Source: Pseudoclavibacter terrae | Lineage (GTDB): Bacteria; Actinomycetota; Actinomycetes; Actinomycetales; Microbacteriaceae | Reading direction: 5' to 3' | Length of the DNA stretch: 64,000 nt | Assembly (NCBI RefSeq): GCF_008831075.1 | Contig: NZ_WBJX01000002.1 | Span: 620,001-684,000, forward strand | Part shown: piece after piece, positions 1 to 64,000 of the stretch | How positions within the stretch are numbered: the stretch's first letter is position 1 | Layout: every line of letters starts with the position of its first letter | Notes under the pieces: generated by a model | What the model was told of the DNA's origin: nothing | Databases searched by the model: none | What the model saw: only the letters and a program-made list of their open reading frames with translations | Program-made: the position numbers and the translations under genes

Positions 1-365
1 TCGCGCGCAATGAGGACGCGCTCGAGGGAACAGATTCGGGGACGGCGAAGGTCTCGAGCCTCAGCGAGTTCCCCGCGAAGGGCCGGGCGACGGGTGGGGT
101 CAGGGCCCAGCGCCTCCTCCGCGGCGAGCGCCGCCTCAGCGCAGCGTGGGTCGGGCCGGGCACCCCCTTCGGAAACGCCCGTGACGGCGCCGTCCGCGCG
201 CTGCCGACCGGAGGCGCGAAGCGCGACGCGTCCGGAACCCCGCTTGAGCAGGTCGTGGACTTCATCGGCCGTGGCATCGGCGACCCGACGCCGTTACCCG
301 GTGCCGAGGCTGAGGGGGCCGCGCCCGATTCCGAGGACACCACGGCCGCGTCCGTGACCGACTGA
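1..365 (+). CDS. parC: Type IIA topoisomerase subunit A, C-terminal fragment
   Basis: This is the 3' end of a gene cut by the window edge; the reading frame starts at base 3 and stops with TGA at 363-365. The peptide contains TAKVSSLSEFP, a glycine/arginine-rich stretch (GRATGGVRAQRLLRGE) and SAAWVGP, which resemble the last blades of the GyrA/ParC C-terminal DNA-wrapping beta-propeller, followed by an acidic tail. The subunit would cleave and rejoin DNA in an A2B2 enzyme with an ATPase B subunit. The B-subunit gene lies just downstream in convergent orientation, which supports a topoisomerase IV-type pair. The catalytic tyrosine and any GyrA-box lie outside the window, so ParC versus GyrA cannot be decided here. 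Confidence 0.7.
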   Translation, partial: ARNEDALEGTDSGTAKVSSLSEFPAKGRATGGVRAQRLLRGERRLSAAWVGPGTPFGNARDGAVRALPTGGAKRDASGTPLEQVVDFIGRGIGDPTPLPGAEAEGAAPDSEDTTAASVTD

Positions 366-386
366 CCGACAAACCCCGCGAGGGCG

Positions 387-420
387 AAGAAGGCAGGCTC
401 CCACGGGAGCCTGCCTTCTT
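387..420. terminator. Bidirectional terminator between convergent topoisomerase genes
   Basis: A perfect 16-bp inverted repeat (AAGAAGGCAGGCTCCC paired with its complement, 2-nt centre) lies between the two convergent stop codons. The A-rich and T-rich ends on either side suit intrinsic termination in both directions. Confidence 0.8.
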
Positions 421-442
421 CTGTGCTGCGAATCGGAGGCTG

Positions 443-2542
443 CTAGACGTCGATGTCCGCTCGCGCGACCTGCTCGGATCCCTCGATGATGAACTCCTTG
501 CGCGGCGCCACATCGCTGCCCATGAGCAGGTCGAAGACGCGCTCCGCGTTGTGAGCGTCAGCGTTCGTGACTCGTCTCAGGAGGCGCGCGCTCGGGTCCA
601 TGGTCGTGTTCCAGAGCTGGTCCTCATCCATCTCGCCGAGGCCCTTGTACCGTTGGATGGGGTCCTGGTAGCGCTTGCCCTGCTTCTCGAGCTTCGCGAG
701 CAGCGTCTGCAGCTCCTTCTCGGAGTAGGTGTAGACCGTCTCGTTCGGCTTGCGGCCGGCGTGCATGATGACCACACGATGGAGGGGCGGGACGGCTGCG
801 AAGACGCGGCCCGCATCGAGCATGGGGCGCATGTAGCGGAAGAAGAGCGTAAGCAGCAGCGTGCGGATGTGCGCGCCATCGACGTCGGCGTCGCTCATCA
901 GGATGACCTTGCCGTAGCGGGCCTGGCCGATGTCGAAGCTCCGACCGGACCCCGCGCCGACGACCTGGATGATCGATGCGCACTCGGAGTTCGAGAGCAT
1001 GTCCGAGATCGAGGCCTTCTGCACGTTGAGGATCTTGCCGCGGATGGGCAGCAGGGCCTGGAACTCCGAGTTGCGCGCCGGCTTCGCCGTGCCGAGCGCG
1101 GAGTCCCCCTCCACGATGAACAGCTCGCTCTGAGCCACGTCGTTCGACCGGCAGTCGACGAGCTTCGTCGGCAGCGAGGAGCTCTCGAGCGCGTTCTTGC
1201 GCCGCTGCGTCTCCTTGTGGGCACGCGCGGAGAGGCGGGACTTCATCTCCTGCACGACCTTGTCGAGCAGGAGGTTCGTCTCAGCCTTGTCCTGGCGCTT
1301 CGTGGAGGCGAACTTCTCCGTCAGGCCGGCCGTCACGGCCTTCTGCACGATGGCCCGCGCCGCGGGTGTCCCGAGCACCTCCTTGGTCTGCCCCTCGAAC
1401 TGCGGCTCAGGGATGCGGACCGTCACGACGGCGGTGAGTCCGGCGAGGACGTCGTCCTTGTCGAGCTTGTCGTTGCCGACTTTCAGGCGCCTGGCGTTCT
1501 TCTCGACCTCTGCGCGGAAGAAGCGGAGCATGCCCTGCTCGAAGCCCGCGAGGTGAGATCCGCCCTTCGGTGTCGAGATGATGTTGACGAAGCTCTTCAC
1601 GTTGGTCTCGTACCCGGTTCCCCAGCGGAGCGCGAGGTCGACGTGCATCGTCCTCGCCACCTCTTTCGTCACGAGCTGGAGGCCTTCGTCGTCGAGCACG
1701 GGGATGGTCTCGGTGAACTCCCCGCTTCCTTCGATGCGCCACGTGTCCGTCGTGGGGGCGTCAGGGGCGAGGAAGTCGGCGAACTCGGTGATGCCGCCGT
1801 CGAACCGGAACCGCTGCGTCGTCGGCTCAGCCGACTCGTCGCGCGCGTCCTCGATCACCATCTCGAGTCCGGGCACCAGGAAGGCGGTCTGCCTCGCACG
1901 CTCGGCGAGGTCGTTCGTCTGGAAGCTCGCCTCGCGGATGAAGACCTGCGGGTCGGCCCAGTACCGCACTCTCGTTCCCGTGACGCCTCGCTTCGCCTTC
2001 CCGACGACCCGGAGCTCGCTGGTGCTGGTGAACGGGATGAAGTTCGACGTCGGGCTCGGCCCGTCTGGCCCGTCCTCGAAGACTCCGGGCTCACCCCGGC
2101 GGAAGCTCATCGCGTAGGTCTTGCCACCGCGGTCCACCTCGACGTCGAGGCGAGCGGACAGCGCGTTCACGACGGATGCGCCAACGCCGTGGAGGCCACC
2201 GGCGGACCCGTAGTTGCTCGCGCCGAACTTGCCACCGGCGTGCAGCTTCGTGAAGACCACCTCGACACCGCTGAGACCGGTCTTCGGCTCGATGTCGACG
2301 GGAACCCCACGTCCGTCATCGTCGACGCTGACCGACCCGTCGCTGTGCAGCTGGACGCGGATGCGGGAGCCGTGACCCGCCAGGGCCTCGTCGACGGAGT
2401 TGTCGATGATCTCCCACAGGCAGTGCATGAGACCCCGGGAGTCGGTCGACCCGATGTACATGCCCGGCCTCTTCCGAACCGCATCGAGCCCATCGAGCAC
2501 CGACAGGTGTCTGGCTGAGTATGCGTCTCCGGAATTCGCCAC
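443..2542 (-). CDS. parE: DNA topoisomerase IV subunit B (GyrB/ParE family)
   Basis: A 699-residue type IIA topoisomerase ATPase subunit. The N-terminus has the GHKL ATP-binding fold (RPGMYIGST, EIIDNSVDEAL, DDDGRGVPVD, GLHGVGASVVNALS). The TOPRIM domain shows IVEGDSAL and DADVDGAHIRTLLL, and the C-terminus has the IQRYKGLGEMD motif. It would hydrolyse ATP to drive strand passage with the convergent A subunit. Start: the frame is closed by a TGA shortly upstream, leaving GTG at 2542 with AAGGA about 12 nt upstream. An ATG at 2572 lies in another frame, so the N-terminus is slightly uncertain. A possible -10 (TACGCT on the minus strand near 2622-2627) would give a leader of about 70 nt. Confidence 0.88.
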   Translation of the reverse strand: MANSGDAYSARHLSVLDGLDAVRKRPGMYIGSTDSRGLMHCLWEIIDNSVDEALAGHGSRIRVQLHSDGSVSVDDDGRGVPVDIEPKTGLSGVEVVFTKLHAGGKFGASNYGSAGGLHGVGASVVNALSARLDVEVDRGGKTYAMSFRRGEPGVFEDGPDGPSPTSNFIPFTSTSELRVVGKAKRGVTGTRVRYWADPQVFIREASFQTNDLAERARQTAFLVPGLEMVIEDARDESAEPTTQRFRFDGGITEFADFLAPDAPTTDTWRIEGSGEFTETIPVLDDEGLQLVTKEVARTMHVDLALRWGTGYETNVKSFVNIISTPKGGSHLAGFEQGMLRFFRAEVEKNARRLKVGNDKLDKDDVLAGLTAVVTVRIPEPQFEGQTKEVLGTPAARAIVQKAVTAGLTEKFASTKRQDKAETNLLLDKVVQEMKSRLSARAHKETQRRKNALESSSLPTKLVDCRSNDVAQSELFIVEGDSALGTAKPARNSEFQALLPIRGKILNVQKASISDMLSNSECASIIQVVGAGSGRSFDIGQARYGKVILMSDADVDGAHIRTLLLTLFFRYMRPMLDAGRVFAAVPPLHRVVIMHAGRKPNETVYTYSEKELQTLLAKLEKQGKRYQDPIQRYKGLGEMDEDQLWNTTMDPSARLLRRVTNADAHNAERVFDLLMGSDVAPRKEFIIEGSEQVARADIDV

Positions 2543-2745
2543 CGAGGTCCACGTCCTTCTTCTGCGTCGTCATGCGTTCGATCTCGGCCGGGCCGCAGAG
2601 CAGCGGCAGGCCGCCTTCGAGCGTAGACCGGATGCTCGGTTTCGTGCGCCTCCCACACCACGTCGGGCCTACGCGCGCCTCAGCCGGGGCCGGAACCGCC
2701 GGTGCTAGCCTGACCACGCCCAGCGACGACCAGAGAGGGCACAAC

Positions 2746-3444
2746 GTGCAGACTCCCGAGCCGGTGCGCAGACGCATCCACATCGATCTTCGCGCGATCC
2801 GCGACAACTCGACCCGCCTCCTCGGGTCGGAGACCGCCAGCTATGCAGACCTCCGCGCGGACGCGTACGGACACGGAGCGGTCCGCGTCGCCGAGGCCCT
2901 CGACGCCGAGGGGTACGAGGGCTTCGTCGTCTCCCGCGAGCTCGACCGTGCGGCCCTGTCCCATCTGAGCACCCCGCTGCTCGACGCGGATGCCGTCAAC
3001 TCGGACAGGATCACGGGCGGTTCGCTCTTCGGGCTCTCGGATCGCGCGTATCGACCCGCGATGCGGGTCAGCGCCGAGGTCCTCGCTGTCAAGGACGTCC
3101 AGGCGGGTGAAGGCGTGTCCTACGGGTACAGCTACGTCACCACCGAGCAGACGCAGCTCGCGTTGGTCGGCGTCGGGTACGCGCACGGCGTCGTCCGACG
3201 CGCGTCGAACACGGCGCCCGTGCTCATCGGCGGAGCGACTCGCACCATCGTCGGGGCCATCTCCATGGACCAGTTCTCGGTCGACCTGCATGGTGCCGAG
3301 GTCTCGCCTGGGGACCTTGCGATCCTCTTCGGCGATCCGGCGAGTGGCGAGCCGAGCATCTTGGACTGGCAGCACGCGACGGGTCTCAGAGCCGCTGCGA
3401 TCGCCAGCCGGATGAGCCCGCGATTCGAACGGAGCTACACATGA
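2746..3444 (+). CDS. Half-size alanine-racemase-like subunit, lysine lost, tyrosine kept
   Basis: A 232-residue protein clearly related to fold-type III alanine racemase but about 130 residues shorter than the family. The N-terminus aligns (IDLRAIRDN, LRADAYGHG), but the PLP lysine is Arg37. Most of the barrel, with the usual KxDTG Arg and VRxGI segments, is missing. The C-terminal beta domain is well kept: VSYGYSY, GVGYAHGVVRR with Tyr145 at the position of catalytic Tyr265', and GAISMDQ. Start: GTG 2746 with AGAGAGGG about 7 nt upstream; TAGCCT at 2706-2711 is a likely -10. Its stop overlaps the next start as ATGA, implying translational coupling. Alone it should not bind PLP as an aldimine. 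I infer that it supplies the tyrosine to its partner's active site. Confidence 0.8.
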   Translation: MQTPEPVRRRIHIDLRAIRDNSTRLLGSETASYADLRADAYGHGAVRVAEALDAEGYEGFVVSRELDRAALSHLSTPLLDADAVNSDRITGGSLFGLSDRAYRPAMRVSAEVLAVKDVQAGEGVSYGYSYVTTEQTQLALVGVGYAHGVVRRASNTAPVLIGGATRTIVGAISMDQFSVDLHGAEVSPGDLAILFGDPASGEPSILDWQHATGLRAAAIASRMSPRFERSYT

Positions 3445-4493
3445 GCGGTGCCGTCGCGCACGTCGACCTCGACGCAATCAGCCAGAACATCCGCACGCTC
3501 GGCGCCCTCGCGCCGCGGTCGCAGTTCATGCTCGCGGTGAAATCGAATGCGTACGGCCACGGTCTGCACGAGGTGGTCCGCACTGGCCTCGGCGCGGGCG
3601 TTTCCTCGTTCGGCGTCCTCGAGACGACTGCGGGGATCGCCCTGCGCGCGTCCGGGGTCGAGGTGCCGGTATTCGCCTGGATGCACGGGCACGGCACCGA
3701 TTTCGCCGCCGCGGCCGAAGCGCGGGTCGACCTGGGTGTGCAGACGTTCTGGCAGCTCGAGGCGATCGCGGCCTCCGGGTCCAGCGTCCGCCCGCGCGTG
3801 CACCTGAAGATCGACACCGGCCTGCACCGTGGCGGCGCGGACCGCCCGCGCTGGGCCGAGTTCGTGACCGAGGCGCTTCGCCTGCAGGCGCTCGGGAAGC
3901 TCGAAGTCGTCGCCGCCTGGAGCCACCTCTCCGACACATCGCACAGCGCCGATCTCGCATCGACGCGGCTGTTCAGCGCGGCGGTCGACGAGGCCCGGTC
4001 GCTCGGCGCCGAGTTCGAGCTGCTGCACCTCGGCGCGAGCGCTGCCGTGATCGATCTCCCTGAGGCGCACTTCGACCTCGTGCGGGTGGGCATCGCCGCC
4101 TACGGCATCTCACCATTCGACGACCGCAGCGCCGCGGACCTCGGCTTGCGTCCTGCCATGCAGCTGCGGGCGCCGGTGCTCGACGCACGACACGGGCTGG
4201 CCAGCATCGCCGTCGGGTTCGGAGACGGCATCCAGTCCGACCCTGCCGCAGCGGCCTTCGTCGTCGTGGATGGACATGCGGCGCCCGTCATCGAAGTCGG
4301 CGTCGACGAGACGGTCGTCGCGTTGCCGCCGGCAGCGGGAGCAGTCGCGGCCGGCAGCGAGTGCATCGTGTTCGGGGACGGTTCCCGTGGCGAGGCGACG
4401 GCCGAGCAGTGGGCCAGCTGGGGCGGAACGGTCGGCGACGAGATCGTGACCGGGCTCACCGGGCGCGTTCGACGCCAGTTCGCCGGTTCCTGA
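3441..4493 (+). CDS. Alanine-racemase-like large subunit, lysine kept, tyrosine lost
   Basis: A 350-residue fold-type III PLP enzyme of normal racemase length. It has the PLP lysine (AVKSNAYGHG, Lys34), the carboxylate-binding arginine motif (LKIDTGLHR, Arg130), WSHLSDT (the His166 region) and VRVGIAAYGI (the Arg219 region). The C-terminal domain is degenerate: the catalytic GYADG becomes GFGDG (Phe260), and the CMDQ motif becomes GVDE. The missing tyrosine is the residue kept by the upstream 232-residue protein, whose stop codon overlaps this start by 4 nt. In the family the lysine comes from one subunit and the tyrosine from the other, so an obligate heterodimer is the natural reading. The substrate could be alanine or another amino acid; the sequence does not say which. 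Confidence 0.82.
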   Translation: MSGAVAHVDLDAISQNIRTLGALAPRSQFMLAVKSNAYGHGLHEVVRTGLGAGVSSFGVLETTAGIALRASGVEVPVFAWMHGHGTDFAAAAEARVDLGVQTFWQLEAIAASGSSVRPRVHLKIDTGLHRGGADRPRWAEFVTEALRLQALGKLEVVAAWSHLSDTSHSADLASTRLFSAAVDEARSLGAEFELLHLGASAAVIDLPEAHFDLVRVGIAAYGISPFDDRSAADLGLRPAMQLRAPVLDARHGLASIAVGFGDGIQSDPAAAAFVVVDGHAAPVIEVGVDETVVALPPAAGAVAAGSECIVFGDGSRGEATAEQWASWGGTVGDEIVTGLTGRVRRQFAGS

Positions 4494-4508
4494 CGAAGCC
4501 CGGCCCAT

Positions 4509-4536
4509 GCCGGGGCGTGCCCGAGCACGCCCCGGC
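4509..4536. terminator. Hairpin between convergent racemase and GatD-like genes
   Basis: A perfect 12-bp stem (GCCGGGGCGTGC and complement) with loop CCGA lies between the stop codons of the convergent genes. It has no clear T-run, so it may be a shared terminator or an end-protecting hairpin. Confidence 0.6.
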
Positions 4537-4541
4537 GAAGG

Positions 4542-5300
4542 TCAGGAAGTCGGCGTCGTCACTCCGATGCGCCGCATGAGCGCGAGGCGGGCGTTCTCGG
4601 ACCACGAATCGAGGCGAGCGAGTTCGTCTCCCCCGTCGCCGAGGCTCCTGTCGGGGTCGCGGCGCTGCAGCGCCCGCTCGAGCAGGTGGTCAGCCAGCGC
4701 CGGGTTCAGCGCGAGAATCGGCCCGTGCAGATGCGTTCCGATCGCGGCCTCGTGCCTGATGCCCTCGAGCCCCGAGTTCTCGGCCGCCGAACCGCCGTTG
4801 CCGAAGCCCCGCACGATCTCTCCGAGCGCTTCAGCACCCGCATCGAGTGTTGTCAGCGCGTTGTGGTTCGCGAATCCCGCGATGAGCCCGTCCCCGGTGC
4901 GCACGACGGTTTCCGCGACGCTCTGGGACGGCTCGCGAACCGCCCTCGAGGCGAAGACGCCGAGGCCTTCGAGCTCGCCGTCATCATGCGTGATGCGGGA
5001 GCCGAGCAGCTCCCAGCCGCCGCCGATCGCCAGCAGCGGTGCCCCTGCCGCCGCGAGTTCGCGCAGCTGCTCCGCATGCCGCAGCGCGTCCGCCTGCACG
5101 GTCTGCACGGCCGCGAGTGGGCCAGAGCCGACGTGGATGAGGTCGACGGCCTCTGGCAGCGCCGGTGTGCCGCGTCCGACATTGACGATCTCGACGTCGA
5201 GCCCCCGCGCACGCGCACGCTTGGCGAGCACCGTCACATTGCCGACATCCCCGTTGATCCCGAGCTCGACCGGGTAGAGGTGCGCGATCCGCAGCTTCAT
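4542..5300 (-). CDS. GatD-like amidotransferase-fold protein lacking the catalytic cysteine
   Basis: A 252-residue class I glutamine amidotransferase-like protein of the GatD (CobB/CobQ-like) family, partner of MurT. Family landmarks are present: NGDVGNVTVL near residue 17, the GFANHN segment, GFGNG, and GTHLHGPIL with the catalytic-position His192. In GatD the nucleophile sits in ICGGYQLLG; here the segment reads IGGGWELLG, with GGC (Gly93, bases 5022-5024) replacing cysteine. It should therefore be unable to release ammonia from glutamine. Its start overlaps the murT-like stop by 4 nt, so the two are translated together. It may now be a structural partner, or may bind a different amine donor. 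Calling it an active isoglutaminyl synthase subunit would be wrong on sequence. Confidence 0.82.
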   Translation of the reverse strand: MKLRIAHLYPVELGINGDVGNVTVLAKRARARGLDVEIVNVGRGTPALPEAVDLIHVGSGPLAAVQTVQADALRHAEQLRELAAAGAPLLAIGGGWELLGSRITHDDGELEGLGVFASRAVREPSQSVAETVVRTGDGLIAGFANHNALTTLDAGAEALGEIVRGFGNGGSAAENSGLEGIRHEAAIGTHLHGPILALNPALADHLLERALQRRDPDRSLGDGGDELARLDSWSENARLALMRRIGVTTPTS

Positions 5301-6580
5301 GAGTTGACCTTCCCCTCGATGCCGGACTGCCCGAGGCGGCGCCGGATCGACATCATCTGCTCGTAGTTCACGATCATCGTCTTCATGCCCCGGCTCGGCT
5401 TCGGCAATGCGAGGAACCTGTCGAGGGCTTCACCCAGGTTCGGCTCGACGTGTCCCACCGGGATGTCCCCGTAGCCGAGGCGCGTCGCGATCTGCCAGGC
5501 CTTGGTACCGGAGACCACGTCGACGTGGTCGAGCCTGCTCAGGTCGGCGCCGAAGATCCATGAGGGGTCTGGCGTGCCCTCGTCGACGGAGACGAAGACC
5601 TGTTCAGGTGCCTCCTCGAGCGCATCCAGGTTCATCTGGAGGCTCGGCGGGTTCTTCATCATGATGATCTCGATGTCCTCACCGCGAACACTCATGACCT
5701 CGCCGCGCCCGTAGACGGTCTGCGATTCGCCGAGTGCCTCTGCGACGAGGGCGGGCACGAAGGAGTCTCCGAGGATGCGCTGCGCGGTCGCAGCTGCGCC
5801 GGCCGCGTCGAGGGCGTAGTGGAGGCCGCGCGCGGGCAGCTTGATGGCGAGTTCGTCGTCGCCGATGCGAAGCGTCGCGTCTCGCCCTCTCAGCGCGACG
5901 ACCTGCACCGCGCGCTCGCCGGCGGCGACCTCCACGCTCGCGGCGGAGATGTCATCGAAGTTGGAAAGACCGTTTGGGGACTGCTCGATCAGTTCCGGGG
6001 CCACGCCGAACCAGGTCACTGGCGCATCCAGCGATGGCGGCAGGCTCCGCAGCGAGGCATCGTCGGCGTTGAGCACGCTGAAGTCGCCGCACGCCGCCGC
6101 GATGGTGCGGAGGAACTCCGTCACTCGCGATGGGTCGTAGAAGCGGTTCAGCTGGTCGACCTGCACGTTGAGCAGCAGCACGCCGCGCGGATGCAGGTGT
6201 GCGAGCAGCCTCGGCCCGTAGGCCTCATCAACCTCGAGGACCGCGATGTCAGCGCGCAGATTCCCGTTGACGTCGACGTCGGGAAGCATCGACGACGCGA
6301 TGCCCTGCGGCAGGTTTCCACCCGAGGAGTTCGTGAAAACGCGGAGACCGTGGCGGCGCAGCATCCTGGTCAGGAAGTGCGTCGTCGTGGACTTCCCGTT
6401 CGAGCCGGAGACGAAGATGACGCCGAGTGGAAGCTTCGCGACTGCCGTCTCGAGGAAGTCTGGAGAGATGGCGAGTGCCACCCTGCCTGGGACCGCGGAG
6501 CCACCCCCGCGGAGCCGCATCGCCCCGCGCGCGCTCCGTCCGAGACCGACGGCGATCATCCGCCGCAGCTTGCCACCCAT
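5297..6580 (-). CDS. MurT-like Mur ligase without the zinc ribbon
   Basis: A 427-residue Mur-ligase-family protein with a DUF1727-like C-terminal domain, the architecture of MurT, which activates the alpha-carboxyl of D-Glu in lipid II with ATP. It has the P-loop SGSNGKSTT (about 58-66) and the Mur motifs EVDEAYGPRLL and NVQVDQLNRFYD. MurT normally carries a Cys4 zinc ribbon in the middle domain; here the equivalent region (after TWFGV) has no cysteine, and the whole protein has a single Cys. The DUF1727 region is also divergent (VDEGTPDPSWIFGAD). Start: ATG 6580 with GGGAG 5 nt upstream; the in-frame GTG at 6586 would overlap that site. It overlaps the GatD-like gene by 4 nt. Together they look like a repurposed MurT/GatD pair. 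Confidence 0.82.
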   Translation of the reverse strand: MGGKLRRMIAVGLGRSARGAMRLRGGGSAVPGRVALAISPDFLETAVAKLPLGVIFVSGSNGKSTTTHFLTRMLRRHGLRVFTNSSGGNLPQGIASSMLPDVDVNGNLRADIAVLEVDEAYGPRLLAHLHPRGVLLLNVQVDQLNRFYDPSRVTEFLRTIAAACGDFSVLNADDASLRSLPPSLDAPVTWFGVAPELIEQSPNGLSNFDDISAASVEVAAGERAVQVVALRGRDATLRIGDDELAIKLPARGLHYALDAAGAAATAQRILGDSFVPALVAEALGESQTVYGRGEVMSVRGEDIEIIMMKNPPSLQMNLDALEEAPEQVFVSVDEGTPDPSWIFGADLSRLDHVDVVSGTKAWQIATRLGYGDIPVGHVEPNLGEALDRFLALPKPSRGMKTMIVNYEQMMSIRRRLGQSGIEGKVNS

Positions 6581-6807
6581 GCACACTCCCGTTTCCGCGC
6601 ACTGCCTGCGCTGTCGTCGAAGCGACGAGAATCCCCCGTCTCGCCGACCGCCGCAAGTATCTCATGGGCCCGCCACGCGGCGACTGACGTCACCCGGGCC
6701 GGAGGCGGCTACGCGCAGGGCGAACCTGGCCCCTCGAATCACGCGGAACCCCGGCTCGCGTGCTCTAATTGTCGTGATCGCAAGATCACCGAAGCTTTGG
6801 AGGCATC

Positions 6808-7047
6808 ATGACGGAGAGCACAACGGCCCTGCGCACCGACTCGGCGCCCATCGCCGCAACAGACCGTTGCGACGCGTGCGGAGCCCAGGCGTACGTCCGA
6901 GTCCAGCTGAGCGCCGGAGAACTCCTCTTCTGCGCACACCACGCGACGCGCCACGAGGAGAAGCTCCGCCAGCAGGCAGTGGCCTGGCACGACGAGACCG
7001 CTCGCCTGCACGGCGAGAAGGCCGCCGCGGGACAGACCGCGGAGTAG
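6808..7047 (+). CDS. DUF7455-type small zinc-finger-like protein
   Basis: A 79-residue protein with CDACGAQAYVRV near residues 21-32 and LLFCAHHATRHEEKL at about 40-54, a CxxC...CxHH pattern that could bind one metal ion. It matches the small DUF7455 family often found next to the primary sigma factor gene in Actinobacteria. Its function is unknown. A strong ribosome binding site (TTGGAGG, about 4 nt before ATG 6808) fixes the start. It is convergent with rpoD, with a shared terminator between them. Confidence 0.78.
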   Translation: MTESTTALRTDSAPIAATDRCDACGAQAYVRVQLSAGELLFCAHHATRHEEKLRQQAVAWHDETARLHGEKAAAGQTAE

Positions 7048-7091
7048 TCACCGACACACGACGCGCTGGCGCAGCCAGCGCCGCACACGAA

Positions 7092-7124
7092 GAAGGCCCG
7101 GATGCAAGTGCATCCGGGCCTTTC
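7092..7124. terminator. Bidirectional terminator
   Basis: A 14-bp inverted repeat (AAGGCCCGGATGCA / TGCATCCGGGCCTT) with a 2-nt centre and a short T-run on the plus strand. It lies between the convergent small protein gene and rpoD. Confidence 0.82.
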
Positions 7125-7159
7125 TCGGTGCTGGCACGACGCCAGCGCGGCAGTGCTCG

Positions 7160-8569
7160 CTACTCGAGGTAGTCGCGCAGCGACTGCGAACGCGACGGGT
7201 GGCGCAGCTTGGCCATGGTCTTCGACTCGATCTGGCGGATGCGCTCGCGAGTGACGCCGAACGTGTCGCCGATCTGGTCGAGCGTCTTCGGCATGCCGTC
7301 GCCGAGGCCGAAGCGCATGCGGATCACTCCAGCCTCACGCTCCGCGAGCGAGTCGAGGAGCGATTCGAGCTGACGCTGGAGCATGGTGAAGCTGACGGCG
7401 TCCGCAGGGACGACAGCCTCGGTGTCCTCGATGAGGTCTCCGAACTCGCTGTCACCGTCCTCACCGAGCGGCGTGTGCAACGAGATCGGCTCGCGGCCGT
7501 ACTTCTGCACCTCGACGACCTTCTCAGGCGTCATGTCGAGCTCCTTGGCGAGCTCTTCTGGCGTGGGCTCGCGGCCGAGGTCCTGCAGCATCTGACGCTG
7601 GACTCGGGCGAGCTTGTTGATGACCTCGACCATGTGCACCGGGATGCGGATCGTGCGCGCCTGGTCTGCCATGGCTCGCGTGATCGCCTGACGGATCCAC
7701 CAGGTGGCGTAGGTCGAGAACTTGAAGCCCTTCGTGTAGTCGAACTTCTCGACGGCACGGATGAGGCCCATGTTTCCCTCCTGGATGAGGTCCAGGAACT
7801 GCATTCCGCGCCCCGTGTAGCGCTTCGCGAGGCTGACGACGAGACGGAGGTTCGCTCCGAGGAGGTGGCTCTTCGCGCGGTCGCCGTCACGGGCAACCCA
7901 CTTCAGCTCGCGAACAAGCTGCTTGTCGAGCTCGCCCTCTTGCTCCTTGAGCTTCTCCGCGGCGAACAGTCCGGCCTCGATGCGCATGGCGAGGTCGACC
8001 TCTTCTGCCGCGTTCAGCAACGCGACCTTTCCGATCTGCTTGAGGTAGTCCTTGACCGGGTCGGCGGTCGCGCCCGTGATGGCAGCGGAATAGACCGGAG
8101 TCTCTTCCTCATCGTCGCTCGGCGTGAGGACGATCGCACCCTGGACGCGTGCCTTCTCGGCGTCAGCCTTGGCGTCCTTCGGATCGGCGGGCTTCACCGA
8201 GTCGTCATCGGACTCCGGGCTGTCGGCGACATCCGCGTCCTGGTCGACTTCTTCGATCTCAGCCTCGTCGACGCCGTCTTCTGGCTCGTCGCCGTCGACC
8301 TTCTTCTTCGCAGCTGCGCGCTTGCGAGGCGCCGCCTTCGCGGGTGCGCCATCGGCGGCAGCGGCAGCCTTGCGCTTCGCGGGCGCGCGCTTGGCGGCGG
8401 GCTTCTTCGCCGTCGCGGCGTCGTCAGTGGTGCTCTCGGTCTCGGCTGCGGCGCTTGCGTCGGCGCTCGCGTCCTTGACCGGCGTCGCGCGCTTGCGCGC
8501 TGGCGCCTTCTTGATGACTTCCTCGGTTGCTTCTGCAGTAGCCGTGGTAGCTCCCGTGCGTGTCGCCAT
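7160..8569 (-). CDS. rpoD: Primary sigma factor (RpoD/SigA)
   Basis: A 469-residue group 1 sigma factor. The first 150 or so residues are an Ala/Lys/Asp-rich extension typical of actinobacterial SigA/HrdB. Region 1.2 begins at [13 protein letters not shown]. Region 2 contains [35 protein letters not shown] and the -10-reading segment [19 protein letters not shown]. Region 3 and region 4.2 follow, with [20 protein letters not shown] reading the -35. It directs core RNA polymerase to housekeeping promoters, many of which in this window are TAnnnT boxes just before start codons. Start: ATG 8569 with GAGGGG about 8 nt upstream. Confidence 0.96.
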
Positions 8570-8700
8570 GTTCAGACCCCTCTCGTCACGGTGCGGGCAT
8601 AAGGAAGGCCCTTGTCAAGTCTGCTCGAAGGCAGACCCGCAGGGTCCATCCGTTGATTATGGCACGGTTTCGGACGAAACCCTGGATTGCGGCCGTGCAT

Positions 8701-10017
8701 TCACAATCCGCGCCGTCCGGAACCGAACCATTTCCTGCCTATTGCAACCCAGATCGGGTCGATGATTATTCCCTCGTCGCGCGCCATGCGGCCTCGGGTG
8801 CGGCGACGACTGAGCAGGAGACCGCAGAGGCCGAGGAGCATGATGCCGGGGATCACCCAGAAGGCGAGCTTGTACTGCTGCCAGTCGACGGCGCCAGCGA
8901 CTCCGATCCCCAGCGCATCGAGGGAGATGCCGATGAGGAACATCGTCGTGAAGCTCGCGACGAAGCCGCCGACGTTCACGATGCCGGAGGCAGAGCCGAG
9001 GCTCGAGGCTGGGTTGAACGTGCGCGCGTAGTCGAAGCCGATCGCCGATCCGGAGCCGCCGATCCCCATGACGACGAGCAGCACGATCAGGAGCCAGAGG
9101 GGAGGCAGACCCGGCCAGAGCAGCATCGCGACCCAGACGACGAGGATGAGGAGCGCGCAGATGAGCACGAGGTTCGAGCGTCTCAGGGGGTAGCGCCCCG
9201 TCAGGACGCCGAGGAAGGGACCGAGCACCATGCCGGCGAGCACGATGACCGGCAGGAGCGACGACGCGACAGCAGGATCGAGGCCGAGGCCTTGGGTCAT
9301 GAGCGGGTACCCCCAGAGCAGGCCGAAGACCGTGCCAGGGAACTGGGTCGTGAAGTGCGCCCAGAATCCGAGCCTCGTGCCAGGGCGCTTGGCGGCCTGG
9401 CCGACTTTGCCGAGGACGCCGCGAACGCTGATCGCCTCACCCGCACGGCGCAGTTCGGGGCTATCACGCAGGAAGACGGCCACGGCCACGGCCGTCACGA
9501 CCGCGAGGCTCGCAACCGAGAGGAAGGCAGGCGTCCATGACGTGGTTCGGAGCAGGAACCCGAATGGCACCGCGGAGAGCACCTGACCGAGCTGACCCAG
9601 GTTGCCGTACCACTGCACGAAGATCGGCACCCGGCGCGGCGGGAACCACGCGGCGATGATGCGGAGGCCGGAGACGAACGTCGTCGCGTCCCCGGCACCG
9701 ACGAGCATCCGGCCCAGGACCGCGACGCCGAGCTCCGGTGCCAGCGCCACGATCAGCTGGCCACCCGACATCAGCAGGGCGCCGACCAGGATCAATCGCG
9801 ACGGCCCGAACCTGTCGAGCAGCATGCCGACGGGGATCTGCAGCGCCGCGTAGACCGCCAACTGTGCGACCGCCAACGTGGAGAGTGCGGTCGCGCCGAC
9901 GTCGAAGCGCTCACTCGCGAGCACGCCGGCGACCCCGAGCGACGAGCGCTGCGTCACGGCGACCATGTATGCAGTCGCCGTGATGGCGAACATCGCGGGA
10001 GCAAGACGAGGGTTCAT
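8701..10017 (-). CDS. MFS transporter
   Basis: A 438-residue membrane protein with about 12 hydrophobic segments, and the MFS motif between helices 2 and 3 (GMLLDRFGPSRLILVG). It resembles drug/anion-type or sugar-phosphate-type MFS antiporters; the substrate cannot be read from the sequence. It ends in a basic cytoplasmic tail (SRRRTRGRMARDEG). It lies upstream of rpoD on the same strand with a 131-bp gap, so it is probably a separate transcript. The ATG at 10017 is preceded by an AGGCGAG ribosome-binding-like stretch. Confidence 0.85.
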   Translation of the reverse strand: MNPRLAPAMFAITATAYMVAVTQRSSLGVAGVLASERFDVGATALSTLAVAQLAVYAALQIPVGMLLDRFGPSRLILVGALLMSGGQLIVALAPELGVAVLGRMLVGAGDATTFVSGLRIIAAWFPPRRVPIFVQWYGNLGQLGQVLSAVPFGFLLRTTSWTPAFLSVASLAVVTAVAVAVFLRDSPELRRAGEAISVRGVLGKVGQAAKRPGTRLGFWAHFTTQFPGTVFGLLWGYPLMTQGLGLDPAVASSLLPVIVLAGMVLGPFLGVLTGRYPLRRSNLVLICALLILVVWVAMLLWPGLPPLWLLIVLLVVMGIGGSGSAIGFDYARTFNPASSLGSASGIVNVGGFVASFTTMFLIGISLDALGIGVAGAVDWQQYKLAFWVIPGIMLLGLCGLLLSRRRTRGRMARDEGIIIDPIWVAIGRKWFGSGRRGL

Positions 10018-10043
10018 CTCGCCTATTCTCTCGTGTCGGCGAG

Positions 10044-10073
10044 CCGGCCGATCACGCTCTGCCGATCGGCCGG
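10044..10073. terminator. Hairpin downstream of the PAC2 gene
   Basis: A perfect 10-bp inverted repeat CCGGCCGATC / GATCGGCCGG around a 10-nt loop. It lies 3' of the minus-strand PAC2 gene and just upstream of the MFS gene. No long T-run is visible. Confidence 0.5.
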
Positions 10074-10137
10074 TTCCTCAGCCGATCAGACGCAGAGAAC
10101 GTCCGGCGCGGCGGCGAGGCCTCGCCCCACGTTCGGC

Positions 10138-11052
10138 TCAGGCGTCGTCGTCTCGACCGAGCGCCAGGTAGCGCTCGATCTCGGCGGCGAGCTGGTCAGC
10201 GGAAGGCAGCTCCCCTGCCGCGTCCTCGAAGTCGTTGCTCACGGCGAGATTCTGGAGGTACGCATCATGCTGCGTCTCAAGGGCGTGGATGAGCTTCTGC
10301 CCGTCGGGATTCGACTCGAGCTCAGCATCCACCCCGGCACGGAAGGTGCGGTCGCGCTCACGCAGGGCCTCGGTCGCGATCATGCGGCCCGTCGCGCTGC
10401 CGAGCGCGGAGAGCGCCGCAACGGCGCCCGCCGGTACCGACGAGTCCGCGACGTAGTGCGGGATGAGCATCGCGAGGCTGAGCACGGGATGCCCCAGCTC
10501 CTCCGCACGAACCTGGAAGTACTGCATCACGTGCGCCGGGGCCTCGGTGGTCGGATTCCATACCGACAGGGAATCGACGAGCTCCTCTCGGTTGCCTGTC
10601 GCCGCGATGCGGATCGGACGCGTGTGCGGCACCGGCATCGGCACGGCATGGACCCACGTCGTCGACGAGACCTCGAGCGCGTCGACCGCGCTCACGAGCG
10701 CCTCGCTGAAGAGGCGCCAGCGGTAGTCGGGTTCGAAGCCGGACAGGAACAGGAACTCCTGACCGAGCTCGTCCGTGACGAGACGCAGATCGAGCCTCGG
10801 CTCCGTCACAGACTTCACGCGCCCGTTCGACACGGACACGATCGGGCGGCGCGCCCGGTAGTCGTACAACTCGTCGACATCGAACTCGGCGACGATCCGT
10901 GCGTCCTCATCCAGCCCGACGATCTCATCTGAGACCTGCGCGGCCACGGCACCCGCGTCGTGACCGCCACGCAGCGCCACGATGAGGGGCAGACCAGCAG
11001 GCACGTCATGCCATGCGGCAGCCACTCGGAAGATGCGCTCAGTCTCGCTCAT
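10138..11052 (-). CDS. PAC2 family protein
   Basis: A 304-residue protein matching the bacterial PAC2 family, named for similarity to a eukaryotic proteasome assembly chaperone. Visible family features are the N-terminal LIVALRGGHDAG with DVDELYDYRARRP, followed by FLSGFEPDYRWRLFSEAL. The biochemical role in bacteria is not established. The open frame extends further upstream, but that part overlaps pepA antisense and has no start signal. ATG 11052 sits 7 nt after a TAGCAT -10 box, indicating leaderless translation. It is divergent from pepA, as is usual in Actinobacteria. Confidence 0.85.
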   Translation of the reverse strand: MSETERIFRVAAAWHDVPAGLPLIVALRGGHDAGAVAAQVSDEIVGLDEDARIVAEFDVDELYDYRARRPIVSVSNGRVKSVTEPRLDLRLVTDELGQEFLFLSGFEPDYRWRLFSEALVSAVDALEVSSTTWVHAVPMPVPHTRPIRIAATGNREELVDSLSVWNPTTEAPAHVMQYFQVRAEELGHPVLSLAMLIPHYVADSSVPAGAVAALSALGSATGRMIATEALRERDRTFRAGVDAELESNPDGQKLIHALETQHDAYLQNLAVSNDFEDAAGELPSADQLAAEIERYLALGRDDDA

Positions 11053-11059
11053 ACGCACA

Positions 11060-11065
11060 ATGCTA
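11060..11065 (-). promoter_or_regulatory. Leaderless -10 element of the PAC2 gene
   Basis: TAGCAT on the minus strand, followed by 7 nt and then the ATG at 11052. Transcription would start at or next to the start codon. Confidence 0.6.
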
Positions 11066-11141
11066 GGTCGGAACGCTGACCCCTGCGCGGGCGTTCGCGC
11101 TTGGCGCACGAGCCCGCCAGCCTCGCCCCTCGGGCCCGCAA

Positions 11142-11147
11142 TAGGCT
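11142..11147 (+). promoter_or_regulatory. Leaderless -10 element of pepA
   Basis: TAGGCT followed by exactly 7 nt and ATG 11155. No Shine-Dalgarno sequence precedes the ATG, so a leaderless mRNA is expected. Confidence 0.65.
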
Positions 11148-11154
11148 TGCGTGC

Positions 11155-12621
11155 ATGACGCACGCCATCCTCGAACTCGCCGAATCCGCCCCCGACGCAC
11201 AGCTGCTGGTGCTCCCAGTACTCCGACTCGATGACGCTCTGACGATCTCCGCTCCCCCTGGGCTCCCGGACCTGGGGCCGTCGCTCGAGGCGACCGGGTT
11301 CCGCGGGAAGAGCGGCGAGACGCAGAAGATCGCGGTCCCGCACGAGGGTGGGGTGCGTGCCGCCATAGCGCTCGGGCTCGGCGACGGCAGCGACGAGGAG
11401 CAGGCGCGACGCGCGGGAGGGGCGCTCGCTCGCGCCGCGGGAACGTCGGCGGTCGCGATCGACGCGGATGCGCTCGAGCCGGCCATCCGCCAGGCGGTCC
11501 TGCTCGGTGCGCTGCTCGCCAGCTATCGCTTCACCGCCTACAAGTCGGAACTCGACGACGACGCGCTCACGACCATCACGGTCGTCACGGGTGACCGAGA
11601 CCGCGCCGCCGCGGAGAACGCGCGTGCCACGACGCTCGCGAACGCCGTCGCTCTCGTCCAGGACGCCGTCAACACGCCGCCGAACGACCTCCCGCCCGCC
11701 GCACTGGCCGACATCGCACTGCGAGTCGCCCACGAGAACGGCTTCGAGTCCCGCGTCTGGGACGAACAGCAGCTGCGTGACGGCGGGTACGGCGGTCTGA
11801 CCGCCGTCGGCCAGGGGTCCTCACGTGGCCCCCGCCTGGTCCGCCTCGCCTATCGCCCAGAAGGAGCTGAGCTGCACATCGCGCTCGTGGGGAAGGGAAT
11901 CACCTTCGACACGGGTGGCCTGTCGCTCAAGCCCGCCGCCTCCATGGTCGGGATGAAGTTCGACATGGCCGGCGCCGCGACCATCATCGGAGTCCTCCAG
12001 GCAGCCGCCGAGCTCGGCATCCAGGTCGCCGTCACCGGGTGGCTGTGCATCGCTGAGAACATGCCGTCGAGCACGGCCACGCGTCCAGACGACGTCGTGA
12101 CCATCTACGGGGGCAAGACCGTCGAGATCACCAACACCGATGCCGAAGGACGCATCGTGATGGCGGACGGCATCGCGGCCGCGAGCGAGGAGCACCCCGA
12201 CCTCATCATCGACATCGCGACGCTCACGGGAGCACAGGTCGTCGCACTCGGCGACCGCACGACCGCTGTCATGGGCAACGACGACGCGTGGATCCGCAGC
12301 GTCGTCGACGCGTCACGCTCCGTCGGCGAACCCTCGTGGGCGATGCCGATCCCCGAGGAAGTCGGCGACACCTTGAAGTCGCCCGTCGCGGACCTCGCGA
12401 ACATGCGCTCCGGCAACCGCTCGGCGGGCATGCTCGTCGCCGCGGCGTTCCTCGAGCGATTCGTCGGCGACCGCGCCGACGGAAGCGGAGCCCTCCCCTG
12501 GGTGCACCTCGACATCGCCGGCCCGTCCAACAACGAGTCGGCGGCCTACGGCTACGTGCCCAAGGGCGCGACCGGGGTCATGCTGCGCACGCTCATCGCG
12601 TTGCTCGAGGCACGTGCCTGA
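11155..12621 (+). CDS. pepA: Leucyl aminopeptidase (M17 family)
   Basis: A 488-residue M17 cytosolic aminopeptidase that removes N-terminal residues from peptides using two divalent metals. The C-terminal catalytic domain shows GKGITFDTGGLSLKP (metal and catalytic lysine segment), MKFDMAGAATIIG, and the signature NTDAEGRIVMADG. The N-terminal domain is variable, as usual. The start at ATG 11155, not the upstream GTG at 11101, is chosen because a TAGGCT -10 box lies 7 nt before it. Alone on its strand, it is followed after about 120 bp by lpdA. Confidence 0.93.
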   Translation: MTHAILELAESAPDAQLLVLPVLRLDDALTISAPPGLPDLGPSLEATGFRGKSGETQKIAVPHEGGVRAAIALGLGDGSDEEQARRAGGALARAAGTSAVAIDADALEPAIRQAVLLGALLASYRFTAYKSELDDDALTTITVVTGDRDRAAAENARATTLANAVALVQDAVNTPPNDLPPAALADIALRVAHENGFESRVWDEQQLRDGGYGGLTAVGQGSSRGPRLVRLAYRPEGAELHIALVGKGITFDTGGLSLKPAASMVGMKFDMAGAATIIGVLQAAAELGIQVAVTGWLCIAENMPSSTATRPDDVVTIYGGKTVEITNTDAEGRIVMADGIAAASEEHPDLIIDIATLTGAQVVALGDRTTAVMGNDDAWIRSVVDASRSVGEPSWAMPIPEEVGDTLKSPVADLANMRSGNRSAGMLVAAAFLERFVGDRADGSGALPWVHLDIAGPSNNESAAYGYVPKGATGVMLRTLIALLEARA

Positions 12622-12739
12622 GCTGGTTATTCCTGCCAGTTCGACGCGTGTAGGCTTCTCTGAGGGGTAATTTCGCCGCGCGTGGCGACCACAGACCGGC
12701 CGCCGCTTCTCTATGAATTCCATTGAGGGAGTTTTCCGG

Positions 12740-14113
12740 GTGTCAGAACACAATTTCGACCTCGTCGTCCTTGGCGGAGGAAGTGCGGGATACGCCGCAG
12801 CTATCCGCGCCGTTCAGCTGGGCTCAACCGTCGCTCTCGTTGAGAAGGACAAGCTCGGAGGCACGTGCCTCCACCGTGGCTGCGTGCCTACGAAGGCCAT
12901 GCTCCACGCTGCAGAGCTTGCAGACAACGCACACGAAGCCGCATCCGTCGGCGTGCTGACCGAATTCCAGGGCGTCGACATCGAGAAGGTCAACGCCTTC
13001 CGCGAGGGCATCGTCGCCAGCAAGTTCAAGGGCCTGCAGGGTCTCCTGAAGGCCAAGGGCGTCACCGTCTTCCAGGGCGAGGGAAAGCTCGTCTCTCCCA
13101 CGAGCGTCCAGGTCGGCGACGACACCCTCACGGGAAAGAACGTGGTCCTCGCGACCGGCTCCTTCTCGCGCTCGCTCCCCGGCCTCGAGATCTCGGGCAA
13201 CGTCATCACGAGCGAGCAGGCGCTCGAGCTCACCTGGCTCCCGAACCGCGTCGTCATCCTCGGCGGCGGCGTCATCGGCCTCGAGTTCGCCAGCGTCTGG
13301 CGCTCCTTCGGCGTCGAGGTGACGATCGTCGAGGGCCTCAAGCACCTCGCGCCCGCCGAAGAGGAGTCCGTCTCCAAGCAGCTCGAGCGTGCGTACAAGA
13401 AGCGCGGCATCGACTTCAAGCTCGGTGTCCGCTTCAAGGGCGTCACGCAGGACGACTACGGCGTGCACGTCGAGCTCGAGTCCGGTGACGTGCTCGACGC
13501 GGACCTGCTCCTCGTCGCAGTCGGCCGCGGCCCCGTCACTGCGGGCATCGGCCTCGAGGAGGTCGGCGTCACGACCGACCGCGGCTTCGTCCCGGTGGAT
13601 GAGACGCTCCAGACCAACGTTCCCGGTGTCTACGCCATCGGCGACATCGTTCCCGGTCTCCAGCTCGCACACCGCAGCTACCAGCACGGCATCTTCGTCG
13701 CCGAGCAGATCGCCGGCCTCAACCCCGTTCAGGTCGAGGACATCAACATCCCCAAGATCACCTACTCCGACCCTGAGATCGCCTCCGTCGGCTACTCCGA
13801 GGTCAAGGCCAAGGAGAAGTTCGGCGACGACGCGATCTCCACCGCCGAGTACAACCTCGCGGGCAACGCGAAGAGCTCGATCCTCGGCACGAGCGGAACG
13901 GTCAAGCTGGTCCGCGTCAACGACGGCCCGATCGTCGGCGTCCACATGATCGGTGGCCGCGTCGGCGAGCTCGTCAGCGAAGCTCAGCTCATCGTCAACT
14001 GGGAGGCCTACCCAGAGGACGTCGCACACCTCATCCACGCCCACCCGACGCAGGGTGAGACGATCGGCGAAGCAGCCCGTCTGCTCGCCGGTGTCCCGCT
14101 GCACGCCCTCTGA
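12740..14113 (+). CDS. lpdA: Dihydrolipoyl dehydrogenase (E3)
   Basis: A 457-residue FAD/NAD disulfide oxidoreductase that reoxidises dihydrolipoamide in 2-oxoacid dehydrogenase complexes. It shows the FAD Rossmann motif LVVLGGGSAGYAAA, the redox disulfide GGTCLHRGC (Cys43, Cys48), the NAD-binding VVILGGGVIGLEFAS, the second FAD motif VYAIGDIV, and the C-terminal active-site HAHPTQGE. Start: GTG 12740 with GAGGGAG 8 nt upstream; an in-frame ATG at 12713 is not preceded by a comparable site. A TAGGCT box at 12651-12656 may be the -10. sucB follows after 32 bp, so the two are probably co-transcribed. Confidence 0.94.
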   Translation: MSEHNFDLVVLGGGSAGYAAAIRAVQLGSTVALVEKDKLGGTCLHRGCVPTKAMLHAAELADNAHEAASVGVLTEFQGVDIEKVNAFREGIVASKFKGLQGLLKAKGVTVFQGEGKLVSPTSVQVGDDTLTGKNVVLATGSFSRSLPGLEISGNVITSEQALELTWLPNRVVILGGGVIGLEFASVWRSFGVEVTIVEGLKHLAPAEEESVSKQLERAYKKRGIDFKLGVRFKGVTQDDYGVHVELESGDVLDADLLLVAVGRGPVTAGIGLEEVGVTTDRGFVPVDETLQTNVPGVYAIGDIVPGLQLAHRSYQHGIFVAEQIAGLNPVQVEDINIPKITYSDPEIASVGYSEVKAKEKFGDDAISTAEYNLAGNAKSSILGTSGTVKLVRVNDGPIVGVHMIGGRVGELVSEAQLIVNWEAYPEDVAHLIHAHPTQGETIGEAARLLAGVPLHAL

Positions 14114-14145
14114 CCCGCCAGAACCACTCAAGGAGAACCAACATC

Positions 14146-15621
14146 ATGAGCGAAGACGTAACGCTCCCGGCACTCGGCGAGAGTGTCACAGAAGGAACCG
14201 TCACCCGTTGGCTGAAGAGCGTCGGCGACACCGTCGAGGTCGACGAGCCGCTGCTCGAGGTCTCGACTGACAAGGTCGACACCGAGATCCCGTCGCCGAT
14301 CGCCGGCGTCCTCGAGGAGATCCTCGTCGGAGAAGACGAGACCGTCGAGGTCGGCGCCGTCCTCGCACGCCTCGGTGACGGCTCAGGTGCGGCCTCTTCC
14401 GACGACAGCGCCCCTGCCGAGGCCGAGGCCGAGCCAGAGGTCGAGGAGGCGGCGGAAGCCACCTCGCAGCCCGCCGCGGCTCCTGAGACCGAAGAGGCAC
14501 CCGCCGAAAAGGAAGACGAGGGCTACGCCGAGCCGGCTCCCGAGAAGGAGACGACGTCTGAGGCTCCTGCCAAGGAGGCGGCGACGCCCGCAGCCCAGAC
14601 CGCGCAGCAGTCCGCATCAGCTCCGAAGCCGCCGGCACAGCCCAAGCAGCCCTCGCAGCCGAAGCAGAGCGGTGACTCGGCCCAGGCCGCGTCCAGCTCC
14701 GACCCGCGTTACGTGACGCCGCTTGTCCGCAAGCTGGCTGCCGACGCAGGCGTCGACCTCTCGAAGGTCCAGGGCACGGGCGTCGGTGGACGCATCCGCA
14801 AGGAGGACGTCGTCGCGTTCGCCGAGTCGAGCAAGAGCGCAGCTCCCGCGCAGGCCGCTTCGGCTGGCACGCCGGGCGAGCCGACTCCGTTCGAGGTCTC
14901 CGAGCTGCGTGGCACGACAGCGAAGATGTCGCGTCTCCGCAAGGTCGTCGCCGAGCGTGCGGTGGCGTCGATGAACTCGACGGCTCAGCTCACGACGGTC
15001 GTCGAGGTCGACGTGACTCGAATCGCGCAGCTCCGTGATCGCGTCAAGGGCGACTTCCACTCGAAGACGGGCAACAAGCTCTCGTTCCTGCCGTTCTTCA
15101 CGCTGGCGGCGGCCGAGGCTCTGCAGAGCTTCCCGATCATCAACTCCACGGTCGACGGTGACTCCATCGTCTACCCGGAGTCCGAGAACATCGCCATGGC
15201 GGTCGACACGGAGCGCGGACTGCTCACGCCGGTCATCAAGAAGGCGTCGGAGCTCGACATCGCGGGTCTCGCCGGTCAGATCGCTGACCTCGCGGAGCGC
15301 ACGCGCGACAACAAGCTGCTCCCCGATGAGCTTGCCGGTGGCACGTTCACCGTCACGAACACGGGTTCGCGTGGCGCGCTGTTCGACACGCCAGTCGTCT
15401 TCCTCCCGCAGAGCGCGATCCTCGGTACCGGGATCGTCGCGAAGCGTCCCGCGGTCGTCAAGACGGCCGATGGGCAGGAGTCGATCGCGATTCGCTCGCT
15501 CGTCTTCCTCGCGCTGAGCTACGACCACCGCATCATCGACGGTGCGGACGCGGCTCGCTTCCTCTCGCAGATCAAGAACCGCCTCGAAGAGGGCGCGTTC
15601 GAGGGCAACCTCGGGATCTAG
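14146..15621 (+). CDS. sucB: 2-oxoglutarate dehydrogenase E2 (dihydrolipoamide succinyltransferase)
   Basis: A 491-residue E2 acyltransferase. It has a single N-terminal lipoyl domain (residues 1-78, lipoyl Lys43 in STDKVDTEI), then a long Ala/Pro/Glu/Lys-rich linker (about 80-185). A peripheral-subunit-binding domain follows (VTPLVRKLAADAGVDL...GVGGRIRKEDV), then the catalytic trimer-forming domain ending in SYDHRIIDGADAARFL with the HxxxD active site. It transfers the acyl group from lipoamide to CoA. Its position just after lpdA supports an E2-E3 operon. Whether the acyl group is succinyl, as named, or another 2-oxoacid product is inferred from overall similarity. Confidence 0.9.
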   Translation: MSEDVTLPALGESVTEGTVTRWLKSVGDTVEVDEPLLEVSTDKVDTEIPSPIAGVLEEILVGEDETVEVGAVLARLGDGSGAASSDDSAPAEAEAEPEVEEAAEATSQPAAAPETEEAPAEKEDEGYAEPAPEKETTSEAPAKEAATPAAQTAQQSASAPKPPAQPKQPSQPKQSGDSAQAASSSDPRYVTPLVRKLAADAGVDLSKVQGTGVGGRIRKEDVVAFAESSKSAAPAQAASAGTPGEPTPFEVSELRGTTAKMSRLRKVVAERAVASMNSTAQLTTVVEVDVTRIAQLRDRVKGDFHSKTGNKLSFLPFFTLAAAEALQSFPIINSTVDGDSIVYPESENIAMAVDTERGLLTPVIKKASELDIAGLAGQIADLAERTRDNKLLPDELAGGTFTVTNTGSRGALFDTPVVFLPQSAILGTGIVAKRPAVVKTADGQESIAIRSLVFLALSYDHRIIDGADAARFLSQIKNRLEEGAFEGNLGI

Positions 15622-15638
15622 CAGCGTTCTCGAGCGGC

Positions 15639-17258
15639 TCACGCCACTCGAACATCGCGTAGACGCCATCCGGCCTCCCCACGAGCGATCGTGAGGGAGG
15701 CCGGTGGCGTCTCTGCCGTCTGCGCCGCGCCTTGTGGCCACAGCTCCACCACGGCGAAATCCCCGTAGCGGTCCCGGAGCGTCGCCGCGGGGAGGCTGAC
15801 CAGTTCGTCCTGCGCTCCTTCTGGTCGGTTGAGGTCGGCATGGAGTCCCGGCGCGTCGCTCTGGTAGACCTCCTCGAGGCAGCCGGCGGCGGCCGTGGCA
15901 AGGCACTCGGTCCGTCTTGCCACGAGCGCCGCAGCAGCCGCGGCAGGATCATCGGTCGCCGCCGCGGTTCGCCAGTCCTGCACTGCCTCCGCTGGTGCCG
16001 ACTGTTCAGGTTGTGCTGGCGTCTGCACTTCTGGAGCGGTCGCTTCCTGAGGTTGTTGCGTCTGCTGGCTCGCCGTGGGAACGGCGCCGCCGTCACTCGG
16101 GCCATCAGCGCCGTCTCCCCCGCTGCGACTGCTCGCCACCCCGATGACGACCGCGCACATGCACATCACCAGCGCGGCCACCGCCGCGATGCGGTACGGC
16201 ATCCGGATGGCAGACGGCTGCGGCGCCCTCGAACCGCCGCGATGTCGTCGCGTCCGTCGCTCACGCCTGCTGGCGACCTCGCGCGTCGCGTGGACGAGAC
16301 GCCCCGACGGGTCCTCACCCCGGTTGTCACCGTCGAGGAGCGTCGGACCACCACCTCCGCCTACGGGGCCATCCGATGACGGGTCGATCACTGGGCTCCC
16401 CGACACAGCCCCAGGCACCTGTTCCGCCAGCACGGCGCGCCAGGGCCTGGGCTCACCCACCGCCGGGTCGTGGATATCCGTGGCGTCCTGCCAGGTGAAC
16501 AGGGCGTCAATCAGTCGCGCACCGAGCCCCTCGTCGATCTCCCCCGACAGGCAGCGGTCGAATTCGCGCTCCAGAGCGGCGGGCAGCTCCGTCTCCGGGG
16601 GCAGCTGCGCCAGCACCAGATCCGCGAGGGACTCGAAGGATCGCCAGTCTCGGAGCACACCAGCGTTCGGGCGGCCCTTCTGCTCGAGACGAGTCACCGT
16701 CTGCCAGCTCTTGAGAACCGGTCGCCCTGCCAGGGTGAGGCGGACGTCGTCGCATCCGAACGGGCCCACCGCCACGCCGTGCTCGTGCAGCTCCACGAGA
16801 GTCTCCGCGATGGAGGCGAGGATCGTCACGATCTCCCCCGCCGTGAGGGGGTGAGGCCGGTCGAGGAGCTCCTCCACGCTCGACCCCTCCGTGGCCTCGA
16901 GGACGACCACCGCGTCCCGATGCTCGGTCTGACCGATATCGCGGACTGCAGGAGCACTCGGGGCGTCGATCTCCTCGAGCAGCACGCAGACCTCGGAGAG
17001 CGTGAGTCCCGGGCCTGGCGACGCCTCTACGACGAGCTCGACGGCCTCCTTGGGCGCAGGAGCGACGACTCGCGGGGGCGAGAGGGATGGGCCGGCCAGC
17101 CAGTCGTCGTCAGCCAACGCAGCCCGTTCGCGCGCCACGGCGAGGTAGCGGTGCCAGGGCCCGTCGTCCGAGAGCACGTCGACGACCCGCCAGCCCGCGA
17201 TATCGAGGTAGGCGGGAGCCTGGCTGCGGGCGGTTTTGCGCTGGTCTCTGGCTTGCAC
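15639..17258 (-). CDS. Membrane-anchored pseudokinase-like protein
   Basis: A 539-residue protein of unknown function. Residues about 15-270 resemble a protein-kinase fold (a helical region with LVELHEHGVAVGPFGCDDVRLTLAGRPVL, where HRD...N and DFG would sit), but no VAIK lysine, HRD or DFG is present, so it is unlikely to phosphorylate. A basic stretch (RRERRTRRHRGG) precedes one transmembrane helix (YRIAAVAALVMCMCAVVIGVA). After it come a Gln/Pro/Ala-rich linker and a small extracytoplasmic domain of about 130 residues with a disulfide-capable pair (TECLATAAAGCLEE). It could be a scaffold or sensor. It is convergent with sucB and divergent from the DUF4191 gene. Confidence 0.7.
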   Translation of the reverse strand: MQARDQRKTARSQAPAYLDIAGWRVVDVLSDDGPWHRYLAVARERAALADDDWLAGPSLSPPRVVAPAPKEAVELVVEASPGPGLTLSEVCVLLEEIDAPSAPAVRDIGQTEHRDAVVVLEATEGSSVEELLDRPHPLTAGEIVTILASIAETLVELHEHGVAVGPFGCDDVRLTLAGRPVLKSWQTVTRLEQKGRPNAGVLRDWRSFESLADLVLAQLPPETELPAALEREFDRCLSGEIDEGLGARLIDALFTWQDATDIHDPAVGEPRPWRAVLAEQVPGAVSGSPVIDPSSDGPVGGGGGPTLLDGDNRGEDPSGRLVHATREVASRRERRTRRHRGGSRAPQPSAIRMPYRIAAVAALVMCMCAVVIGVASSRSGGDGADGPSDGGAVPTASQQTQQPQEATAPEVQTPAQPEQSAPAEAVQDWRTAAATDDPAAAAAALVARRTECLATAAAGCLEEVYQSDAPGLHADLNRPEGAQDELVSLPAATLRDRYGDFAVVELWPQGAAQTAETPPASLTIARGEAGWRLRDVRVA

Positions 17259-17374
17259 ACGGAGATTCTGACGCCCAGTTCACGCCAGGAGCGGACGAGC
17301 TTCATCGTCTGTGGAGAAGTCGTCACGAGTCCGAATGTGAATACGGGGTGAAGTGCCGGTATTCTGGATGCACT

Positions 17375-18094
17375 ATGGCGAACTCTCCACAAGCCAGCGC
17401 AGCAGCGGAAAAAGAGCCGGGTCGCTTCAAGCAGATCTGGCAAGTCCTCAAGATGACGGTCAAGTACGACAAGACCGCACCTTGGATCATGGCCGCTGCC
17501 GTGCTCGTCCCCCTGATCATCGCAGCGCTCGTGAGCATCTTCCTCCCCGGCTCGAACGCGCTCATCTGGATCCTCACGATGATCCTCGGCCTCATGGTCG
17601 GTGTGCTCCTCTTCATGTTCACGCTGAACTGGCGGGCCGAACGGGTTGCGTTCGGGCAGCTCGAAGGCCGCGCGGGTGCTGCAGGCCAGGTGCTCACGAG
17701 CGCCCTGCGCGGAACGTGGCAGACGAGCGAGATGCCCGTCGCGTTCAACGCCAAGACGCAGGACGCCGTGTACCGCGCGGTCGGTAAGCCTGGCGTCGTC
17801 ATCCTCAGCGAGGGCAGCAAGGCCGGCACGAAGCGCTTGCTCGACGATGAGCGCCGCAAGACCGCCCGCATCCTGCCGAACGTCCCGATCCACCACTTCC
17901 ACGTGGGCACGGGAACTGACGACGTGAAGCTCGTGCAGATCCGGAAGACGCTCAACAAGCTCCCGAAGAAGCTCACGAAGCCGGAGATCGTCGCCGTGAC
18001 GAGCCGCCTGAAGGCGCTCGGCAGCAACGCCCTCCCCATCCCCAAGGGGATCGACCCGATGCGGATGCGCTCCTCGCGTTCGCAGATGCGCTGA
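17375..18094 (+). CDS. DUF4191 family membrane protein
   Basis: A 239-residue protein with a cytoplasmic N-terminus, two adjacent transmembrane helices (about 38-60 and 64-84, IMAAAVLVPLIIAALVSIF then LIWILTMILGLMVGVLLFMF) and a basic soluble domain ending in RMRSSRSQMR. It matches the actinobacterial DUF4191 family, whose function is not known and whose members often lie close to glnA. The longer upstream frame is rejected: TATTCT lies 9 nt before ATG 17375, suggesting a leaderless or very short leader. Confidence 0.82.
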   Translation: MANSPQASAAAEKEPGRFKQIWQVLKMTVKYDKTAPWIMAAAVLVPLIIAALVSIFLPGSNALIWILTMILGLMVGVLLFMFTLNWRAERVAFGQLEGRAGAAGQVLTSALRGTWQTSEMPVAFNAKTQDAVYRAVGKPGVVILSEGSKAGTKRLLDDERRKTARILPNVPIHHFHVGTGTDDVKLVQIRKTLNKLPKKLTKPEIVAVTSRLKALGSNALPIPKGIDPMRMRSSRSQMR

Positions 18095-18130
18095 CCTGCA
18101 GCATCCCCGCCACAGACTCGCCCTGCCGCT

Positions 18131-18556
18131 CTACACGAGCCGCAGGGCGAGTTTCGTCATGATGTCGTGGCCGCCGCGCTGGTCGCTGTCCCACACGAGC
18201 ATGGGAAGCACGAGCGTCACCAGCAGCTGGCGGAGCAGGGGTCGAAGGTAGCCAGGCGCTGAGCCATCGAGCCTCGTGACTCGCATCCTGAACACCAGGT
18301 GCCCGATGGAGCCACCGAACAGCATGATCCCGACGGTCGTCATCGCGAAGAAGAGCAGCAGAATGGCGATCGAGTCGTACTCGAAGAAGATGAAGGCAAG
18401 TCCCGCGGCAACCGCGTAGTCGATGATGAGCGCCGGCACACGGCGGCGCATCGGCGCCATGCTGCCACGACCCTCTTCCGGGTAGCCGAGGCGGTAGCCC
18501 GGGTAGCGGTTGTTCTCCGGTCGAGCGAACTCCGGGCTGCTTGACTGTGCGGGCAT
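18131..18556 (-). CDS. RDD family membrane protein
   Basis: A 141-residue integral membrane protein of the RDD family, with three predicted helices and the Arg/Asp pattern RRRVPALIIDYAVAAGLAF near the first helix. SIGHLVFRMRVTRLDG matches the family's second conserved block. RDD proteins may act in ion or small-molecule transport; this one's role is unknown. It is encoded back-to-back with glnA, a common actinobacterial arrangement. The divergent region contains the GlnR-type box. Confidence 0.8.
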   Translation of the reverse strand: MPAQSSSPEFARPENNRYPGYRLGYPEEGRGSMAPMRRRVPALIIDYAVAAGLAFIFFEYDSIAILLLFFAMTTVGIMLFGGSIGHLVFRMRVTRLDGSAPGYLRPLLRQLLVTLVLPMLVWDSDQRGGHDIMTKLALRLV

Positions 18557-18621
18557 CCGAAAAGCTTACCGTCGGACGGAGGCGGACGGCGGGCCCCTGA
18601 CGGCGCACTATCACGCTCTGC

Positions 18622-18659
18622 GTAACGTGCGCGAAACATAACAGTGACCACTGGGCAAC
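18622..18659 (+). promoter_or_regulatory. GlnR-type operator upstream of glnA
   Basis: Four pentamers spaced by exactly 6 nt: GTAAC (18622), GAAAC (18633), GTGAC (18644) and GCAAC (18655). This matches the two a-b half-site pairs of actinobacterial GlnR boxes. A TAGCTT -10 candidate follows at 18670-18675. It would let GlnR activate glnA under nitrogen limitation. Confidence 0.8.
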
Positions 18660-18723
18660 AGCGAGTGGTTAGCTTATGACAGGACCCCGTCCGCCAACAC
18701 CTTCGACACGACCCGGAGAAGCC

Positions 18724-20148
18724 ATGTTCAAAGAACCGTCTGAAGTCCTCGCCTATATCACCGACAACGATGTCAAGTTCCTCGACATCCGCTTCACCGA
18801 CCTCCCCGGTGTGCAGCAGCACTTCAACATCCCCGCGTCGACCGTCGATGAGGAGTTCTTCTCCGTCGGCCAGCTCTTCGATGGCTCCTCGATCCGCGGT
18901 TTCGCGTCGATCCACGAGTCGGACATGCAGCTCATCCCCGACGTCACCACGGCGTACCTCGACCCGTTCCGCGAGGCGAAGACCCTGATCATGGTCTTCG
19001 ACATCTACAACCCCCGCACGGGTGAGATCTACCACCGCGACCCCCGCCAGGTCGCGAAGAAGGCTGTCGACTACCTGTCCTCGACGGGAATCGCGGACAC
19101 GGCGTTCTTCGCACCAGAGGCGGAGTTCTACATCTTCGACGACGTGCGCTACTCCGTGACGTCGAACCAGAGCTTCTACTCCGTTGACTCCGAAGAGGGC
19201 GCCTGGAACTCGGGCCGCGAAGAAGAGGGCGGCAACCTCGGCAACAAGACGCCGTTCAAGGGCGGCTACTTCCCCGTCTCCCCCGTCGACAAGACGGCAG
19301 ACCTGCGCGACGACATCACGCTCAAGCTCATCGAAGCCGGTTTCATCCTCGAGCGCTCGCACCACGAGGTGGGCACGGGCGGCCAGCAGGAGATCAACTA
19401 CCGGTTCGACACGATGGTCAGCGCCGCTGACGACATCCTGAAGTTCAAGTACATCGTCAAGAACACGGCCGAGCAGTGGGGCAAGTCGGCCACATTCATG
19501 CCGAAGCCGCTCTACAACGACAACGGCTCAGGCATGCACACGCACCAGTCGCTGTGGAAGGACGGCGAGCCGCTCTTCTACGACGAGGCTGGCTACGGCT
19601 CGCTGTCGGACACGGCTCGCTGGTACATCGGCGGACTGCTCGCACACGCCAACTCGCTCGCCGCGTTCACCAACCCGACGACGAACTCCTACCACCGCCT
19701 GGTGAAGGGCTTCGAAGCCCCCATCAACCTCGTCTACTCGGCGGGCAACCGCTCGGCTGCGATCCGCATCCCGATCACGGGCTCCAACCCGAAGGCGAAG
19801 CGCATCGAGTTCCGCGCGCCGGACGCCTCGGCCAACCCGTACCTCGCGTTCGCCGCGCAGCTCATGGCTGGCCTCGACGGCATCCAGAACCGTATCGAGC
19901 CGCACGAGCCCGTCGACAAGGACCTCTACGAGCTTCCCCCGGAAGAGGCGAAGAGCATCCCGCAGCTCGCGACCTCGCTGCCCGAGGCGCTCGCAGCTCT
20001 CGAGGCTGACCACGAGTACCTCACGAAGGGCAACGTCTTCACGCCGGAGCTCATCGAGAACTGGATCAACTACAAGACGGTCAACGAAGTGCAGCCGCTC
20101 GCGCAGCGCCCGCACCCGTACGAGTTCGAGCTCTACTACGGCGTCTAG
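18724..20148 (+). CDS. glnA: Glutamine synthetase type I (adenylylatable)
   Basis: A 474-residue GSI-beta-type glutamine synthetase that makes glutamine from glutamate, ammonia and ATP. Motifs include FDGSSIRGF, the metal-binding [25 protein letters not shown], the [12 protein letters not shown] loop and the ATP-binding [23 protein letters not shown]. The adenylylation site KDLYELPP is present (Tyr402), and the modifying enzyme glnE lies downstream. The start is ATG 18724 with GGAGAA a few nt upstream; the upstream ATG at 18676 falls directly after the -10 box and is probably not used. GlnR and GlnE are the expected controls. Confidence 0.96.
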
Positions 20149-20168
20149 CCGTCAGCGCAGTTCCGCGG

Positions 20169-20200
20169 CCGGCCCGTCTCGCTCCTGCGAGGCGGGCCGG
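20169..20200 (+). terminator. Terminator of glnA
   Basis: A 14-bp stem (CCGGCCCGTCTCGC with one G-T wobble) and TCCT loop, followed by a weak T-rich stretch, 20 bp after the glnA stop. Confidence 0.7.
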
Positions 20201-20272
20201 TTCCGTCTGCGCCAGCGGCGGTGTCTCCGCATCCGCCCAGGCTGACGCTCGACGACGTGGCAAGCTGGACGG

Positions 20273-20596
20273 ATGGATGACGAAGAGCTTCGCGCGCAAG
20301 CCCTGGCCGCCATCGACCACCACAAGCGCCTCGCGGCGAGCATCCACGCGGCGGCCGTCCGCCGACTGTCGTCCGAGCCGCAGAGCGAGGACTGGCAGCG
20401 GCACAACGCCGACGTCGATCGCTTCATCGACGAGCTCCTCGCCCACGAGTTCACCACCGCCAAGTCGGCGCTGCAGGCCCTCGCCTCGCATGAGGCGCAG
20501 CACGCCGTCGGCATCGGCCGGCAGTCGGGCCTCGACGCCGTCCTGATCGCCGACAGCCTCGAACGGGCGATCCACGACCAGCAGGCCGAGTCCTAG
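20273..20596 (+). CDS. Hypothetical helical protein
   Basis: A 107-residue soluble, mostly alpha-helical protein rich in Ala, His and Glu (IDHHKRLAASIHAAAVRRL, SALQALASHEAQHAVGIG). I do not recognise a family. It lies between glnA and the convergent glnE, so it may be a local accessory of nitrogen metabolism or unrelated. The ATG at 20273 has only a weak upstream ribosome-binding sequence, so the start is not certain. Codon use looks normal for the genome. Confidence 0.55.
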   Translation: MDDEELRAQALAAIDHHKRLAASIHAAAVRRLSSEPQSEDWQRHNADVDRFIDELLAHEFTTAKSALQALASHEAQHAVGIGRQSGLDAVLIADSLERAIHDQQAES

Positions 20597-20648
20597 ACCC
20601 CCGTCCCGCAGCCTCGGTCGGTCAAGGCGCGACTGTCCCGCATCCGCG

Positions 20649-23600
20649 CTACTCGCCGTAGAAGCGTCGCTCGAACACGCGCCGCGCTCGGCGCGTCTCA
20701 CCCAGGTAGTCGTCCTCGAGGAGCGGACCCGAGCCTGGCGCGTAGCCCAGCGCCCGCGCGACGGCGTCGAGCGTCGGACCGTCCTGCGGGAGGAGGTCCG
20801 ACTGCTTGTTCGTAGCCAGGTACAGCGCCGAACGCACCCGAGACGCCAGGAGCCACGCGTCTTTGAGCTGGTTGGCCTCGGCAAGCGTCAGCAGTTCCGC
20901 CTCCTGGGCGGCGTCGAGGGTCTCGAGAGTCGAGGTCGTGCGAAGCGCCGCGGTGTGCATCGCGTGCTGCAGCTGCAGGGTCTGCGCGAGCCACTCGACG
21001 TCGCTCAGGGACCCGCGGCCCAGCTTCAGATGACGTTTCGGGTCGGCTCCCTGCGGAAGACGCTCGTTCTCCACGCGCGCCTTGATGCGGCGCACCTCAC
21101 GCAGCCCGTCCTCGGAGAGCTCCTTGCCGTAGCGCACATCGTCCACCAGATCCATGAAGCGGTCGCGCACGTTCGCGTCCCCGACCACATCGTGGGCACG
21201 GAGCAGCGCCTGTGTCTCCCACCCGAGCGACCACCGCGCGTAGTAGCTCCGGTAGGCCGACAGGGAACGCACGAGCGGACCCGACTTGCCCTCGGGCCGG
21301 AGACCCGCATCCAGGTCGATCGGCATCCGCGGGTCCGCCGTGAACTCGACGATGCGATGCACAAGCGCGAGAGCCCGCCGGCTCGCGAGATCCGGGTTCG
21401 AGAAGTCACCGGGCTCGAACACGTAGAGCACGTCGAGGTCCGAGCCGAAACCGAGCTCGCGGCCGCCGTAGCGACCCATGGCGATGATGGCGAATGGCGG
21501 ATACTCGACCTTGTCGATGCGACGGACCGCGTCGTACGCGCCCTGCAGGGTCGCCGTCGCGATGTCCGAGAGACCAGCCCCCGTCTGCTTGATGTCGATG
21601 AGGCTCAGCAGCCCGCCGATCGCCAGACGGAGCACCTCCCGCCGGCGGAACGTCCGGAGCGCGCGCCGCAGAGCGACCTCGTCGTCGTGGCGACGGATCG
21701 TCGTCGCAACCTCGTCGAGGAGCGCGCTGAGCGAGCGCGGCTTGAGCTGCGCGTCGTCATCGAGCCACTTCACCGCCTCCGGGTAGAGCTCGAAGAACTC
21801 CGCCGCGAACTTGGAGCCCGAGAGCAGCTGAGTCAGGCGCTTCGCTGCGGCCGAGCTGTCGCGCAGCAGCCGCAGGTACCAGGCGGTGTCGCCGAGACGC
21901 TCTGAGAGCTTGCGGAAGGCGAGGAACCCGCTGTCCGGGTCGCTCCCCTGCGAGAACCAGTCGATGAGCACCGGGAGCAGCGTGCGCTGCATGATGGCAC
22001 GCCGGGAGACGCCCTTCACGAGCGCGGTGATGTGCGCGAGCGCGCCCTTGGGGTCGAGGAAGCCGATCGCGCGCAGTCGAGCCTCGGCCTGGTCGGAGCT
22101 GAGCGCGAAGCCAGCCGTCGGCAGGGCGGCGACCGCAGAGAGCAGCGGCCGGTAGAAGACCTTCTCGTGCAGACCCCTGACGCGCAGCTTCACCCGCTGC
22201 CACTCGTCGGTGAGCTCTCGGGAGTTCGCGAAGCTGGCCGAGCGCGCGAGCACGGCACGTTCGATGTCGCTCGTAGGCATGAGGTGCGTGCGTCGGAGCG
22301 CGCGCAGCTGGATGCGGTGCTCGAGCAGCCGCAGGAACTCGTAGTCCGAGGAGAACTGGTTCGCGTCATCGCGCCCGATGTACCCGCCCTCGCTGAGCGC
22401 TTCGAGCGCCGCGAGCGTCGCGCGCTCTCGGACGCTCTCATCGTGCTGCCCGTGCACGAGCTGGAGCAGCTGCACCGTGAACTCGATGTCACGCAGACCA
22501 CCTGGGCCGAGCTTGATCTGCAGGTCGACTTCCTCGGCGGGGATGTGGTCGGTCACGCGCTCACGCATGGCGCGCACCTGCTTGACGAAGTCTGCCCGGC
22601 TGGCGCTCGCCCAGATCAGCGGTTCGACTCTGCGCTCGAAGTCCGAGCCGAGGCGCAGGTCGCCCGCCATGGCCCGTGACTTGATGAGTGCCTGGAACTC
22701 CCAGTTCTTCGCCCACCGCTCGTAGTACTTGGCGTAGGAGTCGATCGTCCTGACCAGCGCGCCGTCCTTGCCCTCTGGACGGAGATTCGCGTCCACCTCC
22801 CACAGGGCCGGCTCGACGTCGGTGGAATCGATGACGCGCATCGTGAGGCTCGCGAGCCGCGTCCCGATCTCGACCGCCCTCGGCACCGCGACGCGTTCGG
22901 GGTCTGACGACTCGGCGACGAACATGATGTCCACGTCGCTGATGTAGTTGAGCTCCTCCGCGCCCGCCTTGCCCATGCCGATGATCGCGAGGCGGACGCA
23001 CTCGACTTGTTCGGCGGGGAATCGACCGAAACCGCTCGGTGGCGACTGCGTCTCCGCTCGCGCGACCATGATGGCCGCATCCAGCGTCTCTCCGGCGAGA
23101 TCGGCGAGCGCGCGGCTCACCTCTCGGACGCACCCGCGCTGGTCATCCTGAGCGAGGTCGAACGCGGTGATTCGCGCGAGCTCGGTGCGGTACCGGATGC
23201 GGAGCGAGCGAATCGCATCGGACCCGGTCAGCTGGGCAACCGCCATGCCGAAGCCACCGTCGGCGTCAGCGCGCTCGGCGTCCACGCCCACGCTCGCCGC
23301 CATGCGACGCTGCAGCTCCTCGCGGGTCGGCAGCTCCGCCTCGCCCGACTGGACGACCTCCATCGTGCGCGGGTGCCTCAGGAAGAACTCGGCGAGGCCG
23401 GTCGATGCGCCAAGGAGGCGCACCACCGTCTTCGCGTTGGGCCGTTCGGCGAACAGCGAGTCCACCGCACTCGGGTGCTGCCTGGCGAGGTACACGAGCC
23501 ACTGCAGCGCCTGGTCCGGGTCCGCGACGCGCTCGTCGACGACCGAGAACAGGTCGTCCGCGCGCACCCCCGTGAGCTCGGTCAGTTCCGCGAGGTGCGG

Positions 23601-23666
23601 CTCTGCCTCGCTTGGCGCAGCAAATCCTGCCCTCGCGAGGCGCGTGCGCAGTCCGTCGGAGCGCAC
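20649..23666 (-). CDS. glnE: Glutamine synthetase adenylyltransferase/deadenylylase
   Basis: A 1005-residue bifunctional enzyme that attaches AMP to, and removes it from, the GlnA tyrosine. It contains two nucleotidyltransferase domains. The N-terminal one has GKAGAEELNYISDVDIMFVAE (adenylyl-removing half). The C-terminal one has MGRYGGRELGFGSDLDVLYVFEP (adenylylating half), each followed by the GlnD/GlnE helical region with DLRPEGKDGALV and GLRPEGKSGPLV. The length is typical. It is 3 nt from the glnA2 stop and on the same strand, so the two form an operon. The target tyrosine is present in GlnA (18724-20148) but not in GlnA2. Confidence 0.96.
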   Translation of the reverse strand: MRSDGLRTRLARAGFAAPSEAEPHLAELTELTGVRADDLFSVVDERVADPDQALQWLVYLARQHPSAVDSLFAERPNAKTVVRLLGASTGLAEFFLRHPRTMEVVQSGEAELPTREELQRRMAASVGVDAERADADGGFGMAVAQLTGSDAIRSLRIRYRTELARITAFDLAQDDQRGCVREVSRALADLAGETLDAAIMVARAETQSPPSGFGRFPAEQVECVRLAIIGMGKAGAEELNYISDVDIMFVAESSDPERVAVPRAVEIGTRLASLTMRVIDSTDVEPALWEVDANLRPEGKDGALVRTIDSYAKYYERWAKNWEFQALIKSRAMAGDLRLGSDFERRVEPLIWASASRADFVKQVRAMRERVTDHIPAEEVDLQIKLGPGGLRDIEFTVQLLQLVHGQHDESVRERATLAALEALSEGGYIGRDDANQFSSDYEFLRLLEHRIQLRALRRTHLMPTSDIERAVLARSASFANSRELTDEWQRVKLRVRGLHEKVFYRPLLSAVAALPTAGFALSSDQAEARLRAIGFLDPKGALAHITALVKGVSRRAIMQRTLLPVLIDWFSQGSDPDSGFLAFRKLSERLGDTAWYLRLLRDSSAAAKRLTQLLSGSKFAAEFFELYPEAVKWLDDDAQLKPRSLSALLDEVATTIRRHDDEVALRRALRTFRRREVLRLAIGGLLSLIDIKQTGAGLSDIATATLQGAYDAVRRIDKVEYPPFAIIAMGRYGGRELGFGSDLDVLYVFEPGDFSNPDLASRRALALVHRIVEFTADPRMPIDLDAGLRPEGKSGPLVRSLSAYRSYYARWSLGWETQALLRAHDVVGDANVRDRFMDLVDDVRYGKELSEDGLREVRRIKARVENERLPQGADPKRHLKLGRGSLSDVEWLAQTLQLQHAMHTAALRTTSTLETLDAAQEAELLTLAEANQLKDAWLLASRVRSALYLATNKQSDLLPQDGPTLDAVARALGYAPGSGPLLEDDYLGETRRARRVFERRFYGE

Positions 23667-23669
23667 GGC

Positions 23670-25007
23670 TTACAAGGCGTGCAGGTTCGAGGCCAGCTCG
23701 AACGGGGTGACCTGTGCGCGGTACTGCTTCCACTCGGCGCGCTTGTTCGCGAGGAAGTACGCGAACACCTGCTCGCCGAGCGTCTCTGCCACGAGTTCCG
23801 AGTTCTCCATGATGGAGATGGCCTCGTTGAGGCTCGAGGGCAGCGGGTCGAAGCCGAGCACGCTGCGCTCGCGAGGCGACATCTCCCAGATGTCGCCTTC
23901 GATCTCAGCGGGCAGCTCGTACTCCTCCGAGACGCCCTTCAGCCCAGCGGAGAGCAGGACGGCGTACGCGAGGTACGGGTTCGCGGCTGAGTCGATGCCG
24001 CGGTACTCGACACGCGCCGAGCCGCCCTTGTTGGGCTTGTAGGTCGGGATGCGCACGAGTGCCGAGCTGTTGTTGTGGCCCCAGCAGGCGTAGCTGGGGG
24101 CTTCGTCGCCACCCCAGATGCGCTTGTAGGAGTTGACGAACTGGTTCGTCACGGCGGTGATCTCGGGCGCGTGCTTGAGGAGACCTGCGACGAAGTGCCT
24201 GCCGATCTTCGAGAGCTGGTACTCGGCCCCCGGCTCGTGGAAGACGTTCGTGTCGCCCTCGAACAGCGAGACGTGCGTGTGCATGCCGCTGCCCGGGTGC
24301 TGCCACATGGGCTTCGGCATGAACGTCGCGTACACGCCCTGCTCGATGGCCACTTCCTTGACGACCGTGCGGAACGTCATGACGTTGTCGGCCGTGTTCA
24401 GCGCGTCGGAGAAGCGGAGGTCGATCTCGTTCTGCCCGGGTCCAGCCTCGTGGTGGCTGTACTCCACGGAGATGCCGAGGTCCTCCAGGATGCGGACGGC
24501 GCGGCGACGGAAGTCGTGTGCGGTGCCGCCGGGGACGTTGTCGAAGTAGCCGGCGTTGTCGGCGGGCACTGGTTCGCCGTTGAGCGCCTCATCCGACTTC
24601 AGCAGGTAGAACTCGATCTCGGGGTGCACGTAGAACGTGAATCCCTGCGCCGAGGCCACGTCGAGCGCGCGGCGGAGGACCCGACGCGGGTCGGTCACGG
24701 AGGGCTGGCCATCCGGCGTCGAGATGTCGCAGAACATGCGCGCCGTCGGGTCGATGTCCCCACGCCACGGCAGCATCTGGAAGGTCGACGGGTCCGGGTG
24801 GAGGAGCATGTCCGCCTCGGAGCGCCTCGTGAAGCCCTCGACGGCGGAGCCGTCGAGCCCGATGCCCTCGTTGAAGGCACCCTCGACCTCCGCCGGTGCG
24901 ATAGCCACGGACTTCAATGTTCCGAGAACATCCGTGAACCACAGGCGGATGAACTTGATCCCGCGCTCCTCGATCTGGCGGAGTACGAAGTCCTGCTGCT
25001 TGTCCAC
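23670..25007 (-). CDS. glnA2: Glutamine synthetase type I, second copy (GlnA2-like)
   Basis: A 445-residue GSI enzyme of the shorter class. It has the N-terminal beta-grasp ([14 protein letters not shown]), [10 protein letters not shown], the metal ligands [28 protein letters not shown], and the [11 protein letters not shown] and RIPTY segments. The 25-residue insertion and adenylylated tyrosine of GlnA are missing ([16 protein letters not shown] instead), so GlnE should not modify it. Start: GTG 25007 (VDKQQDFVL) with GGAG about 5 nt upstream. The ATG at 25040 directly abuts a TAGCCT -10 box and would precede the transcript. It is divergent from panB. Confidence 0.92.
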
Positions 25008-25069
25008 TCGGGCTCCAATTCTTGTTGTGCGCCTCCCCATAGGCTACTGGGCTTGAGGCCGCCCCGCCG

Positions 25070-25075
25070 TATGAT
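25070..25075 (+). promoter_or_regulatory. Leaderless -10 element of panB
   Basis: TATGAT followed by exactly 7 nt and ATG 25083; no Shine-Dalgarno sequence. Confidence 0.65.
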
Positions 25076-25082
25076 GGCCTGC

Positions 25083-25910
25083 ATGTCTCAGGCCAGTGCA
25101 CCGAAGCGAGTCCGAATTCGACACTTCCAGGCGGCCAAGGCCGCTGGTGAGCGCATCACCGCACTCACCAGCTACGACGCCATGACCGCTGCGGTGTTTG
25201 ACGAAGCCGGCATCGACGTGCTCCTCGTCGGCGATTCCGCCGCGACGACCGTGCTCGGCGAGACCTCCACGCTGCCTGTCACGGTCGACGAGCTGATTCC
25301 CATGGCGCGCTCTGTCGCGCGCGGCGTGTCGCGGGCCCTTGTCGTCGCGGATCTCCCGTTCGGCAGCTACGAGCGCGGACCCGAGCAGGCGCTGGACACC
25401 GCGGTCCGCTTCATGAAGGAAGCAGGCGTGCAGGCGGTGAAGCTCGAGGGCGGCGTGCGATCGCACGCGACCATCAAGCGCATCGTGGAGGCGGGCATCC
25501 CCGTCATGGCCCATATCGGCTACACGCCGCAGAGCGAGCACGGTCTCGGTGGGCACGTCGTCCAGGGCAGGGGCGACTCCGCTGAGCGCGTGCGCGCGGA
25601 TGCACGAGCCGTGCAGGACGCCGGCGCCTTCAGCGTCGTGCTCGAGATGGTGCCGGCGGTGCTCGCCGCCGAGATCACCCGGGAGCTCGCCATCCCCACC
25701 ATCGGCATCGGCGCCGGTGCTGAATGCGACGGGCAGATCCTCGTCTGGACTGACGCGATGGGCCTCGGCACGGGGCGCGTGCCGCGATTCGTCCGCAAGT
25801 ACGCGGACCTTCGCACGACGCTCCTCGACGCGGCATCCGCGTACCGCGACGAGGTCAAGTCAGGGGCGTTCCCCTCCGCCGCCGAGAGCTTCGAAGACCA
25901 GACCAGCTAG
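25083..25910 (+). CDS. panB: 3-methyl-2-oxobutanoate hydroxymethyltransferase
   Basis: A 275-residue class II aldolase-like TIM barrel catalysing the first step of pantothenate and CoA synthesis. It transfers a hydroxymethyl group from methylene-tetrahydrofolate to ketoisovalerate. Motifs: [33 protein letters not shown] (metal Asp), [25 protein letters not shown], and [14 protein letters not shown] with the catalytic Glu, then [13 protein letters not shown]. The longer upstream frame is antisense to glnA2 and is not used; a TATGAT -10 box sits 7 nt before ATG 25083. It appears monocistronic. Confidence 0.94.
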
Positions 25911-25939
25911 CTGCGTCAGACGGCCGACGGAGGTGCGAG

Positions 25940-26128
25940 TCAGCGGTCCTCGTCGGCTTCCTCCTCGGCCCAGGCCTTTGCTCGCTCCTGCAGCTTCTCG
26001 GGGGCACGCTTCGCCTCCGCCTCAGAGGCGAACGGGCCGACGAGCTCGGAGCCGAGGGACTGCTTTCCGACCTCGACCTCTCCCGTGCGCGAGTTGTACC
26101 AGAATTCCTGTGCATGCGTATCGGTCAT
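25940..26128 (-). CDS. Small SPOR-like/hypothetical protein
   Basis: A 62-residue protein beginning MTDTHAQEFWYNSRTGEVEVG and ending in a charged helix (LQERAKAWAEEEADEDR). It resembles short actinobacterial proteins annotated as SPOR-like that lie beside methionine aminopeptidase; the function is unknown. The frame runs on antisense to map, but the true start is ATG 26128, 7 nt after TACGCT on the minus strand, implying leaderless translation. Its promoter lies inside the map coding sequence. Confidence 0.75.
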   Translation of the reverse strand: MTDTHAQEFWYNSRTGEVEVGKQSLGSELVGPFASEAEAKRAPEKLQERAKAWAEEEADEDR

Positions 26129-26141
26129 AGGCTCAAGCGTA
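26128..26141. promoter_or_regulatory. Interlocked divergent leaderless promoters
   Basis: On the plus strand TAGGCT (26128-26133) is followed by 7 nt and map ATG 26141. On the minus strand TACGCT (26141-26136) is followed by 7 nt and ATG 26128. Each -10 box touches the other gene's start codon, so two polymerases could not occupy both promoters at once. Confidence 0.65.
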
Positions 26142-27013
26142 TGCCGAAAGACCCGAGAACCGGACTCCTCACACCCGGCCGAAGCGCACCAGTCAGATCC
26201 GTCCCGTCCTCGATCGCACGACCGCCGTACGTCGGCAAGCAGGCACCGGACACGTGGACCGGCGGTGACGTGTACACGCCAGACGAGGTCGCACGCATTG
26301 CTCGAGCGTCCGCGATCGCCGCCGACGCGCTCCAGCACCTGGAACAGCACGTCGTTCCCGGCATCACGACGGACGAGCTCGACAGCATCGCCCACGAGTT
26401 CGTGACGACCCGCGGCGCCTACCCGTCGACGCTCGGCTACCGCGGGTTCCCGAAGGCAAGCTGCACCTCGCTCAACGAAGTCATCTGCCACGGAATCCCC
26501 GATGACACGCGGCTCGAATCGGGTGACATCCTCAACGTCGACATCACCGCCTACTTCGAGGGGATGCACGGCGACACGAACCGCATGTACCTCGTCGGCG
26601 AGGTGGATGAGGAGTCCCGGCTGCTCGTCGAGCGAACCCACGAGGCCATGATGCGCGGTATCGCCGCCGCGAAGCCGGGTCGCCAGGTCAACGTCATCGG
26701 CCGAGTCATCGAGAAGTACGCGGGCCGGTTCGGCTACGGGGTCGTCCGGGACTACACGGGTCACGGGGTCGGCGGGGCATTCCACTCCGGCCTCATCATC
26801 CCGCACTACGACGCTCCCCAGTACACGACCGTCATCGAAGAGGGCATGGTCTTCACGGTCGAGCCCATGCTCACGCTCGGAACATCCGACTGGCGTCTCT
26901 GGGAGGACGGATGGACGGTCGTCACCGCCGACGGGTCCCGCTGCGCGCAGTGGGAGCACACCGTCGTCGTCACCGCGGAAGGAGCGCGCCTCCTCACGGT
27001 TCCAACAGCCTGA
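26141..27013 (+). CDS. map: Methionine aminopeptidase, type I
   Basis: A 290-residue M24A metalloprotease that removes initiator methionine from new proteins. The actinobacterial N-terminal extension (MPKDPRTGLLTPGRSAPVR, with a Pro-rich SH3-binding-like stretch) precedes the pita-bread domain. Metal ligands are in NVDITAYFEGMHGDTNR (the two Asp), the TGHGVGGAFHSG His, the VFTVEPMLTLG Glu and the QWEHTVVVT Glu. Start: ATG 26141 after a TAGGCT box with 7-nt spacing; no Shine-Dalgarno. The promoter overlaps that of the divergent 62-residue gene. Confidence 0.94.
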   Translation: MPKDPRTGLLTPGRSAPVRSVPSSIARPPYVGKQAPDTWTGGDVYTPDEVARIARASAIAADALQHLEQHVVPGITTDELDSIAHEFVTTRGAYPSTLGYRGFPKASCTSLNEVICHGIPDDTRLESGDILNVDITAYFEGMHGDTNRMYLVGEVDEESRLLVERTHEAMMRGIAAAKPGRQVNVIGRVIEKYAGRFGYGVVRDYTGHGVGGAFHSGLIIPHYDAPQYTTVIEEGMVFTVEPMLTLGTSDWRLWEDGWTVVTADGSRCAQWEHTVVVTAEGARLLTVPTA

Positions 27014-27051
27014 CGCCCCCGACGGCGAAGGGCCATCGCCCCCGCGCCCGA

Positions 27052-27057
27052 TATGCT
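27052..27057 (+). promoter_or_regulatory. Leaderless -10 element of ppgK
   Basis: TATGCT followed by exactly 7 nt and ATG 27065; no ribosome binding site. Confidence 0.6.
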
Positions 27058-27064
27058 CGCAGGC

Positions 27065-27847
27065 ATGGGGAAGAGCAGAGCCACGAAGGCCATCGGCATC
27101 GACATCGGCGGGACCGGCATCAAGGGAGCGCTTGTCGACCTGCAGACAGGAGAGCTCCTCTCCAAGCGCCGGAAGGTGCCGACTCCGGTCGGCGGGGATC
27201 CCCGCGAGGTGATCGAGGCGACGATGGAGATCGTCCGGAAGATCTGGGCCAAGGACCTCGACGGCGACACCGACGTGCCCGTCGGCATCAGCGTCCCCGC
27301 GATCGTCAAGCACGGCGTGACCCGATCAGCCGCCAACATCTCGCCGCTGTGGATCAACTTCGCGGCTCGCGCGGCGTTCTCGGAAGCTGTGGGCCGGGAG
27401 GTCGCACTCGCCAACGATGCGGACGCGGCCGGCATCGCCGAGGTCCGATTCGGCGTCGCCCACGGCCGGCTCGACAGCGTCATCATGACCACGCTCGGCA
27501 CCGGCATCGGCACGGCGATGTTCTACGGCGGCCACCTGTTCCCGAACTCCGAGCTCGGCCACATCGGCATCGGCGAGCACAGCGACTACGAGAAGTACGC
27601 ATCGTCGAAGGTCCGGGAGCGCGAGGAGCTGTCATTCGCGGAATGGGGGGCTCGCCTCACCCCGTACTACCGTCAGCTCGAAGCACTGTTCTCCCCCGAC
27701 GTGTTCATCGTCTCCGGGGGCATCTCGAAGCAGGCCGATGAGTTCCTCCACTACATCGATGTGGAGACGCCGATCGTGGTGGCCGAATTCATGAACAACG
27801 CCGGGATCGTCGGCTCGGCGTGCCTCGCAGCAGAGCACTGGGTGTAG
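27065..27847 (+). CDS. ppgK: Polyphosphate glucokinase
   Basis: A 260-residue ROK-family sugar kinase. It has the phosphate-binding IGIDIGGTGIKGALVD at the N-terminus, GISVPAIV, the catalytic NDADAAGIAE, MTTLGTGIGTAMFYGG, and ELGHIGIGEHSDYEKYAS, typical of actinobacterial PPGK. It phosphorylates glucose using inorganic polyphosphate, and often ATP too. It lacks the cysteine-rich zinc motif of many ROK kinases, consistent with this subgroup. Start: ATG 27065, 7 nt after TATGCT, which excludes the upstream in-frame ATG at 27053 because it lies inside the -10 box. Confidence 0.92.
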   Translation: MGKSRATKAIGIDIGGTGIKGALVDLQTGELLSKRRKVPTPVGGDPREVIEATMEIVRKIWAKDLDGDTDVPVGISVPAIVKHGVTRSAANISPLWINFAARAAFSEAVGREVALANDADAAGIAEVRFGVAHGRLDSVIMTTLGTGIGTAMFYGGHLFPNSELGHIGIGEHSDYEKYASSKVREREELSFAEWGARLTPYYRQLEALFSPDVFIVSGGISKQADEFLHYIDVETPIVVAEFMNNAGIVGSACLAAEHWV

Positions 27848-27860
27848 GACTTCCAAGCAC

Positions 27861-27900
27861 GACGAGAGGCCGGGGCGACGCGTCGCCCCGGCCTCTCGTC
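27861..27900. terminator. Perfect 40-bp palindromic terminator
   Basis: A 20-bp arm (GACGAGAGGCCGGGGCGACG) is followed at once by its exact complement. It lies between ppgK and the 3' end of the convergent RNase P RNA gene and can serve both. It lacks a long T-run. Confidence 0.75.
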
Positions 27901-27907
27901 TCCAAAC

Positions 27908-28307
27908 TGAGGTGAGCAGGCCGACCGATACGCCGGGTTCTGTCCCGACTTGCGTCGGGGGCGGCCATCTCTCTCGCTCGCACGTTGCCGCGCGAATCTA
28001 GCGGCCTACCCGGGGACTCGGCGAGCAGCGTCGTCATCCCCTGTATGGCCTTGCTCCGGACGAGGTTTACCGTGCGGCACCTGTCACCAGGCACCCGGTG
28101 GGCTCTTACCCCACCCTTTCACCCTTACCCCTGCGTCCCGGAGGACGTCCCGCTCCTCGAAGGAAGCGGCGGCGGGGCGGTCTGCTTTCTGTGGCACTGT
28201 CTCGCGGGTTTCCCCGGGTGGGCGTTACCCACCGTCCTGCTCTGCGGAGCCCGGACGTTCCTCGGCATGGTCTCCCATGACGCGACCGCCTGGTCGACCT
28301 ACTCGCC
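27908..28307 (-). ncRNA. rnpB: RNase P RNA (bacterial class A)
   Basis: The minus strand reads as the catalytic RNA of RNase P, which matures tRNA 5' ends. Near the 5' end is the conserved GAGGAACGTCCGGGCTCC block (P4 5' strand and neighbours). Towards the 3' end are GGGTGAAAGGGTGGGGTAAG, GGTAAACC and GACAGAACCCGGCGTAT (P4 3' strand). The ends GGCGAGTAGGTCGACC and GGTCGGCCTGCTCACC pair as helix P1 with one mismatch. The 5' end is placed about 5 nt after a TAGCAT -10 box on the minus strand (28312-28317); the exact ends are approximate. Open frames over this region are not genes. Confidence 0.93.
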
Positions 28308-28311
28308 AGCA

Positions 28312-28317
28312 ATGCTA
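28312..28317 (-). promoter_or_regulatory. -10 element of rnpB
   Basis: TAGCAT on the minus strand, a few nt upstream of the predicted RNase P RNA 5' end. No good -35 is seen at the expected distance. Confidence 0.5.
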
Positions 28318-28625
28318 CCGCCCTGAACGTGGCCCCGGACCGCCGCGACGGCACGGCACTCGCGAGCGCGCTGGCATCGTCGTGTCAAACAACAAATTCG
28401 GCGCACGCCGAGGCACTTCCCATCCCGCGGGAGATCGCTTGATAACGACTTAGTGAACGGCGTGGATGAACTCATATGTTCGTGTACGCTCCAAAAGCGC
28501 ACGGCATTTCCACACGCAGATCTCAGGAATGCCGTGCTCGAACCGCCGCGTTCTCGCAGCGAATCCGGGCAATGACTGCCCGTAACGGCGGTTCACTCGC
28601 AGTCAAGGACTTAAGGAGGAGTTCA
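28318..28625 (+). promoter_or_regulatory. Promoter region and leader of the sugar ABC operon
   Basis: This 308-bp gap separates rnpB from the binding-protein gene. It holds a palindrome TCGGCG-CA-CGCCGA (28398-28411) that could be an operator, and a -10 candidate TACGCT (28485-28490) that would give a leader of about 130 nt. The strong Shine-Dalgarno AAGGAGGA precedes ATG 28626. I see no gene in it. A LacI-family regulator is encoded 7 kb downstream. Confidence 0.4.
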
Positions 28626-29942
28626 ATGACAACATCCACGAAGCGGCGCGCCGCAACAGCGGTTGCCGCACTCGCAGTCGCCGGTCTGGGTCTGACCGCC
28701 TGTTCAGGCGGACCCGGTGTGCAGGACAACTCAGGTGCCCCCAGTGACAACAAGGTCACGATCTACGGCACCATCGTCGACGCCGAAGCAGAGCTCCTCG
28801 AGGAGTCCTGGTCCGGCTGGGCGGAAGAGAACGGCATCGAGATCGTCTACGAGGGCTCCAAGGAGTTCGAGACGCAGATCTCCGTCCGCGCTCAGGGTGG
28901 CACGCCGCCCGACGTCGCGATCTTCCCGCAGCCTGGCCTCATGGGCGACCTCGCCAGCACGGGACTGCTCACCGAAGCACCTGAGGGCGTCGTGAGCAAC
29001 CTCGAAGAGTACTGGTCCGAGGACTGGAAGACGTACTCCTCGTACGACGGAACCGTCTACGGCGCGCCGCTCATGGCGAACCTCAAGGGCTTCGTCTGGT
29101 ACTCCCCCAAGTTCTTCAAGGACAACGGCTACGAAGTCCCGAAGACGTGGGAAGAGCTCGTCACCCTCACGGGCGAGATCCAGGGCAAGACGGGCACCGC
29201 GCCGTGGTGCGCGGGCTTCGGCTCCGACGCGGCAACCGGCTGGCCCGGAACCGACTGGATCGAAGACCTCGTCATCCGCATGCACGGACCCGAGGTGTAC
29301 GACCAGTGGGTCGCCAACGAGATCCCCTTCACCGACGAGCGCATCCAGGCGTCGTTCGAAGAGGCAGGCAAGATCCTCACGAACCCCGACTACGTCAACG
29401 CGGGCTTCGGTGACGTGCGCTCCATCAACTCGACGGCATTCGGCGACGTTGCCCCCAAGCTCGTCGACGGCACGTGCGCACTCCACCACCAGGCTTCCTT
29501 CTACGACGGCTTCATCACCGAAGCCGGCGGCACCGTGGGCGAGGACGGCGACGTCTGGGCCTTCATGACGCCCCCAGCAGAGGGCAAGGAGCAGGCAGTC
29601 ACCGGCGGCGGTGAGATCGTCGGATCGTTCAACTCGGACGAGGACACCGTCAAGGTGCTCGAGTACCTCTCCAGCCCGGAGTGGGCGAACAGCCGCGTCG
29701 CGCTCGGTGGCGTCATCAGCGCGAACACGGGTCTTGACCCTGCCAACGCGAAGAGCCCGATCCTGCAGGAGTCCATCCAGATCCTTCAGGACCCCGAGAC
29801 GACCTTCCGCTTCGACGGGTCTGACCTCATGCCGTCGGCAGTGGGCGCAGGTACGTTCTGGAAGGGCATCATCGACTGGATCAACGGCACGGACGTCAAC
29901 ACCGTGACGACCCAGATCGAATCAGGCTGGCCCTCCAGCTAA
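28626..29942 (+). CDS. Carbohydrate ABC transporter substrate-binding lipoprotein
   Basis: A 438-residue family-1 extracellular solute-binding protein with a lipoprotein signal peptide (hydrophobic AVAALAVAGLGLTAC, lipobox LTAC, acylated Cys26). Segments such as KFFKDNGYEVPKTWEELVTLTGEI, APWCAGFGSDAATGWPGTDWIED and MHGPEVYDQWV match the alpha-glucoside-binding (AglE-like) subgroup. It would capture a di- or oligosaccharide outside the membrane. Start: ATG 28626 with a near-perfect Shine-Dalgarno AAGGAGGA 5 nt away; the upstream in-frame ATG at 28476 has no signal. Two permease genes follow after a hairpin. Confidence 0.88.
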   Translation: MTTSTKRRAATAVAALAVAGLGLTACSGGPGVQDNSGAPSDNKVTIYGTIVDAEAELLEESWSGWAEENGIEIVYEGSKEFETQISVRAQGGTPPDVAIFPQPGLMGDLASTGLLTEAPEGVVSNLEEYWSEDWKTYSSYDGTVYGAPLMANLKGFVWYSPKFFKDNGYEVPKTWEELVTLTGEIQGKTGTAPWCAGFGSDAATGWPGTDWIEDLVIRMHGPEVYDQWVANEIPFTDERIQASFEEAGKILTNPDYVNAGFGDVRSINSTAFGDVAPKLVDGTCALHHQASFYDGFITEAGGTVGEDGDVWAFMTPPAEGKEQAVTGGGEIVGSFNSDEDTVKVLEYLSSPEWANSRVALGGVISANTGLDPANAKSPILQESIQILQDPETTFRFDGSDLMPSAVGAGTFWKGIIDWINGTDVNTVTTQIESGWPSS

Positions 29943-29948
29943 GCACTC

Positions 29949-29984
29949 GTGTGGAGCATCCGGCGTTCGCCGGGTGCTCCACAC
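29949..29984 (+). terminator. Intercistronic hairpin after the binding-protein gene
   Basis: A 16-bp stem (GTGTGGAGCATCCGGC with one wobble) and 4-nt loop, 7 nt after the stop codon. There is no T-run, so it more likely protects the upstream mRNA or lowers read-through to the permeases than ends transcription fully. Confidence 0.6.
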
Positions 29985-30054
29985 GCATTCCACCGCACGG
30001 ACGACGTCGTCCCCCGCGAACGAACGTGCTTGTCTGCCACCCTGGAAGGTCACC

Positions 30055-31185
30055 ATGGCAAGTTTCTTCACGTGGTTGGCTCAATTGCCACCATTCCTGC
30101 AAGTCCCGATCGTCATCATCGCGTTCCTCGCGGTGGTCGCGCTCATCGTCTACTTCGTCGAGCTCGCTCCTCGTCCAGGCACCAAGTACACGGTGCTCCG
30201 CCTCGTGGTCTGCATCGCAGTCCCGGTCGCGCTCGTCTTCATCCTGGGCACGTACACCTGGGCTGCCATCATCGCCATCGTGCTCGGCGCGCTGCTCTTC
30301 TGGCTCGACAGCCGGTCGCGTGAAGGTGCCGGCTACCTCATCGGTCTCATCGGCTTCTTCGGCCCAGCGCTCATCCTCGTCGTCGTCGGCCTCATCGTGC
30401 CGAGCATCCAGACGACCGGGCAGGCGTTCACGAACAAGTCCGGCGATTTCGTCGGCCTCGAGAACTTCATCTGGATCTTCACGCAGCCGAGCGGCCTCCG
30501 GACGGTCTTCAACACGATCATCTGGGTCGTCGTGACGCCGATCCTGTCGACGGTCGCGGGCCTGGCCTACGCCGTCTTCATCGACAAGTCGCGCGGCGAG
30601 AAGTTCCTGAAGGCGCTCGTCTTCATGCCCATGGCGATCTCGTTCGTCGGCGCGTCGATCATCTTCCGGTTCATGTACACGGCACGGCCCGCAGACCAGG
30701 ACCAGATCGGCCTCCTCAACCAGATCCTCGTCTGGTTCGGCGGACAGCCGTACGACTTCCTGGCCGAGTCGCCGCTCAACACGTTCTTCCTCATCATCGT
30801 CCTGATCTGGGTGCAGACCGGTTTCGCCATGGTCGTGCTGTCCGCAGCCATCAAGGGCGTGCCGATGGACCAGATCGAGGCCGCATCGCTCGACGGCGCC
30901 AACCCGTGGCAGCGTTTCATCAACGTCACGGTTCCCGGCATCCGCTCATCGCTCGTCGTCGTCGTGACGACGATCTCCATCGCGTCGCTGAAGGTCTTCG
31001 ACATCGTTCGCACGATGACCGCAGGCGCCAACGACACGAGCGTCATCGCCAACGAGATGTACACGCAGTTCAAGACCTTCGAGACCGGACGATCGGCCGC
31101 CTTCGCGGTCGTGCTGTTCATCCTCGTGCTGCCGATCATCATCTACAACGCGAACCAGATGAAGAAGCAGAGGGAGATCCGATGA
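30055..31185 (+). CDS. Sugar ABC transporter permease (AglF-like)
   Basis: A 376-residue membrane permease. It is longer than the usual 290-320 residues because of an N-terminal extension with about three extra hydrophobic segments (residues 15-95) before the canonical helix (GFFGPALILVVVGLIVPSI). The MalF-type domain carries the EAA loop EAASLDGANPWQRFINVTVPGI near residue 285, which docks the ATPase. It ends in the basic tail NQMKKQREIR. Start: ATG 30055 with GGAAGGT upstream. Its stop overlaps the next permease start by 4 nt. Import is presumably driven by the ATPase encoded at 32334-33485. Confidence 0.88.
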   Translation: MASFFTWLAQLPPFLQVPIVIIAFLAVVALIVYFVELAPRPGTKYTVLRLVVCIAVPVALVFILGTYTWAAIIAIVLGALLFWLDSRSREGAGYLIGLIGFFGPALILVVVGLIVPSIQTTGQAFTNKSGDFVGLENFIWIFTQPSGLRTVFNTIIWVVVTPILSTVAGLAYAVFIDKSRGEKFLKALVFMPMAISFVGASIIFRFMYTARPADQDQIGLLNQILVWFGGQPYDFLAESPLNTFFLIIVLIWVQTGFAMVVLSAAIKGVPMDQIEAASLDGANPWQRFINVTVPGIRSSLVVVVTTISIASLKVFDIVRTMTAGANDTSVIANEMYTQFKTFETGRSAAFAVVLFILVLPIIIYNANQMKKQREIR

Positions 31186-32144
31186 GCGCCATCGTTCCAG
31201 TCGAACTTCCCGTCGACACCAAGACGGCGGAGCAGCTCGCGCGAGGCGAGCAGAGCACAAGCGGCAAGGTCAAGAAGAATCTCACCAGTCGATGGGCCAC
31301 CATCGCGGCGATCGCCATCGCCGTCATCTGGACCATCCCGACGTTCGGACTCTTCGTCTCCTCGTTCCGCCCCAAGGCGGAGGTCGTCAGCACCGGCTGG
31401 TGGACGATCTTCGAGAACTGGGGCTTCACCTTCGACAACTACGTCGAGGTGCTCGCCTCGGGCAACACGCAGCTGACGATGGCTCAGGCCTTCCTCAACT
31501 CGATCGTGATCGCCCTCCCCGCGACGGTCATCCCGCTCGCGATCGCGCTGCTCGCCGCCTACGGGTTCGCCTGGATGGACTTCAAGGGCAAGAACTGGCT
31601 GTTCATCCTGGTCTTCGCACTGCAGGTCGTGCCCATCCAGATGGCGCTCGTCCCGCTCCTGCAGCTCTTCGCTCGCGGCGAGATCTTCGGCGTCCCCGTC
31701 ATCGCGGCGTTCGGCGCTGACGCCGGATTCGCGCAGGTGTGGATCGCACACTCGATCTTCGCCATGCCGCTCGCGATCTTCCTGCTGCACAACTTCATCG
31801 CAGAGATTCCGCGTGAGGTCATCGAAGCGGCTCGGGTCGACGGCGCGAGCCACGGCCAGATCTTCTTCCGCATCATCGTCCCGCTGACGCTGCCCGCAGT
31901 GGCCTCGTTCGGCATCTTCCAGTTCCTCTGGGTCTGGAACGACCTGCTCGTCGCGCTCGTGTTCGCCGACGGTGCGGTCGCCCCGATGACAAAGCTGCTC
32001 GCCGAGATCACGGGCTCCCGCGGTCAGGAATGGCCGTTGCTCACGGCGGGCGCGTTCCTGTCCATCCTGGTTCCGCTCATCGTGTTCTTCTCGCTGCAGC
32101 GGTACTTCGTCCGGGGCCTCCTGGCTGGATCCACGAAGGGGTAG
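31182..32144 (+). CDS. Sugar ABC transporter permease (AglG/MalG-like)
   Basis: A 320-residue MalG-type permease with six predicted helices. A cytoplasmic N-terminal segment of about 40 residues precedes the first helix (WATIAAIAIAVIWTIPTFGLFV). The EAA loop is EAARVDGASHGQIFFRIIVPLTLP. It pairs with the preceding permease, overlapping it as ATGA, to form the membrane channel for a carbohydrate. The C-terminus FFSLQRYFVRGLLAGSTKG is typical of the family. Transcription probably stops at the GC-rich hairpin about 35 bp downstream. Confidence 0.9.
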   Translation: MSAIVPVELPVDTKTAEQLARGEQSTSGKVKKNLTSRWATIAAIAIAVIWTIPTFGLFVSSFRPKAEVVSTGWWTIFENWGFTFDNYVEVLASGNTQLTMAQAFLNSIVIALPATVIPLAIALLAAYGFAWMDFKGKNWLFILVFALQVVPIQMALVPLLQLFARGEIFGVPVIAAFGADAGFAQVWIAHSIFAMPLAIFLLHNFIAEIPREVIEAARVDGASHGQIFFRIIVPLTLPAVASFGIFQFLWVWNDLLVALVFADGAVAPMTKLLAEITGSRGQEWPLLTAGAFLSILVPLIVFFSLQRYFVRGLLAGSTKG

Positions 32145-32179
32145 GACCGTGCCGGCACCATCGCGTGCCAGCAACACCG

Positions 32180-32209
32180 AGGAGGGGGAGCCGCGAGGCT
32201 CCCCCTCCT
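32180..32209 (+). terminator. Terminator of the ABC permease operon
   Basis: A 13-bp perfect stem (AGGAGGGGGAGCC) with GCGA tetraloop, followed by TTCGT. It is the likely end of the plus-strand operon. Confidence 0.75.
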
Positions 32210-32275
32210 TCGTGTCTGGCACGCGCCTCGCGCCGCGGCGAGACCGTGTTGAGCAAGATATGGACACGGACAGCA

Positions 32276-32315
32276 GAACGCCCTCCGCAGATCGCGAGAT
32301 CTGCGGAGGGCGTTC
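32276..32315. terminator. Terminator of the ABC ATPase gene
   Basis: An 18-bp perfect stem (GAACGCCCTCCGCAGATC) with GCGA tetraloop, 19 bp from the minus-strand ATPase stop. It is convergent with the previous hairpin. Confidence 0.78.
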
Positions 32316-32333
32316 CGCATGTGCGGGTGGCTG

Positions 32334-33485
32334 CTAGCTGGTTGCCGCGCCGCTCGCGAGAGCGTCGTTCGCCTCCTGGAGGCGGATGGCCTCCGTGAGC
32401 GCACCGCTGATGCGCTGCTCCGTCTCCGGGTCGAAGATGTGGATGTGGTCGTTGTCGGTCGTGACGTAGATCGTCTCGCCGACCTCGGGGTGGCTGCGGC
32501 CGTCCACGCGAGCGACGATGTCCGTGCGCTTCCCGTCGATCATCGAGTGGCCGTAGAGGTATCCCTCGGCGCCGAGCTCCTCGACCAGGTCGACCTCGAC
32601 CTTGAGGCCGGGCTTCTCCTCGCGCGAGATGATGATGTCGTCCGGGCGAACGCCGACGGTCGCGGTGCCCGACTTGAGCTTCGCCAGCGTCGCGCGCTCG
32701 AGCGGGATGACGTCGGTGCCGAAGCGGACGCCCTCGGAGGTCAGGTCGGCACCGAAGATGTTCATCGACGGGCTGCCGATGAAGCCAGCGACGAAGACGT
32801 TCTTCGGCTTCGCGTAGAGCTCACGCGGCGTTCCGACCTGCTGCAGCACGCCGTCCTTGAGCACGGCGATGCGGTCGCCCATGGTGAGCGCCTCGGTCTG
32901 GTCGTGCGTGACGTAGACCGTCGTGACGCCGAGACGGCGGGTGAGGCTCGCGATCTGCGTACGCGTCTGCACGCGCAGCTTCGCGTCGAGGTTCGAGAGC
33001 GGCTCATCCATGAGGAACACCTGGGGGCTGCGGACGATGGCGCGGCCCATCGCAACGCGCTGGCGCTGACCACCGGAGAGCGCCTTCGGCTTGCGGTCGA
33101 GGTAGGGCTCGAGGTCGAGGATCTTGGCGGCCTCCAGGACGCGCTTCGCACGCTCTTCCTTGTTGATGCCTGCGATCTTGAGGGCGAAGCCCATGTTCTC
33201 GCCGACGGTCATGTGCGGGTAGAGCGCGTAGCTCTGGAACACCATGGCGATGTCGCGGTCCTTGGGCGGGAGATGCGTGACGTCGCGGTCGCCGATGAGG
33301 ATGCGCCCGCGGTTCACCTCCTCGAGGCCTGCGAGCATGCGCAGCGACGTGGACTTGCCGCAGCCGGACGGGCCGACGAGGACGAGGAACTCTCCGTCGT
33401 CGATCTCGAGGTCCAAGCTGTCGACCGCTGGGCGAGCGCCCTCGGTGTAGATGCGCGAGGCGCTTTCAAAGGTCACAGTTGCCAT
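32334..33485 (-). CDS. Sugar ABC transporter ATP-binding protein (UgpC/MsmK type)
   Basis: A 383-residue ATPase of the carbohydrate uptake family. It has Walker A GPSGCGKST, the Q-loop VFQSYALYPHMTV, the signature LSGGQRQRVAMGRAI, Walker B VFLMDEPLSNLD and the H-loop VTHDQ. A C-terminal TOBE/regulatory region covers residues 235-383. MsmK/UgpC-type ATPases often energise several sugar importers; this one lies convergent to the permease genes, so it probably serves them and perhaps others. A hairpin (33504-33521) lies in its 5' leader, just before the ribosome binding site. Confidence 0.92.
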   Translation of the reverse strand: MATVTFESASRIYTEGARPAVDSLDLEIDDGEFLVLVGPSGCGKSTSLRMLAGLEEVNRGRILIGDRDVTHLPPKDRDIAMVFQSYALYPHMTVGENMGFALKIAGINKEERAKRVLEAAKILDLEPYLDRKPKALSGGQRQRVAMGRAIVRSPQVFLMDEPLSNLDAKLRVQTRTQIASLTRRLGVTTVYVTHDQTEALTMGDRIAVLKDGVLQQVGTPRELYAKPKNVFVAGFIGSPSMNIFGADLTSEGVRFGTDVIPLERATLAKLKSGTATVGVRPDDIIISREEKPGLKVEVDLVEELGAEGYLYGHSMIDGKRTDIVARVDGRSHPEVGETIYVTTDNDHIHIFDPETEQRISGALTEAIRLQEANDALASGAATS

Positions 33486-33634
33486 AGGAGTACTCCCTCA
33501 TTACCGGCAGGTACGTGCCGGACGATCCGTAGTAATAGGTGAGGAGCAACGATGCGTTTCACTGCAAGCGACGCCGTCGGCGCTCCACCACTGAGTATGT
33601 CAGAACTCAGCGGCAGGCGCGCGACTTGTTCGCA

Positions 33635-34369
33635 TCAGAGCGAGGATTTCTCCGTGCGCACGAGGATCGCGCCGGAATCCGGGCAGATCACGACGTCATC
33701 CGGCGCGGCGCGGCGGATCTTCTCGAGCTCCGGCCGATCGAGCGCGACGTTCGTGCCGGTCGTAATGATGCCGATGAGCTCGGCCGCGCCAACCCCGTAC
33801 CGTTCCCGCTGCTTCTCGTAGAGGGCGACGAGATCGGTCGGGAGCGTGGCAAGCACGCTCGCACGCTGTTCGGCGAGCACGCGATACTCGCCTTTCAGGT
33901 TGTCGCGGGCGGCATCCCGCAGCACCGTGAGCTCGGTTGCACGTTCCTCGACTCCACGCTGCGACTCGAGCGCTGCCTGGTGAGCAGCGGTCTGCTCCTC
34001 GACGCGCTGCATGACCTCGAGTTCGCCATCTTCGAGGATCGAGCGACGGCGTTGGAGCACTTCGATCTCGCGCTGCAGCGCCTCGATGTCCTTGCGGCTC
34101 GATGCGCCCTGCAGTCGCTCCTCGTCGCGTTTGAGACGCGCCTCGACGGTCGCCACATCCGACTCGATCTTGCTGAGCTCGCTGCGGGAGTCCTCGAGCT
34201 GTCCGAGCAGCCGAACGACCTCGGCGCGATGCTGCGTCCGCTCCTCGTCGAGGGCGTTCAGGTGATGCTGCTCTGGCAGGTTCTTCGCGACGTGCTGCAC
34301 TCGTCGACGCTTGGTGTCGACGTCGGCGAGTTCGAGCAGACGCCGCTGGTCCGCCTCGCTGGCCTTCAT
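33635..34369 (-). CDS. Coiled-coil DUF164-type protein with lost zinc ribbon
   Basis: A 244-residue protein of the CT398/DUF164 type. Residues about 20-170 form a long charged antiparallel coiled coil. Family members end in a C4 zinc ribbon (CxGC...CxxCG). Here the first CxxC is replaced by threonine/asparagine (GIITTGTNVAL), and the second has only one cysteine (ICPDSGAILVR), so zinc should not bind. The family's role in Actinobacteria is unclear. It lies downstream of the Nif3-like gene on the same strand, the usual neighbour. Confidence 0.8.
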   Translation of the reverse strand: MKASEADQRRLLELADVDTKRRRVQHVAKNLPEQHHLNALDEERTQHRAEVVRLLGQLEDSRSELSKIESDVATVEARLKRDEERLQGASSRKDIEALQREIEVLQRRRSILEDGELEVMQRVEEQTAAHQAALESQRGVEERATELTVLRDAARDNLKGEYRVLAEQRASVLATLPTDLVALYEKQRERYGVGAAELIGIITTGTNVALDRPELEKIRRAAPDDVVICPDSGAILVRTEKSSL

Positions 34370-34471
34370 GCCCGGCCCGTGTTCATGTCTTGGATGACGT
34401 TCATAGTGCTCTCATTCTGTCGTGAAGTCGCGAGCTGCCCGCACAGGGCGCGCTCGCGTGCGCGGAGTCGA

Positions 34472-35296
34472 CTACTGAGGGATGGCGAAGTCCCAGGGAT
34501 CCGTCCGCAGCTCCGAGACCTCGACCTCCACCTCTGGGAACGCCTCCCGGAGCTCTCGCGCCGCGTGATCGAGCCACAGCCACTCACTCGCCCAATGCGA
34601 GGTGTCGATGAGCGCCGGGCCGCTCCCCCTCGCCAGGCTCTCTTCGAGAGCCTCTGAGGCGGGGTGATGCCGGAGGTCGCTGGTGATGTAGACATCCGCG
34701 CTCACGACTGCCGGCTCGCTGAGCAGCGAGTCGCCCGCGCCTCCGCAGAGCGCGACGGTCTCGACGACTCGGTCGAACGCGCCCGCGGCCCGGATGCCCG
34801 TAGCGGTCGCCGGCAGGATGCTGGCGACTCTCCGAGCGAGCGCACCGAGCGTCATCGGTTCCGGCAGGACGCCGACGCGGCCGAGCCCGCGACTCGGGTG
34901 GTCGGTCGACACGACGATGGGTACTGCACCTTCGAGGCCAAGCGCCGCGGCGAGCGCTGCGGAGGTCCCGGTCTCAACGACGTCCGCATTGGTGTGAGCC
35001 GCAAGCAAGGCGCACTGGGCTCGGATGAGGCTCGTAAGGAGTGCCCCCTTCGCCGTCGTCTCGGCGACGGTCGTGACACCGCGCAGGAGCAGCGGGTGAT
35101 GCACGAGGAGGAGGTCAGACGAGGTGTCGACCGCCTCGTCGACGGTGATCCGCGTCGCATCCACCGCCAGCAGGATCCGGGTGATCGTCGCCTCGGGCGA
35201 ACCGGACACGAGTCCGACGGAATCCCAGGGCTCCGCCCCCGCCGTCGGCCAGCTTCTCTCGGCAAATTCCAGGACGTCGCGCAGTCGGGTCACCAT
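34472..35296 (-). CDS. Nif3-like dinuclear metal centre protein
   Basis: A 274-residue member of the Nif3/YqfO (DUF34) family, shorter than the 370-residue forms because the central PII-like insertion is absent. Metal ligands are visible in LLLVHHPLLL (His-His), AAHTNAD and the C-terminal DTSHWASEW. The family may act as a GTP cyclohydrolase-like or metal-handling protein, but the function is not settled. Start: ATG 35296, 6 nt after TAGGAT on the minus strand, so the mRNA is probably leaderless. It is divergent from the LacI regulator. Confidence 0.85.
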   Translation of the reverse strand: MVTRLRDVLEFAERSWPTAGAEPWDSVGLVSGSPEATITRILLAVDATRITVDEAVDTSSDLLLVHHPLLLRGVTTVAETTAKGALLTSLIRAQCALLAAHTNADVVETGTSAALAAALGLEGAVPIVVSTDHPSRGLGRVGVLPEPMTLGALARRVASILPATATGIRAAGAFDRVVETVALCGGAGDSLLSEPAVVSADVYITSDLRHHPASEALEESLARGSGPALIDTSHWASEWLWLDHAARELREAFPEVEVEVSELRTDPWDFAIPQ

Positions 35297-35413
35297 AGGG
35301 CGATCCTAGCTGCGGTGATACGGCCAAGCAGTGGACTTTCCGCGTAGAGTGAGCAGTTCATTGCTCCTTCCCCCCCGGCAGTCCTGCTATCAGAGTTTCC
35401 CCCAGGAGACGTC

Positions 35414-36460
35414 TTGTCAGAACAACAGCGCGACGCTGTCGCGAATCCCGCGAAGCGTCCGACTATCCGCGATGTGGCAGCGGTCGCTGGCGTCTCGAAG
35501 TCGCTGGTGTCGCTCGTCTACAGCGACCCGGAGAAGGTCAGCGAAGCCCGGAAGGGGCGCGTCCTCGCCGCCGCCGAGGAGCTCGGCTTCCGCCCGAATC
35601 TGCTCGCCCGTTCCCTCGCTACGAATATGAGCGACTTCATCGGCATCCTCGTCGCCGACCCCGTGAATCCAGTCTTCGCCGAGATCATCGACGCCGCGAG
35701 CCTGGAGTTCGACCGGGCGGGGCGCCGCGGCTTGATGACAACCGCCGTGCTGCCGCAATCCGGGACCGTTCGTCTCCTGAACGAGGGAACGATCGCGACG
35801 CTCAGCGATCTGCGTCCCCGAAGCGTCCTCATCGCCGGTTCCCTTCCGGACGTGACGTCACTCGGCTCGCTCGCCGAGGACCGCCCGGTCGTCGTGGCTT
35901 CGGGCCTGGCGGAGGGCTTGCCGAGCGCGGGCAGCGTCCGAACCGACGACAGGAAGGGACTCGCCCTCCTCATCGAGCACCTCACGAGTCTCGGGCACAG
36001 TGACATCGCGCACCTCGGCGGTATGACGGCCGTCGGTCGCAGCCGAGCGGACGCCTACGAGGAGGCCATGACCAGGCACGGGCTCGCACGCCACGTGCAT
36101 GTGCAGGACAGCGACTTCACGGAGCTCGGCGGCTACGTGGCCGCGACGAGCCTGCTCTCTCGCGAGAACCGGCCGACGGCCATCATCGCGGCGAACGACC
36201 TCGCGGCTCTCGGAGTGCAGCGCGCCCTCGATGAGCGGGGGCTGACCCCGGAGGACGTGGCGCTCACGGGGTACGACAACTCGTTCCTCGCGTCGATAGC
36301 CGGAGTCTCGCTGACCTCGGTCGACCCGCACAACGGCGTCATCGGACGAGAGGCTGCCCGTTGGCTCATCGAAGCCGAGGCCGGCAACGACTCGCTGCCG
36401 CATGAGTTGCTCATCGAGCCGCGCCTCGTCGTGCGACGGTCGTCAGGCTCCGGCATCTGA
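35414..36460 (+). CDS. LacI family transcriptional regulator
   Basis: A 348-residue regulator. The helix-turn-helix and hinge are at the N-terminus (TIRDVAAVAGVSKSLVSLVYSDPEKVSEARKGRVLAAAEELGF, then RSLATNMSDFIGILV). A periplasmic-binding-protein-like sensor domain (about 60-345) follows. It would bind a palindromic operator and respond to a sugar. The start is TTG 35414, supported by AGGAGA at 35404-35409. The most likely target is the nearby sugar ABC operon, but an operator was not proved. It is convergent with the epimerase gene. Confidence 0.88.
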   Translation: MSEQQRDAVANPAKRPTIRDVAAVAGVSKSLVSLVYSDPEKVSEARKGRVLAAAEELGFRPNLLARSLATNMSDFIGILVADPVNPVFAEIIDAASLEFDRAGRRGLMTTAVLPQSGTVRLLNEGTIATLSDLRPRSVLIAGSLPDVTSLGSLAEDRPVVVASGLAEGLPSAGSVRTDDRKGLALLIEHLTSLGHSDIAHLGGMTAVGRSRADAYEEAMTRHGLARHVHVQDSDFTELGGYVAATSLLSRENRPTAIIAANDLAALGVQRALDERGLTPEDVALTGYDNSFLASIAGVSLTSVDPHNGVIGREAARWLIEAEAGNDSLPHELLIEPRLVVRRSSGSGI

Positions 36461-36518
36461 ACGCACTGGCGTCTGACGGGCGACCGGTCACCGGCGATCA
36501 AGCCATCAGGACTGCCTG

Positions 36519-37445
36519 CTAGCGAGTGAACGTGACTCCCCAGGAGGATGTCCAGACCTCGCCCGGTTCGATCCCGATGAGGTCGGTGCCGGAATTCAGG
36601 GCGTCCGGCGGTGCCGTCATGGGCTCTGCAGCGAATGCGAGGCCCGTACCGCCGTGGTGCCCCTCGGGTCGAGGGAAGTCGCTCGGCGTGTAGAGCTGGA
36701 CGTACCGGAAGTCGTCGTCGCCCCACAGCTCGAGGCGGGCACCCGATCGGGATGAGAGGGTGACCAGCGTCTTCTCGCCGTTCGGCCGGACCTTGAATGC
36801 GTAGTTCAGGTCGAGTTCTCGGAGCTCGCGTCCCGATGTCAGGTCGAACTCACCTCCGGCGACGACAGGCTCCGTGCCGATGGGGAGCAGGCGATCGTCG
36901 AGGAGGACCCGCTCGGTCAGGTCGGACGTGACCACGAGGTCGCCGATCGGCTCGTCGCCAAGTCGGAAGTACGGATGCGCGCCGACGGCGAACACCGCGT
37001 CCTTGGCCCCGAGATTGGTGACCGTGTGCGTGACCTCGAGCCCGTGCTGGGTCGCCCGATAGCGGACGCAGTGTCGGAGGGTGAACGGCCATCCGTGCTG
37101 GGGGTAGGCGGTCGCTCCCAGCTCGATACTCGAGGCGTCCGCGTCGAGGACCGCGTACTCGGTGTTGCGGAGCAGGCCGTGCGAGGCGTTGCCCTTGCTC
37201 GGCTCGGTGATGTCGAGCTGCTGCGTCTTGCCGCCGAAGCTCCATTTTCCGTCGCGGACCCGGTTCGGCCACGGGAACAGAGTGATGCCGGCCCCGAACG
37301 GCGGAAGGACGTCGTCGGCGAAGTCCTCGACCAGCTGCACGCCGTCGACTTCGAGGGAGCGAAGCACCGCCGCGACGGTGCCGACCGCCACGCGGACACG
37401 CGCATTCTCGAGCTGGTGCTGAACGCCGGTGACGGGTGGGTGCAT
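36519..37445 (-). CDS. Aldose 1-epimerase family protein
   Basis: A 308-residue galactose-mutarotase-fold enzyme. Motifs: PFGAGITLFPWPNRVRDGKW, ASHGLLRNTEY (His), FAVGAHPYFRLG (catalytic His), LDLNYAFK, and VQLYTPSDFPRPEG. It would interconvert sugar anomers; the substrate is not determined. Start: ATG 37445 with GGTGGAGG just upstream (a TACGGT box 6 nt away is an alternative leaderless signal). It follows the FAD oxidoreductase gene by 29 bp on the opposite side of that gene's stop, so it could belong to the same operon as the last gene. Confidence 0.85.
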   Translation of the reverse strand: MHPPVTGVQHQLENARVRVAVGTVAAVLRSLEVDGVQLVEDFADDVLPPFGAGITLFPWPNRVRDGKWSFGGKTQQLDITEPSKGNASHGLLRNTEYAVLDADASSIELGATAYPQHGWPFTLRHCVRYRATQHGLEVTHTVTNLGAKDAVFAVGAHPYFRLGDEPIGDLVVTSDLTERVLLDDRLLPIGTEPVVAGGEFDLTSGRELRELDLNYAFKVRPNGEKTLVTLSSRSGARLELWGDDDFRYVQLYTPSDFPRPEGHHGGTGLAFAAEPMTAPPDALNSGTDLIGIEPGEVWTSSWGVTFTR

Positions 37446-37474
37446 GCCTCCACCGTAGCGCTCGGAGCCCACGC

Positions 37475-38902
37475 TCACCGGCTGCGCGACCAATCGCGCA
37501 GGACGGCCCGCGCGGCGTGCATCCCCGGCATCCCGTGCACTCCTCCCCCAGGGGGCGCCGACGAGGAGCACACGTAGAGTCCTCTGCGTCCGGCCCGGTA
37601 CGGGTGCAAGGATGGAGCCGGCCTGAAGATCTGCTGCGTGCCAGCCAGCGTCCCTCCGCCGATGTCGCCGCCCACGAGGTTCGGGTTCCAGGCCTCGAGT
37701 GCGCTGGGCTTCCACTCGCGGCGGTCTCGGATGACCTCCGTGAAGCCGGGGGCGAAGCGCTCGATCTGCGCCTCGAGCGCCGGACGCACGTCGAGTTCAG
37801 ACCCGTTCGGCACGTGCGCGTATGCCCACAGCACCTGCTTGCCGTCGTGCGTGCGACTCGGGTCCACGTTGGACTGCTGCGTCACCATCACGAATGGGCG
37901 GTCGGGCATGCGGCCACGGTTCACGGCCCGTTCCGCGGCGACGATCTCCTGCATGCGACCACCGACGTGCACGGTGCCTGCGCCGGTCACGCGCTGATCC
38001 GCCCACGGCACCGGGCCGTCGAGCAGGTAGTCGATCTTGTGGACGCCGACCCCGTACTTCCATCCGGCGAGGTGGGCGGCGTACCGAGACTCCAGCTGCT
38101 CGTGCGCGACGCGCAGGATCTGCTTCGGGGTGAGGTCGAGCAGCACCGCGTCGGCCTCCGGCAGGTCCCGGAGATCGGTGACCTCGGCGTTCGTCTCGAT
38201 GCGGCCGCCGTGGGCGAGCACGACCCTGGCGAGCGCGTCCGTGATGCTCCCGGAACCGCCCTCGGCGACCGGCCATCCGGTGCTGTGGCCGAGCGCGCCG
38301 AAGGTGATTCCGAAGGCGGAGGTCAGCACGTGGGTCAGCGGGAGCGTCGCGTGCGCGGATGAGCCGGCGAACAGCGCCTTGGCGGCTCCGCTGCGGAAGA
38401 GCATGCCGGCGAGGGTTGCGGCAGGGAGCGCACCGAGGGCCCCGAGGCGCGCCATGTCCAGCGGGTGCGGCGGGATCCGCAGGAGCGGCCCCATCGTGTT
38501 CTCCACCGTCTCGAAGGGCCGGTGCGAGAAGTGCTCGTGCAACCACCGCCAGGCAGGCCCGTCGACGCCGAGCTCGTGCACGGTCTGCTCGATGTCGCGG
38601 TGCAGCATCGCGGCCCTGCCACCGGGCAGCGGATGGGCCATGGGGATGTCCGGCTGCACCCACGTGAGGCCGTTGGCCTCGAGCTCCAGCTCTCGGAAGG
38701 CGGGGCTCGCGATGCCGATCGGATGCGCTGCGGCACCGAGATCGCTCACGTACCCGCCTCCGAAGAGTTCCGCCGACCGAGAAGCTCCCCCGACCTTCGC
38801 CGCGCGCTCATAGATGGTGACGTCGACGCCGCGCTTGGCGAGCAGCGTCGCTGCGGTGAGACCGTTCGGACCCGCGCCGACGACGATCGCGCGCCGATTC
38901 AT
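37475..38902 (-). CDS. FAD-dependent oxidoreductase (phytoene desaturase-like)
   Basis: A 475-residue NAD(P)/FAD-dependent oxidoreductase. The N-terminal dinucleotide motif is VVGAGPNGLTAATLLAKRGVDVTIYE, with AAKVGGASRS; the middle has GWPVAEGGSGSITDALARVV, as in CrtI-type proteins. The C-terminus, GLYVCSSSAPPGGGVHGMPGMHAARAVL, completes the FAD site. The substrate is unknown; the family includes carotenoid and lipid oxidoreductases. Start: ATG 38902, overlapping the upstream stop as ATGA. The long upstream frame is antisense-free but overlaps the 174-residue gene and is rejected. Fifth gene of the overlapping operon. Confidence 0.85.
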   Translation of the reverse strand: MNRRAIVVGAGPNGLTAATLLAKRGVDVTIYERAAKVGGASRSAELFGGGYVSDLGAAAHPIGIASPAFRELELEANGLTWVQPDIPMAHPLPGGRAAMLHRDIEQTVHELGVDGPAWRWLHEHFSHRPFETVENTMGPLLRIPPHPLDMARLGALGALPAATLAGMLFRSGAAKALFAGSSAHATLPLTHVLTSAFGITFGALGHSTGWPVAEGGSGSITDALARVVLAHGGRIETNAEVTDLRDLPEADAVLLDLTPKQILRVAHEQLESRYAAHLAGWKYGVGVHKIDYLLDGPVPWADQRVTGAGTVHVGGRMQEIVAAERAVNRGRMPDRPFVMVTQQSNVDPSRTHDGKQVLWAYAHVPNGSELDVRPALEAQIERFAPGFTEVIRDRREWKPSALEAWNPNLVGGDIGGGTLAGTQQIFRPAPSLHPYRAGRRGLYVCSSSAPPGGGVHGMPGMHAARAVLRDWSRSR

Positions 38903-39423
38903 GGCCTGGAGTCCGCCTTGTCCTGCTCGAGGAAGCGCTCCTCCACGGAGTCCTGGCTGATGCTCTGGAGGAGGTCGATCTGCGCCTGCGAACGCGCCAG
39001 GAGCTCTTCGAGCCCGGCGCGCACAAGTCGCGGGTCTCTGGGCTGCATCGCGATGAGCGCCTCCCACATGGACAGCTTGGCGCGGACCATGCCGGTGAGC
39101 ATGTCCAGTTCGAGCTGGGTGCTCGGTCGACGGCGCAGGCGGAGGAGGTTCACGGGGTTGAAGGTGCCCGCGAGACGTGCGCCGTTGGTGAGCCACAGCT
39201 TGAGGAAGGACTCCTGGTAGCCGAGCCCTTCGATCAGCGTCTTGAGGTCGCGCCGGTCTGCAGCGATGTGTGCCACGAGTACACGCATGGTCTTCTCGTG
39301 GGGCGTGCCCGCCCAGGTGGCAGTGGCGGACTTGAAGGCTTTGAGGCCAGCCTCCGAGGCAAGGAGGTGCGCGTTGAGGTAGCCAGCGTAGACCTCGTGG
39401 TCGAATCCTCGTGGTGATGTCAT
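38899..39423 (-). CDS. Unknown helical protein in overlapping operon
   Basis: A 174-residue protein predicted to be all-helical. Its organisation resembles a ferritin-like bundle (VLVAHIAADRRDLKTLIEGLGYQES, LELDMLTGMVRAKLSMWEALI), but without a convincing metal-binding ExxH. I do not recognise a characterised family. It overlaps the glycosyltransferase gene upstream and the FAD oxidoreductase downstream by 4 nt each, so its product is likely made in step with both. It may be an adaptor of the pathway enzymes. Confidence 0.7.
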   Translation of the reverse strand: MTSPRGFDHEVYAGYLNAHLLASEAGLKAFKSATATWAGTPHEKTMRVLVAHIAADRRDLKTLIEGLGYQESFLKLWLTNGARLAGTFNPVNLLRLRRRPSTQLELDMLTGMVRAKLSMWEALIAMQPRDPRLVRAGLEELLARSQAQIDLLQSISQDSVEERFLEQDKADSRP

Positions 39424-40250
39424 CGGATGCTCCTGACGATCGTCGTGTCTTGATTCTCTCGTGGTGTCTGTTCCTCACCGCAAAGACGGCTGAGGAACAT
39501 CGCGAACCCACCTGGGGTGCGTCCGGTCGTGCGTGCAGAGGTCACGACCGGATGCCTGGCGCTCGAGCGGACGACGCCGCCGAGGCGCGAAACCGCCGAG
39601 GCGAGCTCGACGTCCTCGTGCTCGCGCAGTGGGGGGTACTCGCCGGCCTGCAGGTAGGTGGAGGCTCGGACGCCGAGGTTCGCGGCGTGGATGTGCGGGT
39701 GCCCCTCTTCGAGGACGTACTCCTCGAGCCATCTGGTCTCGAGCTCCGTGTTCCGAGGGTCGCCGCTGTGCGCGAGGAGCACCGTGCCGAGCAGCAGGTC
39801 GGCTCCGTCGTCGGCGAACTCGAGCTGCCCGACCAGCCAGTCCCTCGGGACGACCGAGTCCGCATCCGTCGAGGCGATCCAGACGGTGTGCAGTTCGAGT
39901 GGGGTGTCTCCCGAGTGGGCTGCCGACAGGGTGAGTGCGGTACGGACACCGTCGCGTCTCGCGCGGCCCACGGAACCGTGGGCGCGTTCGATCAGGTGGA
40001 TGCGGGGATCGCGGTCTGCGGCGCGCTTCGCGATCTCGAGACTCGAGTCGATGCAGGAGTCGAGGACCAGAACTACCTGAGCCCGCACCTGGAAGTCTCG
40101 CTGAGCCCTGCCGAGGGCGTCCATCGCTGCGGTGAGCGCAGCGAGACAGGTCTCGAGGGTGCGCTCTTCATCGCGTGCCGGGACGACGATGCGCACGTCG
40201 CGGATACGAGCATCCTCGCGGACGCCTCCTGGTCGCGACGTGGAGCTCAC
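39420..40250 (-). CDS. Glycosyltransferase family 2
   Basis: A 276-residue GT-A fold glycosyltransferase. It begins with DVRIVVPARDEERTLETCLAAL, has VVLVLDSCIDSSLEIAK, the metal/nucleotide-binding STDADSVVPRDWL, and a C-terminal acceptor region with EHEDVELASAV in the catalytic-base position. It would transfer a sugar from a nucleotide donor to an unknown acceptor. No membrane helix is obvious, so it probably works at the cytoplasmic face. It overlaps both neighbours by 4 nt. Confidence 0.85.
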   Translation of the reverse strand: MSSTSRPGGVREDARIRDVRIVVPARDEERTLETCLAALTAAMDALGRAQRDFQVRAQVVLVLDSCIDSSLEIAKRAADRDPRIHLIERAHGSVGRARRDGVRTALTLSAAHSGDTPLELHTVWIASTDADSVVPRDWLVGQLEFADDGADLLLGTVLLAHSGDPRNTELETRWLEEYVLEEGHPHIHAANLGVRASTYLQAGEYPPLREHEDVELASAVSRLGGVVRSSARHPVVTSARTTGRTPGGFAMFLSRLCGEEQTPRENQDTTIVRSIR

Positions 40251-41761
40251 GACTGCTGTTCCTGGGGTCGGCCGCTGTCGACATCAGAACCCGTCTTCGC
40301 AGCCATGGGCGAGCTGGCGAAGCAGGAGTTCTCGGCGTCGTTCCCGTTCTCGTAGATGTCGATCAGCGTCTCGTCCTGCCTGTAGGAGGCCAGGCGGCGC
40401 ATGCCGAGACGGGCGGTCAGCGAGTGCACGCGATCCCCGTCGAGCGGCCAGCCGACGATGGGACCACGCCAATGGCACAGCACGAGCACTCCCGCTGGGG
40501 CCAGCGCCCGCCGCGATCTCGCGATGAGCTCGCACAGTTCGTCCTCGGCGAGGTAGTAGCCCGTCTCGGAGAGCACCACGAGGTCCAGCTGCCCATCCTC
40601 GACGCCGAGCGCGGCCCAGTCGCGTGGGAGGGTCGCGAGGACCAGATCGACGTGTCCGGTGCCCGTGAGCCTCTCCCCGGCGAGCTTCAACGCCTCAGGG
40701 CTCGCATCCGCGGCCAGGAGCCGGGAGCACCGGTCCGCGAGCTTCGCCGTGCTCTCCCCGATCGAGCAGCCGATCTCGAGGCCCTGCTCGTAGCGATCGG
40801 CCGGCAGCATCGCGAGCAGCAGGTCGAGCTTGCGCCGCTCGTACCAGCTCGAGCGGAGCTCCCACGGGTCGGCGGCATCAACGTGGACTTCGTCGAAGGC
40901 CAAGCGCGCGGAACCGGAGTCTCGGGTGGCGGGAGCCGTCACCCGGAAGACCTCGAGGCCTCGCCGGAAGTGCTGCAGGTGCGCTTGACTCAGCACCGGC
41001 TCGTCCCCTGCCGCGTCGGAGAGGGGACGCACCTGTGACGCGTGGGCGAGGATAGCGCGGTCTTTCGCCTGAGCGGTCTCCGGGGCGAGCGGGAGGCTCC
41101 GCCAGTGGCGCCACTCCGCATCCGTCTCCGGGTCAGCCCAGTGCCAGAACCAGATCGGGAACTCCAGCAGCACCGCATCGGCGTCCAGTGCGGCCCGGGC
41201 CAGCGCCTCACCGACGGCGTCGTGATCGGCGTGCCCGTCGCGTCGGTAGGGGGCAGCGACGATCAGCCGTTGCTGCGAGGCGTGGCGCAGCGTCGATCCT
41301 GCGGCCGCTGCGATCTCGTCGACGGCGCTCGACAGCTGCCCATCGGGCAGTCCGAGTTCGGAGAGATCGAGGCGACCGACCGACCGTCCCGCCAGGCGGG
41401 CGATCATCGCCGCGCCCTCGAGCAGCTCGCGGAGAGCGGCCTCGAACTCAGCGCGTCTGAGTTCGCCAAGCCTCTCATTGCACACGCTCGGCGACCCCGG
41501 ATGGGAGGCCTCGCCCCTGGTGCACAACAGCACGCTCACGTCCACGCCCGCGGCAAGCGCGGAGACGACGAGCCCTGCGGCGCCGAGGGACTCGTCGTCG
41601 GGATGCGCTGCCCCGACCAGCAGCATCGTCTCCGCTCCGCCCTCCTGCGGGAACAGCTCAGCGTCGAGCTGCGGCAGACTGGCGACGCCGGCCTCCAGCC
41701 AGGCGGCCTCGGGAGTACCCCCCTGCAGGTGCGTGAACGATGGCTGCGCGGCGCCGATCAC
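40247..41761 (-). CDS. PIG-L deacetylase / SAM methyltransferase fusion
   Basis: A 504-residue bifunctional protein. Residues about 40-270 are a LmbE/PIG-L zinc N-deacetylase: VGAAHPDDESLGA supplies His and two Asp, and DGHADHDAVGEAL the third ligand. Residues about 290-470 are a class I methyltransferase with motif I GLEIGCSIGESTAKLA and LDLVVLSETGYYL (motif IV). It would deacetylate an N-acetyl sugar and methylate a product or neighbouring group; the substrates are unknown. The fused form is a recurrent actinobacterial architecture found beside GT2 and acyl-CoA dehydrogenase genes, as here. Confidence 0.88.
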   Translation of the reverse strand: MIGAAQPSFTHLQGGTPEAAWLEAGVASLPQLDAELFPQEGGAETMLLVGAAHPDDESLGAAGLVVSALAAGVDVSVLLCTRGEASHPGSPSVCNERLGELRRAEFEAALRELLEGAAMIARLAGRSVGRLDLSELGLPDGQLSSAVDEIAAAAGSTLRHASQQRLIVAAPYRRDGHADHDAVGEALARAALDADAVLLEFPIWFWHWADPETDAEWRHWRSLPLAPETAQAKDRAILAHASQVRPLSDAAGDEPVLSQAHLQHFRRGLEVFRVTAPATRDSGSARLAFDEVHVDAADPWELRSSWYERRKLDLLLAMLPADRYEQGLEIGCSIGESTAKLADRCSRLLAADASPEALKLAGERLTGTGHVDLVLATLPRDWAALGVEDGQLDLVVLSETGYYLAEDELCELIARSRRALAPAGVLVLCHWRGPIVGWPLDGDRVHSLTARLGMRRLASYRQDETLIDIYENGNDAENSCFASSPMAAKTGSDVDSGRPQEQQS

Positions 41762-42828
41762 GAGGCTCCTCCCCCGGAAGATGTCCCGTCGCGTTCTGCG
41801 CGCAGAAGGTCGGAGAGAGACCGCCCACGGGCCGCGTCATCGCGCGCGCCATGGTGCTGCCGGAGGTACATGGTCAGGTCCGCGACGCGCCTGGCGTGGA
41901 CGGAGTCGAAGGCGAGGGGCGCCGGTCCGAGCGCCTCCCCGCAGAGCGCGAGGAGCCGGGTGCATCCGCTCGCCGTGTTCCCGCGCACCCGCTGCGCCAG
42001 CCCCCAGTCCGCCGTCCCATCGTCGATGCGGTCGGCGGCGTCCTCCAGCTGCACGCGGATGCCGTGCAGCAGGCGGTCAGCTTCCCCCAGCCAGGCGTAC
42101 CCAAGCTGGTCCGGCTCACGAGACCGCGCCGAGCTCTGGAGCGCCCGACCGAGCGCTACCGCGGCGCCGAACCAGACAGCGGCGACACCGATGCCACCCC
42201 AGGCGAAACCCGGACGCGATGTGTACCAGCCAGCGCCGCCGCCGATGGTCCACGCTGACGCGGCATCGAGTTCCACCGCCCCGCTCGGCACACCCCTGAG
42301 GCCGGTGAGGGGCGCGCCCCCTTCATGAGGAATGACGGCGTCCTGGTTGAGGTCGAGCACGAACGTCCACTCGCCATGCTCGTCCGACGCGGTCACGAGC
42401 GCACGGTCGAGGCTCGCGGCAAGCGAGCACCACCGCTTCGTGCCCGAGAGGGTCGCGCGACGCGGCGCGCTGTCGACGCTCGCCGCCGACTCCTGTTCCC
42501 AGTGGACCTCGACAGGCGAGGCGGAGGCGAAGACACCCCAGCTGGTCCCGGGGTCGATGGCAGAACCCGACTGGGTCATGATGGCCGCGGCATCGAAATG
42601 CGGCTCGATGACTCGGGCGGCGGTCAGATCGAGCGCCCCGAAGCTGGCGAGCAAGCCGAACAGTGACCGTGTCCGGCCGGCACCAGGAACGGGCGGCGGG
42701 GGCGAAGCGCGCAGGGCATCGATGAGCGGCGCCGCATCCCCATTGCACGAGCCAGCCACCGCCAGGAGCGCGGACGAACCACCCCAGAATTCAGGTTCGA
42801 CGTCGAGGCCCTGGAAGCTTTCAGACAC
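41758..42828 (-). CDS. Acyl-CoA dehydrogenase-like protein
   Basis: A 356-residue protein related to acyl-CoA dehydrogenases. The middle domain contains the typical SGTKRWCSLAASLDRALVTA turn, and the C-terminal half is helical (GIGVAAVWFGAAVALGRAL, MYLRQHHGARD). It is shorter than typical ACADs, and a catalytic Glu cannot be confidently placed, so it may act on a non-CoA substrate. Start: GTG 42828 with AAGGAG about 7 nt before; the longer frame up to 42894 lacks a signal. It is the first gene of the overlapping operon and divergent from GH15. Confidence 0.78.
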   Translation of the reverse strand: MSESFQGLDVEPEFWGGSSALLAVAGSCNGDAAPLIDALRASPPPPVPGAGRTRSLFGLLASFGALDLTAARVIEPHFDAAAIMTQSGSAIDPGTSWGVFASASPVEVHWEQESAASVDSAPRRATLSGTKRWCSLAASLDRALVTASDEHGEWTFVLDLNQDAVIPHEGGAPLTGLRGVPSGAVELDAASAWTIGGGAGWYTSRPGFAWGGIGVAAVWFGAAVALGRALQSSARSREPDQLGYAWLGEADRLLHGIRVQLEDAADRIDDGTADWGLAQRVRGNTASGCTRLLALCGEALGPAPLAFDSVHARRVADLTMYLRQHHGARDDAARGRSLSDLLRAERDGTSSGGGAS

Positions 42829-43009
42829 GTGCTCTCCTTCCCGAAGTCCATCGCGCGGAGCCGACACACGGCCCGAACGTGGCACGCTACGCACCTCGAC
42901 CGTGAGTCACCGGGAGGGTTGACACCGGTCCAGCAACCCACTAACCACGCGCGCTCACGAGGACCGACAGACGCCCAGGCACGCGGAGGAAATTCCCACG
43001 GAGTCGGCC

Positions 43010-44842
43010 GTGACGTCCCGTAGCGTCGTCAGCCTCATGACGAAGACTCCCCCCGGACTCCCCCTCCGCGACTATGCCGCCCTCGGCGACGGCCGCACCG
43101 TCGCCCTCGTCGCCCCGAACGGTCGGGTCGACTGGCTGCCCCTCCCGAACCTCGACTCCGTCCCCGTCTTCGCACGCATCCTTGACGAGGAGACCGGCGG
43201 ATCCGTCGAGCTCGTCCCTCGCGAGGCCTACGAATCCTCACGCCGCTACGTCGAGAAGACGAACGTGCTGGAGACGACCTTCACAACCGCCAGCGGCGTC
43301 GCACGTGTCACGGACGCCATGGTCACGGGTGTCGCCGGACGCCTCCCCTGGGCCGAGTTCGCGCGTCGCGTGGACGGGCTCGAGGGATCCGTCGAGTTCA
43401 CCTGGCGGATCTCGCCCGGAACCATGCTCGGGACCAGATCTCCGTGGCTCGACCGGGTCGGCGAGCACACCATCATCCGCTGCGGTCAGCTCTCGATGGC
43501 CGTCGTCGGCTCAGACCACGGTCCGGCCTCCTCCGACCCGACCAGCGCTGACCCCGCCGAACTCCACGGCCATTTCGCCACCACCGCGGGCTCACGGCAC
43601 CTCCTCGTCCTGACAGCGACGGAGGGTGAACCGCTCCGGGTGCCGGATCCCGCGAAGGTCGATGAGGGCATCGACCGGACCATCGACAGCTGGCTGACCT
43701 GGTCGGACGAGTTCTCATACGAGGGTCCGTGGTCCGAGCAGGTCCAGCGCAGCGCTCTCGCCCTGAAGCTCCTCATCCACAGCCCGACGGGCGCCATCGC
43801 CGCAGCCGCCACGACCTCCCTGCCCGAGAACCCCGCTGGCGGCAAGAACTGGGACTACCGCTTCGCCTGGATCCGCGACCTCGCCTACACGGCTCACTCC
43901 CTGACCTGGTTCGGACTCCGGGAGGAGACGCACGCGGCGATCTCCTGGCTGCTCCGGACCATCCGCGAACAGGGGCCGGACGTCCTCGTGATGTACTCCC
44001 TCGGCGGTTCGACCTGCGCCGGTGTCGTCGAGTACGACGTACCTGGCTGGCGCGGCATCGGCCCGGTCGTCACCGGCAACCCCGCGCAGGGTCAACTCCA
44101 GCTGGGCATCTACGGCGACCTCATCGCCATCAGCCGCACCTACGTCGACGACGGCAACCTGCTGGACGTCGAGACAGCGCGCCTGCTCGCCAAGGTCGCC
44201 GACAAAGTGTGCGACGAGTGGCGCAGCCGCGACGCGGGGATGTGGGAGCTCGAGGACGAGCAGCACTACACGTCCTCGAAGATGGGGTGCTGGCAGGCGC
44301 TGACCGACGCGATCGCGCTGGCGGATGGCGCGCACATCAACGGCGACGTCGCGCGCTGGCGAGCGGAACGCGACCGTATTCACGACTGGACCGACGAGCA
44401 CTGCTGGTCAGAGGACCTCGCGAGCTACGTCATGCACCCGGGGTCGGACCGCCTGGACGCCTCCGTCCTGCTGCACGCGCCGAGCGGGTTCGACCGTGGC
44501 GAGCGCATGTCATCCACGATCGACGCGCTGACGAGGGAACTCGGTGCTGGCCACCTGCTCTACCGCTACTCCGGTGTCGCCGACGAAGAGCACACGTTCG
44601 TCGCCTGCGCATTCTGGCGCGTCTCGGCGCTCGCTTGCGTCGGCAGGCACGACGAGGCGGTCGCGGCGATGGGAGCGCTCGTGACGCAGACCAACGATGT
44701 CGGTCTGCTCGCCGAGACGGTCGCCGCAGGCGACGGGGCGTTCTGGGGCAACCTCCCCCAGGGGCTCAGCCACCTCGCGCTCATCAACGCCGCCCTCATG
44801 ATCAAGGACCTGGCACCGAAGGAGGCCCACGATGACCAGTGA
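43010..44842 (+). CDS. Glycoside hydrolase family 15 (glucoamylase/trehalase-like)
   Basis: A 610-residue GH15 enzyme. The N-terminal beta-sandwich begins at LRDYAALGDGRTVALVAPNG. The (alpha/alpha)6 barrel has NWDYRFAWIRDLAYTAH, the general-acid region DAGMWELE, and the second catalytic Glu region near LLAETVAAGDGAFWGNLPQGLSHL. No signal peptide is seen, so it probably hydrolyses intracellular glucosides or trehalose. The start is GTG 43010 with GGAG 6 nt upstream; ATG 43037 (MTKTPPGLPLRD) is an alternative with no ribosome binding site. The stop overlaps the next gene by 11 nt. Confidence 0.88.
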   Translation: MTSRSVVSLMTKTPPGLPLRDYAALGDGRTVALVAPNGRVDWLPLPNLDSVPVFARILDEETGGSVELVPREAYESSRRYVEKTNVLETTFTTASGVARVTDAMVTGVAGRLPWAEFARRVDGLEGSVEFTWRISPGTMLGTRSPWLDRVGEHTIIRCGQLSMAVVGSDHGPASSDPTSADPAELHGHFATTAGSRHLLVLTATEGEPLRVPDPAKVDEGIDRTIDSWLTWSDEFSYEGPWSEQVQRSALALKLLIHSPTGAIAAAATTSLPENPAGGKNWDYRFAWIRDLAYTAHSLTWFGLREETHAAISWLLRTIREQGPDVLVMYSLGGSTCAGVVEYDVPGWRGIGPVVTGNPAQGQLQLGIYGDLIAISRTYVDDGNLLDVETARLLAKVADKVCDEWRSRDAGMWELEDEQHYTSSKMGCWQALTDAIALADGAHINGDVARWRAERDRIHDWTDEHCWSEDLASYVMHPGSDRLDASVLLHAPSGFDRGERMSSTIDALTRELGAGHLLYRYSGVADEEHTFVACAFWRVSALACVGRHDEAVAAMGALVTQTNDVGLLAETVAAGDGAFWGNLPQGLSHLALINAALMIKDLAPKEAHDDQ

Positions 44843-45722
44843 ACCGAACGTCTTCCGCGAGCTGCGCTCCGTGCTCGTCGAGAGCATCTGGTGGGATGCG
44901 CGCACCGACGAGCTGGCCTGGGTGGACATCACCGCAGGGACCTTCCATCGAGGTCGACTCGACGGGGCACGCGACGGCAGCGACGACCGCGTCGTCGAGC
45001 TTCCCGCGCCGGTCAGCGCGATCCAGCCAGCACAGGGTGACGGGTTCGTCGCCTCGCTCCGAGACCGCATCGTCGAGCTCGACGCCGACGGGCACCTGAC
45101 GAAGACCCTCGCCTCTGTCGAGCACTCGCACGGTGGCATCCGCTTCAACGAAGGCAAGGTCGACCCGTTCGGACGATTCGTCGTCGGCTCCATGAACACC
45201 ACGTCGACGGACCCGGATGGCGCGCTCTACACGTTCGACGCCGACGGCACGGTGCGGATGCTGCTCGGCGGGTTCCACACGACCAACGGCCTCGAGTGGA
45301 GCGACTCCGGCGACACCGTGTACGTGACGGACACCTCCACGCAGACCATCTACCGCGCCGCGTACGGCCCCGGCCCCGAGGACCTCGGCGAGCTCGAGCC
45401 GTTCATCCGCGGTCGGAACTCGGATGGTCTGGCGCGCGCGGTCGATGGATCGTTCTGGAACGGCATCTACGGAGCCGGGAGCGTCGCGCACTGGAGCTCG
45501 GACGGGGACCCACTCGGGGATCTGAGCGTTCCCGCCCCGAACGTGACCTCCGTCGCATTCGGCGGCGAAGATCTGTCGACCCTCTTCGTCGGCACGGCGC
45601 GCGAGAACCTGACGGAGGAGGGCCTCACCGACGCACCGCTCAGCGGTTCGATCTTCGCGTTCGAGGACACCGGGCGAGGCCGAGCGACCCACGCCTTTGG
45701 GGCCACCGGCCAGTCTCGCTGA
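44832..45722 (+). CDS. SMP-30/gluconolactonase family protein
   Basis: A 296-residue six-bladed beta-propeller. Metal-ligand segments of the family are present: the Glu in VLVESIWWD, FNEGKVDPFGRFVVGSMN (Asn/Asp), the TNGLEWSDSGDTVYVTDT Asn/Asp, and NSDGLARAVDGSFWNGIY. It would hydrolyse a sugar lactone such as gluconolactone, probably with Ca2+. It overlaps the GH15 gene by 11 nt and precedes two SDR dehydrogenases, suggesting a glucose-to-gluconate type route. Confidence 0.88.
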   Translation: MTSEPNVFRELRSVLVESIWWDARTDELAWVDITAGTFHRGRLDGARDGSDDRVVELPAPVSAIQPAQGDGFVASLRDRIVELDADGHLTKTLASVEHSHGGIRFNEGKVDPFGRFVVGSMNTTSTDPDGALYTFDADGTVRMLLGGFHTTNGLEWSDSGDTVYVTDTSTQTIYRAAYGPGPEDLGELEPFIRGRNSDGLARAVDGSFWNGIYGAGSVAHWSSDGDPLGDLSVPAPNVTSVAFGGEDLSTLFVGTARENLTEEGLTDAPLSGSIFAFEDTGRGRATHAFGATGQSR

Positions 45723-45785
45723 CCCCGGCCAGTCCTCTGGCCGCCAGCACACCATCACCGAACGACTGACACGAAAGAGACAGAC

Positions 45786-46586
45786 ATGGATCTCGGCATC
45801 ACCGGCAAGAAGGCACTCATCACAGGCGGCGACTCGGGCATCGGCTGGGAGACGGCGAAGCAGCTCCTCGAAGAGGGGGCGACCGTCGTCCTGAGCGACC
45901 GAGACGAGGAGTCGCTGGCGGAGGCCGCGGCGAAACTGGACGCGCCAGAGGGGCGCCTCTACTCGTACGCCGCCGACATCACCAAGCTCGACGATCTCGC
46001 GGAACTCCACGGCTTCGTGCAGGAGCACGTCGGAGACATCGACATCCTCGTCCAGTCGGCCGGCATCACCGGCGCGCAGGGGCTCTTCCACGAGATCGAC
46101 GACGAGGGCTGGACCAAGACCGTCGAGATCGACCTGCTGGGGCCGGTCCGCCTCGTCCGCCAGTTCCTCCCATCGCTCCGCAAGGGTGGCTGGGGGCGCA
46201 TCGTCTTCCTCGCTTCCGAGGATGCGGTCCAGCCGTACGACGACGAGCTGCCCTACTGCGCGGCCAAAGCGGGCATCCTCGCGCTCTCGAAGGGCCTGTC
46301 CCGCAGCTACGCCTCCGAGGGGCTCCTGGTGAACGCCGTCTCCCCAGCCTTCATCTCGACGCCCATGACCGACGCGATGATGGAGAAGCGCTCGAAGGAG
46401 CTCGGCACCAGCTTCGACGAGGCCATCGAATCGTTCCTCGACGAGGAGCGCCCGTACATGGAACTCGGCCGCCGCGGCGAGGCGCATGAGGTCGCCTCCG
46501 TCATCACCTTCCTCTGCTCGGACCGAGCCTCCTTCGTGAACGGCTCGAACTACCGGGTCGACGCCGGCTCGGTCGCCACCATCTGA
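45786..46586 (+). CDS. SDR family oxidoreductase
   Basis: A 266-residue short-chain dehydrogenase. It has the cofactor motif ALITGGDSGIGWETAKQLLEEGA, VLSDRDEE, QSAGITGAQ, the catalytic Ser segment FLASEDAVQ and YCAAK. Asp at the end of beta-2 (SDRDE) favours NAD(H). Its context after SMP-30 suggests a sugar substrate, but this is not proven. It follows the SMP-30 gene by 63 bp, so it may be co-transcribed. Confidence 0.87.
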   Translation: MDLGITGKKALITGGDSGIGWETAKQLLEEGATVVLSDRDEESLAEAAAKLDAPEGRLYSYAADITKLDDLAELHGFVQEHVGDIDILVQSAGITGAQGLFHEIDDEGWTKTVEIDLLGPVRLVRQFLPSLRKGGWGRIVFLASEDAVQPYDDELPYCAAKAGILALSKGLSRSYASEGLLVNAVSPAFISTPMTDAMMEKRSKELGTSFDEAIESFLDEERPYMELGRRGEAHEVASVITFLCSDRASFVNGSNYRVDAGSVATI

Positions 46587-46658
46587 GCGTCGTCCGCTTC
46601 GCGCGGACTCGCCTTCCCCTCACCCACGAACGATCAAACGAACGAACAGGAGTCGAAC

Positions 46659-47552
46659 ATGGCAAATCAGTACACCTTCACCGACCCGACCAAGCTCTAC
46701 AGCGAGATCGAGCCGAATAGCGACGACCAGACGGAGCCGGGGCTCGACGCGAAGCTCCGCGACACCGCTGACCTCGGTGAGAGCACCTACGAGGGTTCCG
46801 GCCGGCTCAAGGGGCGCCGCGCCCTCGTCACAGGTGGCGACTCCGGCATCGGGGCTGCAACGGTCATCGCATTCGCACGCGAAGGCGCCGACGTCGCTCT
46901 CGCCTACCTGCCCGACGAGCAGGAGGATGCAGACCGCATCACCGCAATCGCGCAGGACGCCGGCGTCAACGTGGTGCAGCTGCCCGGTGACCTGACCGAC
47001 GAGAAGTACGTGAAGGGCCTCGCGGATGCTGCCGTCGCGAAGCTCGGCGGACTCGACATCCTCGTCAACAACGCTGGCAAGCAGATCTACAACGAGGACC
47101 TGACGACGCTCACGAGCGAGCAGTTCGACGAGACGTTCAAGGTCAACGTCTACGCGATGTTCGAGATCTCGAAGGCCGCGATCCCGCACCTCCCGCCGGG
47201 GTCGACGATCATCAACACCACGTCGATCCAGGCGTACTCGCCAGCTCCGATCCTCGTCGACTACGCATCGACGAAGGCGACGATCAACGCGTTCACGAAG
47301 GGGCTCGCGCAGCAGCTCGCGCCGAAGGGCATCCGCGTCAACGCGGTCGCGCCCGGCCCGATCTGGACGCCCCTCCAGGTCACGGACGGCCAGCCGCCGG
47401 AGAAGGTCGAGCAGTTCGGCGAGGACACGCCGCTCGGGCGCATGGGGCAGCCAGCAGAGCTCGCACCCGCGTATGTCTTCCTGGCATCACCCGAGTCGAG
47501 CTACGTGCTCGGAGAGACGCTCAACGTGAACGGCGGCATGCCCACGCCGTAG
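46659..47552 (+). CDS. SDR family oxidoreductase (YghA/YhdF type)
   Basis: A 297-residue SDR with the long N-terminal extension (about 50 residues, rich in Asp/Thr) typical of the glucose/ribitol-dehydrogenase-like general-stress subgroup. It has ALVTGGDSGIGAATVIAFAREGADV, NNAGKQIYNEDL, TTSIQAYSPAP with the catalytic Ser, and YASTK. YLPDEQEDA after beta-2 suggests an acidic residue. The preceding gene belongs to the same family. The start is ATG 46659 with ACAGGAG upstream. It is convergent with the histidine-kinase-like gene. Confidence 0.87.
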   Translation: MANQYTFTDPTKLYSEIEPNSDDQTEPGLDAKLRDTADLGESTYEGSGRLKGRRALVTGGDSGIGAATVIAFAREGADVALAYLPDEQEDADRITAIAQDAGVNVVQLPGDLTDEKYVKGLADAAVAKLGGLDILVNNAGKQIYNEDLTTLTSEQFDETFKVNVYAMFEISKAAIPHLPPGSTIINTTSIQAYSPAPILVDYASTKATINAFTKGLAQQLAPKGIRVNAVAPGPIWTPLQVTDGQPPEKVEQFGEDTPLGRMGQPAELAPAYVFLASPESSYVLGETLNVNGGMPTP

Positions 47553-47575
47553 CGCTCGACTGATTCGTCGACCTC

Positions 47576-47604
47576 GGACGCCCGCGCCTCAGGCGCGGGC
47601 GTCC
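47576..47604. terminator. Convergent terminator
   Basis: A 14-bp perfect stem (GGACGCCCGCGCCT and complement) around one base. It includes the stop codon of the minus-strand kinase-like gene and follows the second SDR by 24 bp. Confidence 0.7.
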
Positions 47605-48614
47605 TCGTCTGCACCCGTCGGGCACGTCAGCGTCACGGTCGTGCCCGTCTCGTCCGTCTCGAAGCGGATGCGTGCGTGGACAAGGGCCGCCCGCTGCCGC
47701 ATGGAGGCGATGCCGTGGGTTCGCGCCCCGAGCTCTTCCAGCGGCGCGGCGGCGCCGTGCCCGTCGTCCGTGACCGTGAGGACCAGCGTCGAGGGCCGCC
47801 AGAGCAGCACGACGTCGATCCGACTCGCCCCAGCATGACGCCTCGCGTTCCTGATCGCCTCCACCGCGATGGCATGCAGCTCCTCCGCTGCAGGCGCGGC
47901 GATTCGCCCCCTGGTGCCGATCTCCGTGACCGGCACGGGCGTCAGGACCGGCAGCTCGTGGCCCGCGTACTCGAGCAGCGCATCCGGGAAACCCTGCGGT
48001 ACCGGGTGCTCGAGGTCCCAGCTCAGCGCGTCGACGAGTGCCGCTGCTCGAGCGGGACGGTCACCGGCCAGCTCGGGCAGGATCGACTCCCGCAGCTGAC
48101 GCGCGAGGCGGAGCTCTGCGACGCGCTCAACTCCGGAGAGCTGCCCACGGAGCGTCTCGGCGTAGGCGAGCGCACCCGGGACGAATCTGCCGAACACACT
48201 CGAGTGCAGTACCTGGGCAACCGTCACCGTCGGCACGGGCATCCGGGAAGCGAAGGCGGGAAGGGCGACCTCGAAGAGGACGTTCGCCGATACGAGAGGC
48301 TGGGCAGGGTGCAGGCCCTGGGCGAGCAGCACGTCGGCCGTCGCCTGCATGAGGCCGAGGTCCAGCGATGCGGGGGCTTGCAGGTACCCGAAATCGCGGA
48401 GTCCCGCGAGCCTGGTCCAAGCCTCGGTGAGGATCTCCACGACGTGGGCGCGGAAGACGGGATCGAGGTCGCCATCTTCGACCGCCGCATCGCCGCGTTC
48501 CGAGAGCAACGTCATCGCGGCATCGAGGACCTCGTCGATGGCGTCGGTGAGATCGGACTCCGCCACGTGGGCGGTGGTGGCAGCGGGGTCGCGAAGGGGG
48601 AAATCGTCGGTCAC
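47589..48614 (-). CDS. Histidine-kinase-like ATPase without a phospho-acceptor His
   Basis: A 341-residue soluble protein. The last 110 residues are a GHKL ATPase of the NarL-partner kinase type: N-box AIAVEAIRNARRHAG, G1 TVTDDGHGAAAP, G2 GIASMRQRA. The preceding dimerisation segment reads LARQLRESILPEL, where the HisKA_3 family has RELHD; the acceptor His position is Arg. The N-terminal part is helical, with no membrane segment. It may be a degenerate kinase or regulatory ATPase. No response regulator adjoins it. Start: GTG 48614, 7 nt after TAGGAT, so probably leaderless; the longer ORF up to 48782 is rejected. Confidence 0.72.
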   Translation of the reverse strand: MTDDFPLRDPAATTAHVAESDLTDAIDEVLDAAMTLLSERGDAAVEDGDLDPVFRAHVVEILTEAWTRLAGLRDFGYLQAPASLDLGLMQATADVLLAQGLHPAQPLVSANVLFEVALPAFASRMPVPTVTVAQVLHSSVFGRFVPGALAYAETLRGQLSGVERVAELRLARQLRESILPELAGDRPARAAALVDALSWDLEHPVPQGFPDALLEYAGHELPVLTPVPVTEIGTRGRIAAPAAEELHAIAVEAIRNARRHAGASRIDVVLLWRPSTLVLTVTDDGHGAAAPLEELGARTHGIASMRQRAALVHARIRFETDETGTTVTLTCPTGADEDARA

Positions 48615-48621
48615 GCTCCAG

Positions 48622-48671
48622 ATCCTACGAGCGCGGGTCGCAGTCCCGTGCCAGCCTCGCGGCCCTAGGCT
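48622..48671. promoter_or_regulatory. Divergent leaderless promoters with shared -35 region
   Basis: Minus-strand TAGGAT (48622-48627) lies 7 nt before GTG 48614. Plus-strand TAGGCT (48666-48671) lies 7 nt before ATG 48679. With normal 17-bp spacers their -35 elements would overlap around 48643-48650. Confidence 0.55.
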
Positions 48672-48678
48672 GACGCAG

Positions 48679-49320
48679 ATGACGAGCACGACAGAGCACC
48701 AGGCGTCCACGACGGCACGCCGAGTCGTCGGCGTGGTGCGGATCGGCGTCGGTCTCGCCGTCATCGCGATGCTCGTCTCCACCTACGTCGGCCGCATCGG
48801 TGTCGGCGAGAGCAACCCGTTCGACTTCTTCGGCTACTTCACGAACCAGACGAGCCTCATCACGAGCGGACTCCTCATCGCGGCGGGAGTCCTCGCCATG
48901 CTCGGGCGCGACGCTCCCGCATGGCTCGCGGTTCTCCGTGGTGTCGCTACGAGCTGCATGATCATCGTGGGTGTCATCTACAACACGCTCGTGCCTGGGA
49001 CCGGTTCTGCGCCTCCGTGGGTGAGCGCCATCCTGCACGTCGTCTTCCCCACCTACGTGGTCCTCGACTGGCTGCTCGTCGGTGATCGCCCGCGACTGGC
49101 CTGGCAGCGGCTGTGGGTCGTGCTGCCCTACCCGCTGCTCTGGATGCTCGTCGTGCTGCTCCGAGGTGCGACTGACGGCTGGGTGCCCTACGGGTTCCTG
49201 CTGCCGGAGCACGGGCCCGTTTCTCTGTTCCTGCACGTCGTGGGCCTGCTCGGTGCTCTCCTTGTGGCGGCCACGTTCGTCTGGTGGGCGAGCCGCTTCC
49301 GGGGGTCTGTGCGCGGCTGA
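48679..49320 (+). CDS. Pr6Pr family membrane protein
   Basis: A 213-residue protein with six predicted transmembrane helices, matching the Pr6Pr family (FAR-17a/AIG1-like), whose function is unclear. The conserved early segment FFGYFTNQTSLITSGLLIAAGV is present, as is WVSAILHVVFPTYVVLDWLL. It ends in a short basic tail. ATG 48679 sits 7 nt after TAGGCT, a leaderless signal, which rejects the very long upstream frame. Confidence 0.82.
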   Translation: MTSTTEHQASTTARRVVGVVRIGVGLAVIAMLVSTYVGRIGVGESNPFDFFGYFTNQTSLITSGLLIAAGVLAMLGRDAPAWLAVLRGVATSCMIIVGVIYNTLVPGTGSAPPWVSAILHVVFPTYVVLDWLLVGDRPRLAWQRLWVVLPYPLLWMLVVLLRGATDGWVPYGFLLPEHGPVSLFLHVVGLLGALLVAATFVWWASRFRGSVRG

Positions 49321-49381
49321 ACGTGGAGGACGCGAGACCGGGTGAGGGAGACCGTGACAGGTGGCCTGCACGTTCGAGGCG

Positions 49382-49831
49382 CTAGAGCACCGACCCGAGC
49401 CACGAGACGGCGGACTGCACGACCTCGGCGAGTCCGAGGGCCAGCTGGAGACCCTGCTCGACCGTACGCGCAGCGACTTCCGGCACGAAGAGCCAGAGAA
49501 TGCCGAGTGTCGCAGCGAGTGTCACGAACGTGACCGCCAGCAGGAATGCGAGCGCGGCGAGCCGCGGATAGCGCAGCGTGGAGGTGACCGGCTTCGCCTG
49601 CATCCACCACACGGGCGCTCGCCTCGCGGCGGCTGGCCGCGACGATCTGCTCGCGCTCGTACCGCCGCCCCTGGCCGGCGGCGTGCTCGCACGTCGAGGC
49701 GGACGCGGCCTCGTCGTCGCGGAACCCGAGCGGGGCGCGACCCGCTTCCGGCCTGGACCAGCAGTCGTCGGCGCGCGCTTGGCGCTGTCTCTTCCGGCGC
49801 GGGAGCGCTTCTTGGGCGACGGGCGAGTCAC
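49382..49831 (-). CDS. Hypothetical membrane protein with basic N-terminus
   Basis: A 149-residue protein. The N-terminal 85 residues are rich in Arg, Pro, Ser and Ala (disordered and strongly basic). One strong transmembrane helix (LAALAFLLAVTFVTLAATLGILWLFV) follows, then a short amphipathic tail. I recognise no family. Start: GTG 49831, with GGAGGA 6 nt upstream (on the minus strand). It is divergent from the 220-residue gene at 49947. The N-terminal composition is unusual but the reading frame bias is consistent with coding. Confidence 0.55.
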   Translation of the reverse strand: MTRPSPKKRSRAGRDSAKRAPTTAGPGRKRVAPRSGSATTRPRPPRRASTPPARGGGTSASRSSRPAAARRAPVWWMQAKPVTSTLRYPRLAALAFLLAVTFVTLAATLGILWLFVPEVAARTVEQGLQLALGLAEVVQSAVSWLGSVL

Positions 49832-49933
49832 GGGCGATCCTCCGGGTCGGGAAGACTTCAATCTATCTGGCCGCAAGCGCCCGAACGGCTACGTTCCGGT
49901 CACGGTGTTCGGGAGCCACGCAGGGCCTGTTGT

Positions 49934-49939
49934 TACCGT
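49934..49939 (+). promoter_or_regulatory. Leaderless -10 element
   Basis: TACCGT followed by exactly 7 nt and ATG 49947. Confidence 0.5.
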
Positions 49940-49946
49940 GACCGCG

Positions 49947-50609
49947 ATGTTCTCGGACTGGAAACGCAAGCGGGCCACCCGGAAGGTGACGGCCGGTGAT
50001 GGCCACGAGCTCAAGCGGTATCGGTGGTGGCAGCCCTTCTCACGTGCCCTGTTCCACCTCCGGCTCGTCGAAGGCGACGGCGTGCAGCACCTCTGGTCGG
50101 TGGACGTGAAGCTCTGGGGAGACTCCGACGGCGAGGTTGTGGCGGGCCTCTACCGGGATGGGCGCCATGTGGCGCAGTCGAAGCTCCCCGCCCTGTTCCA
50201 GGCCCCCGGAGGCACGATCGAGGTCGTCACCAGCGGCTACGGGCTCAAACGCTGCCACTTCGTCTCGGCGGAGGGACGCGAACAGCAGCTCGTGCCCGAC
50301 CCTGGCTCCGCGGAAGGGCGCAGAGCGCGACTGCATTGGGACCGGCCAGGACTGAGTCGCTTCATCGGCATCGCGGCTGTGAGCATCCTCGTCGTCGCGC
50401 TCGTGCTCGGCCTGCCGCAGATCGCAGAGCAGCTGACGAGCATCCCACCGATCGCGGATCGGTTCGGCACGTTCTCCTCGCCGATCCATCTTCCGTCCTG
50501 GCTCAATATCTCCCTCGTCGTCGCGAGCCTGGTGGCGAGCACCGAACGCGCGCTGCGCCTCCGGTACAACTGGGTGCTCGACGGTGGGCTTTTCGACGGT
50601 GATGACTGA
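49947..50609 (+). CDS. Hypothetical membrane protein
   Basis: A 220-residue protein. The first 135 residues are soluble and beta-rich (HLWSVDVKLWGDSDGEVVAGLYRDG, GGTIEVVTSGYGLKRCHFV), then comes one helix (FIGIAAVSILVVALVLGLPQI), a 40-residue external loop with two Pro-rich turns, and a second hydrophobic stretch (LNISLVVASLVAST). No family is recognised. The 5'-extended frame is antisense to the basic membrane protein gene; the TACCGT/7-nt signal supports ATG 49947. Confidence 0.6.
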   Translation: MFSDWKRKRATRKVTAGDGHELKRYRWWQPFSRALFHLRLVEGDGVQHLWSVDVKLWGDSDGEVVAGLYRDGRHVAQSKLPALFQAPGGTIEVVTSGYGLKRCHFVSAEGREQQLVPDPGSAEGRRARLHWDRPGLSRFIGIAAVSILVVALVLGLPQIAEQLTSIPPIADRFGTFSSPIHLPSWLNISLVVASLVASTERALRLRYNWVLDGGLFDGDD

Positions 50610-50620
50610 GAGTCAGTTTG

Positions 50621-50647
50621 ATTGTGCACAATTGAGTTGTGTGCAAT
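50621..50647 (+). promoter_or_regulatory. Inverted-repeat operator of ohrR (probable OhrR box)
   Basis: ATTGTGCACAA-TTGAG-TTGTGTGCAAT: two arms containing CACAA/TTGTG about a TTGAG centre, directly upstream of ohrR ATG 50657. The layout and AT-rich arms fit an autoregulated OhrR/MarR operator overlapping the promoter. Confidence 0.65.
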
Positions 50648-50656
50648 GCTTTACGC

Positions 50657-51115
50657 ATGCCCGTTACCGACGACATGATCTGCTTCTCGCTGTATGCGGC
50701 GAGCAGGGCGACATCGCAGGCCTACCGCAAGCTCCTGGAGCCGCTCGGCCTCACGTACCCGCAGTACCTCGTGCTCGTCGTTCTCTGGAACGACGGCCAG
50801 CAGTCGGTGAAGACGCTCGGTGAGGTACTCCAGCTCGACTCGGGCACACTGTCGCCACTGCTCAAGCGCATGGCCGAAGCCGGCCTGATCTCGCGCCAGC
50901 GCCGCGCGGGTGACGAGCGGGTCGTCGACGTCGATCTGACCGAGCAAGGCGTCGCACTCCGCTCCGAGCTCTCGCACATCCCATCCCGCATCGCCGCGGG
51001 GACCGGTCTCGGGAGCGAGGAATCAGGTGCCGCGCTGCTGCGCACCCTCCAGCACCTGACCGAGACCATGCAAGCCACCGCCGACCAGGCGGACGCACAA
51101 GGAAAGAAGGACTAG
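50657..51115 (+). CDS. ohrR: Organic-hydroperoxide-sensing regulator OhrR (MarR family)
   Basis: A 152-residue winged-helix MarR protein of the OhrR subgroup. The N-terminus MICFSLYAASRA has the redox-sensing cysteine (Cys9). The helix-turn-helix is GQQSVKTLGEVLQLDSGTLSPLLKRMAEAGLI, followed by the wing SRQRRAGDERVVDVDLT. Oxidation by organic peroxides would release it from the operator upstream. It is followed by ohr after 2 nt (GTG 51118), and then the oxidoreductase. Start chosen at ATG 50657, not the upstream in-frame ATG at 50639, which falls in the operator. Confidence 0.9.
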   Translation: MPVTDDMICFSLYAASRATSQAYRKLLEPLGLTYPQYLVLVVLWNDGQQSVKTLGEVLQLDSGTLSPLLKRMAEAGLISRQRRAGDERVVDVDLTEQGVALRSELSHIPSRIAAGTGLGSEESGAALLRTLQHLTETMQATADQADAQGKKD

Positions 51116-51117
51116 CT

Positions 51118-51540
51118 GTGGACGTGCTCTACACCGCGGAAGCTCTCTCGACCGGCCAGGGCCGAGACGGTCGCGTCGTCTCGAGCGACGGCACCGTCGA
51201 CCTCACGATGGCCGTACCCAAGGAGATGGGCGGGTCGGGTGCCGGCTCGAACCCCGAGCAGCTGTTCGCCGCCGGCTACGCCGCCTGCTTCCACTCCGCC
51301 CTGCACGCCGTCGCGCGAGGCAAGAAGCTCGACCTCGGCGACTCCAGCGTCGGCGGGCGCGTGCAGATCGGACCGAACGGCGAGGGCGGGTTCCAGCTCG
51401 CCGTCCTGCTCGAGGTCGTCATCCCCAACCTGGCCCATGACGAAGCTCAGGCCCTCGCCGACGCGGCACACCAGGTCTGCCCCTACTCGAACGCCACCCG
51501 CGGCAACATCGACGTCACCATCACGGTCTCGGAGGACTGA
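51118..51540 (+). CDS. ohr: Organic hydroperoxide reductase (Ohr/OsmC family)
   Basis: A 140-residue thiol peroxidase that reduces organic hydroperoxides with a reactive cysteine. It has Ohr-type GAGSNPEQLFAAGYAACFHSAL with Cys57 and the resolving Cys121 in HQVCPYSNATRGN, and Arg18 in the GRDGRV segment. It begins with GTG 51118, two nt after the ohrR stop, with AAGGA/GAAGGA upstream. The reductant is probably a lipoylated protein; the Lpd/SucB pair is encoded elsewhere in the window. Confidence 0.93.
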   Translation: MDVLYTAEALSTGQGRDGRVVSSDGTVDLTMAVPKEMGGSGAGSNPEQLFAAGYAACFHSALHAVARGKKLDLGDSSVGGRVQIGPNGEGGFQLAVLLEVVIPNLAHDEAQALADAAHQVCPYSNATRGNIDVTITVSED

Positions 51541-51542
51541 AC

Positions 51543-52520
51543 ATGCGCACCATCACCCACCCCACCTTCGGCGAGCCGCAGGACGTCCTGACGGTCGAGG
51601 AGCAGGAACTCCCCCAGCCCGGCCCCGGCGAGGTGCGCCTGCGCATCCTGCTCTCCCCCATCCACAACCACGACCTCTGGACCGTGCGCGGCACGTACGG
51701 CTTCAAGCCCGAGCTGCCCGCACGGGCTGGGACCGAAGCCGTGGGGGTCGTGGATGCGATCGGCCCCGACGTCGAGGGACTGAGCGTCGGCCAGCGGGTC
51801 GCGACCGGCGGATCGTTCGGCGCGTGGGCGGAGTACGTGACCACCCCCGCCGCTGGCCTCATCCCCGTCCCGGACAGCGTGCCGGACGAATCGGCCGCGC
51901 AGCTCGTCGCGATGCCGTTCAGCGCCATCAGCCTGCTCGAGTCGCTCGGCCTCGAGTCCGGCGACTGGCTCGTGCAGAACGCGGCGAACGGCGCCGTCGG
52001 CCGCATGGTCGCCCAGATCGCAGCGGCCCGCGGTGTCAACGTGGTCGGCCTCGTGCGTCGGTCCGAGGGCGTCGAGGAGCTTCGCAAGCAGGGCATCGAG
52101 CGCATCGTCGCGACGAACGTCGACGGCTGGCGCGATGAGGTCGAGGCGATCACTGGGGGCGCGCCCATCAAGGTCGGCATCGAATCCGTCGGCGGCAAGT
52201 CGGCCGGGGAGGTACTGTCGCTCCTCGCGGAGAACGGCGAACTCGTCGTGTTCGGCGCGATGGCCTCACCCACGCTCGAGCTGTCGTCTGGCGACGTCAT
52301 CTTCAAGCAGGCCACTGTCCGTGGCTTCTGGGGCAGCAAGGTCAGCCAGTCCATCGACGCCGGCCTCAAGCAGCGCCTCTTCGGCGAGCTGCTCCAGCAC
52401 CTCGGCTCGGGCCAGCTGACGCTCCCCGTGGCCGACGTGTTCCCGTTCGAGCAGATCACCGACGCGGTCGAGGCGAGCCTCACCTCGGGACGAGTCGGCA
52501 AGGTCCTGCTCCGCCCGTAG
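51543..52520 (+). CDS. Quinone oxidoreductase-type MDR protein
   Basis: A 325-residue medium-chain dehydrogenase/reductase without the Zn-binding cysteines. The N-terminal catalytic domain has QELPQPGPGEVRLRILLSPI and AGTEAVGVVDAIGPDV. The NADPH domain has LVQNAANGAVGRMVAQIAAARGVNVVGLV. It most resembles enoyl-thioester or quinone reductases (MECR-like), so it may detoxify electrophiles. It starts 2 nt after the ohr stop, forming an ohrR-ohr-oxidoreductase operon with oxidative-stress control. Confidence 0.85.
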   Translation: MRTITHPTFGEPQDVLTVEEQELPQPGPGEVRLRILLSPIHNHDLWTVRGTYGFKPELPARAGTEAVGVVDAIGPDVEGLSVGQRVATGGSFGAWAEYVTTPAAGLIPVPDSVPDESAAQLVAMPFSAISLLESLGLESGDWLVQNAANGAVGRMVAQIAAARGVNVVGLVRRSEGVEELRKQGIERIVATNVDGWRDEVEAITGGAPIKVGIESVGGKSAGEVLSLLAENGELVVFGAMASPTLELSSGDVIFKQATVRGFWGSKVSQSIDAGLKQRLFGELLQHLGSGQLTLPVADVFPFEQITDAVEASLTSGRVGKVLLRP

Positions 52521-52541
52521 CAGCTCGAGCATCAGCTTCGG

Positions 52542-52575
52542 GAATGCCCCGCCCTTCACAGGGCGGGGCATTCCG
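52542..52575 (+). terminator. Terminator of the ohr operon
   Basis: A 15-bp perfect stem (GGAATGCCCCGCCCT) with TCAC loop, 21 nt after the oxidoreductase stop. Confidence 0.82.
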
Positions 52576-52622
52576 CACGACGCTCCCTGGATCTGCCCAA
52601 GCTCGGCCGCCATCCTGAACGC

Positions 52623-53648
52623 ATGTCACATCTCGCAGACCTCCTGGCGCCGAAGCTCCCCGCAGGCATGACCATCCCAGAGCCGCTCGAGCGCGCGTGG
52701 ACGTCGATGGAGGAACAGGGCTGGGGCTTCGAGAACAGGCACGGCTACTTCCTCACCCCGTATGCCGGGACCACGCAGCTCGGCATCGTCTTCTCCCCCA
52801 CCGAGTCGCTGACCGGCTGGTTCGAGCCGGGCGAACCCGGCCACGACCGCCTCTTCCCGCTCGGGCAGACCGACGGGACCGGCAGCTTCGCCGCGCTCTG
52901 GCTGGATCCGTCGGACGTGATCCGCTTCGTCATGCTCGGCTCCGAAGGCGAGCGACTCTCCCTTGCCGACGATGCCGTCGACTTCCTTCGACTGCTCGCA
53001 GTCGGCTACCTGGAGCTGAACGACTACGCGCTGCCGGAGGAACCGTCGGAGGAGGATGAGGAGTCCGTTGCAGCGCTCGCCCCGTTCAGGGCGTGGGTCG
53101 AGACCGAGTTCGGTGTCGAGGTGCCCGCTCAGTGGGAGGTTCGCGAGCCGGATCCCTTCGACGCCTGGGTCGCTGAGGTCAAGAACGAGGAACCTGAGCC
53201 TGTCCGCGCCGCCACTGCGTTCGTCGCCCCAGAGGTGAACACCAGCGAGGTGATCGCGGCCTGCCTCGACCTGTTCGACGAGCCCCGCATCGAGGGAATC
53301 CAGTTCGGACGACTCAGGGGCTTTCGGCGGACCACGGCCGCGTGGGGGCACGAGCTTCTGGTGATCGAGACGAAGGAACCCGGAAACTCGACCGACGTCG
53401 CGACGCTTGCGCGGCTCATGAGCGATGTGCGTGCCGCCTTCGCCGCACGGTGGGGACCCCCTCGAGCCGAGGCACCCGCGGCCGGCTCGTGGGCCGCGAA
53501 CAAGATGGAGGTGACCTGGATCCAGCACGTCGACCTCTGGCCGGTCACCGACGACGTCGTCGTGGCCCTCTTCACCAGCGCGGAAGAGGGCCTGCAGATC
53601 GCCGCCGTCGTGTCTCCCGCAGCCATCGACGCGAAGGAGAGGTTCTAG
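52623..53648 (+). CDS. Hypothetical protein (possible SMI1/KNR4-like)
   Basis: A 341-residue acidic cytosolic protein. Its segment TDGTGSFAALWLDPSDVIRFVMLGSEGERLSLADDAVDFLRLLAVGY resembles the core of SMI1/KNR4 (SUKH) proteins, but the match is weak. The second half (VNTSEVIAACLDLFDEPRIEGIQFGRLRGFRRTTAAWGHELLVIET) has no family I recognise. It could be an immunity-like or house-keeping protein. No toxin gene is adjacent. ATG 52623 is the only reasonable start; it has no strong ribosome binding site. Confidence 0.5.
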   Translation: MSHLADLLAPKLPAGMTIPEPLERAWTSMEEQGWGFENRHGYFLTPYAGTTQLGIVFSPTESLTGWFEPGEPGHDRLFPLGQTDGTGSFAALWLDPSDVIRFVMLGSEGERLSLADDAVDFLRLLAVGYLELNDYALPEEPSEEDEESVAALAPFRAWVETEFGVEVPAQWEVREPDPFDAWVAEVKNEEPEPVRAATAFVAPEVNTSEVIAACLDLFDEPRIEGIQFGRLRGFRRTTAAWGHELLVIETKEPGNSTDVATLARLMSDVRAAFAARWGPPRAEAPAAGSWAANKMEVTWIQHVDLWPVTDDVVVALFTSAEEGLQIAAVVSPAAIDAKERF

Positions 53649-53735
53649 GTTCATGCCGACCGCCTCCGCCTCGGCGTATCTCGCCTCACCGTCGCATGAG
53701 CTCGCCCACATGATGTGCGGGCTGGCAAGCACCTC

Positions 53736-54245
53736 ATGACACGGCTCACGTATGCGGAGGTCGGGGCGACGGCAGGAGCACTGCCTGACGGCTACCATCA
53801 CGTGCGCGAGTCGCTCGTGATCGGTCACGGGCGGGCGGCGTTCGAGCGGGCAGCAGACGACCTGCTCGCCGGCCGCGCGCAGAGCCGCGCCGGCGCCTCT
53901 GTCGAACTCTCCGACGTTCCGCTCCGGGAGGGCTCGCTCGTCGTCATGCGGATGCGCATCGGTCCACTCAGGTTCAGAATCCCGTGCCTCGTCGTGTGGG
54001 CGGAACGCACGCCCACCACATGCGGGTTCGCCTATGGAACCCTGCCAGGGCATCCGGAGCGAGGCGAAGAGCGCTTCCAGCTCGTGCTCGCCGACTCCGG
54101 CGACGTGATCTTCAGCGTCGTCGCCTTCTCCAGGCCGGGGCGCTGGTTCACGCGCCTCGGCGGCCCACTCGCACGCTCCGTGCAGACGCGGATGACGCGC
54201 CGGTACCTGGCGGCGTTGGCCGTCGACGCGGAACGAGGGACCTGA
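53736..54245 (+). CDS. DUF1990 family protein
   Basis: A 169-residue protein matching DUF1990: LTYAEVGATAGALPDGYHHVRESLVIGHGRAAFERAADDLL at the N-terminus and GFAYGTLPGHPERGEERFQLVLAD in the middle, ending with GRWFTRLGGPLARSVQTRMTRRYLAAL. Function is unknown. It is 87 bp after the preceding gene and convergent with the ankyrin protein gene. The start is ATG 53736; the ribosome binding site is weak. Confidence 0.82.
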   Translation: MTRLTYAEVGATAGALPDGYHHVRESLVIGHGRAAFERAADDLLAGRAQSRAGASVELSDVPLREGSLVVMRMRIGPLRFRIPCLVVWAERTPTTCGFAYGTLPGHPERGEERFQLVLADSGDVIFSVVAFSRPGRWFTRLGGPLARSVQTRMTRRYLAALAVDAERGT

Positions 54246-54351
54246 CGGGAGCCCCCTCCAGAGGTCGCAGACTCTCATCCTGTCGCGGAACAGCAGGTCC
54301 GACGTCGGTGATGCACACGTGTAGAGCGGCCCTGGGCTTCGTCGATAGTCG

Positions 54352-54891
54352 TCAGGCCTGTTGCGGGACCCCCAGTCGCGCCCTCACGTCGGGAATGCGC
54401 CAGTCGGTGGTCGCGATCTCCTCGCGCAGCGTCTTCCGAGGTCTTCCTCTGCGGTTGACGAGGACCTCAAGGTCGATCGTCGTCGACTCGGTGATCGCAT
54501 CGATGACGACGCCGACGCCGGGCAGCGACCCCATGCCCGAGTCGATCATGGCGAGCAGCGGCGGGCCATGCCGCTTCGAGACCGCGTTCGCATCCGCCCC
54601 GCCCGCGACGAGCCGCGCGACAAGCGCAGCCTCACCGTCGAGGTCGTGCTCGCGATTCGAGAACAGCAGGTGCAGGGCGTTGAGACCGGACGAGAGCGTG
54701 ACGGATGCGTCAGCGCCGTCGTCGAGCAGCCGCTCGGCGATGCGCAGGCGGGCCTCGAGATCTGGATTCAACATCACCCTGAGCAGCGGCGTGTCGCCGG
54801 TGGACAGCGAGAACGTCGCTTCGTCGGGCGTGTAGTCGGCGAGGAAGGCCTCGAGCGAATCCTCCTCGGCGCGATGTGCTCGGTTCGGCAT
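54352..54891 (-). CDS. Ankyrin-repeat-like protein
   Basis: A 179-residue protein with about three ankyrin-like repeats: STGDTPLLRVMLNPDLEARLRIAERLLDDGADASVTLSSG, LNALHLLFSNREHDLDGEAALVARLVAGGADANAVS, and PPLLAMIDSG. Such repeats mediate protein-protein contacts. Start: ATG 54891 with GGAGG 5 nt upstream; the TTG at 54903 is less likely because it overlaps that site. No partner is evident. A TAGGCT box about 50 nt upstream is a possible -10. Confidence 0.75.
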   Translation of the reverse strand: MPNRAHRAEEDSLEAFLADYTPDEATFSLSTGDTPLLRVMLNPDLEARLRIAERLLDDGADASVTLSSGLNALHLLFSNREHDLDGEAALVARLVAGGADANAVSKRHGPPLLAMIDSGMGSLPGVGVVIDAITESTTIDLEVLVNRRGRPRKTLREEIATTDWRIPDVRARLGVPQQA

Positions 54892-55180
54892 GATCGCCTC
54901 CAAGACGGTCGAGCCCTTCTGCTGGTGTACGGGGCGAGCCTAGCGAAGACGGGAGAGCGGGATCTGGCAGCCCGTTGCCCGTACTGGCTTCGTCGACGGT
55001 GCGGGGGCGGACCGACCCGCACACAGGGCGCTCGTCACGACTCATCCGCACCGGGTGGGCTCCTTCCACGCCAGCCGGACGTCGAGACTCTCGGAGTCGG
55101 GACGTTCGGCTGGCCGCGGAGATCGTGGTGGTTGTGCCGCCGGGGAAGACAGACCCGCGGCCTCCCCCGTCACGCCAGCC
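54892..55180. other. Intergenic region without a gene
   Basis: This 289-bp gap holds the probable promoter of the ankyrin gene (minus-strand TAGGCT near 54940) and the 3' flank of the cell-wall protein. I see no convincing gene or strong hairpin. Confidence 0.5.
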
Positions 55181-56725
55181 CTAACTGTGTCGGCGACGCA
55201 GCAGGAGGACAAGCCCGCCGAGTACGGCGATCGCAGCCGCAGTGATCGTCAGGAACGGCACTCCGCTGCTCCCTGTTGTGGCGAGTGACTCGCTCGAGTC
55301 ACCGTCGACGGGAGCCGCTGGCGCGGACGTCGCGGTCTCGACGGGGCTCGGAGCCGTCGATGGTTCAGGCGCAACGCTGGGTTCCGGTTCCTGCGTGGGC
55401 TCGGGCGCGACGGTCGGAGTGGTTGACGGGGTTGCCGTGGGCGTGGGCTCCGGGCTTGCGGGTGTCGGAAGCGCGGCGGCCGCGGCCAAGATGAGCTGCT
55501 GCGTCTGCTCGACGTTCGTCGCCCGGTTGGCGGCGAGGTTGGCGTAGTCGAGCACTGGGACGTGCAGGTGGCCGCCGGCCACGTCCTGACGGTCCAGGCC
55601 GACGCGGAGGCGGTTCGCGCGGTACATGCTCTCGTTCGAGAGGTAGTCGCCGCCTCCACCGCTCACTGCGAAGGATCCCTCGGGCGGCGCCGTCGGGTCG
55701 TTCGTGCCGACACACTGCGCCTCGTCATCCCGAGCTTCGCTGAAGGAATAGCAGAAAGCGTTGTTGAGCTGCACCGGGAACGGGCCTGTCTCTGCGGCAA
55801 CCATCTCTTCGAACGGCAGCGTCGTCTCGATGAACTGCGCACCGTCGACGGTCTGCGGCCACGCCGCCGCATCCGGTGCCTCTTCGAGAGCACGCTCGTC
55901 GAGGTTGTCGACGCCGCCGCCGCGCCAACTGCTCGCCCAGCGCTCGATGTCGTAGCCGGTGCGCCCCTGGCTGATGGTCATCGCCATCTGGGGTGACGCG
56001 GGACCCGCGAGGAACTGGAGACCGTACGCGTCCTCGACGATTCCGCCGTCGAAGCGCGACCACGTCACGGGCAGCACGACGGCCTGGATCTGCACTGGGC
56101 CGGAAACCGTCTCGATGACACGGCCGGAGAGGGAGAGGGCAACGGCACCGGAGGGGTTCGAGCGCTCGAGCAGGGCGGGAAGCTGGAACGGGTCGAATCC
56201 GCTGATCATCACCTTGGTGACGCCAGGGTCCTCGTCGAAGCCGAGCTCGAGCAGCCCACGAGTCGCCTCCTCCAGGCTGTGCAGCAGGTCGGTGAGCTGC
56301 TCAGCCGAGACGGCGGAGGCGGCGGCCCAGTCCTTGACCTCGGCGCGCATCGCGAGCCGCGCCCAGTAGAGGCCGCGGTCCTCGTAACGGGTGGCTGCTT
56401 CGACGTCTTGAGCGTTCTGGACAGCGATGTCCCAGATCTCGCGACCCGTCTCCACGATGAGCGTGTCGGCATGGCCGGGGGCAATCCCGGCGAGCTTGGC
56501 GGAGAAGTCGTCGAGCGCGGCCTCTAGCCCGGTGGAGGCGATCATCTGGGTGGAGAAGGGAACGGTCTCGCCGGGGAGCGTGGCGCTGAGACGCAGCTCC
56601 TCCGCGTCCAGTTCGGTGCTCTCGAGGCGGGGGTCGGGTGCCGCCTGCGCCGGCGAGGCGAGAACGGTGGCGAGGATGGCCCCGGCGCCGAGTGCGGCGA
56701 GGAGTCGTCTGGTGACGCGTGTCAT
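55181..56725 (-). CDS. Cell-wall-anchored pyroglutamyl-peptidase-like protein
   Basis: A 514-residue secreted protein. A signal peptide (basic MTRVTRRLL, hydrophobic AALGAGAILATVLA, cleavage after AQA) is followed by a C15-like peptidase domain: VMISGFDPFQLP and ERSNPSGAVAL (oxyanion/strand motifs), a GRTGYDIERW Glu (Glu261), NNAFCYSFS (Cys325) and GGHLHVPVLDY (His388), which are candidates for the Glu-Cys-His triad. It has a Thr/Pro/Glu-rich linker (430-480), then the sorting signal LATTG, a hydrophobic helix and RRRHS. That is an LAxTG class E-type sortase signal. Most C15 enzymes are cytosolic, so this exported form is unusual. Confidence 0.75.
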   Translation of the reverse strand: MTRVTRRLLAALGAGAILATVLASPAQAAPDPRLESTELDAEELRLSATLPGETVPFSTQMIASTGLEAALDDFSAKLAGIAPGHADTLIVETGREIWDIAVQNAQDVEAATRYEDRGLYWARLAMRAEVKDWAAASAVSAEQLTDLLHSLEEATRGLLELGFDEDPGVTKVMISGFDPFQLPALLERSNPSGAVALSLSGRVIETVSGPVQIQAVVLPVTWSRFDGGIVEDAYGLQFLAGPASPQMAMTISQGRTGYDIERWASSWRGGGVDNLDERALEEAPDAAAWPQTVDGAQFIETTLPFEEMVAAETGPFPVQLNNAFCYSFSEARDDEAQCVGTNDPTAPPEGSFAVSGGGGDYLSNESMYRANRLRVGLDRQDVAGGHLHVPVLDYANLAANRATNVEQTQQLILAAAAALPTPASPEPTPTATPSTTPTVAPEPTQEPEPSVAPEPSTAPSPVETATSAPAAPVDGDSSESLATTGSSGVPFLTITAAAIAVLGGLVLLLRRRHS

Positions 56726-57054
56726 GGTCTCGTGTCCTAGGTGTGGGGCGTCGGACTCATGGTGCTCCGGCGCCGTCGGCAGAGGGGTGGGTACACCGCG
56801 GATCGCGCTCTGGGATCAAGATCGCCGGTGCGAACACCCGGGTATCAATCGACCCTATGTTGTTCAACACGACGACGGGGATTGTTCACGTTTAAGGCGT
56901 GTGAACAGTTGCTGAGTGGACGCGGGTCCACGATGGCGATCCATGACGGCACGGGATGCGGCGAGCGCGGTCTTCCTGTGGCCGGCTGGCGAGGCGGGGT
57001 GTGCATCTTTGCTGCGTCCGCAGGTTGCGGATACGCATCGCCGAACGCCGCCGG
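56726..57054. other. Upstream region of the cell-wall protein, with inverted repeat
   Basis: This 329-bp gap contains an inverted repeat TGTTCAC-N11-GTGAACA (56883-56907), a plausible operator or hairpin. It separates two minus-strand genes. I see no gene in it. Confidence 0.4.
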
Positions 57055-57585
57055 TCAGCTCGGGTTCGGCAACTGGACCTGCATAGGAGAGATGTCGACT
57101 TCGACATTGCCGAAGATGAATCCGTCAGGACGAGCCAGGCCACCGTCATAGAGCTCGATCGGGAACGTGAAGAGGGAGGAGAGCGACACTCCGGTCCAGA
57201 GCACGATCACGATTGTGAATAGGATCGCTGAACGAGTGAACTGGCCTCGAGCGTCTGCGAGGATCGTTCCCCGCCGAATGAGCACGGTGAGGATGCTCAC
57301 GCATCCGAGCGCCAGCGCCAGGTATGCGAACGGACTGGGCTGCAGCGTCATCGCGAGGCAGTTGGGGACCTGGTCCGTGATCTCCCCATTCGCGTCGAGA
57401 GAGTCCCCAGCCCCGGTCACACCACCCGCGCAGTAGCTGCGCGAACCACCGCTCGCGATGGTGTGGAACAGGGCGATCGCGAGGATCCAGAGGATGTAGC
57501 GGCGTACTTCCAGGATCCACCCGCGCCCGATCACGGCGTCCAATTCGGGAGGTGCTGCCAGCTCACGGTTCGGGTTCGGGGTCAT
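57055..57585 (-). CDS. Hypothetical membrane protein
   Basis: A 176-residue protein with three predicted transmembrane helices (ILWILAIALFHTIASG, AYLALALGCVSILTVLI, SAILFTIVIVLWTGVSL), with a Cys-containing loop between the first two (SYCAGGVTGAG...VPNCLAM) that could form a disulfide. No family is recognised. Start: ATG 57585 with GAGG 5-8 nt upstream; the alternative ATG at 57609 is less well placed. It is the last clear chromosomal gene before the tRNA fragment. Confidence 0.6.
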   Translation of the reverse strand: MTPNPNRELAAPPELDAVIGRGWILEVRRYILWILAIALFHTIASGGSRSYCAGGVTGAGDSLDANGEITDQVPNCLAMTLQPSPFAYLALALGCVSILTVLIRRGTILADARGQFTRSAILFTIVIVLWTGVSLSSLFTFPIELYDGGLARPDGFIFGNVEVDISPMQVQLPNPS

Positions 57586-57876
57586 CGTCGCCTCGCTTCG
57601 TGGGTCCATTCTCTGTGGGCTGGTGACGTCAGCACGCTCCCAGTCGACGCTGGACGCTCCCAGAGCGCTCAGAAGTCGTCACGTGGTAGCGCCTCAACTG
57701 CGAAACGCAGTAGCCAGTCCCGCTCAGAGCGTTCTGGAGGCCGCCGGCACGGCCGACGTGCCTCGATCGCGGAAGCCTTGACGAACCCGCGCGACATGGC
57801 CGCACGAAGAGCGGGTGACCCTCGACACCCCGTGGGCCGCAGATTCGGCGGGGATACCCGTGCCAAGAAGCGAGAT

Positions 57877-57931
57877 TGGTGGGCCCTGCCGGGATCGAAC
57901 CGACGACATCCACGGTGTAAACGTGGAAGCG
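57877..57931 (-). other. tRNA-Val(TAC) 3' fragment, probable att site
   Basis: The minus strand reads as the 3' part of tRNA-Val: the anticodon stem CCACG/CGTGG with loop TTTACAC (anticodon TAC), variable loop ATGTC, T-arm GTCGG-TTCGATC-CCGGC, then AGGGCCC, A and CCA. The matching 5' acceptor strand (GGGCCCT) and D-arm are absent upstream. A 3'-end tRNA remnant of about 55 bp is the typical duplicated att site left at one end of an element integrated by a tyrosine recombinase. The element would lie to the right. Confidence 0.75.
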
Positions 57932-58182
57932 GCTGGTGAGCATCGGCAAGTGTCCGCTACTAAAGCGCTGGTCATGGCGACTTTCGCTGAGTCTGGGCGT
58001 GGTGGTTCACTTGCCCATTCTTGCCGATATTCGCCCTCGGTTTTCGACCTCCACCGGAATCTCACCGGAACGTTCCGGTGCGGCGCTTCCCATGGTTCTC
58101 GCAATCAGTGACCGCTGTTTGCCAATGCTGTCTCTGCGCCGTGCTCTCTCGTCGACGGCTCGAGCGGCCCGCGTAGAGGTGC

Positions 58183-58792
58183 ATGAGCACTCACGCCCCG
58201 CACCCGTCCCTCATGCTCTGCATCGATCTTGAGACCACCGGTCTCGACGAGCAGACCGGCCTCGTCCTCGAGGTCGCCGCCGGCGTCGTCACGAACGATC
58301 TCTCCCACGTCGACGACGGGATCTCCGTCGTCGTTGCCCAGCGAAGTCCCCGGGACTCGATCTTCCCAGTCCTCCCGTGTCGTGGCCGCATGAACGACTT
58401 CGTCGTAGACATGCGCACCAGCAACCAAAAGCGGCCTCATCGCCGACGTCGACCGCGCCAGCATGACCGTCGCAGACGTGGACGCGCGCATCGCCGCCTA
58501 CTTTGAGTCGCACGCAGACGGCGTCCCGCTGCTCCTCATCGGCAACTCGATCACCCTCGATCGCAACTTCCTGCGCGAGCACCTGCCGTTGACGTTCGCG
58601 AAGCTCCACCACCGCAGCGTCGACCTCACCAGCGTCGAGCTGCCCTTCGCCCGCCGCCCCGGCCTCGACATCGACCGGGTCGCACCATCCACGGGCCACC
58701 TGGCAATAGACGACGTTGACGCGTGCCTGGCAACAGGCCGGAACATCGGCGACACCATTCAGGCGGTGCTCGCAGCGGTCGACCGCTCATGA
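58183..58792 (+). pseudogene. Oligoribonuclease-like 3'-5' exonuclease, frameshifted
   Basis: A DEDDh exonuclease homologous to oligoribonuclease and to actinophage exonucleases. The first frame encodes LCIDLETTGLDEQTGLVLEVAAG (DxE) and MNDFVVDMRTSN. The second frame continues KSGLIADVDRAS, LLIGNSITLDRNFL, LHHRSVDLTSVEL and HLAIDDVDACLA. The join is near 58421-58430, where one extra C (AACCAAAAGC) would explain the shift. Unless this is a sequencing error, the gene is inactive. The start is ATG 58183. Its two parts overlap only by this shift. Confidence 0.75.
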
Positions 58793-59502
58793 CCCCGGGC
58801 CGTGAACGAACACTGCTCCGTAGAGACAATCCCGTGACCAGCGCAATGGATGGGCCGGCGTGTGCTCGAGACGCAGGGTTGCGCTCTCCGCTGTGGCCTA
58901 AAGCGGAGGCTCACCTGACGTGGGCCTGAAGCGCGGTCAGGCTTGGGGCGACCCAGTCGCCCCAAGTCCTGGATGCGTATGTGCAGGAACCCGCAAAAGA
59001 TACCCATCCGGCCGGATCGTGGGCAGGGCGGTCGGTCGGTGACAAGACTGCGCGGGTCCGGACTCGCGGTGCCACTCACCCCTGCGGTCCACCGTGGGTG
59101 CGGATCTCAAGACTGACGACCTGTCCCGTCGCATGCCGCTGAGCGCGCCTGCACGGTATGCACGAGTACGGCCAAGAGGGGCGGGTGGTCTCTTTCCGCG
59201 ACGCCGTACCCTCCCGCGCAGCATGCTCACGCCATCGTGTGCATCATCGGCATGTGGCGCGTCGACGAGTTAGGACCCTACCGAGGGACTGCATCCAATG
59301 AAGAGACGAGTGCTCGACGCTCGACTATGCGGACTGACGTCGTGCCGATGCGTAGTCGGAATACCCCTTTGGATATAGGCCGCCCCTTGGCACGCTGACT
59401 CGAGGGACCTAACTCTGAATTGCGTCGTCTGCAACTTAGTCCAGGCCGACGACACTCCCACCGTGTCACCTTTCAGGGTACAAACGAGCAGGAACGATTC
59501 AT
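58793..59502. other. Non-coding stretch in the island
   Basis: I find no convincing gene, RNA or repeat in these 710 bp. It may hold decayed sequence of the element. Short frames here show no family resemblance. Confidence 0.5.
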
Positions 59503-59808
59503 ATGACCGAAGAAGCACGCATGCCCATTCAGGCCTGGCGCGCAGCCAACATTCTGCTGGACGTCGTCGTGGCTCAATCCCCGACGGCAACTCCGGGCGA
59601 CAACGAGCGCGCCCATGGGGCGGCAGTGGACCCTCTTGTGCGGCCTCAGAACGAGATCGACGAGTCAATCGAGAGCGACCACCTTCTCGGTGCCGCCGCG
59701 ATCAACATAAGTTGGTTGACGTCGCAGCTGGCACAGATCCGGGGGCATGATCTGGTTGACGTCGTTGCTGATCTCAGGGCTTTCCTGCTTGGGGTCGTCG
59801 AGCAGTAG
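59503..59808 (+). CDS. Hypothetical protein
   Basis: A 101-residue protein, acidic and mostly helical (AWRAANILLDVVVAQSP, SDHLLGAAAINISWLTSQLAQIRGHDLVDVVADLRAFLLGVVEQ). No family is recognised. ATG 59503 has AGGA about 9 nt upstream, a weak site. The frame is free of stop codons and has reasonable codon use, but it is short and lies in the island, so it is a tentative gene. Confidence 0.45.
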   Translation: MTEEARMPIQAWRAANILLDVVVAQSPTATPGDNERAHGAAVDPLVRPQNEIDESIESDHLLGAAAINISWLTSQLAQIRGHDLVDVVADLRAFLLGVVEQ

Positions 59809-59897
59809 TCCCCCGCGTCCTAAGGGAACGCGTTGCTGCTTTGGGGTACCAGAGGGTGCGCGAAGCGCTACGAAATCGGTAGTACCCGTCCGGCTCA

Positions 59898-60776
59898 TCA
59901 GAGGAACATTTCTGGACGGCTGGCCCTTCGCATCGTTCGGATGAACTCGTCGACGACGAGGTCCCCGTCGGTGCGCCAAAAGAGGGAGATTGTCCGAGTC
60001 ACTGGCGGTTCCAAAGCCACACTTTGGACAGTCCTTGGCACGATATTTGAGGGTACGAGCGTGGAGCCCACGCCACGAACAGCAAATTCAACCGCAGCCC
60101 TCGCCTGCTCAGTACGCACCGCGACGATCGGGGCGAACCCACCGCTTCCGCATGTCTCGTCTAGAACCGCCGATAGGCCGTTCTCGCGACCAAACTGGAC
60201 CCATGCCTCGTGTTGAAAGCTCGAGATGGCTATGCGCGCGTCACCGCTCCATTGTCCGTACTTTGGCACCACGACGAATTCCTCCTCTCCCATGAGGAGG
60301 CTTTGACCATCCCAGGGGGACGGAGTGGGGCCAAAGCCAACGTCCAGGTCTCCCGACAGAACTGCTTCTGTCACCAGATCGCGATGACGGTACTCGGACA
60401 GGTGTATCTCTATTGATGGGTGCCGGACACGCCACGCATGCATTAGTTTCGGGATCACCCTGATGCTTAGGGAATAGACAGTGCCAACTCGCAGAAAGCC
60501 GGTCTCTCCAGCCCCGATTCCGCTGACCAGCCGCTCAAAGTCCACGATTTTAGCAATGAGTGCCTTAGCAGCGGGTAGCAGCGCACGGCCAGCAACCGTG
60601 GGCGTGACAGTCCGCGTCGAGCGATCTATGAGACGCAGGCCAACCTCCGATTCTAGGGCTGACACGTACCGAGAGACTGTGGGCTGGCTCACGAACAAGG
60701 CCTTCGCTGCCGATGAGAATGACCCGCGATCACAGACTTCGACAAAAGCATGAAGGTAACGCTCGCGCTTGTCCAT
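59898..60776 (-). CDS. LysR family regulator
   Basis: A 292-residue LysR regulator. The N-terminal helix-turn-helix is RGSFSSAAKALFVSQPTVSRYVSALESEVGLRLIDRSTR, followed by the substrate-binding domain with GTVYSLSIRVIPKLM and DLDVGFGPTPSPWDGQSLLMGEEEFVVVPK. It would activate or repress a nearby gene in response to a ligand. Start: ATG 60776 with GGAGGGG just upstream; the longer frame to 60896 lacks a signal. It is related to the second LysR at 62090. Confidence 0.88.
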   Translation of the reverse strand: MDKRERYLHAFVEVCDRGSFSSAAKALFVSQPTVSRYVSALESEVGLRLIDRSTRTVTPTVAGRALLPAAKALIAKIVDFERLVSGIGAGETGFLRVGTVYSLSIRVIPKLMHAWRVRHPSIEIHLSEYRHRDLVTEAVLSGDLDVGFGPTPSPWDGQSLLMGEEEFVVVPKYGQWSGDARIAISSFQHEAWVQFGRENGLSAVLDETCGSGGFAPIVAVRTEQARAAVEFAVRGVGSTLVPSNIVPRTVQSVALEPPVTRTISLFWRTDGDLVVDEFIRTMRRASRPEMFL

Positions 60777-61254
60777 GTGCCCCTCCATCCGTGTGACCAG
60801 GAGCGCCGCCTGGGGTGCGGCGCGATTTGCACACCCAAGTAGAGCATCCGAAATTTCCCCCTTGCCTGGAAGAGGTCCGTACGCTAAACCGAACATTCAG
60901 ATTCTGAATCCTTCCGCTACCGGGTCCGCATAGTTGCGGGAGCATCACGAACCAGCAGACAGTTACAGGAACGCGAATTCACTTGGTCGGGTTTTCTCCA
61001 GCTGTTTGAACGGAAACACCTTGTGCCAGGGAGACCGCGCTCGTAACTTGAGCCGCTTGGGGTCTGGCGGCGGCGTGCTTCGGCCGGTTCCACGTTCCCG
61101 TACTTTTGAACGCGGCGTAGAGCCATCTAGGGGATAGTGCTCCGCCCGGGGGGCTTGCGGTGAAACGTCTCTTCGACACCCAAGCCTCCCGCACCTCCCG
61201 TCACAGAGTCGATCTGACGCGAAGCAGTCCGTGTCGGTGCGTAGGGAATTCAAG
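60777..61254. other. Divergent intergenic region
   Basis: A 478-bp gap between the first LysR and the secreted protein gene. It must contain both promoters. I see no gene; short frames show no resemblance. Confidence 0.45.
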
Positions 61255-61896
61255 ATGACACAACGAGACAGTTCGAAGCCCCGCAGTGCGGAGCCCCCCA
61301 GGCGTTCTTTCACGAGCGCGTTGGTCTGGTCAGCACCGATCGTATTGAGTGTCACTGCGGCGCCGACGGCGATCGCCTCCGCCTCATGCGCTCCGCAGAC
61401 AGCAGCACAGCTGCAGGAGTCGCTGGCCATCACTGCTAGCGCAGGTCTGAGCCGCTATCGCTCCACTCGCGTGCCGCCCACTGCCCCCCAGGTTGAGTTC
61501 GTGAACTCCTACGAACCCTTGCTTGCCAGCGCGCTTGTCGTCCAGGATCCACCCGCCAACATTGCGACAACTACGACGTTGACCAGCTCGGTCGCGTGTC
61601 TCAGTGCTGGGACCTACACATTCACTTTCGGAGTAGCGGCCCAGAACGTGAATCCGCGGAATCTTTCCCTCACAACGGAACTCAGAGATGTGAGCAATGG
61701 AGCCCTTCTCTCTCGTGTTCTACTTGCCCAAACGACCAACTCAACGAGTCGAGACCATACATACCGAACTGTCACCATGCCGTTGACGCTCACGCGTCGA
61801 ACTCGCTTGACACTTTCCTATGCATGGTCATTCCTAGCAGGGTCGGGCCCCGGCGATGACATCGCCGTCACCTCGCCCGAGGTGCGCCAAAACTAG
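61255..61896 (+). CDS. Secreted protein with Tat-like signal
   Basis: A 213-residue exported protein. The N-terminus has a twin-arginine-like RRSFTSALVWSAPIVLSVTAAPTAIASA and probable cleavage near ASA, a form of signal common to surface proteins of Microbacteriaceae. The mature part is Thr/Ser-rich and beta-predicted (TLTSSVACLSAGTYTFTFGVAAQ, TVTMPLTLTRRTRLTLSYAW), with two cysteines. Function unknown. Start: ATG 61255 with AGGGA upstream; the GTG at 61231 is less likely. Confidence 0.62.
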   Translation: MTQRDSSKPRSAEPPRRSFTSALVWSAPIVLSVTAAPTAIASASCAPQTAAQLQESLAITASAGLSRYRSTRVPPTAPQVEFVNSYEPLLASALVVQDPPANIATTTTLTSSVACLSAGTYTFTFGVAAQNVNPRNLSLTTELRDVSNGALLSRVLLAQTTNSTSRDHTYRTVTMPLTLTRRTRLTLSYAWSFLAGSGPGDDIAVTSPEVRQN

Positions 61897-62089
61897 AGGC
61901 TCTCCAACGGAGGATGACACTCCGACGGATTCGGTGCGGCCTACAACTTCGGTGCGCGCATCTAGGCAGTTGCCGTGCTGGTACTTCAGCGACGCGGGGC
62001 ATGGTTGCCTTAGATGCGGCTCGGGTTCGAAGACGGCTGAGACCCCATTGCCCAACCGCAAAGAGCGATCGGCGGGTACCACACTGGAA

Positions 62090-62974
62090 TTACCGTGTTG
62101 TGCCGAGGTTCGCTTGCTCGGCGAAGGTCTGCATGAAGGCGGCGACGAGGGGATCGGGCTCGGAGCGTGTGTATGCGCTGATGAGTCGAGTTCGAGGCGG
62201 GTCTAGTCGAAGCTGCGCACCGTGGAATCCCGTGTCCAGAATGTTGGAGGGCACCAATCCCAGGCCCACTCCGGCCGCCGCATACCTGGGGACGGAGGCG
62301 ACCTGCGGAGTTCGTATAGCGACAACCGGTTCAAAGCCGGCCTCAGCCGCATAGTGATCAAGCACGCCGGCTAATCCGTGGTCGGCGGTGTAGTGGACCC
62401 AAGGATCCCCCGCGAGTTCGGCCATTCGCACTGAGCCTCTCCCTGCCAGCGCGTGATGGCGTTCGGAGATGACAACAAACTCCTCTTGGCCCACGGTCAC
62501 CGAGGGACCATCCCACGCGGCGGGCATCGGCGTGATTGCTACGTCTGCTCCCCCTGCGTTCATGCTCGCGACTACGGCGTCGACGGTTTGATGCTCGAGC
62601 AGGTTGACGGACGTCGCCGGATGACCACGAAACCAGGCCTCGAGCACTCCCGGCATGACTCCGAGTCCGATGGACGTGATCGTCGCAACCTCAAGCACCC
62701 CCGCATCAGCGTGGAGCAGCGCCCTCGCGGACGCTAGGGCGCGCCGTGAGTCAGCGAGCAATGCTCTTGCATGCGGTAACACGACGCGTCCCAATGGCGT
62801 CAAAACCAACTCACGTGGCAGCCGATCGAAAAGTCGTCCGCCCAGTTCGAGCTCGAGGCTCCGAACCTGCTGCGAGAGGGCAGGTTGCGAGATGCCCACG
62901 TCGACGGACGCCGCTGTGAACGAGCCCGACTCCACGACCCGGACGATGCATTCCCATTGCCGCAAATTTGCCAT
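62090..62974 (-). CDS. LysR family regulator divergent from the Old Yellow Enzyme
   Basis: A 294-residue LysR regulator with helix-turn-helix SGSFTAASVDVGISQPALSQQVRSLELELGGRLFDRL and a sensor domain with WDGPSVTVGQEEFVVISE and GLGLVPSNIL. It resembles the LysR at 59898 (same WDGxS...EEFVV and VPSNI segments), so the two are paralogues. It is 70 bp from, and divergent to, the OYE gene, the classical arrangement for a LysR target. A palindrome overlaps its start codon (62972-62988), suggesting autoregulation. Confidence 0.88.
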   Translation of the reverse strand: MANLRQWECIVRVVESGSFTAASVDVGISQPALSQQVRSLELELGGRLFDRLPRELVLTPLGRVVLPHARALLADSRRALASARALLHADAGVLEVATITSIGLGVMPGVLEAWFRGHPATSVNLLEHQTVDAVVASMNAGGADVAITPMPAAWDGPSVTVGQEEFVVISERHHALAGRGSVRMAELAGDPWVHYTADHGLAGVLDHYAAEAGFEPVVAIRTPQVASVPRYAAAGVGLGLVPSNILDTGFHGAQLRLDPPRTRLISAYTRSEPDPLVAAFMQTFAEQANLGTTR

Positions 62975-63042
62975 AAGCCGAGCTTATGACAGGTCGCCAC
63001 ATTGTTACTTTGACTTCGGCGTGTCTCATCGCCAAGCTCGGC
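62972..63042. promoter_or_regulatory. Candidate LysR operator region
   Basis: CATAAG-CCGAG-CTTATG (62972-62988) is a palindrome over the LysR start. GCCGAGCTT (62977-62985) recurs in reverse at 63034-63042 (AAGCTCGGC), next to the OYE start. Two inverted half-sites flanking the divergent promoters fit a LysR site. Confidence 0.5.
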
Positions 63043-63044
63043 GT

Positions 63045-64000
63045 ATGGAACATCTCAAAACCCCGATCAGGCTTGGTTCGCACCAGTTGGCCCACAGAAT
63101 CGTGATGGCCCCGATGACCCGGGCCCGCGCCGCTCAGCCCGGCAACATTCCCACGGCGCTCAACGCCACCTACTACGCGCAGCGCGCTTCTGCAGCCCTC
63201 ATCATCTCGGAGGCGACGCAGATCTCGCCTCAAGGGCAGGGATACAGTTTCACGCCGGGTCTTCATTCCGATGACCAGGTCGATGGCTGGCGTCTCGTCA
63301 CGAAAGCTGTCCACGACGAAGGAGGGCTGATCTTCGCCCAGCTCTGGCACGTCGGTCGGATGTCTCACGCGTCCTTCCACGGCGGCTATCCGCCGGTTGG
63401 GCCGAGCGCGCTCGACTCGGGAGCCAGAATATGGATCAGTCAAGGTGGGGTTGGGACCATGGTCCCGACGACCACGCCGCGCAGCCTCACTACTGACGAG
63501 ATCGCCGCCATTACTGAGGACTATCGAATCGCGGCTGCGAACGCCATCCGAGCCGGCTTCGATGGCGTGGAGATTCACGCGGCAAACGGGTACCTCATCG
63601 ATCAGTTTCTGCGCACAACGTCCAACGTTCGGACAGATGAGTACGGAGGCAGTGTCGAGAACCGAGTGCGTTTCGGGGCGGAAGTGGTTCGGGCAGTCGT
63701 TTCGACGATAGGGGCCGAGAAAGTTGGGATTCGGATCTCTCCGCAGATCAAGGCGCGCAACATGGGCTGTCCCGAGATCGAGGACACAGTCCTCTCGCTC
63801 GTCGACACCGTGGAAGAGATCGGGATTGCTTACGTGCACCTGGCCGAAGCCGACTGGGATGACGCGCCCGTAATCTCGACAGATTTCAGAGTCCGACTGC
63901 GGCAGCGCTTCAGCGGGTGCCTTATTGTTGCGGGCGGCTACACGCCGGCTAGCGCGAATGAGATCTTGGCAGACGGCCACGCCGATCTGGTGGCCTTCGG
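63045..64000 (+). CDS. Old Yellow Enzyme family NAD(P)H:flavin oxidoreductase (partial)
   Basis: The first 318 residues of an FMN-dependent ene-reductase, cut by the window end. The TIM barrel starts with LKTPIRLGSHQLAHRIVMAPMTRARA. IISEATQIS, IFAQLWHVGR, AGFDGVEIHAANGYLIDQFL (His-Asn pair for the substrate) and RTDEYGGSVENRVRF follow, as in N-ethylmaleimide/xenobiotic reductases. It would reduce activated C=C bonds of electrophiles or nitro compounds with NADPH. ATG 63045 follows the LysR-divergent region. Confidence 0.9.
   Translation, partial: MEHLKTPIRLGSHQLAHRIVMAPMTRARAAQPGNIPTALNATYYAQRASAALIISEATQISPQGQGYSFTPGLHSDDQVDGWRLVTKAVHDEGGLIFAQLWHVGRMSHASFHGGYPPVGPSALDSGARIWISQGGVGTMVPTTTPRSLTTDEIAAITEDYRIAAANAIRAGFDGVEIHAANGYLIDQFLRTTSNVRTDEYGGSVENRVRFGAEVVRAVVSTIGAEKVGIRISPQIKARNMGCPEIEDTVLSLVDTVEEIGIAYVHLAEADWDDAPVISTDFRVRLRQRFSGCLIVAGGYTPASANEILADGHADLVAF

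Follow-up and report, generated by a model that had tools for sequence, protein, structure and literature searches.

Introduction

Lipid II amidation in Staphylococcus aureus and Streptococcus pneumoniae is carried out by MurT/GatD, the lipid II isoglutaminyl synthase, which pairs a Mur-type ligase with a GATase_3 partner; in S. aureus, MurT activates the alpha-carboxyl of the stem-peptide D-Glu at the expense of ATP. Alanine racemase (Alr) is a fold type III homodimer with two shared sites, each of which takes its Lys from one chain and its Tyr from the other. CofE, the F420-0:gamma-glutamyl ligase (PF01996), belongs to a family that forms amide bonds with amino acids. Group B peptidoglycan, reportedly defined by Schleifer and Kandler in 1972, serves the taxonomy of a whole family, and the titles and abstract openings of the literature that we searched name no enzyme that attaches its bridge residue. 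Here we describe a four-gene locus of Pseudoclavibacter terrae which, we consider fairly probable, supplies the first residue of the group B cross-bridge and attaches it by means of a MurT-like ligase and a distinct racemase, Alr-B.

Results

Two convergent gene pairs between rpoD and parE

The window, a 64,000-nt stretch of the P. terrae genome, contains the four genes as two convergent pairs, alr1-alr2 on the plus strand and gatD-murT on the minus strand, and their presence was confirmed. The members of each pair overlap at an ATGA. The features are as follows.

443-2542, minus strand: ParE/GyrB-type topoisomerase gene flanking the locus, named from sequence and motifs rather than a family search
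2746..3444, plus strand: alr1, 232 aa, GTG start, Lys-less, Tyr-bearing half of the split Alr-B racemase
3441..4493, plus strand: alr2, 350 aa, the half of the split Alr-B racemase that bears the Lys and has no catalytic-Tyr loop
4509..4536, no strand: inverted repeat GCCGGGGCGTGC..GCACGCCCCGGC between the convergent gene pairs, terminator-like as read by eye
4542..5300, minus strand: gatD-like gene, 252 aa, GATase_3 protein with Gly in place of the glutaminase Cys
5297..6586, minus strand: murT-like gene, 429 aa, Mur ligase that lacks a zinc ribbon and retains the P-loop (GSNGKST) and an Asp349 equivalent
7160-8569, minus strand: RpoD-type sigma factor gene flanking the locus, likewise named from sequence and motifs rather than a family search

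The nearest named record is Pseudoclavibacter sp. RFBB5 (MurT 99%). Compared with two Pseudoclavibacter loci, all four genes have dN/dS ratios of 0.02-0.16 and are under purifying selection. Decay of the locus is unlikely because of these ratios and the conserved residue patterns, and we rejected it. The preliminary description had noted an altered racemase pair adjoining an altered MurT/GatD pair; protein families, located residue changes, dN/dS and recurrence all confirm this arrangement.

ALR1 and ALR2 carry complementary halves of a probable shared active site

ALR2 contains both alanine racemase domains (Ala_racemase_N, E 7.1e-48), and ALR1 contains Ala_racemase_C (E 2.3e-32) with a 52-residue stub of Ala_racemase_N. 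ALR1 has an internal deletion and an Arg at the position of the PLP-binding Lys (DLRADAYGHG) and retains the VSYG motif; ALR2 retains the Lys and is missing the VSYG catalytic-Tyr loop. The same division holds across 25 aligned pairs: the PLP Lys is present in 25/25 ALR2 and 0/25 ALR1 chains (the latter having Arg in 20, Gly in 3, Ser in 1 and Pro in 1), VSY in 25/25 ALR1 chains and VSYG in 0/25 ALR2 chains. Single-chain AF2 models of ALR1 (pLDDT 92.7) and ALR2 (pLDDT 93.2) match alanine racemase structures in Foldseek (1vfh as top match, E 7.9e-23, and 1vft, E 6.6e-37, respectively).

The pair thus shares fold and sequence with Alr but is divided between two genes, with one half of the site in each chain and most of the barrel missing from ALR1. 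Two independent racemases were ruled out because Lys and Tyr never occur together in one chain. Judged from these residue patterns, ALR1 and ALR2, the racemase pair of the preliminary description, most likely form one heterodimeric enzyme. Its single working active site would combine the PLP-Lys and barrel of ALR2 with the catalytic Tyr and a Met of ALR1.

The window genome also encodes a fused 627-aa racemase with the same Lys/Tyr split between its halves, and a third, broad-specificity-like racemase at another locus (L013). In Agreia, split forms occur at two loci.

Alr-B is a clade of its own and occurs in genera with reported diamino acids

The Alr-B clade comprises the ALR2 chains, including the ones from nine named loci, and one copy from each tandem alr pair of five genera, Clavibacter, Herbiconiux, Curtobacterium, Frigoribacterium and Frondihabitans. 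Its support was 99/99 in a first tree, and an enlarged tree recovered 40/40 rows with SH-aLRT 99. In other Microbacteriaceae genera, a tandem alr locus encodes Alr-B as a normal full-length protein; unlike the split pair, it holds Lys and Tyr together, and its neighbor at this separate locus is another alr. Split or whole, Alr-B is present in 15/16 named genomes, the exception being Okibacterium.

Diamino acids (D-Orn, D-Lys, Dab, or Lys + Orn) have been published for Agreia, Frondihabitans, Frigoribacterium, Salinibacterium, Cryobacterium, Clavibacter and Rhodoluna. With peptidoglycan types taken at genus level, Cys-less GatD and Alr-B occur together in 7/7 genera that have both the locus here and such a report. 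For Pseudoclavibacter, Leifsonia, Herbiconiux, Curtobacterium, Okibacterium and Microcella the type was taken as general background, and the bridge diamino acid of Pseudoclavibacter is probably 2,4-diaminobutyrate. The literature examined yielded no report of the type of the window organism or Pseudoclavibacter, and a search for Okibacterium and Microcella gave no paper. Tracking of the diamino acid by Alr-B subclades, hinted at by the first tree, failed once Rhodoluna and Cryobacterium were added: both are reported to contain Dab, and they group with Orn and Lys genera.

Does the pair simply supply D-Ala? A further alr is present in 7/7 named genomes with the racemase pair (itself split in the two Agreia genomes), and among small genomes (<2 Mb, completeness >90) in which the whole pair was found, 4/5 also hold a whole alr. 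Service of the locus to D-Ala supply alone is weakened by these extra copies. The exception is a 0.93-Mb genome (G013) whose only PF00842 matches are the split pair; there, therefore, the pair makes D-Ala or D-Ala comes from elsewhere.

This genome also favors a reading in which the pair is an alanine racemase turned heterodimeric by neutral evolution, with the D-diamino acid made by another enzyme (the L013 broad-type racemase or a DapF-like Dab racemase such as PddB) or a bridge residue that is not D. Such neutral splitting is compatible with the second split alr locus of the two Agreia genomes, with the broad-type racemase of the window genome, with the Alr-B subclades being unsorted by diamino acid, and with a PLP-independent Dab racemase described in the available part of PMC8225329. 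We nevertheless regard it as unlikely, given the further alr in all named and most small pair-bearing genomes and an Alr-B clade that is separate and largely linked to the ligase locus.

Linkage of the racemase pair to the ligase recurs at other loci. The pair lies within the fetched stretch at 27/88 loci with Cys-less GatD (the window counted) and at 0/13 loci with Cys-containing GatD. The 61/88 Cys-less loci without it in the fetched stretch include one from the window's own genus (G125), and among these pair-less genomes some have a whole Alr-B elsewhere and others one alr only. A single alr is found in 8/8 surveyed genomes with only Cys-bearing GatD (of 10 such genomes) and also in several Cys-less, pair-less genomes (e.g. 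G009, G011, G042, G058, G105 and G139); it is no marker of Cys-bearing GatD.

MurT retains its ATP site next to a Cys-less GatD

The window GatD matches GATase_3 (E 1.2e-14) and S. aureus GatD (phmmer E 1.4e-26), and MurT matches Mur_ligase_M (9e-9), MurT_C (1.7e-5) and the MurT of PDB 6fqb (phmmer E 3.9e-26). Both score far below the cut-offs of the NCBIfam equivalogs, MurT with 97 bits against 800 (NF045635) and GatD with 82 bits against 400 (NF045636). The ATP site and the equivalents of Asp349 (DPSWI) and His189 (GTHLHGP) are shared with the S. aureus and S. pneumoniae complexes; the window proteins differ in having Gly for the glutaminase Cys94 (S. aureus numbering; LAIGGGWELLG), in having Gly for MurT Asp355, in clade-specific residue switches of the ligase, and in the linkage to racemase genes. 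The window MurT also lacks the zinc ribbon, which is itself limited to a subset of MurTs. The only MurT_C match in the window genome is the window's own protein, and we discarded the idea of a canonical MurT/GatD elsewhere in it.

Among 88 clade MurTs and 31 Cys-bearing sisters, the P-loop residues Gly and Lys, like the equivalent of Asp349, are retained in at least 95%, and eleven positions carry differing residues, each conserved in at least 80% of its own set. By the look of its residues, MurT is not decaying and retains its ATP site. In S. aureus, lipid II amidation is lost when GatD carries C94S or C94G, according to the available part of PMC6113224.

Unrelated ligases occupy the same site in relatives

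A CofE-like protein (E <1e-100) is encoded in 22/28 MurT-negative vs 0/131 MurT-positive Microbacteriaceae genomes (3 weak matches). It has no sequence relation to MurT, yet its gene in MurT-negative genomes lies mostly at the same rpoD-parE site, usually with an ATP-grasp ligase, and often adjoins the same racemase pair. The MurT ligase is not universal in Microbacteriaceae: the CofE-like protein replaces it in some genomes. An overlooked distant MurT was rejected after a broad 18-row profile (A7) was run on 12 of the 28 MurT-negative genomes; it gave no match better than E 4e-26, and the matches, many of them clustered, were read collectively, not one by one, as ordinary Mur ligases. Neither MurT nor a CofE-like protein was found in 6/159 genomes.

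Two-residue bridges such as Gly-Lys and Gly-Orn exist, and they would be suited by a scheme in which MurT/GatD couples D-Glu to glycine or an L-amino acid and another ligase then attaches the diamino acid. An ATP-grasp ligase accompanies MurT in 6/159 genomes and the CofE-like protein in 20/159. For the locus described here we find this division of labor improbable, as neither the CofE-like nor the ATP-grasp profile has a match in the window genome and the locus has no second ligase.

Loss of the glutaminase Cys is widespread in Microbacteriaceae

The GatD Cys is missing at 100/113 Microbacteriaceae loci (94/107 distinct loci after removal of six named copies), and the His is lost at 44/113; all genome and locus counts are raw and ignore kinship. 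The Cys is missing in 0/29 GatDs from eight other families of the same order, a control drawn from the best 30 of 54 genomes matched with a canonical MurT model and biased that way (one lacked GatD). It is again missing at 18/18 loci (17 distinct) of one Firmicutes family that includes a MAG named Eubacteriaceae. The Cys-less state falls into two separate MurT clades, and the MurT tree requires two changes of Cys state, counted without regard to direction. In a review table, Eubacterium is listed with type B beside type A.

A comparison of group A with group B organisms had been suggested, and it was made at genus and family level. All seven diamino-acid genera have a Cys-less GatD; among the 95 of 131 MurT-positive Microbacteriaceae genomes that were examined, 10 have no GatD other than Cys-containing ones, and about a tenth of Microbacteriaceae genomes do not fit the assignment. 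According to a review (PMC11555704), some group A genera also bear Gly or D-Ser on the D-Glu carboxyl.

Continued amidation of D-Glu by the Cys-less complex, with free ammonia, which many amidotransferases can use, or ammonia from another glutaminase, would fit the kept ATP site and Asp349 equivalent but is very unlikely in light of the abolished reaction of S. aureus C94G in the part of PMC6113224 available, the Cys-less state of two separate MurT clades, in Microbacteriaceae and in the family with the Eubacteriaceae MAG (Eubacterium being listed with type B beside type A), the replacement of the ligase by a CofE-like protein in relatives, and its frequent company with a racemase.

Discussion

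From the residue losses and conservation, selection, phyletic patterns and tree positions observed directly, we infer the following substrates, assembly and chemistry. Like its S. aureus counterpart, MurT would activate the alpha-carboxyl of the stem-peptide D-Glu with ATP, and GatD would be retained as a non-hydrolysing partner. The nucleophile would be the amino group of an amino acid, replacing ammonia, and in Pseudoclavibacter this is probably a D-diamino acid. The ALR1/ALR2 heterodimer may convert the L-diamino acid to its D-form, and D-Ala would come from the fused racemase, which is encoded separately at the glmS-tsaE locus. The preliminary description had suggested that the ligase joins an amino acid and that the racemase pair provides its D-form; the absence of Cys from most Microbacteriaceae GatDs, its retention in 29/29 GatDs from other families of the order and Alr-B in 7/7 genera support that suggestion, and the non-universal ligase restricts its reach.

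More tentatively, and with some doubt, the rpoD-parE site of Microbacteriaceae could be viewed as a cross-bridge cassette with interchangeable, unrelated ligases. Glutaminase-dead MurT/GatD might add one residue (Dab, Orn or Lys), CofE-like and ATP-grasp ligases might build two-residue bridges (e.g. Gly, then Lys or Orn), and the split Alr-B might be restricted to bridges with a D-diamino acid. Another type of glutaminase-dead MurT/GatD would then belong to Firmicutes and have passed to some Microbacteriaceae. If the six genomes without either ligase and the ten with only Cys-bearing GatD are group B, another enzyme exists.

If the proposed role of the locus is correct, the bridge-attachment step becomes directly testable with few genes, and cross-bridge type would be predictable from genomes. 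A dead glutaminase kept beside a redirected ligase would clearly exemplify the change of an amidotransferase into an amino-acid ligase, and an obligate heterodimeric relative of Alr would represent striking complementary decay inside one active site.

Gene content and selection at the rpoD-parE site

The preliminary description reported an altered racemase pair beside an altered MurT/GatD pair; both are present, and we located the residue losses in ALR1, ALR2 and GatD.

2746-3444 (+), alr1, racemase chain ALR1
3441-4493 (+), alr2, racemase chain ALR2
4542-5300 (-), gatD, glutaminase-type subunit GatD
5297-6586 (-), murT, ligase subunit MurT

In the window, which spans C4:620001-684000 in a genome of 3.9 Mb, the alr1-alr2 and murT-gatD pairs converge on an inverted repeat, with an ATGA overlap within each pair and ParE/GyrB-type and RpoD-type genes flanking. 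The nearest named relatives by MurT are Pseudoclavibacter sp. RFBB5 (99%) and AY1F1 (96%). All four genes are under purifying selection, with dN/dS of 0.02-0.16 against two Pseudoclavibacter loci. The dS of murT versus locus L150 is 0.24, below the 0.59-0.69 of the three adjacent genes, which suggests a recombined tract.

Loss of the GatD nucleophile

GatD has Gly at the place of Cys94 (S. aureus numbering) and retains His189; MurT lacks the zinc ribbon and retains Asp349. In S. aureus, GatD substitutions C94S and C94G are reported to abolish activity, GatD C94-H189 and MurT D349 are the proposed triad, and the MurT zinc ribbon is described as limited to a subset of bacteria (PMC6113224). The Cys is present in 13/113 Microbacteriaceae loci (13/107 without six named copies) and in 29/29 loci from eight other families of the order, a control that leans toward canonical forms because its genomes were the best 30 of 54 matched outside the family when 149 were searched with a canonical MurT model. 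By genome, GatD is Cys-less in 85 of the 95 MurT-positive genomes with loci read (of 131), and the Cys-containing form occurs alone in 10.

A FastTree phylogeny of 159 MurT rows requires two changes of Cys state, counted without direction; the program gave a long-branch warning (L295, L149, L303 and L126 among others). One Cys-less clade comprises 88 Microbacteriaceae rows (support 100), and the other, most of whose 29 rows have zinc ribbons, comprises 17 Firmicutes and 12 Microbacteriaceae rows (support 99). Like its 31 Cys-bearing sisters, the 88-row clade retains the Asp349 equivalent together with the Gly and Lys of the P-loop. The two sets differ at eleven MurT positions, each set with its own residue at ≥80%, including G to S and R to Q within the KNPAG region.

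The twelve glutaminase-dead Microbacteriaceae loci placed among Firmicutes rows (L136-L140, L142-L147 and L149, the last a long branch) suggest gene transfer. In the Firmicutes family to which a MAG labelled Eubacteriaceae belongs, neither Cys nor His is present in GatD at any of 18 loci, 17 of them distinct (L290-L305, L187, L188); MurT there has a zinc ribbon, and one genome, G176, holds at least three such glutaminase-dead pairs. As a review table gives Eubacterium A types beside B2-alpha (PMC11382707), the match in Firmicutes is suggestive only.

A racemase probably split between two chains

Each active site of Alr takes its Lys from one chain and its Tyr from the other. ALR2 has the Lys (AVKSNAYGHG) and lacks the catalytic-Tyr loop; ALR1 has the VSYG loop and the MDQ motif, carries Arg in place of Lys (DLRADAYGHG) and is missing most of the barrel. 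This division is conserved in 25 aligned pairs, drawn from 27 loci with the pair: ALR2 has Lys in 25/25 and VSYG in 0/25, ALR1 has VSY in 25/25 and Lys in 0/25. The residue at the Lys place of ALR1 is Arg in 20, Gly in 3, Ser in 1 and Pro in 1, some of these rows being without the entire motif region. AF2 models of both chains are confident (pLDDT 92.7 for ALR1, 93.2 for ALR2), and their best structural matches are alanine racemases. Titles and abstract starts in the open-licence literature yielded no relevant report of a heterodimeric alanine racemase.

A single clade of the barrel tree, Alr-B (99/99), unites the 25 ALR2 chains with one member of every tandem alr pair (Clavibacter, Herbiconiux, Curtobacterium, Frigoribacterium, Frondihabitans). 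A second, quicker tree was extended by the ALR2 chains from nine named loci (Pseudoclavibacter, Leifsonia aquatica, Microcella, two Salinibacterium, two Agreia, Rhodoluna, Cryobacterium), and 40/40 rows of this kind again group together in it (SH-aLRT 99). Among 16 named Microbacteriaceae genomes, Alr-B is split in 7, whole in 8 and absent from 1 (Okibacterium).

The window's genome encodes two further racemases:

L012:7848-9731 (G000:C1), fused alr of 627 aa with a Lys-bearing and a Tyr-bearing half, at the glmS-tsaE site
L013:7448-8965, third racemase, single-chain, broad-specificity in appearance, VGYERTH for VSYG, adjoining an amino-acid permease frame

Read by eye, genomes G018 and G147 have alr frames of 629 and 642 aa adjoining acpS/glmS-like genes. 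In two Agreia genomes (L244, L246) another, separate alr locus is likewise split, and its ALR1-like half carries Thr at the place of the PLP Lys. In the 0.93-Mb genome G013, the sole PF00842 match is ALR1 of a split pair that adjoins Cys-less MurT/GatD (L126).

Replacement of MurT by another ligase family

MurT is matched in 131/159 family genomes and in none of the other 28 (E < 1e-10). A CofE-like protein (PF01996) replaces it, occurring in 22/28 MurT-negative versus 0/131 MurT-positive genomes at E < 1e-100; three weaker matches (1e-37 to 1e-45) are all in MurT-positive genomes (Fisher p 7e-22, or 1e-18 counting these, kinship ignored). By profile matches, 6/159 genomes have neither ligase. 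An ATP-grasp protein (PF14397 family) is strongly matched in 20/28 MurT-negative and 6/131 MurT-positive genomes. Where both markers were found, rpoD and parE flank the CofE-like gene in 13/13 loci; in a further 7 the same position was read by eye. A split racemase pair accompanies it at 12/21 loci, 7 of which were chosen for having the pair (5/14 of the rest). The CofE-like loci at this site in MurT-negative Microbacteriaceae (L320-L326, L331, L332, L334-L345) mostly have the ATP-grasp protein.

Relation to cross-bridge chemistry

Reported cross-bridges include D-Lys in Frigoribacterium and Orn in Frondihabitans (both B2-beta), DAB in Cryobacterium (B2-gamma) and Lys with Orn in Salinibacterium (type B; all PMC7033078, Table 3), D-Orn with L-DAB connected in Agreia (PMC5945732), a D-Ala-D-Dab peptide in Rhodoluna lacicola (B2-beta; PMC4156110) and diaminobutyrate in Clavibacter (B2-gamma; PMC5882085); Microbacterium has L-Lys, D-Orn or DAB depending on species (PMC10757982). 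The first seven genera all (7/7) have Cys-less GatD and Alr-B, Cryobacterium and Rhodoluna being represented by MAGs only and Glaciihabitans, Lysinibacter, Parafrigoribacterium, Homoserinimonas, Compostimonas, Subtercola and Lacisediminihabitans of the same tables, with no named locus here, standing outside the comparison.

The first barrel tree separates Orn and Lys genera from Clavibacter, Herbiconiux and Pseudoclavibacter. The second places Rhodoluna and Cryobacterium, for which papers give Dab, on the Orn/Lys side, so position within Alr-B is no predictor of the diamino acid.

Among the matches listed from the open-licence literature, titles and abstract starts held no relevant report of an enzyme for bridge-residue attachment or of MurT/GatD in Microbacteriaceae. 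On the simplest reading, MurT would retain activation of the D-Glu alpha-carboxyl, with dead GatD kept as its structural partner; the nucleophile would be an amino acid, predicted to be bonded to that carboxyl, and a putative ALR1-ALR2 heterodimer would make its D-form. What the comparison shows directly is the loss of residues, conservation, selection, linkage and the replacement of MurT by a different ligase family; the substrates, the heterodimer and the bond are inferred. Since Gly or D-Ser is also reported on the D-Glu alpha-carboxyl in some group A genera (PMC11555704), a ligase of this kind may also occur outside group B.
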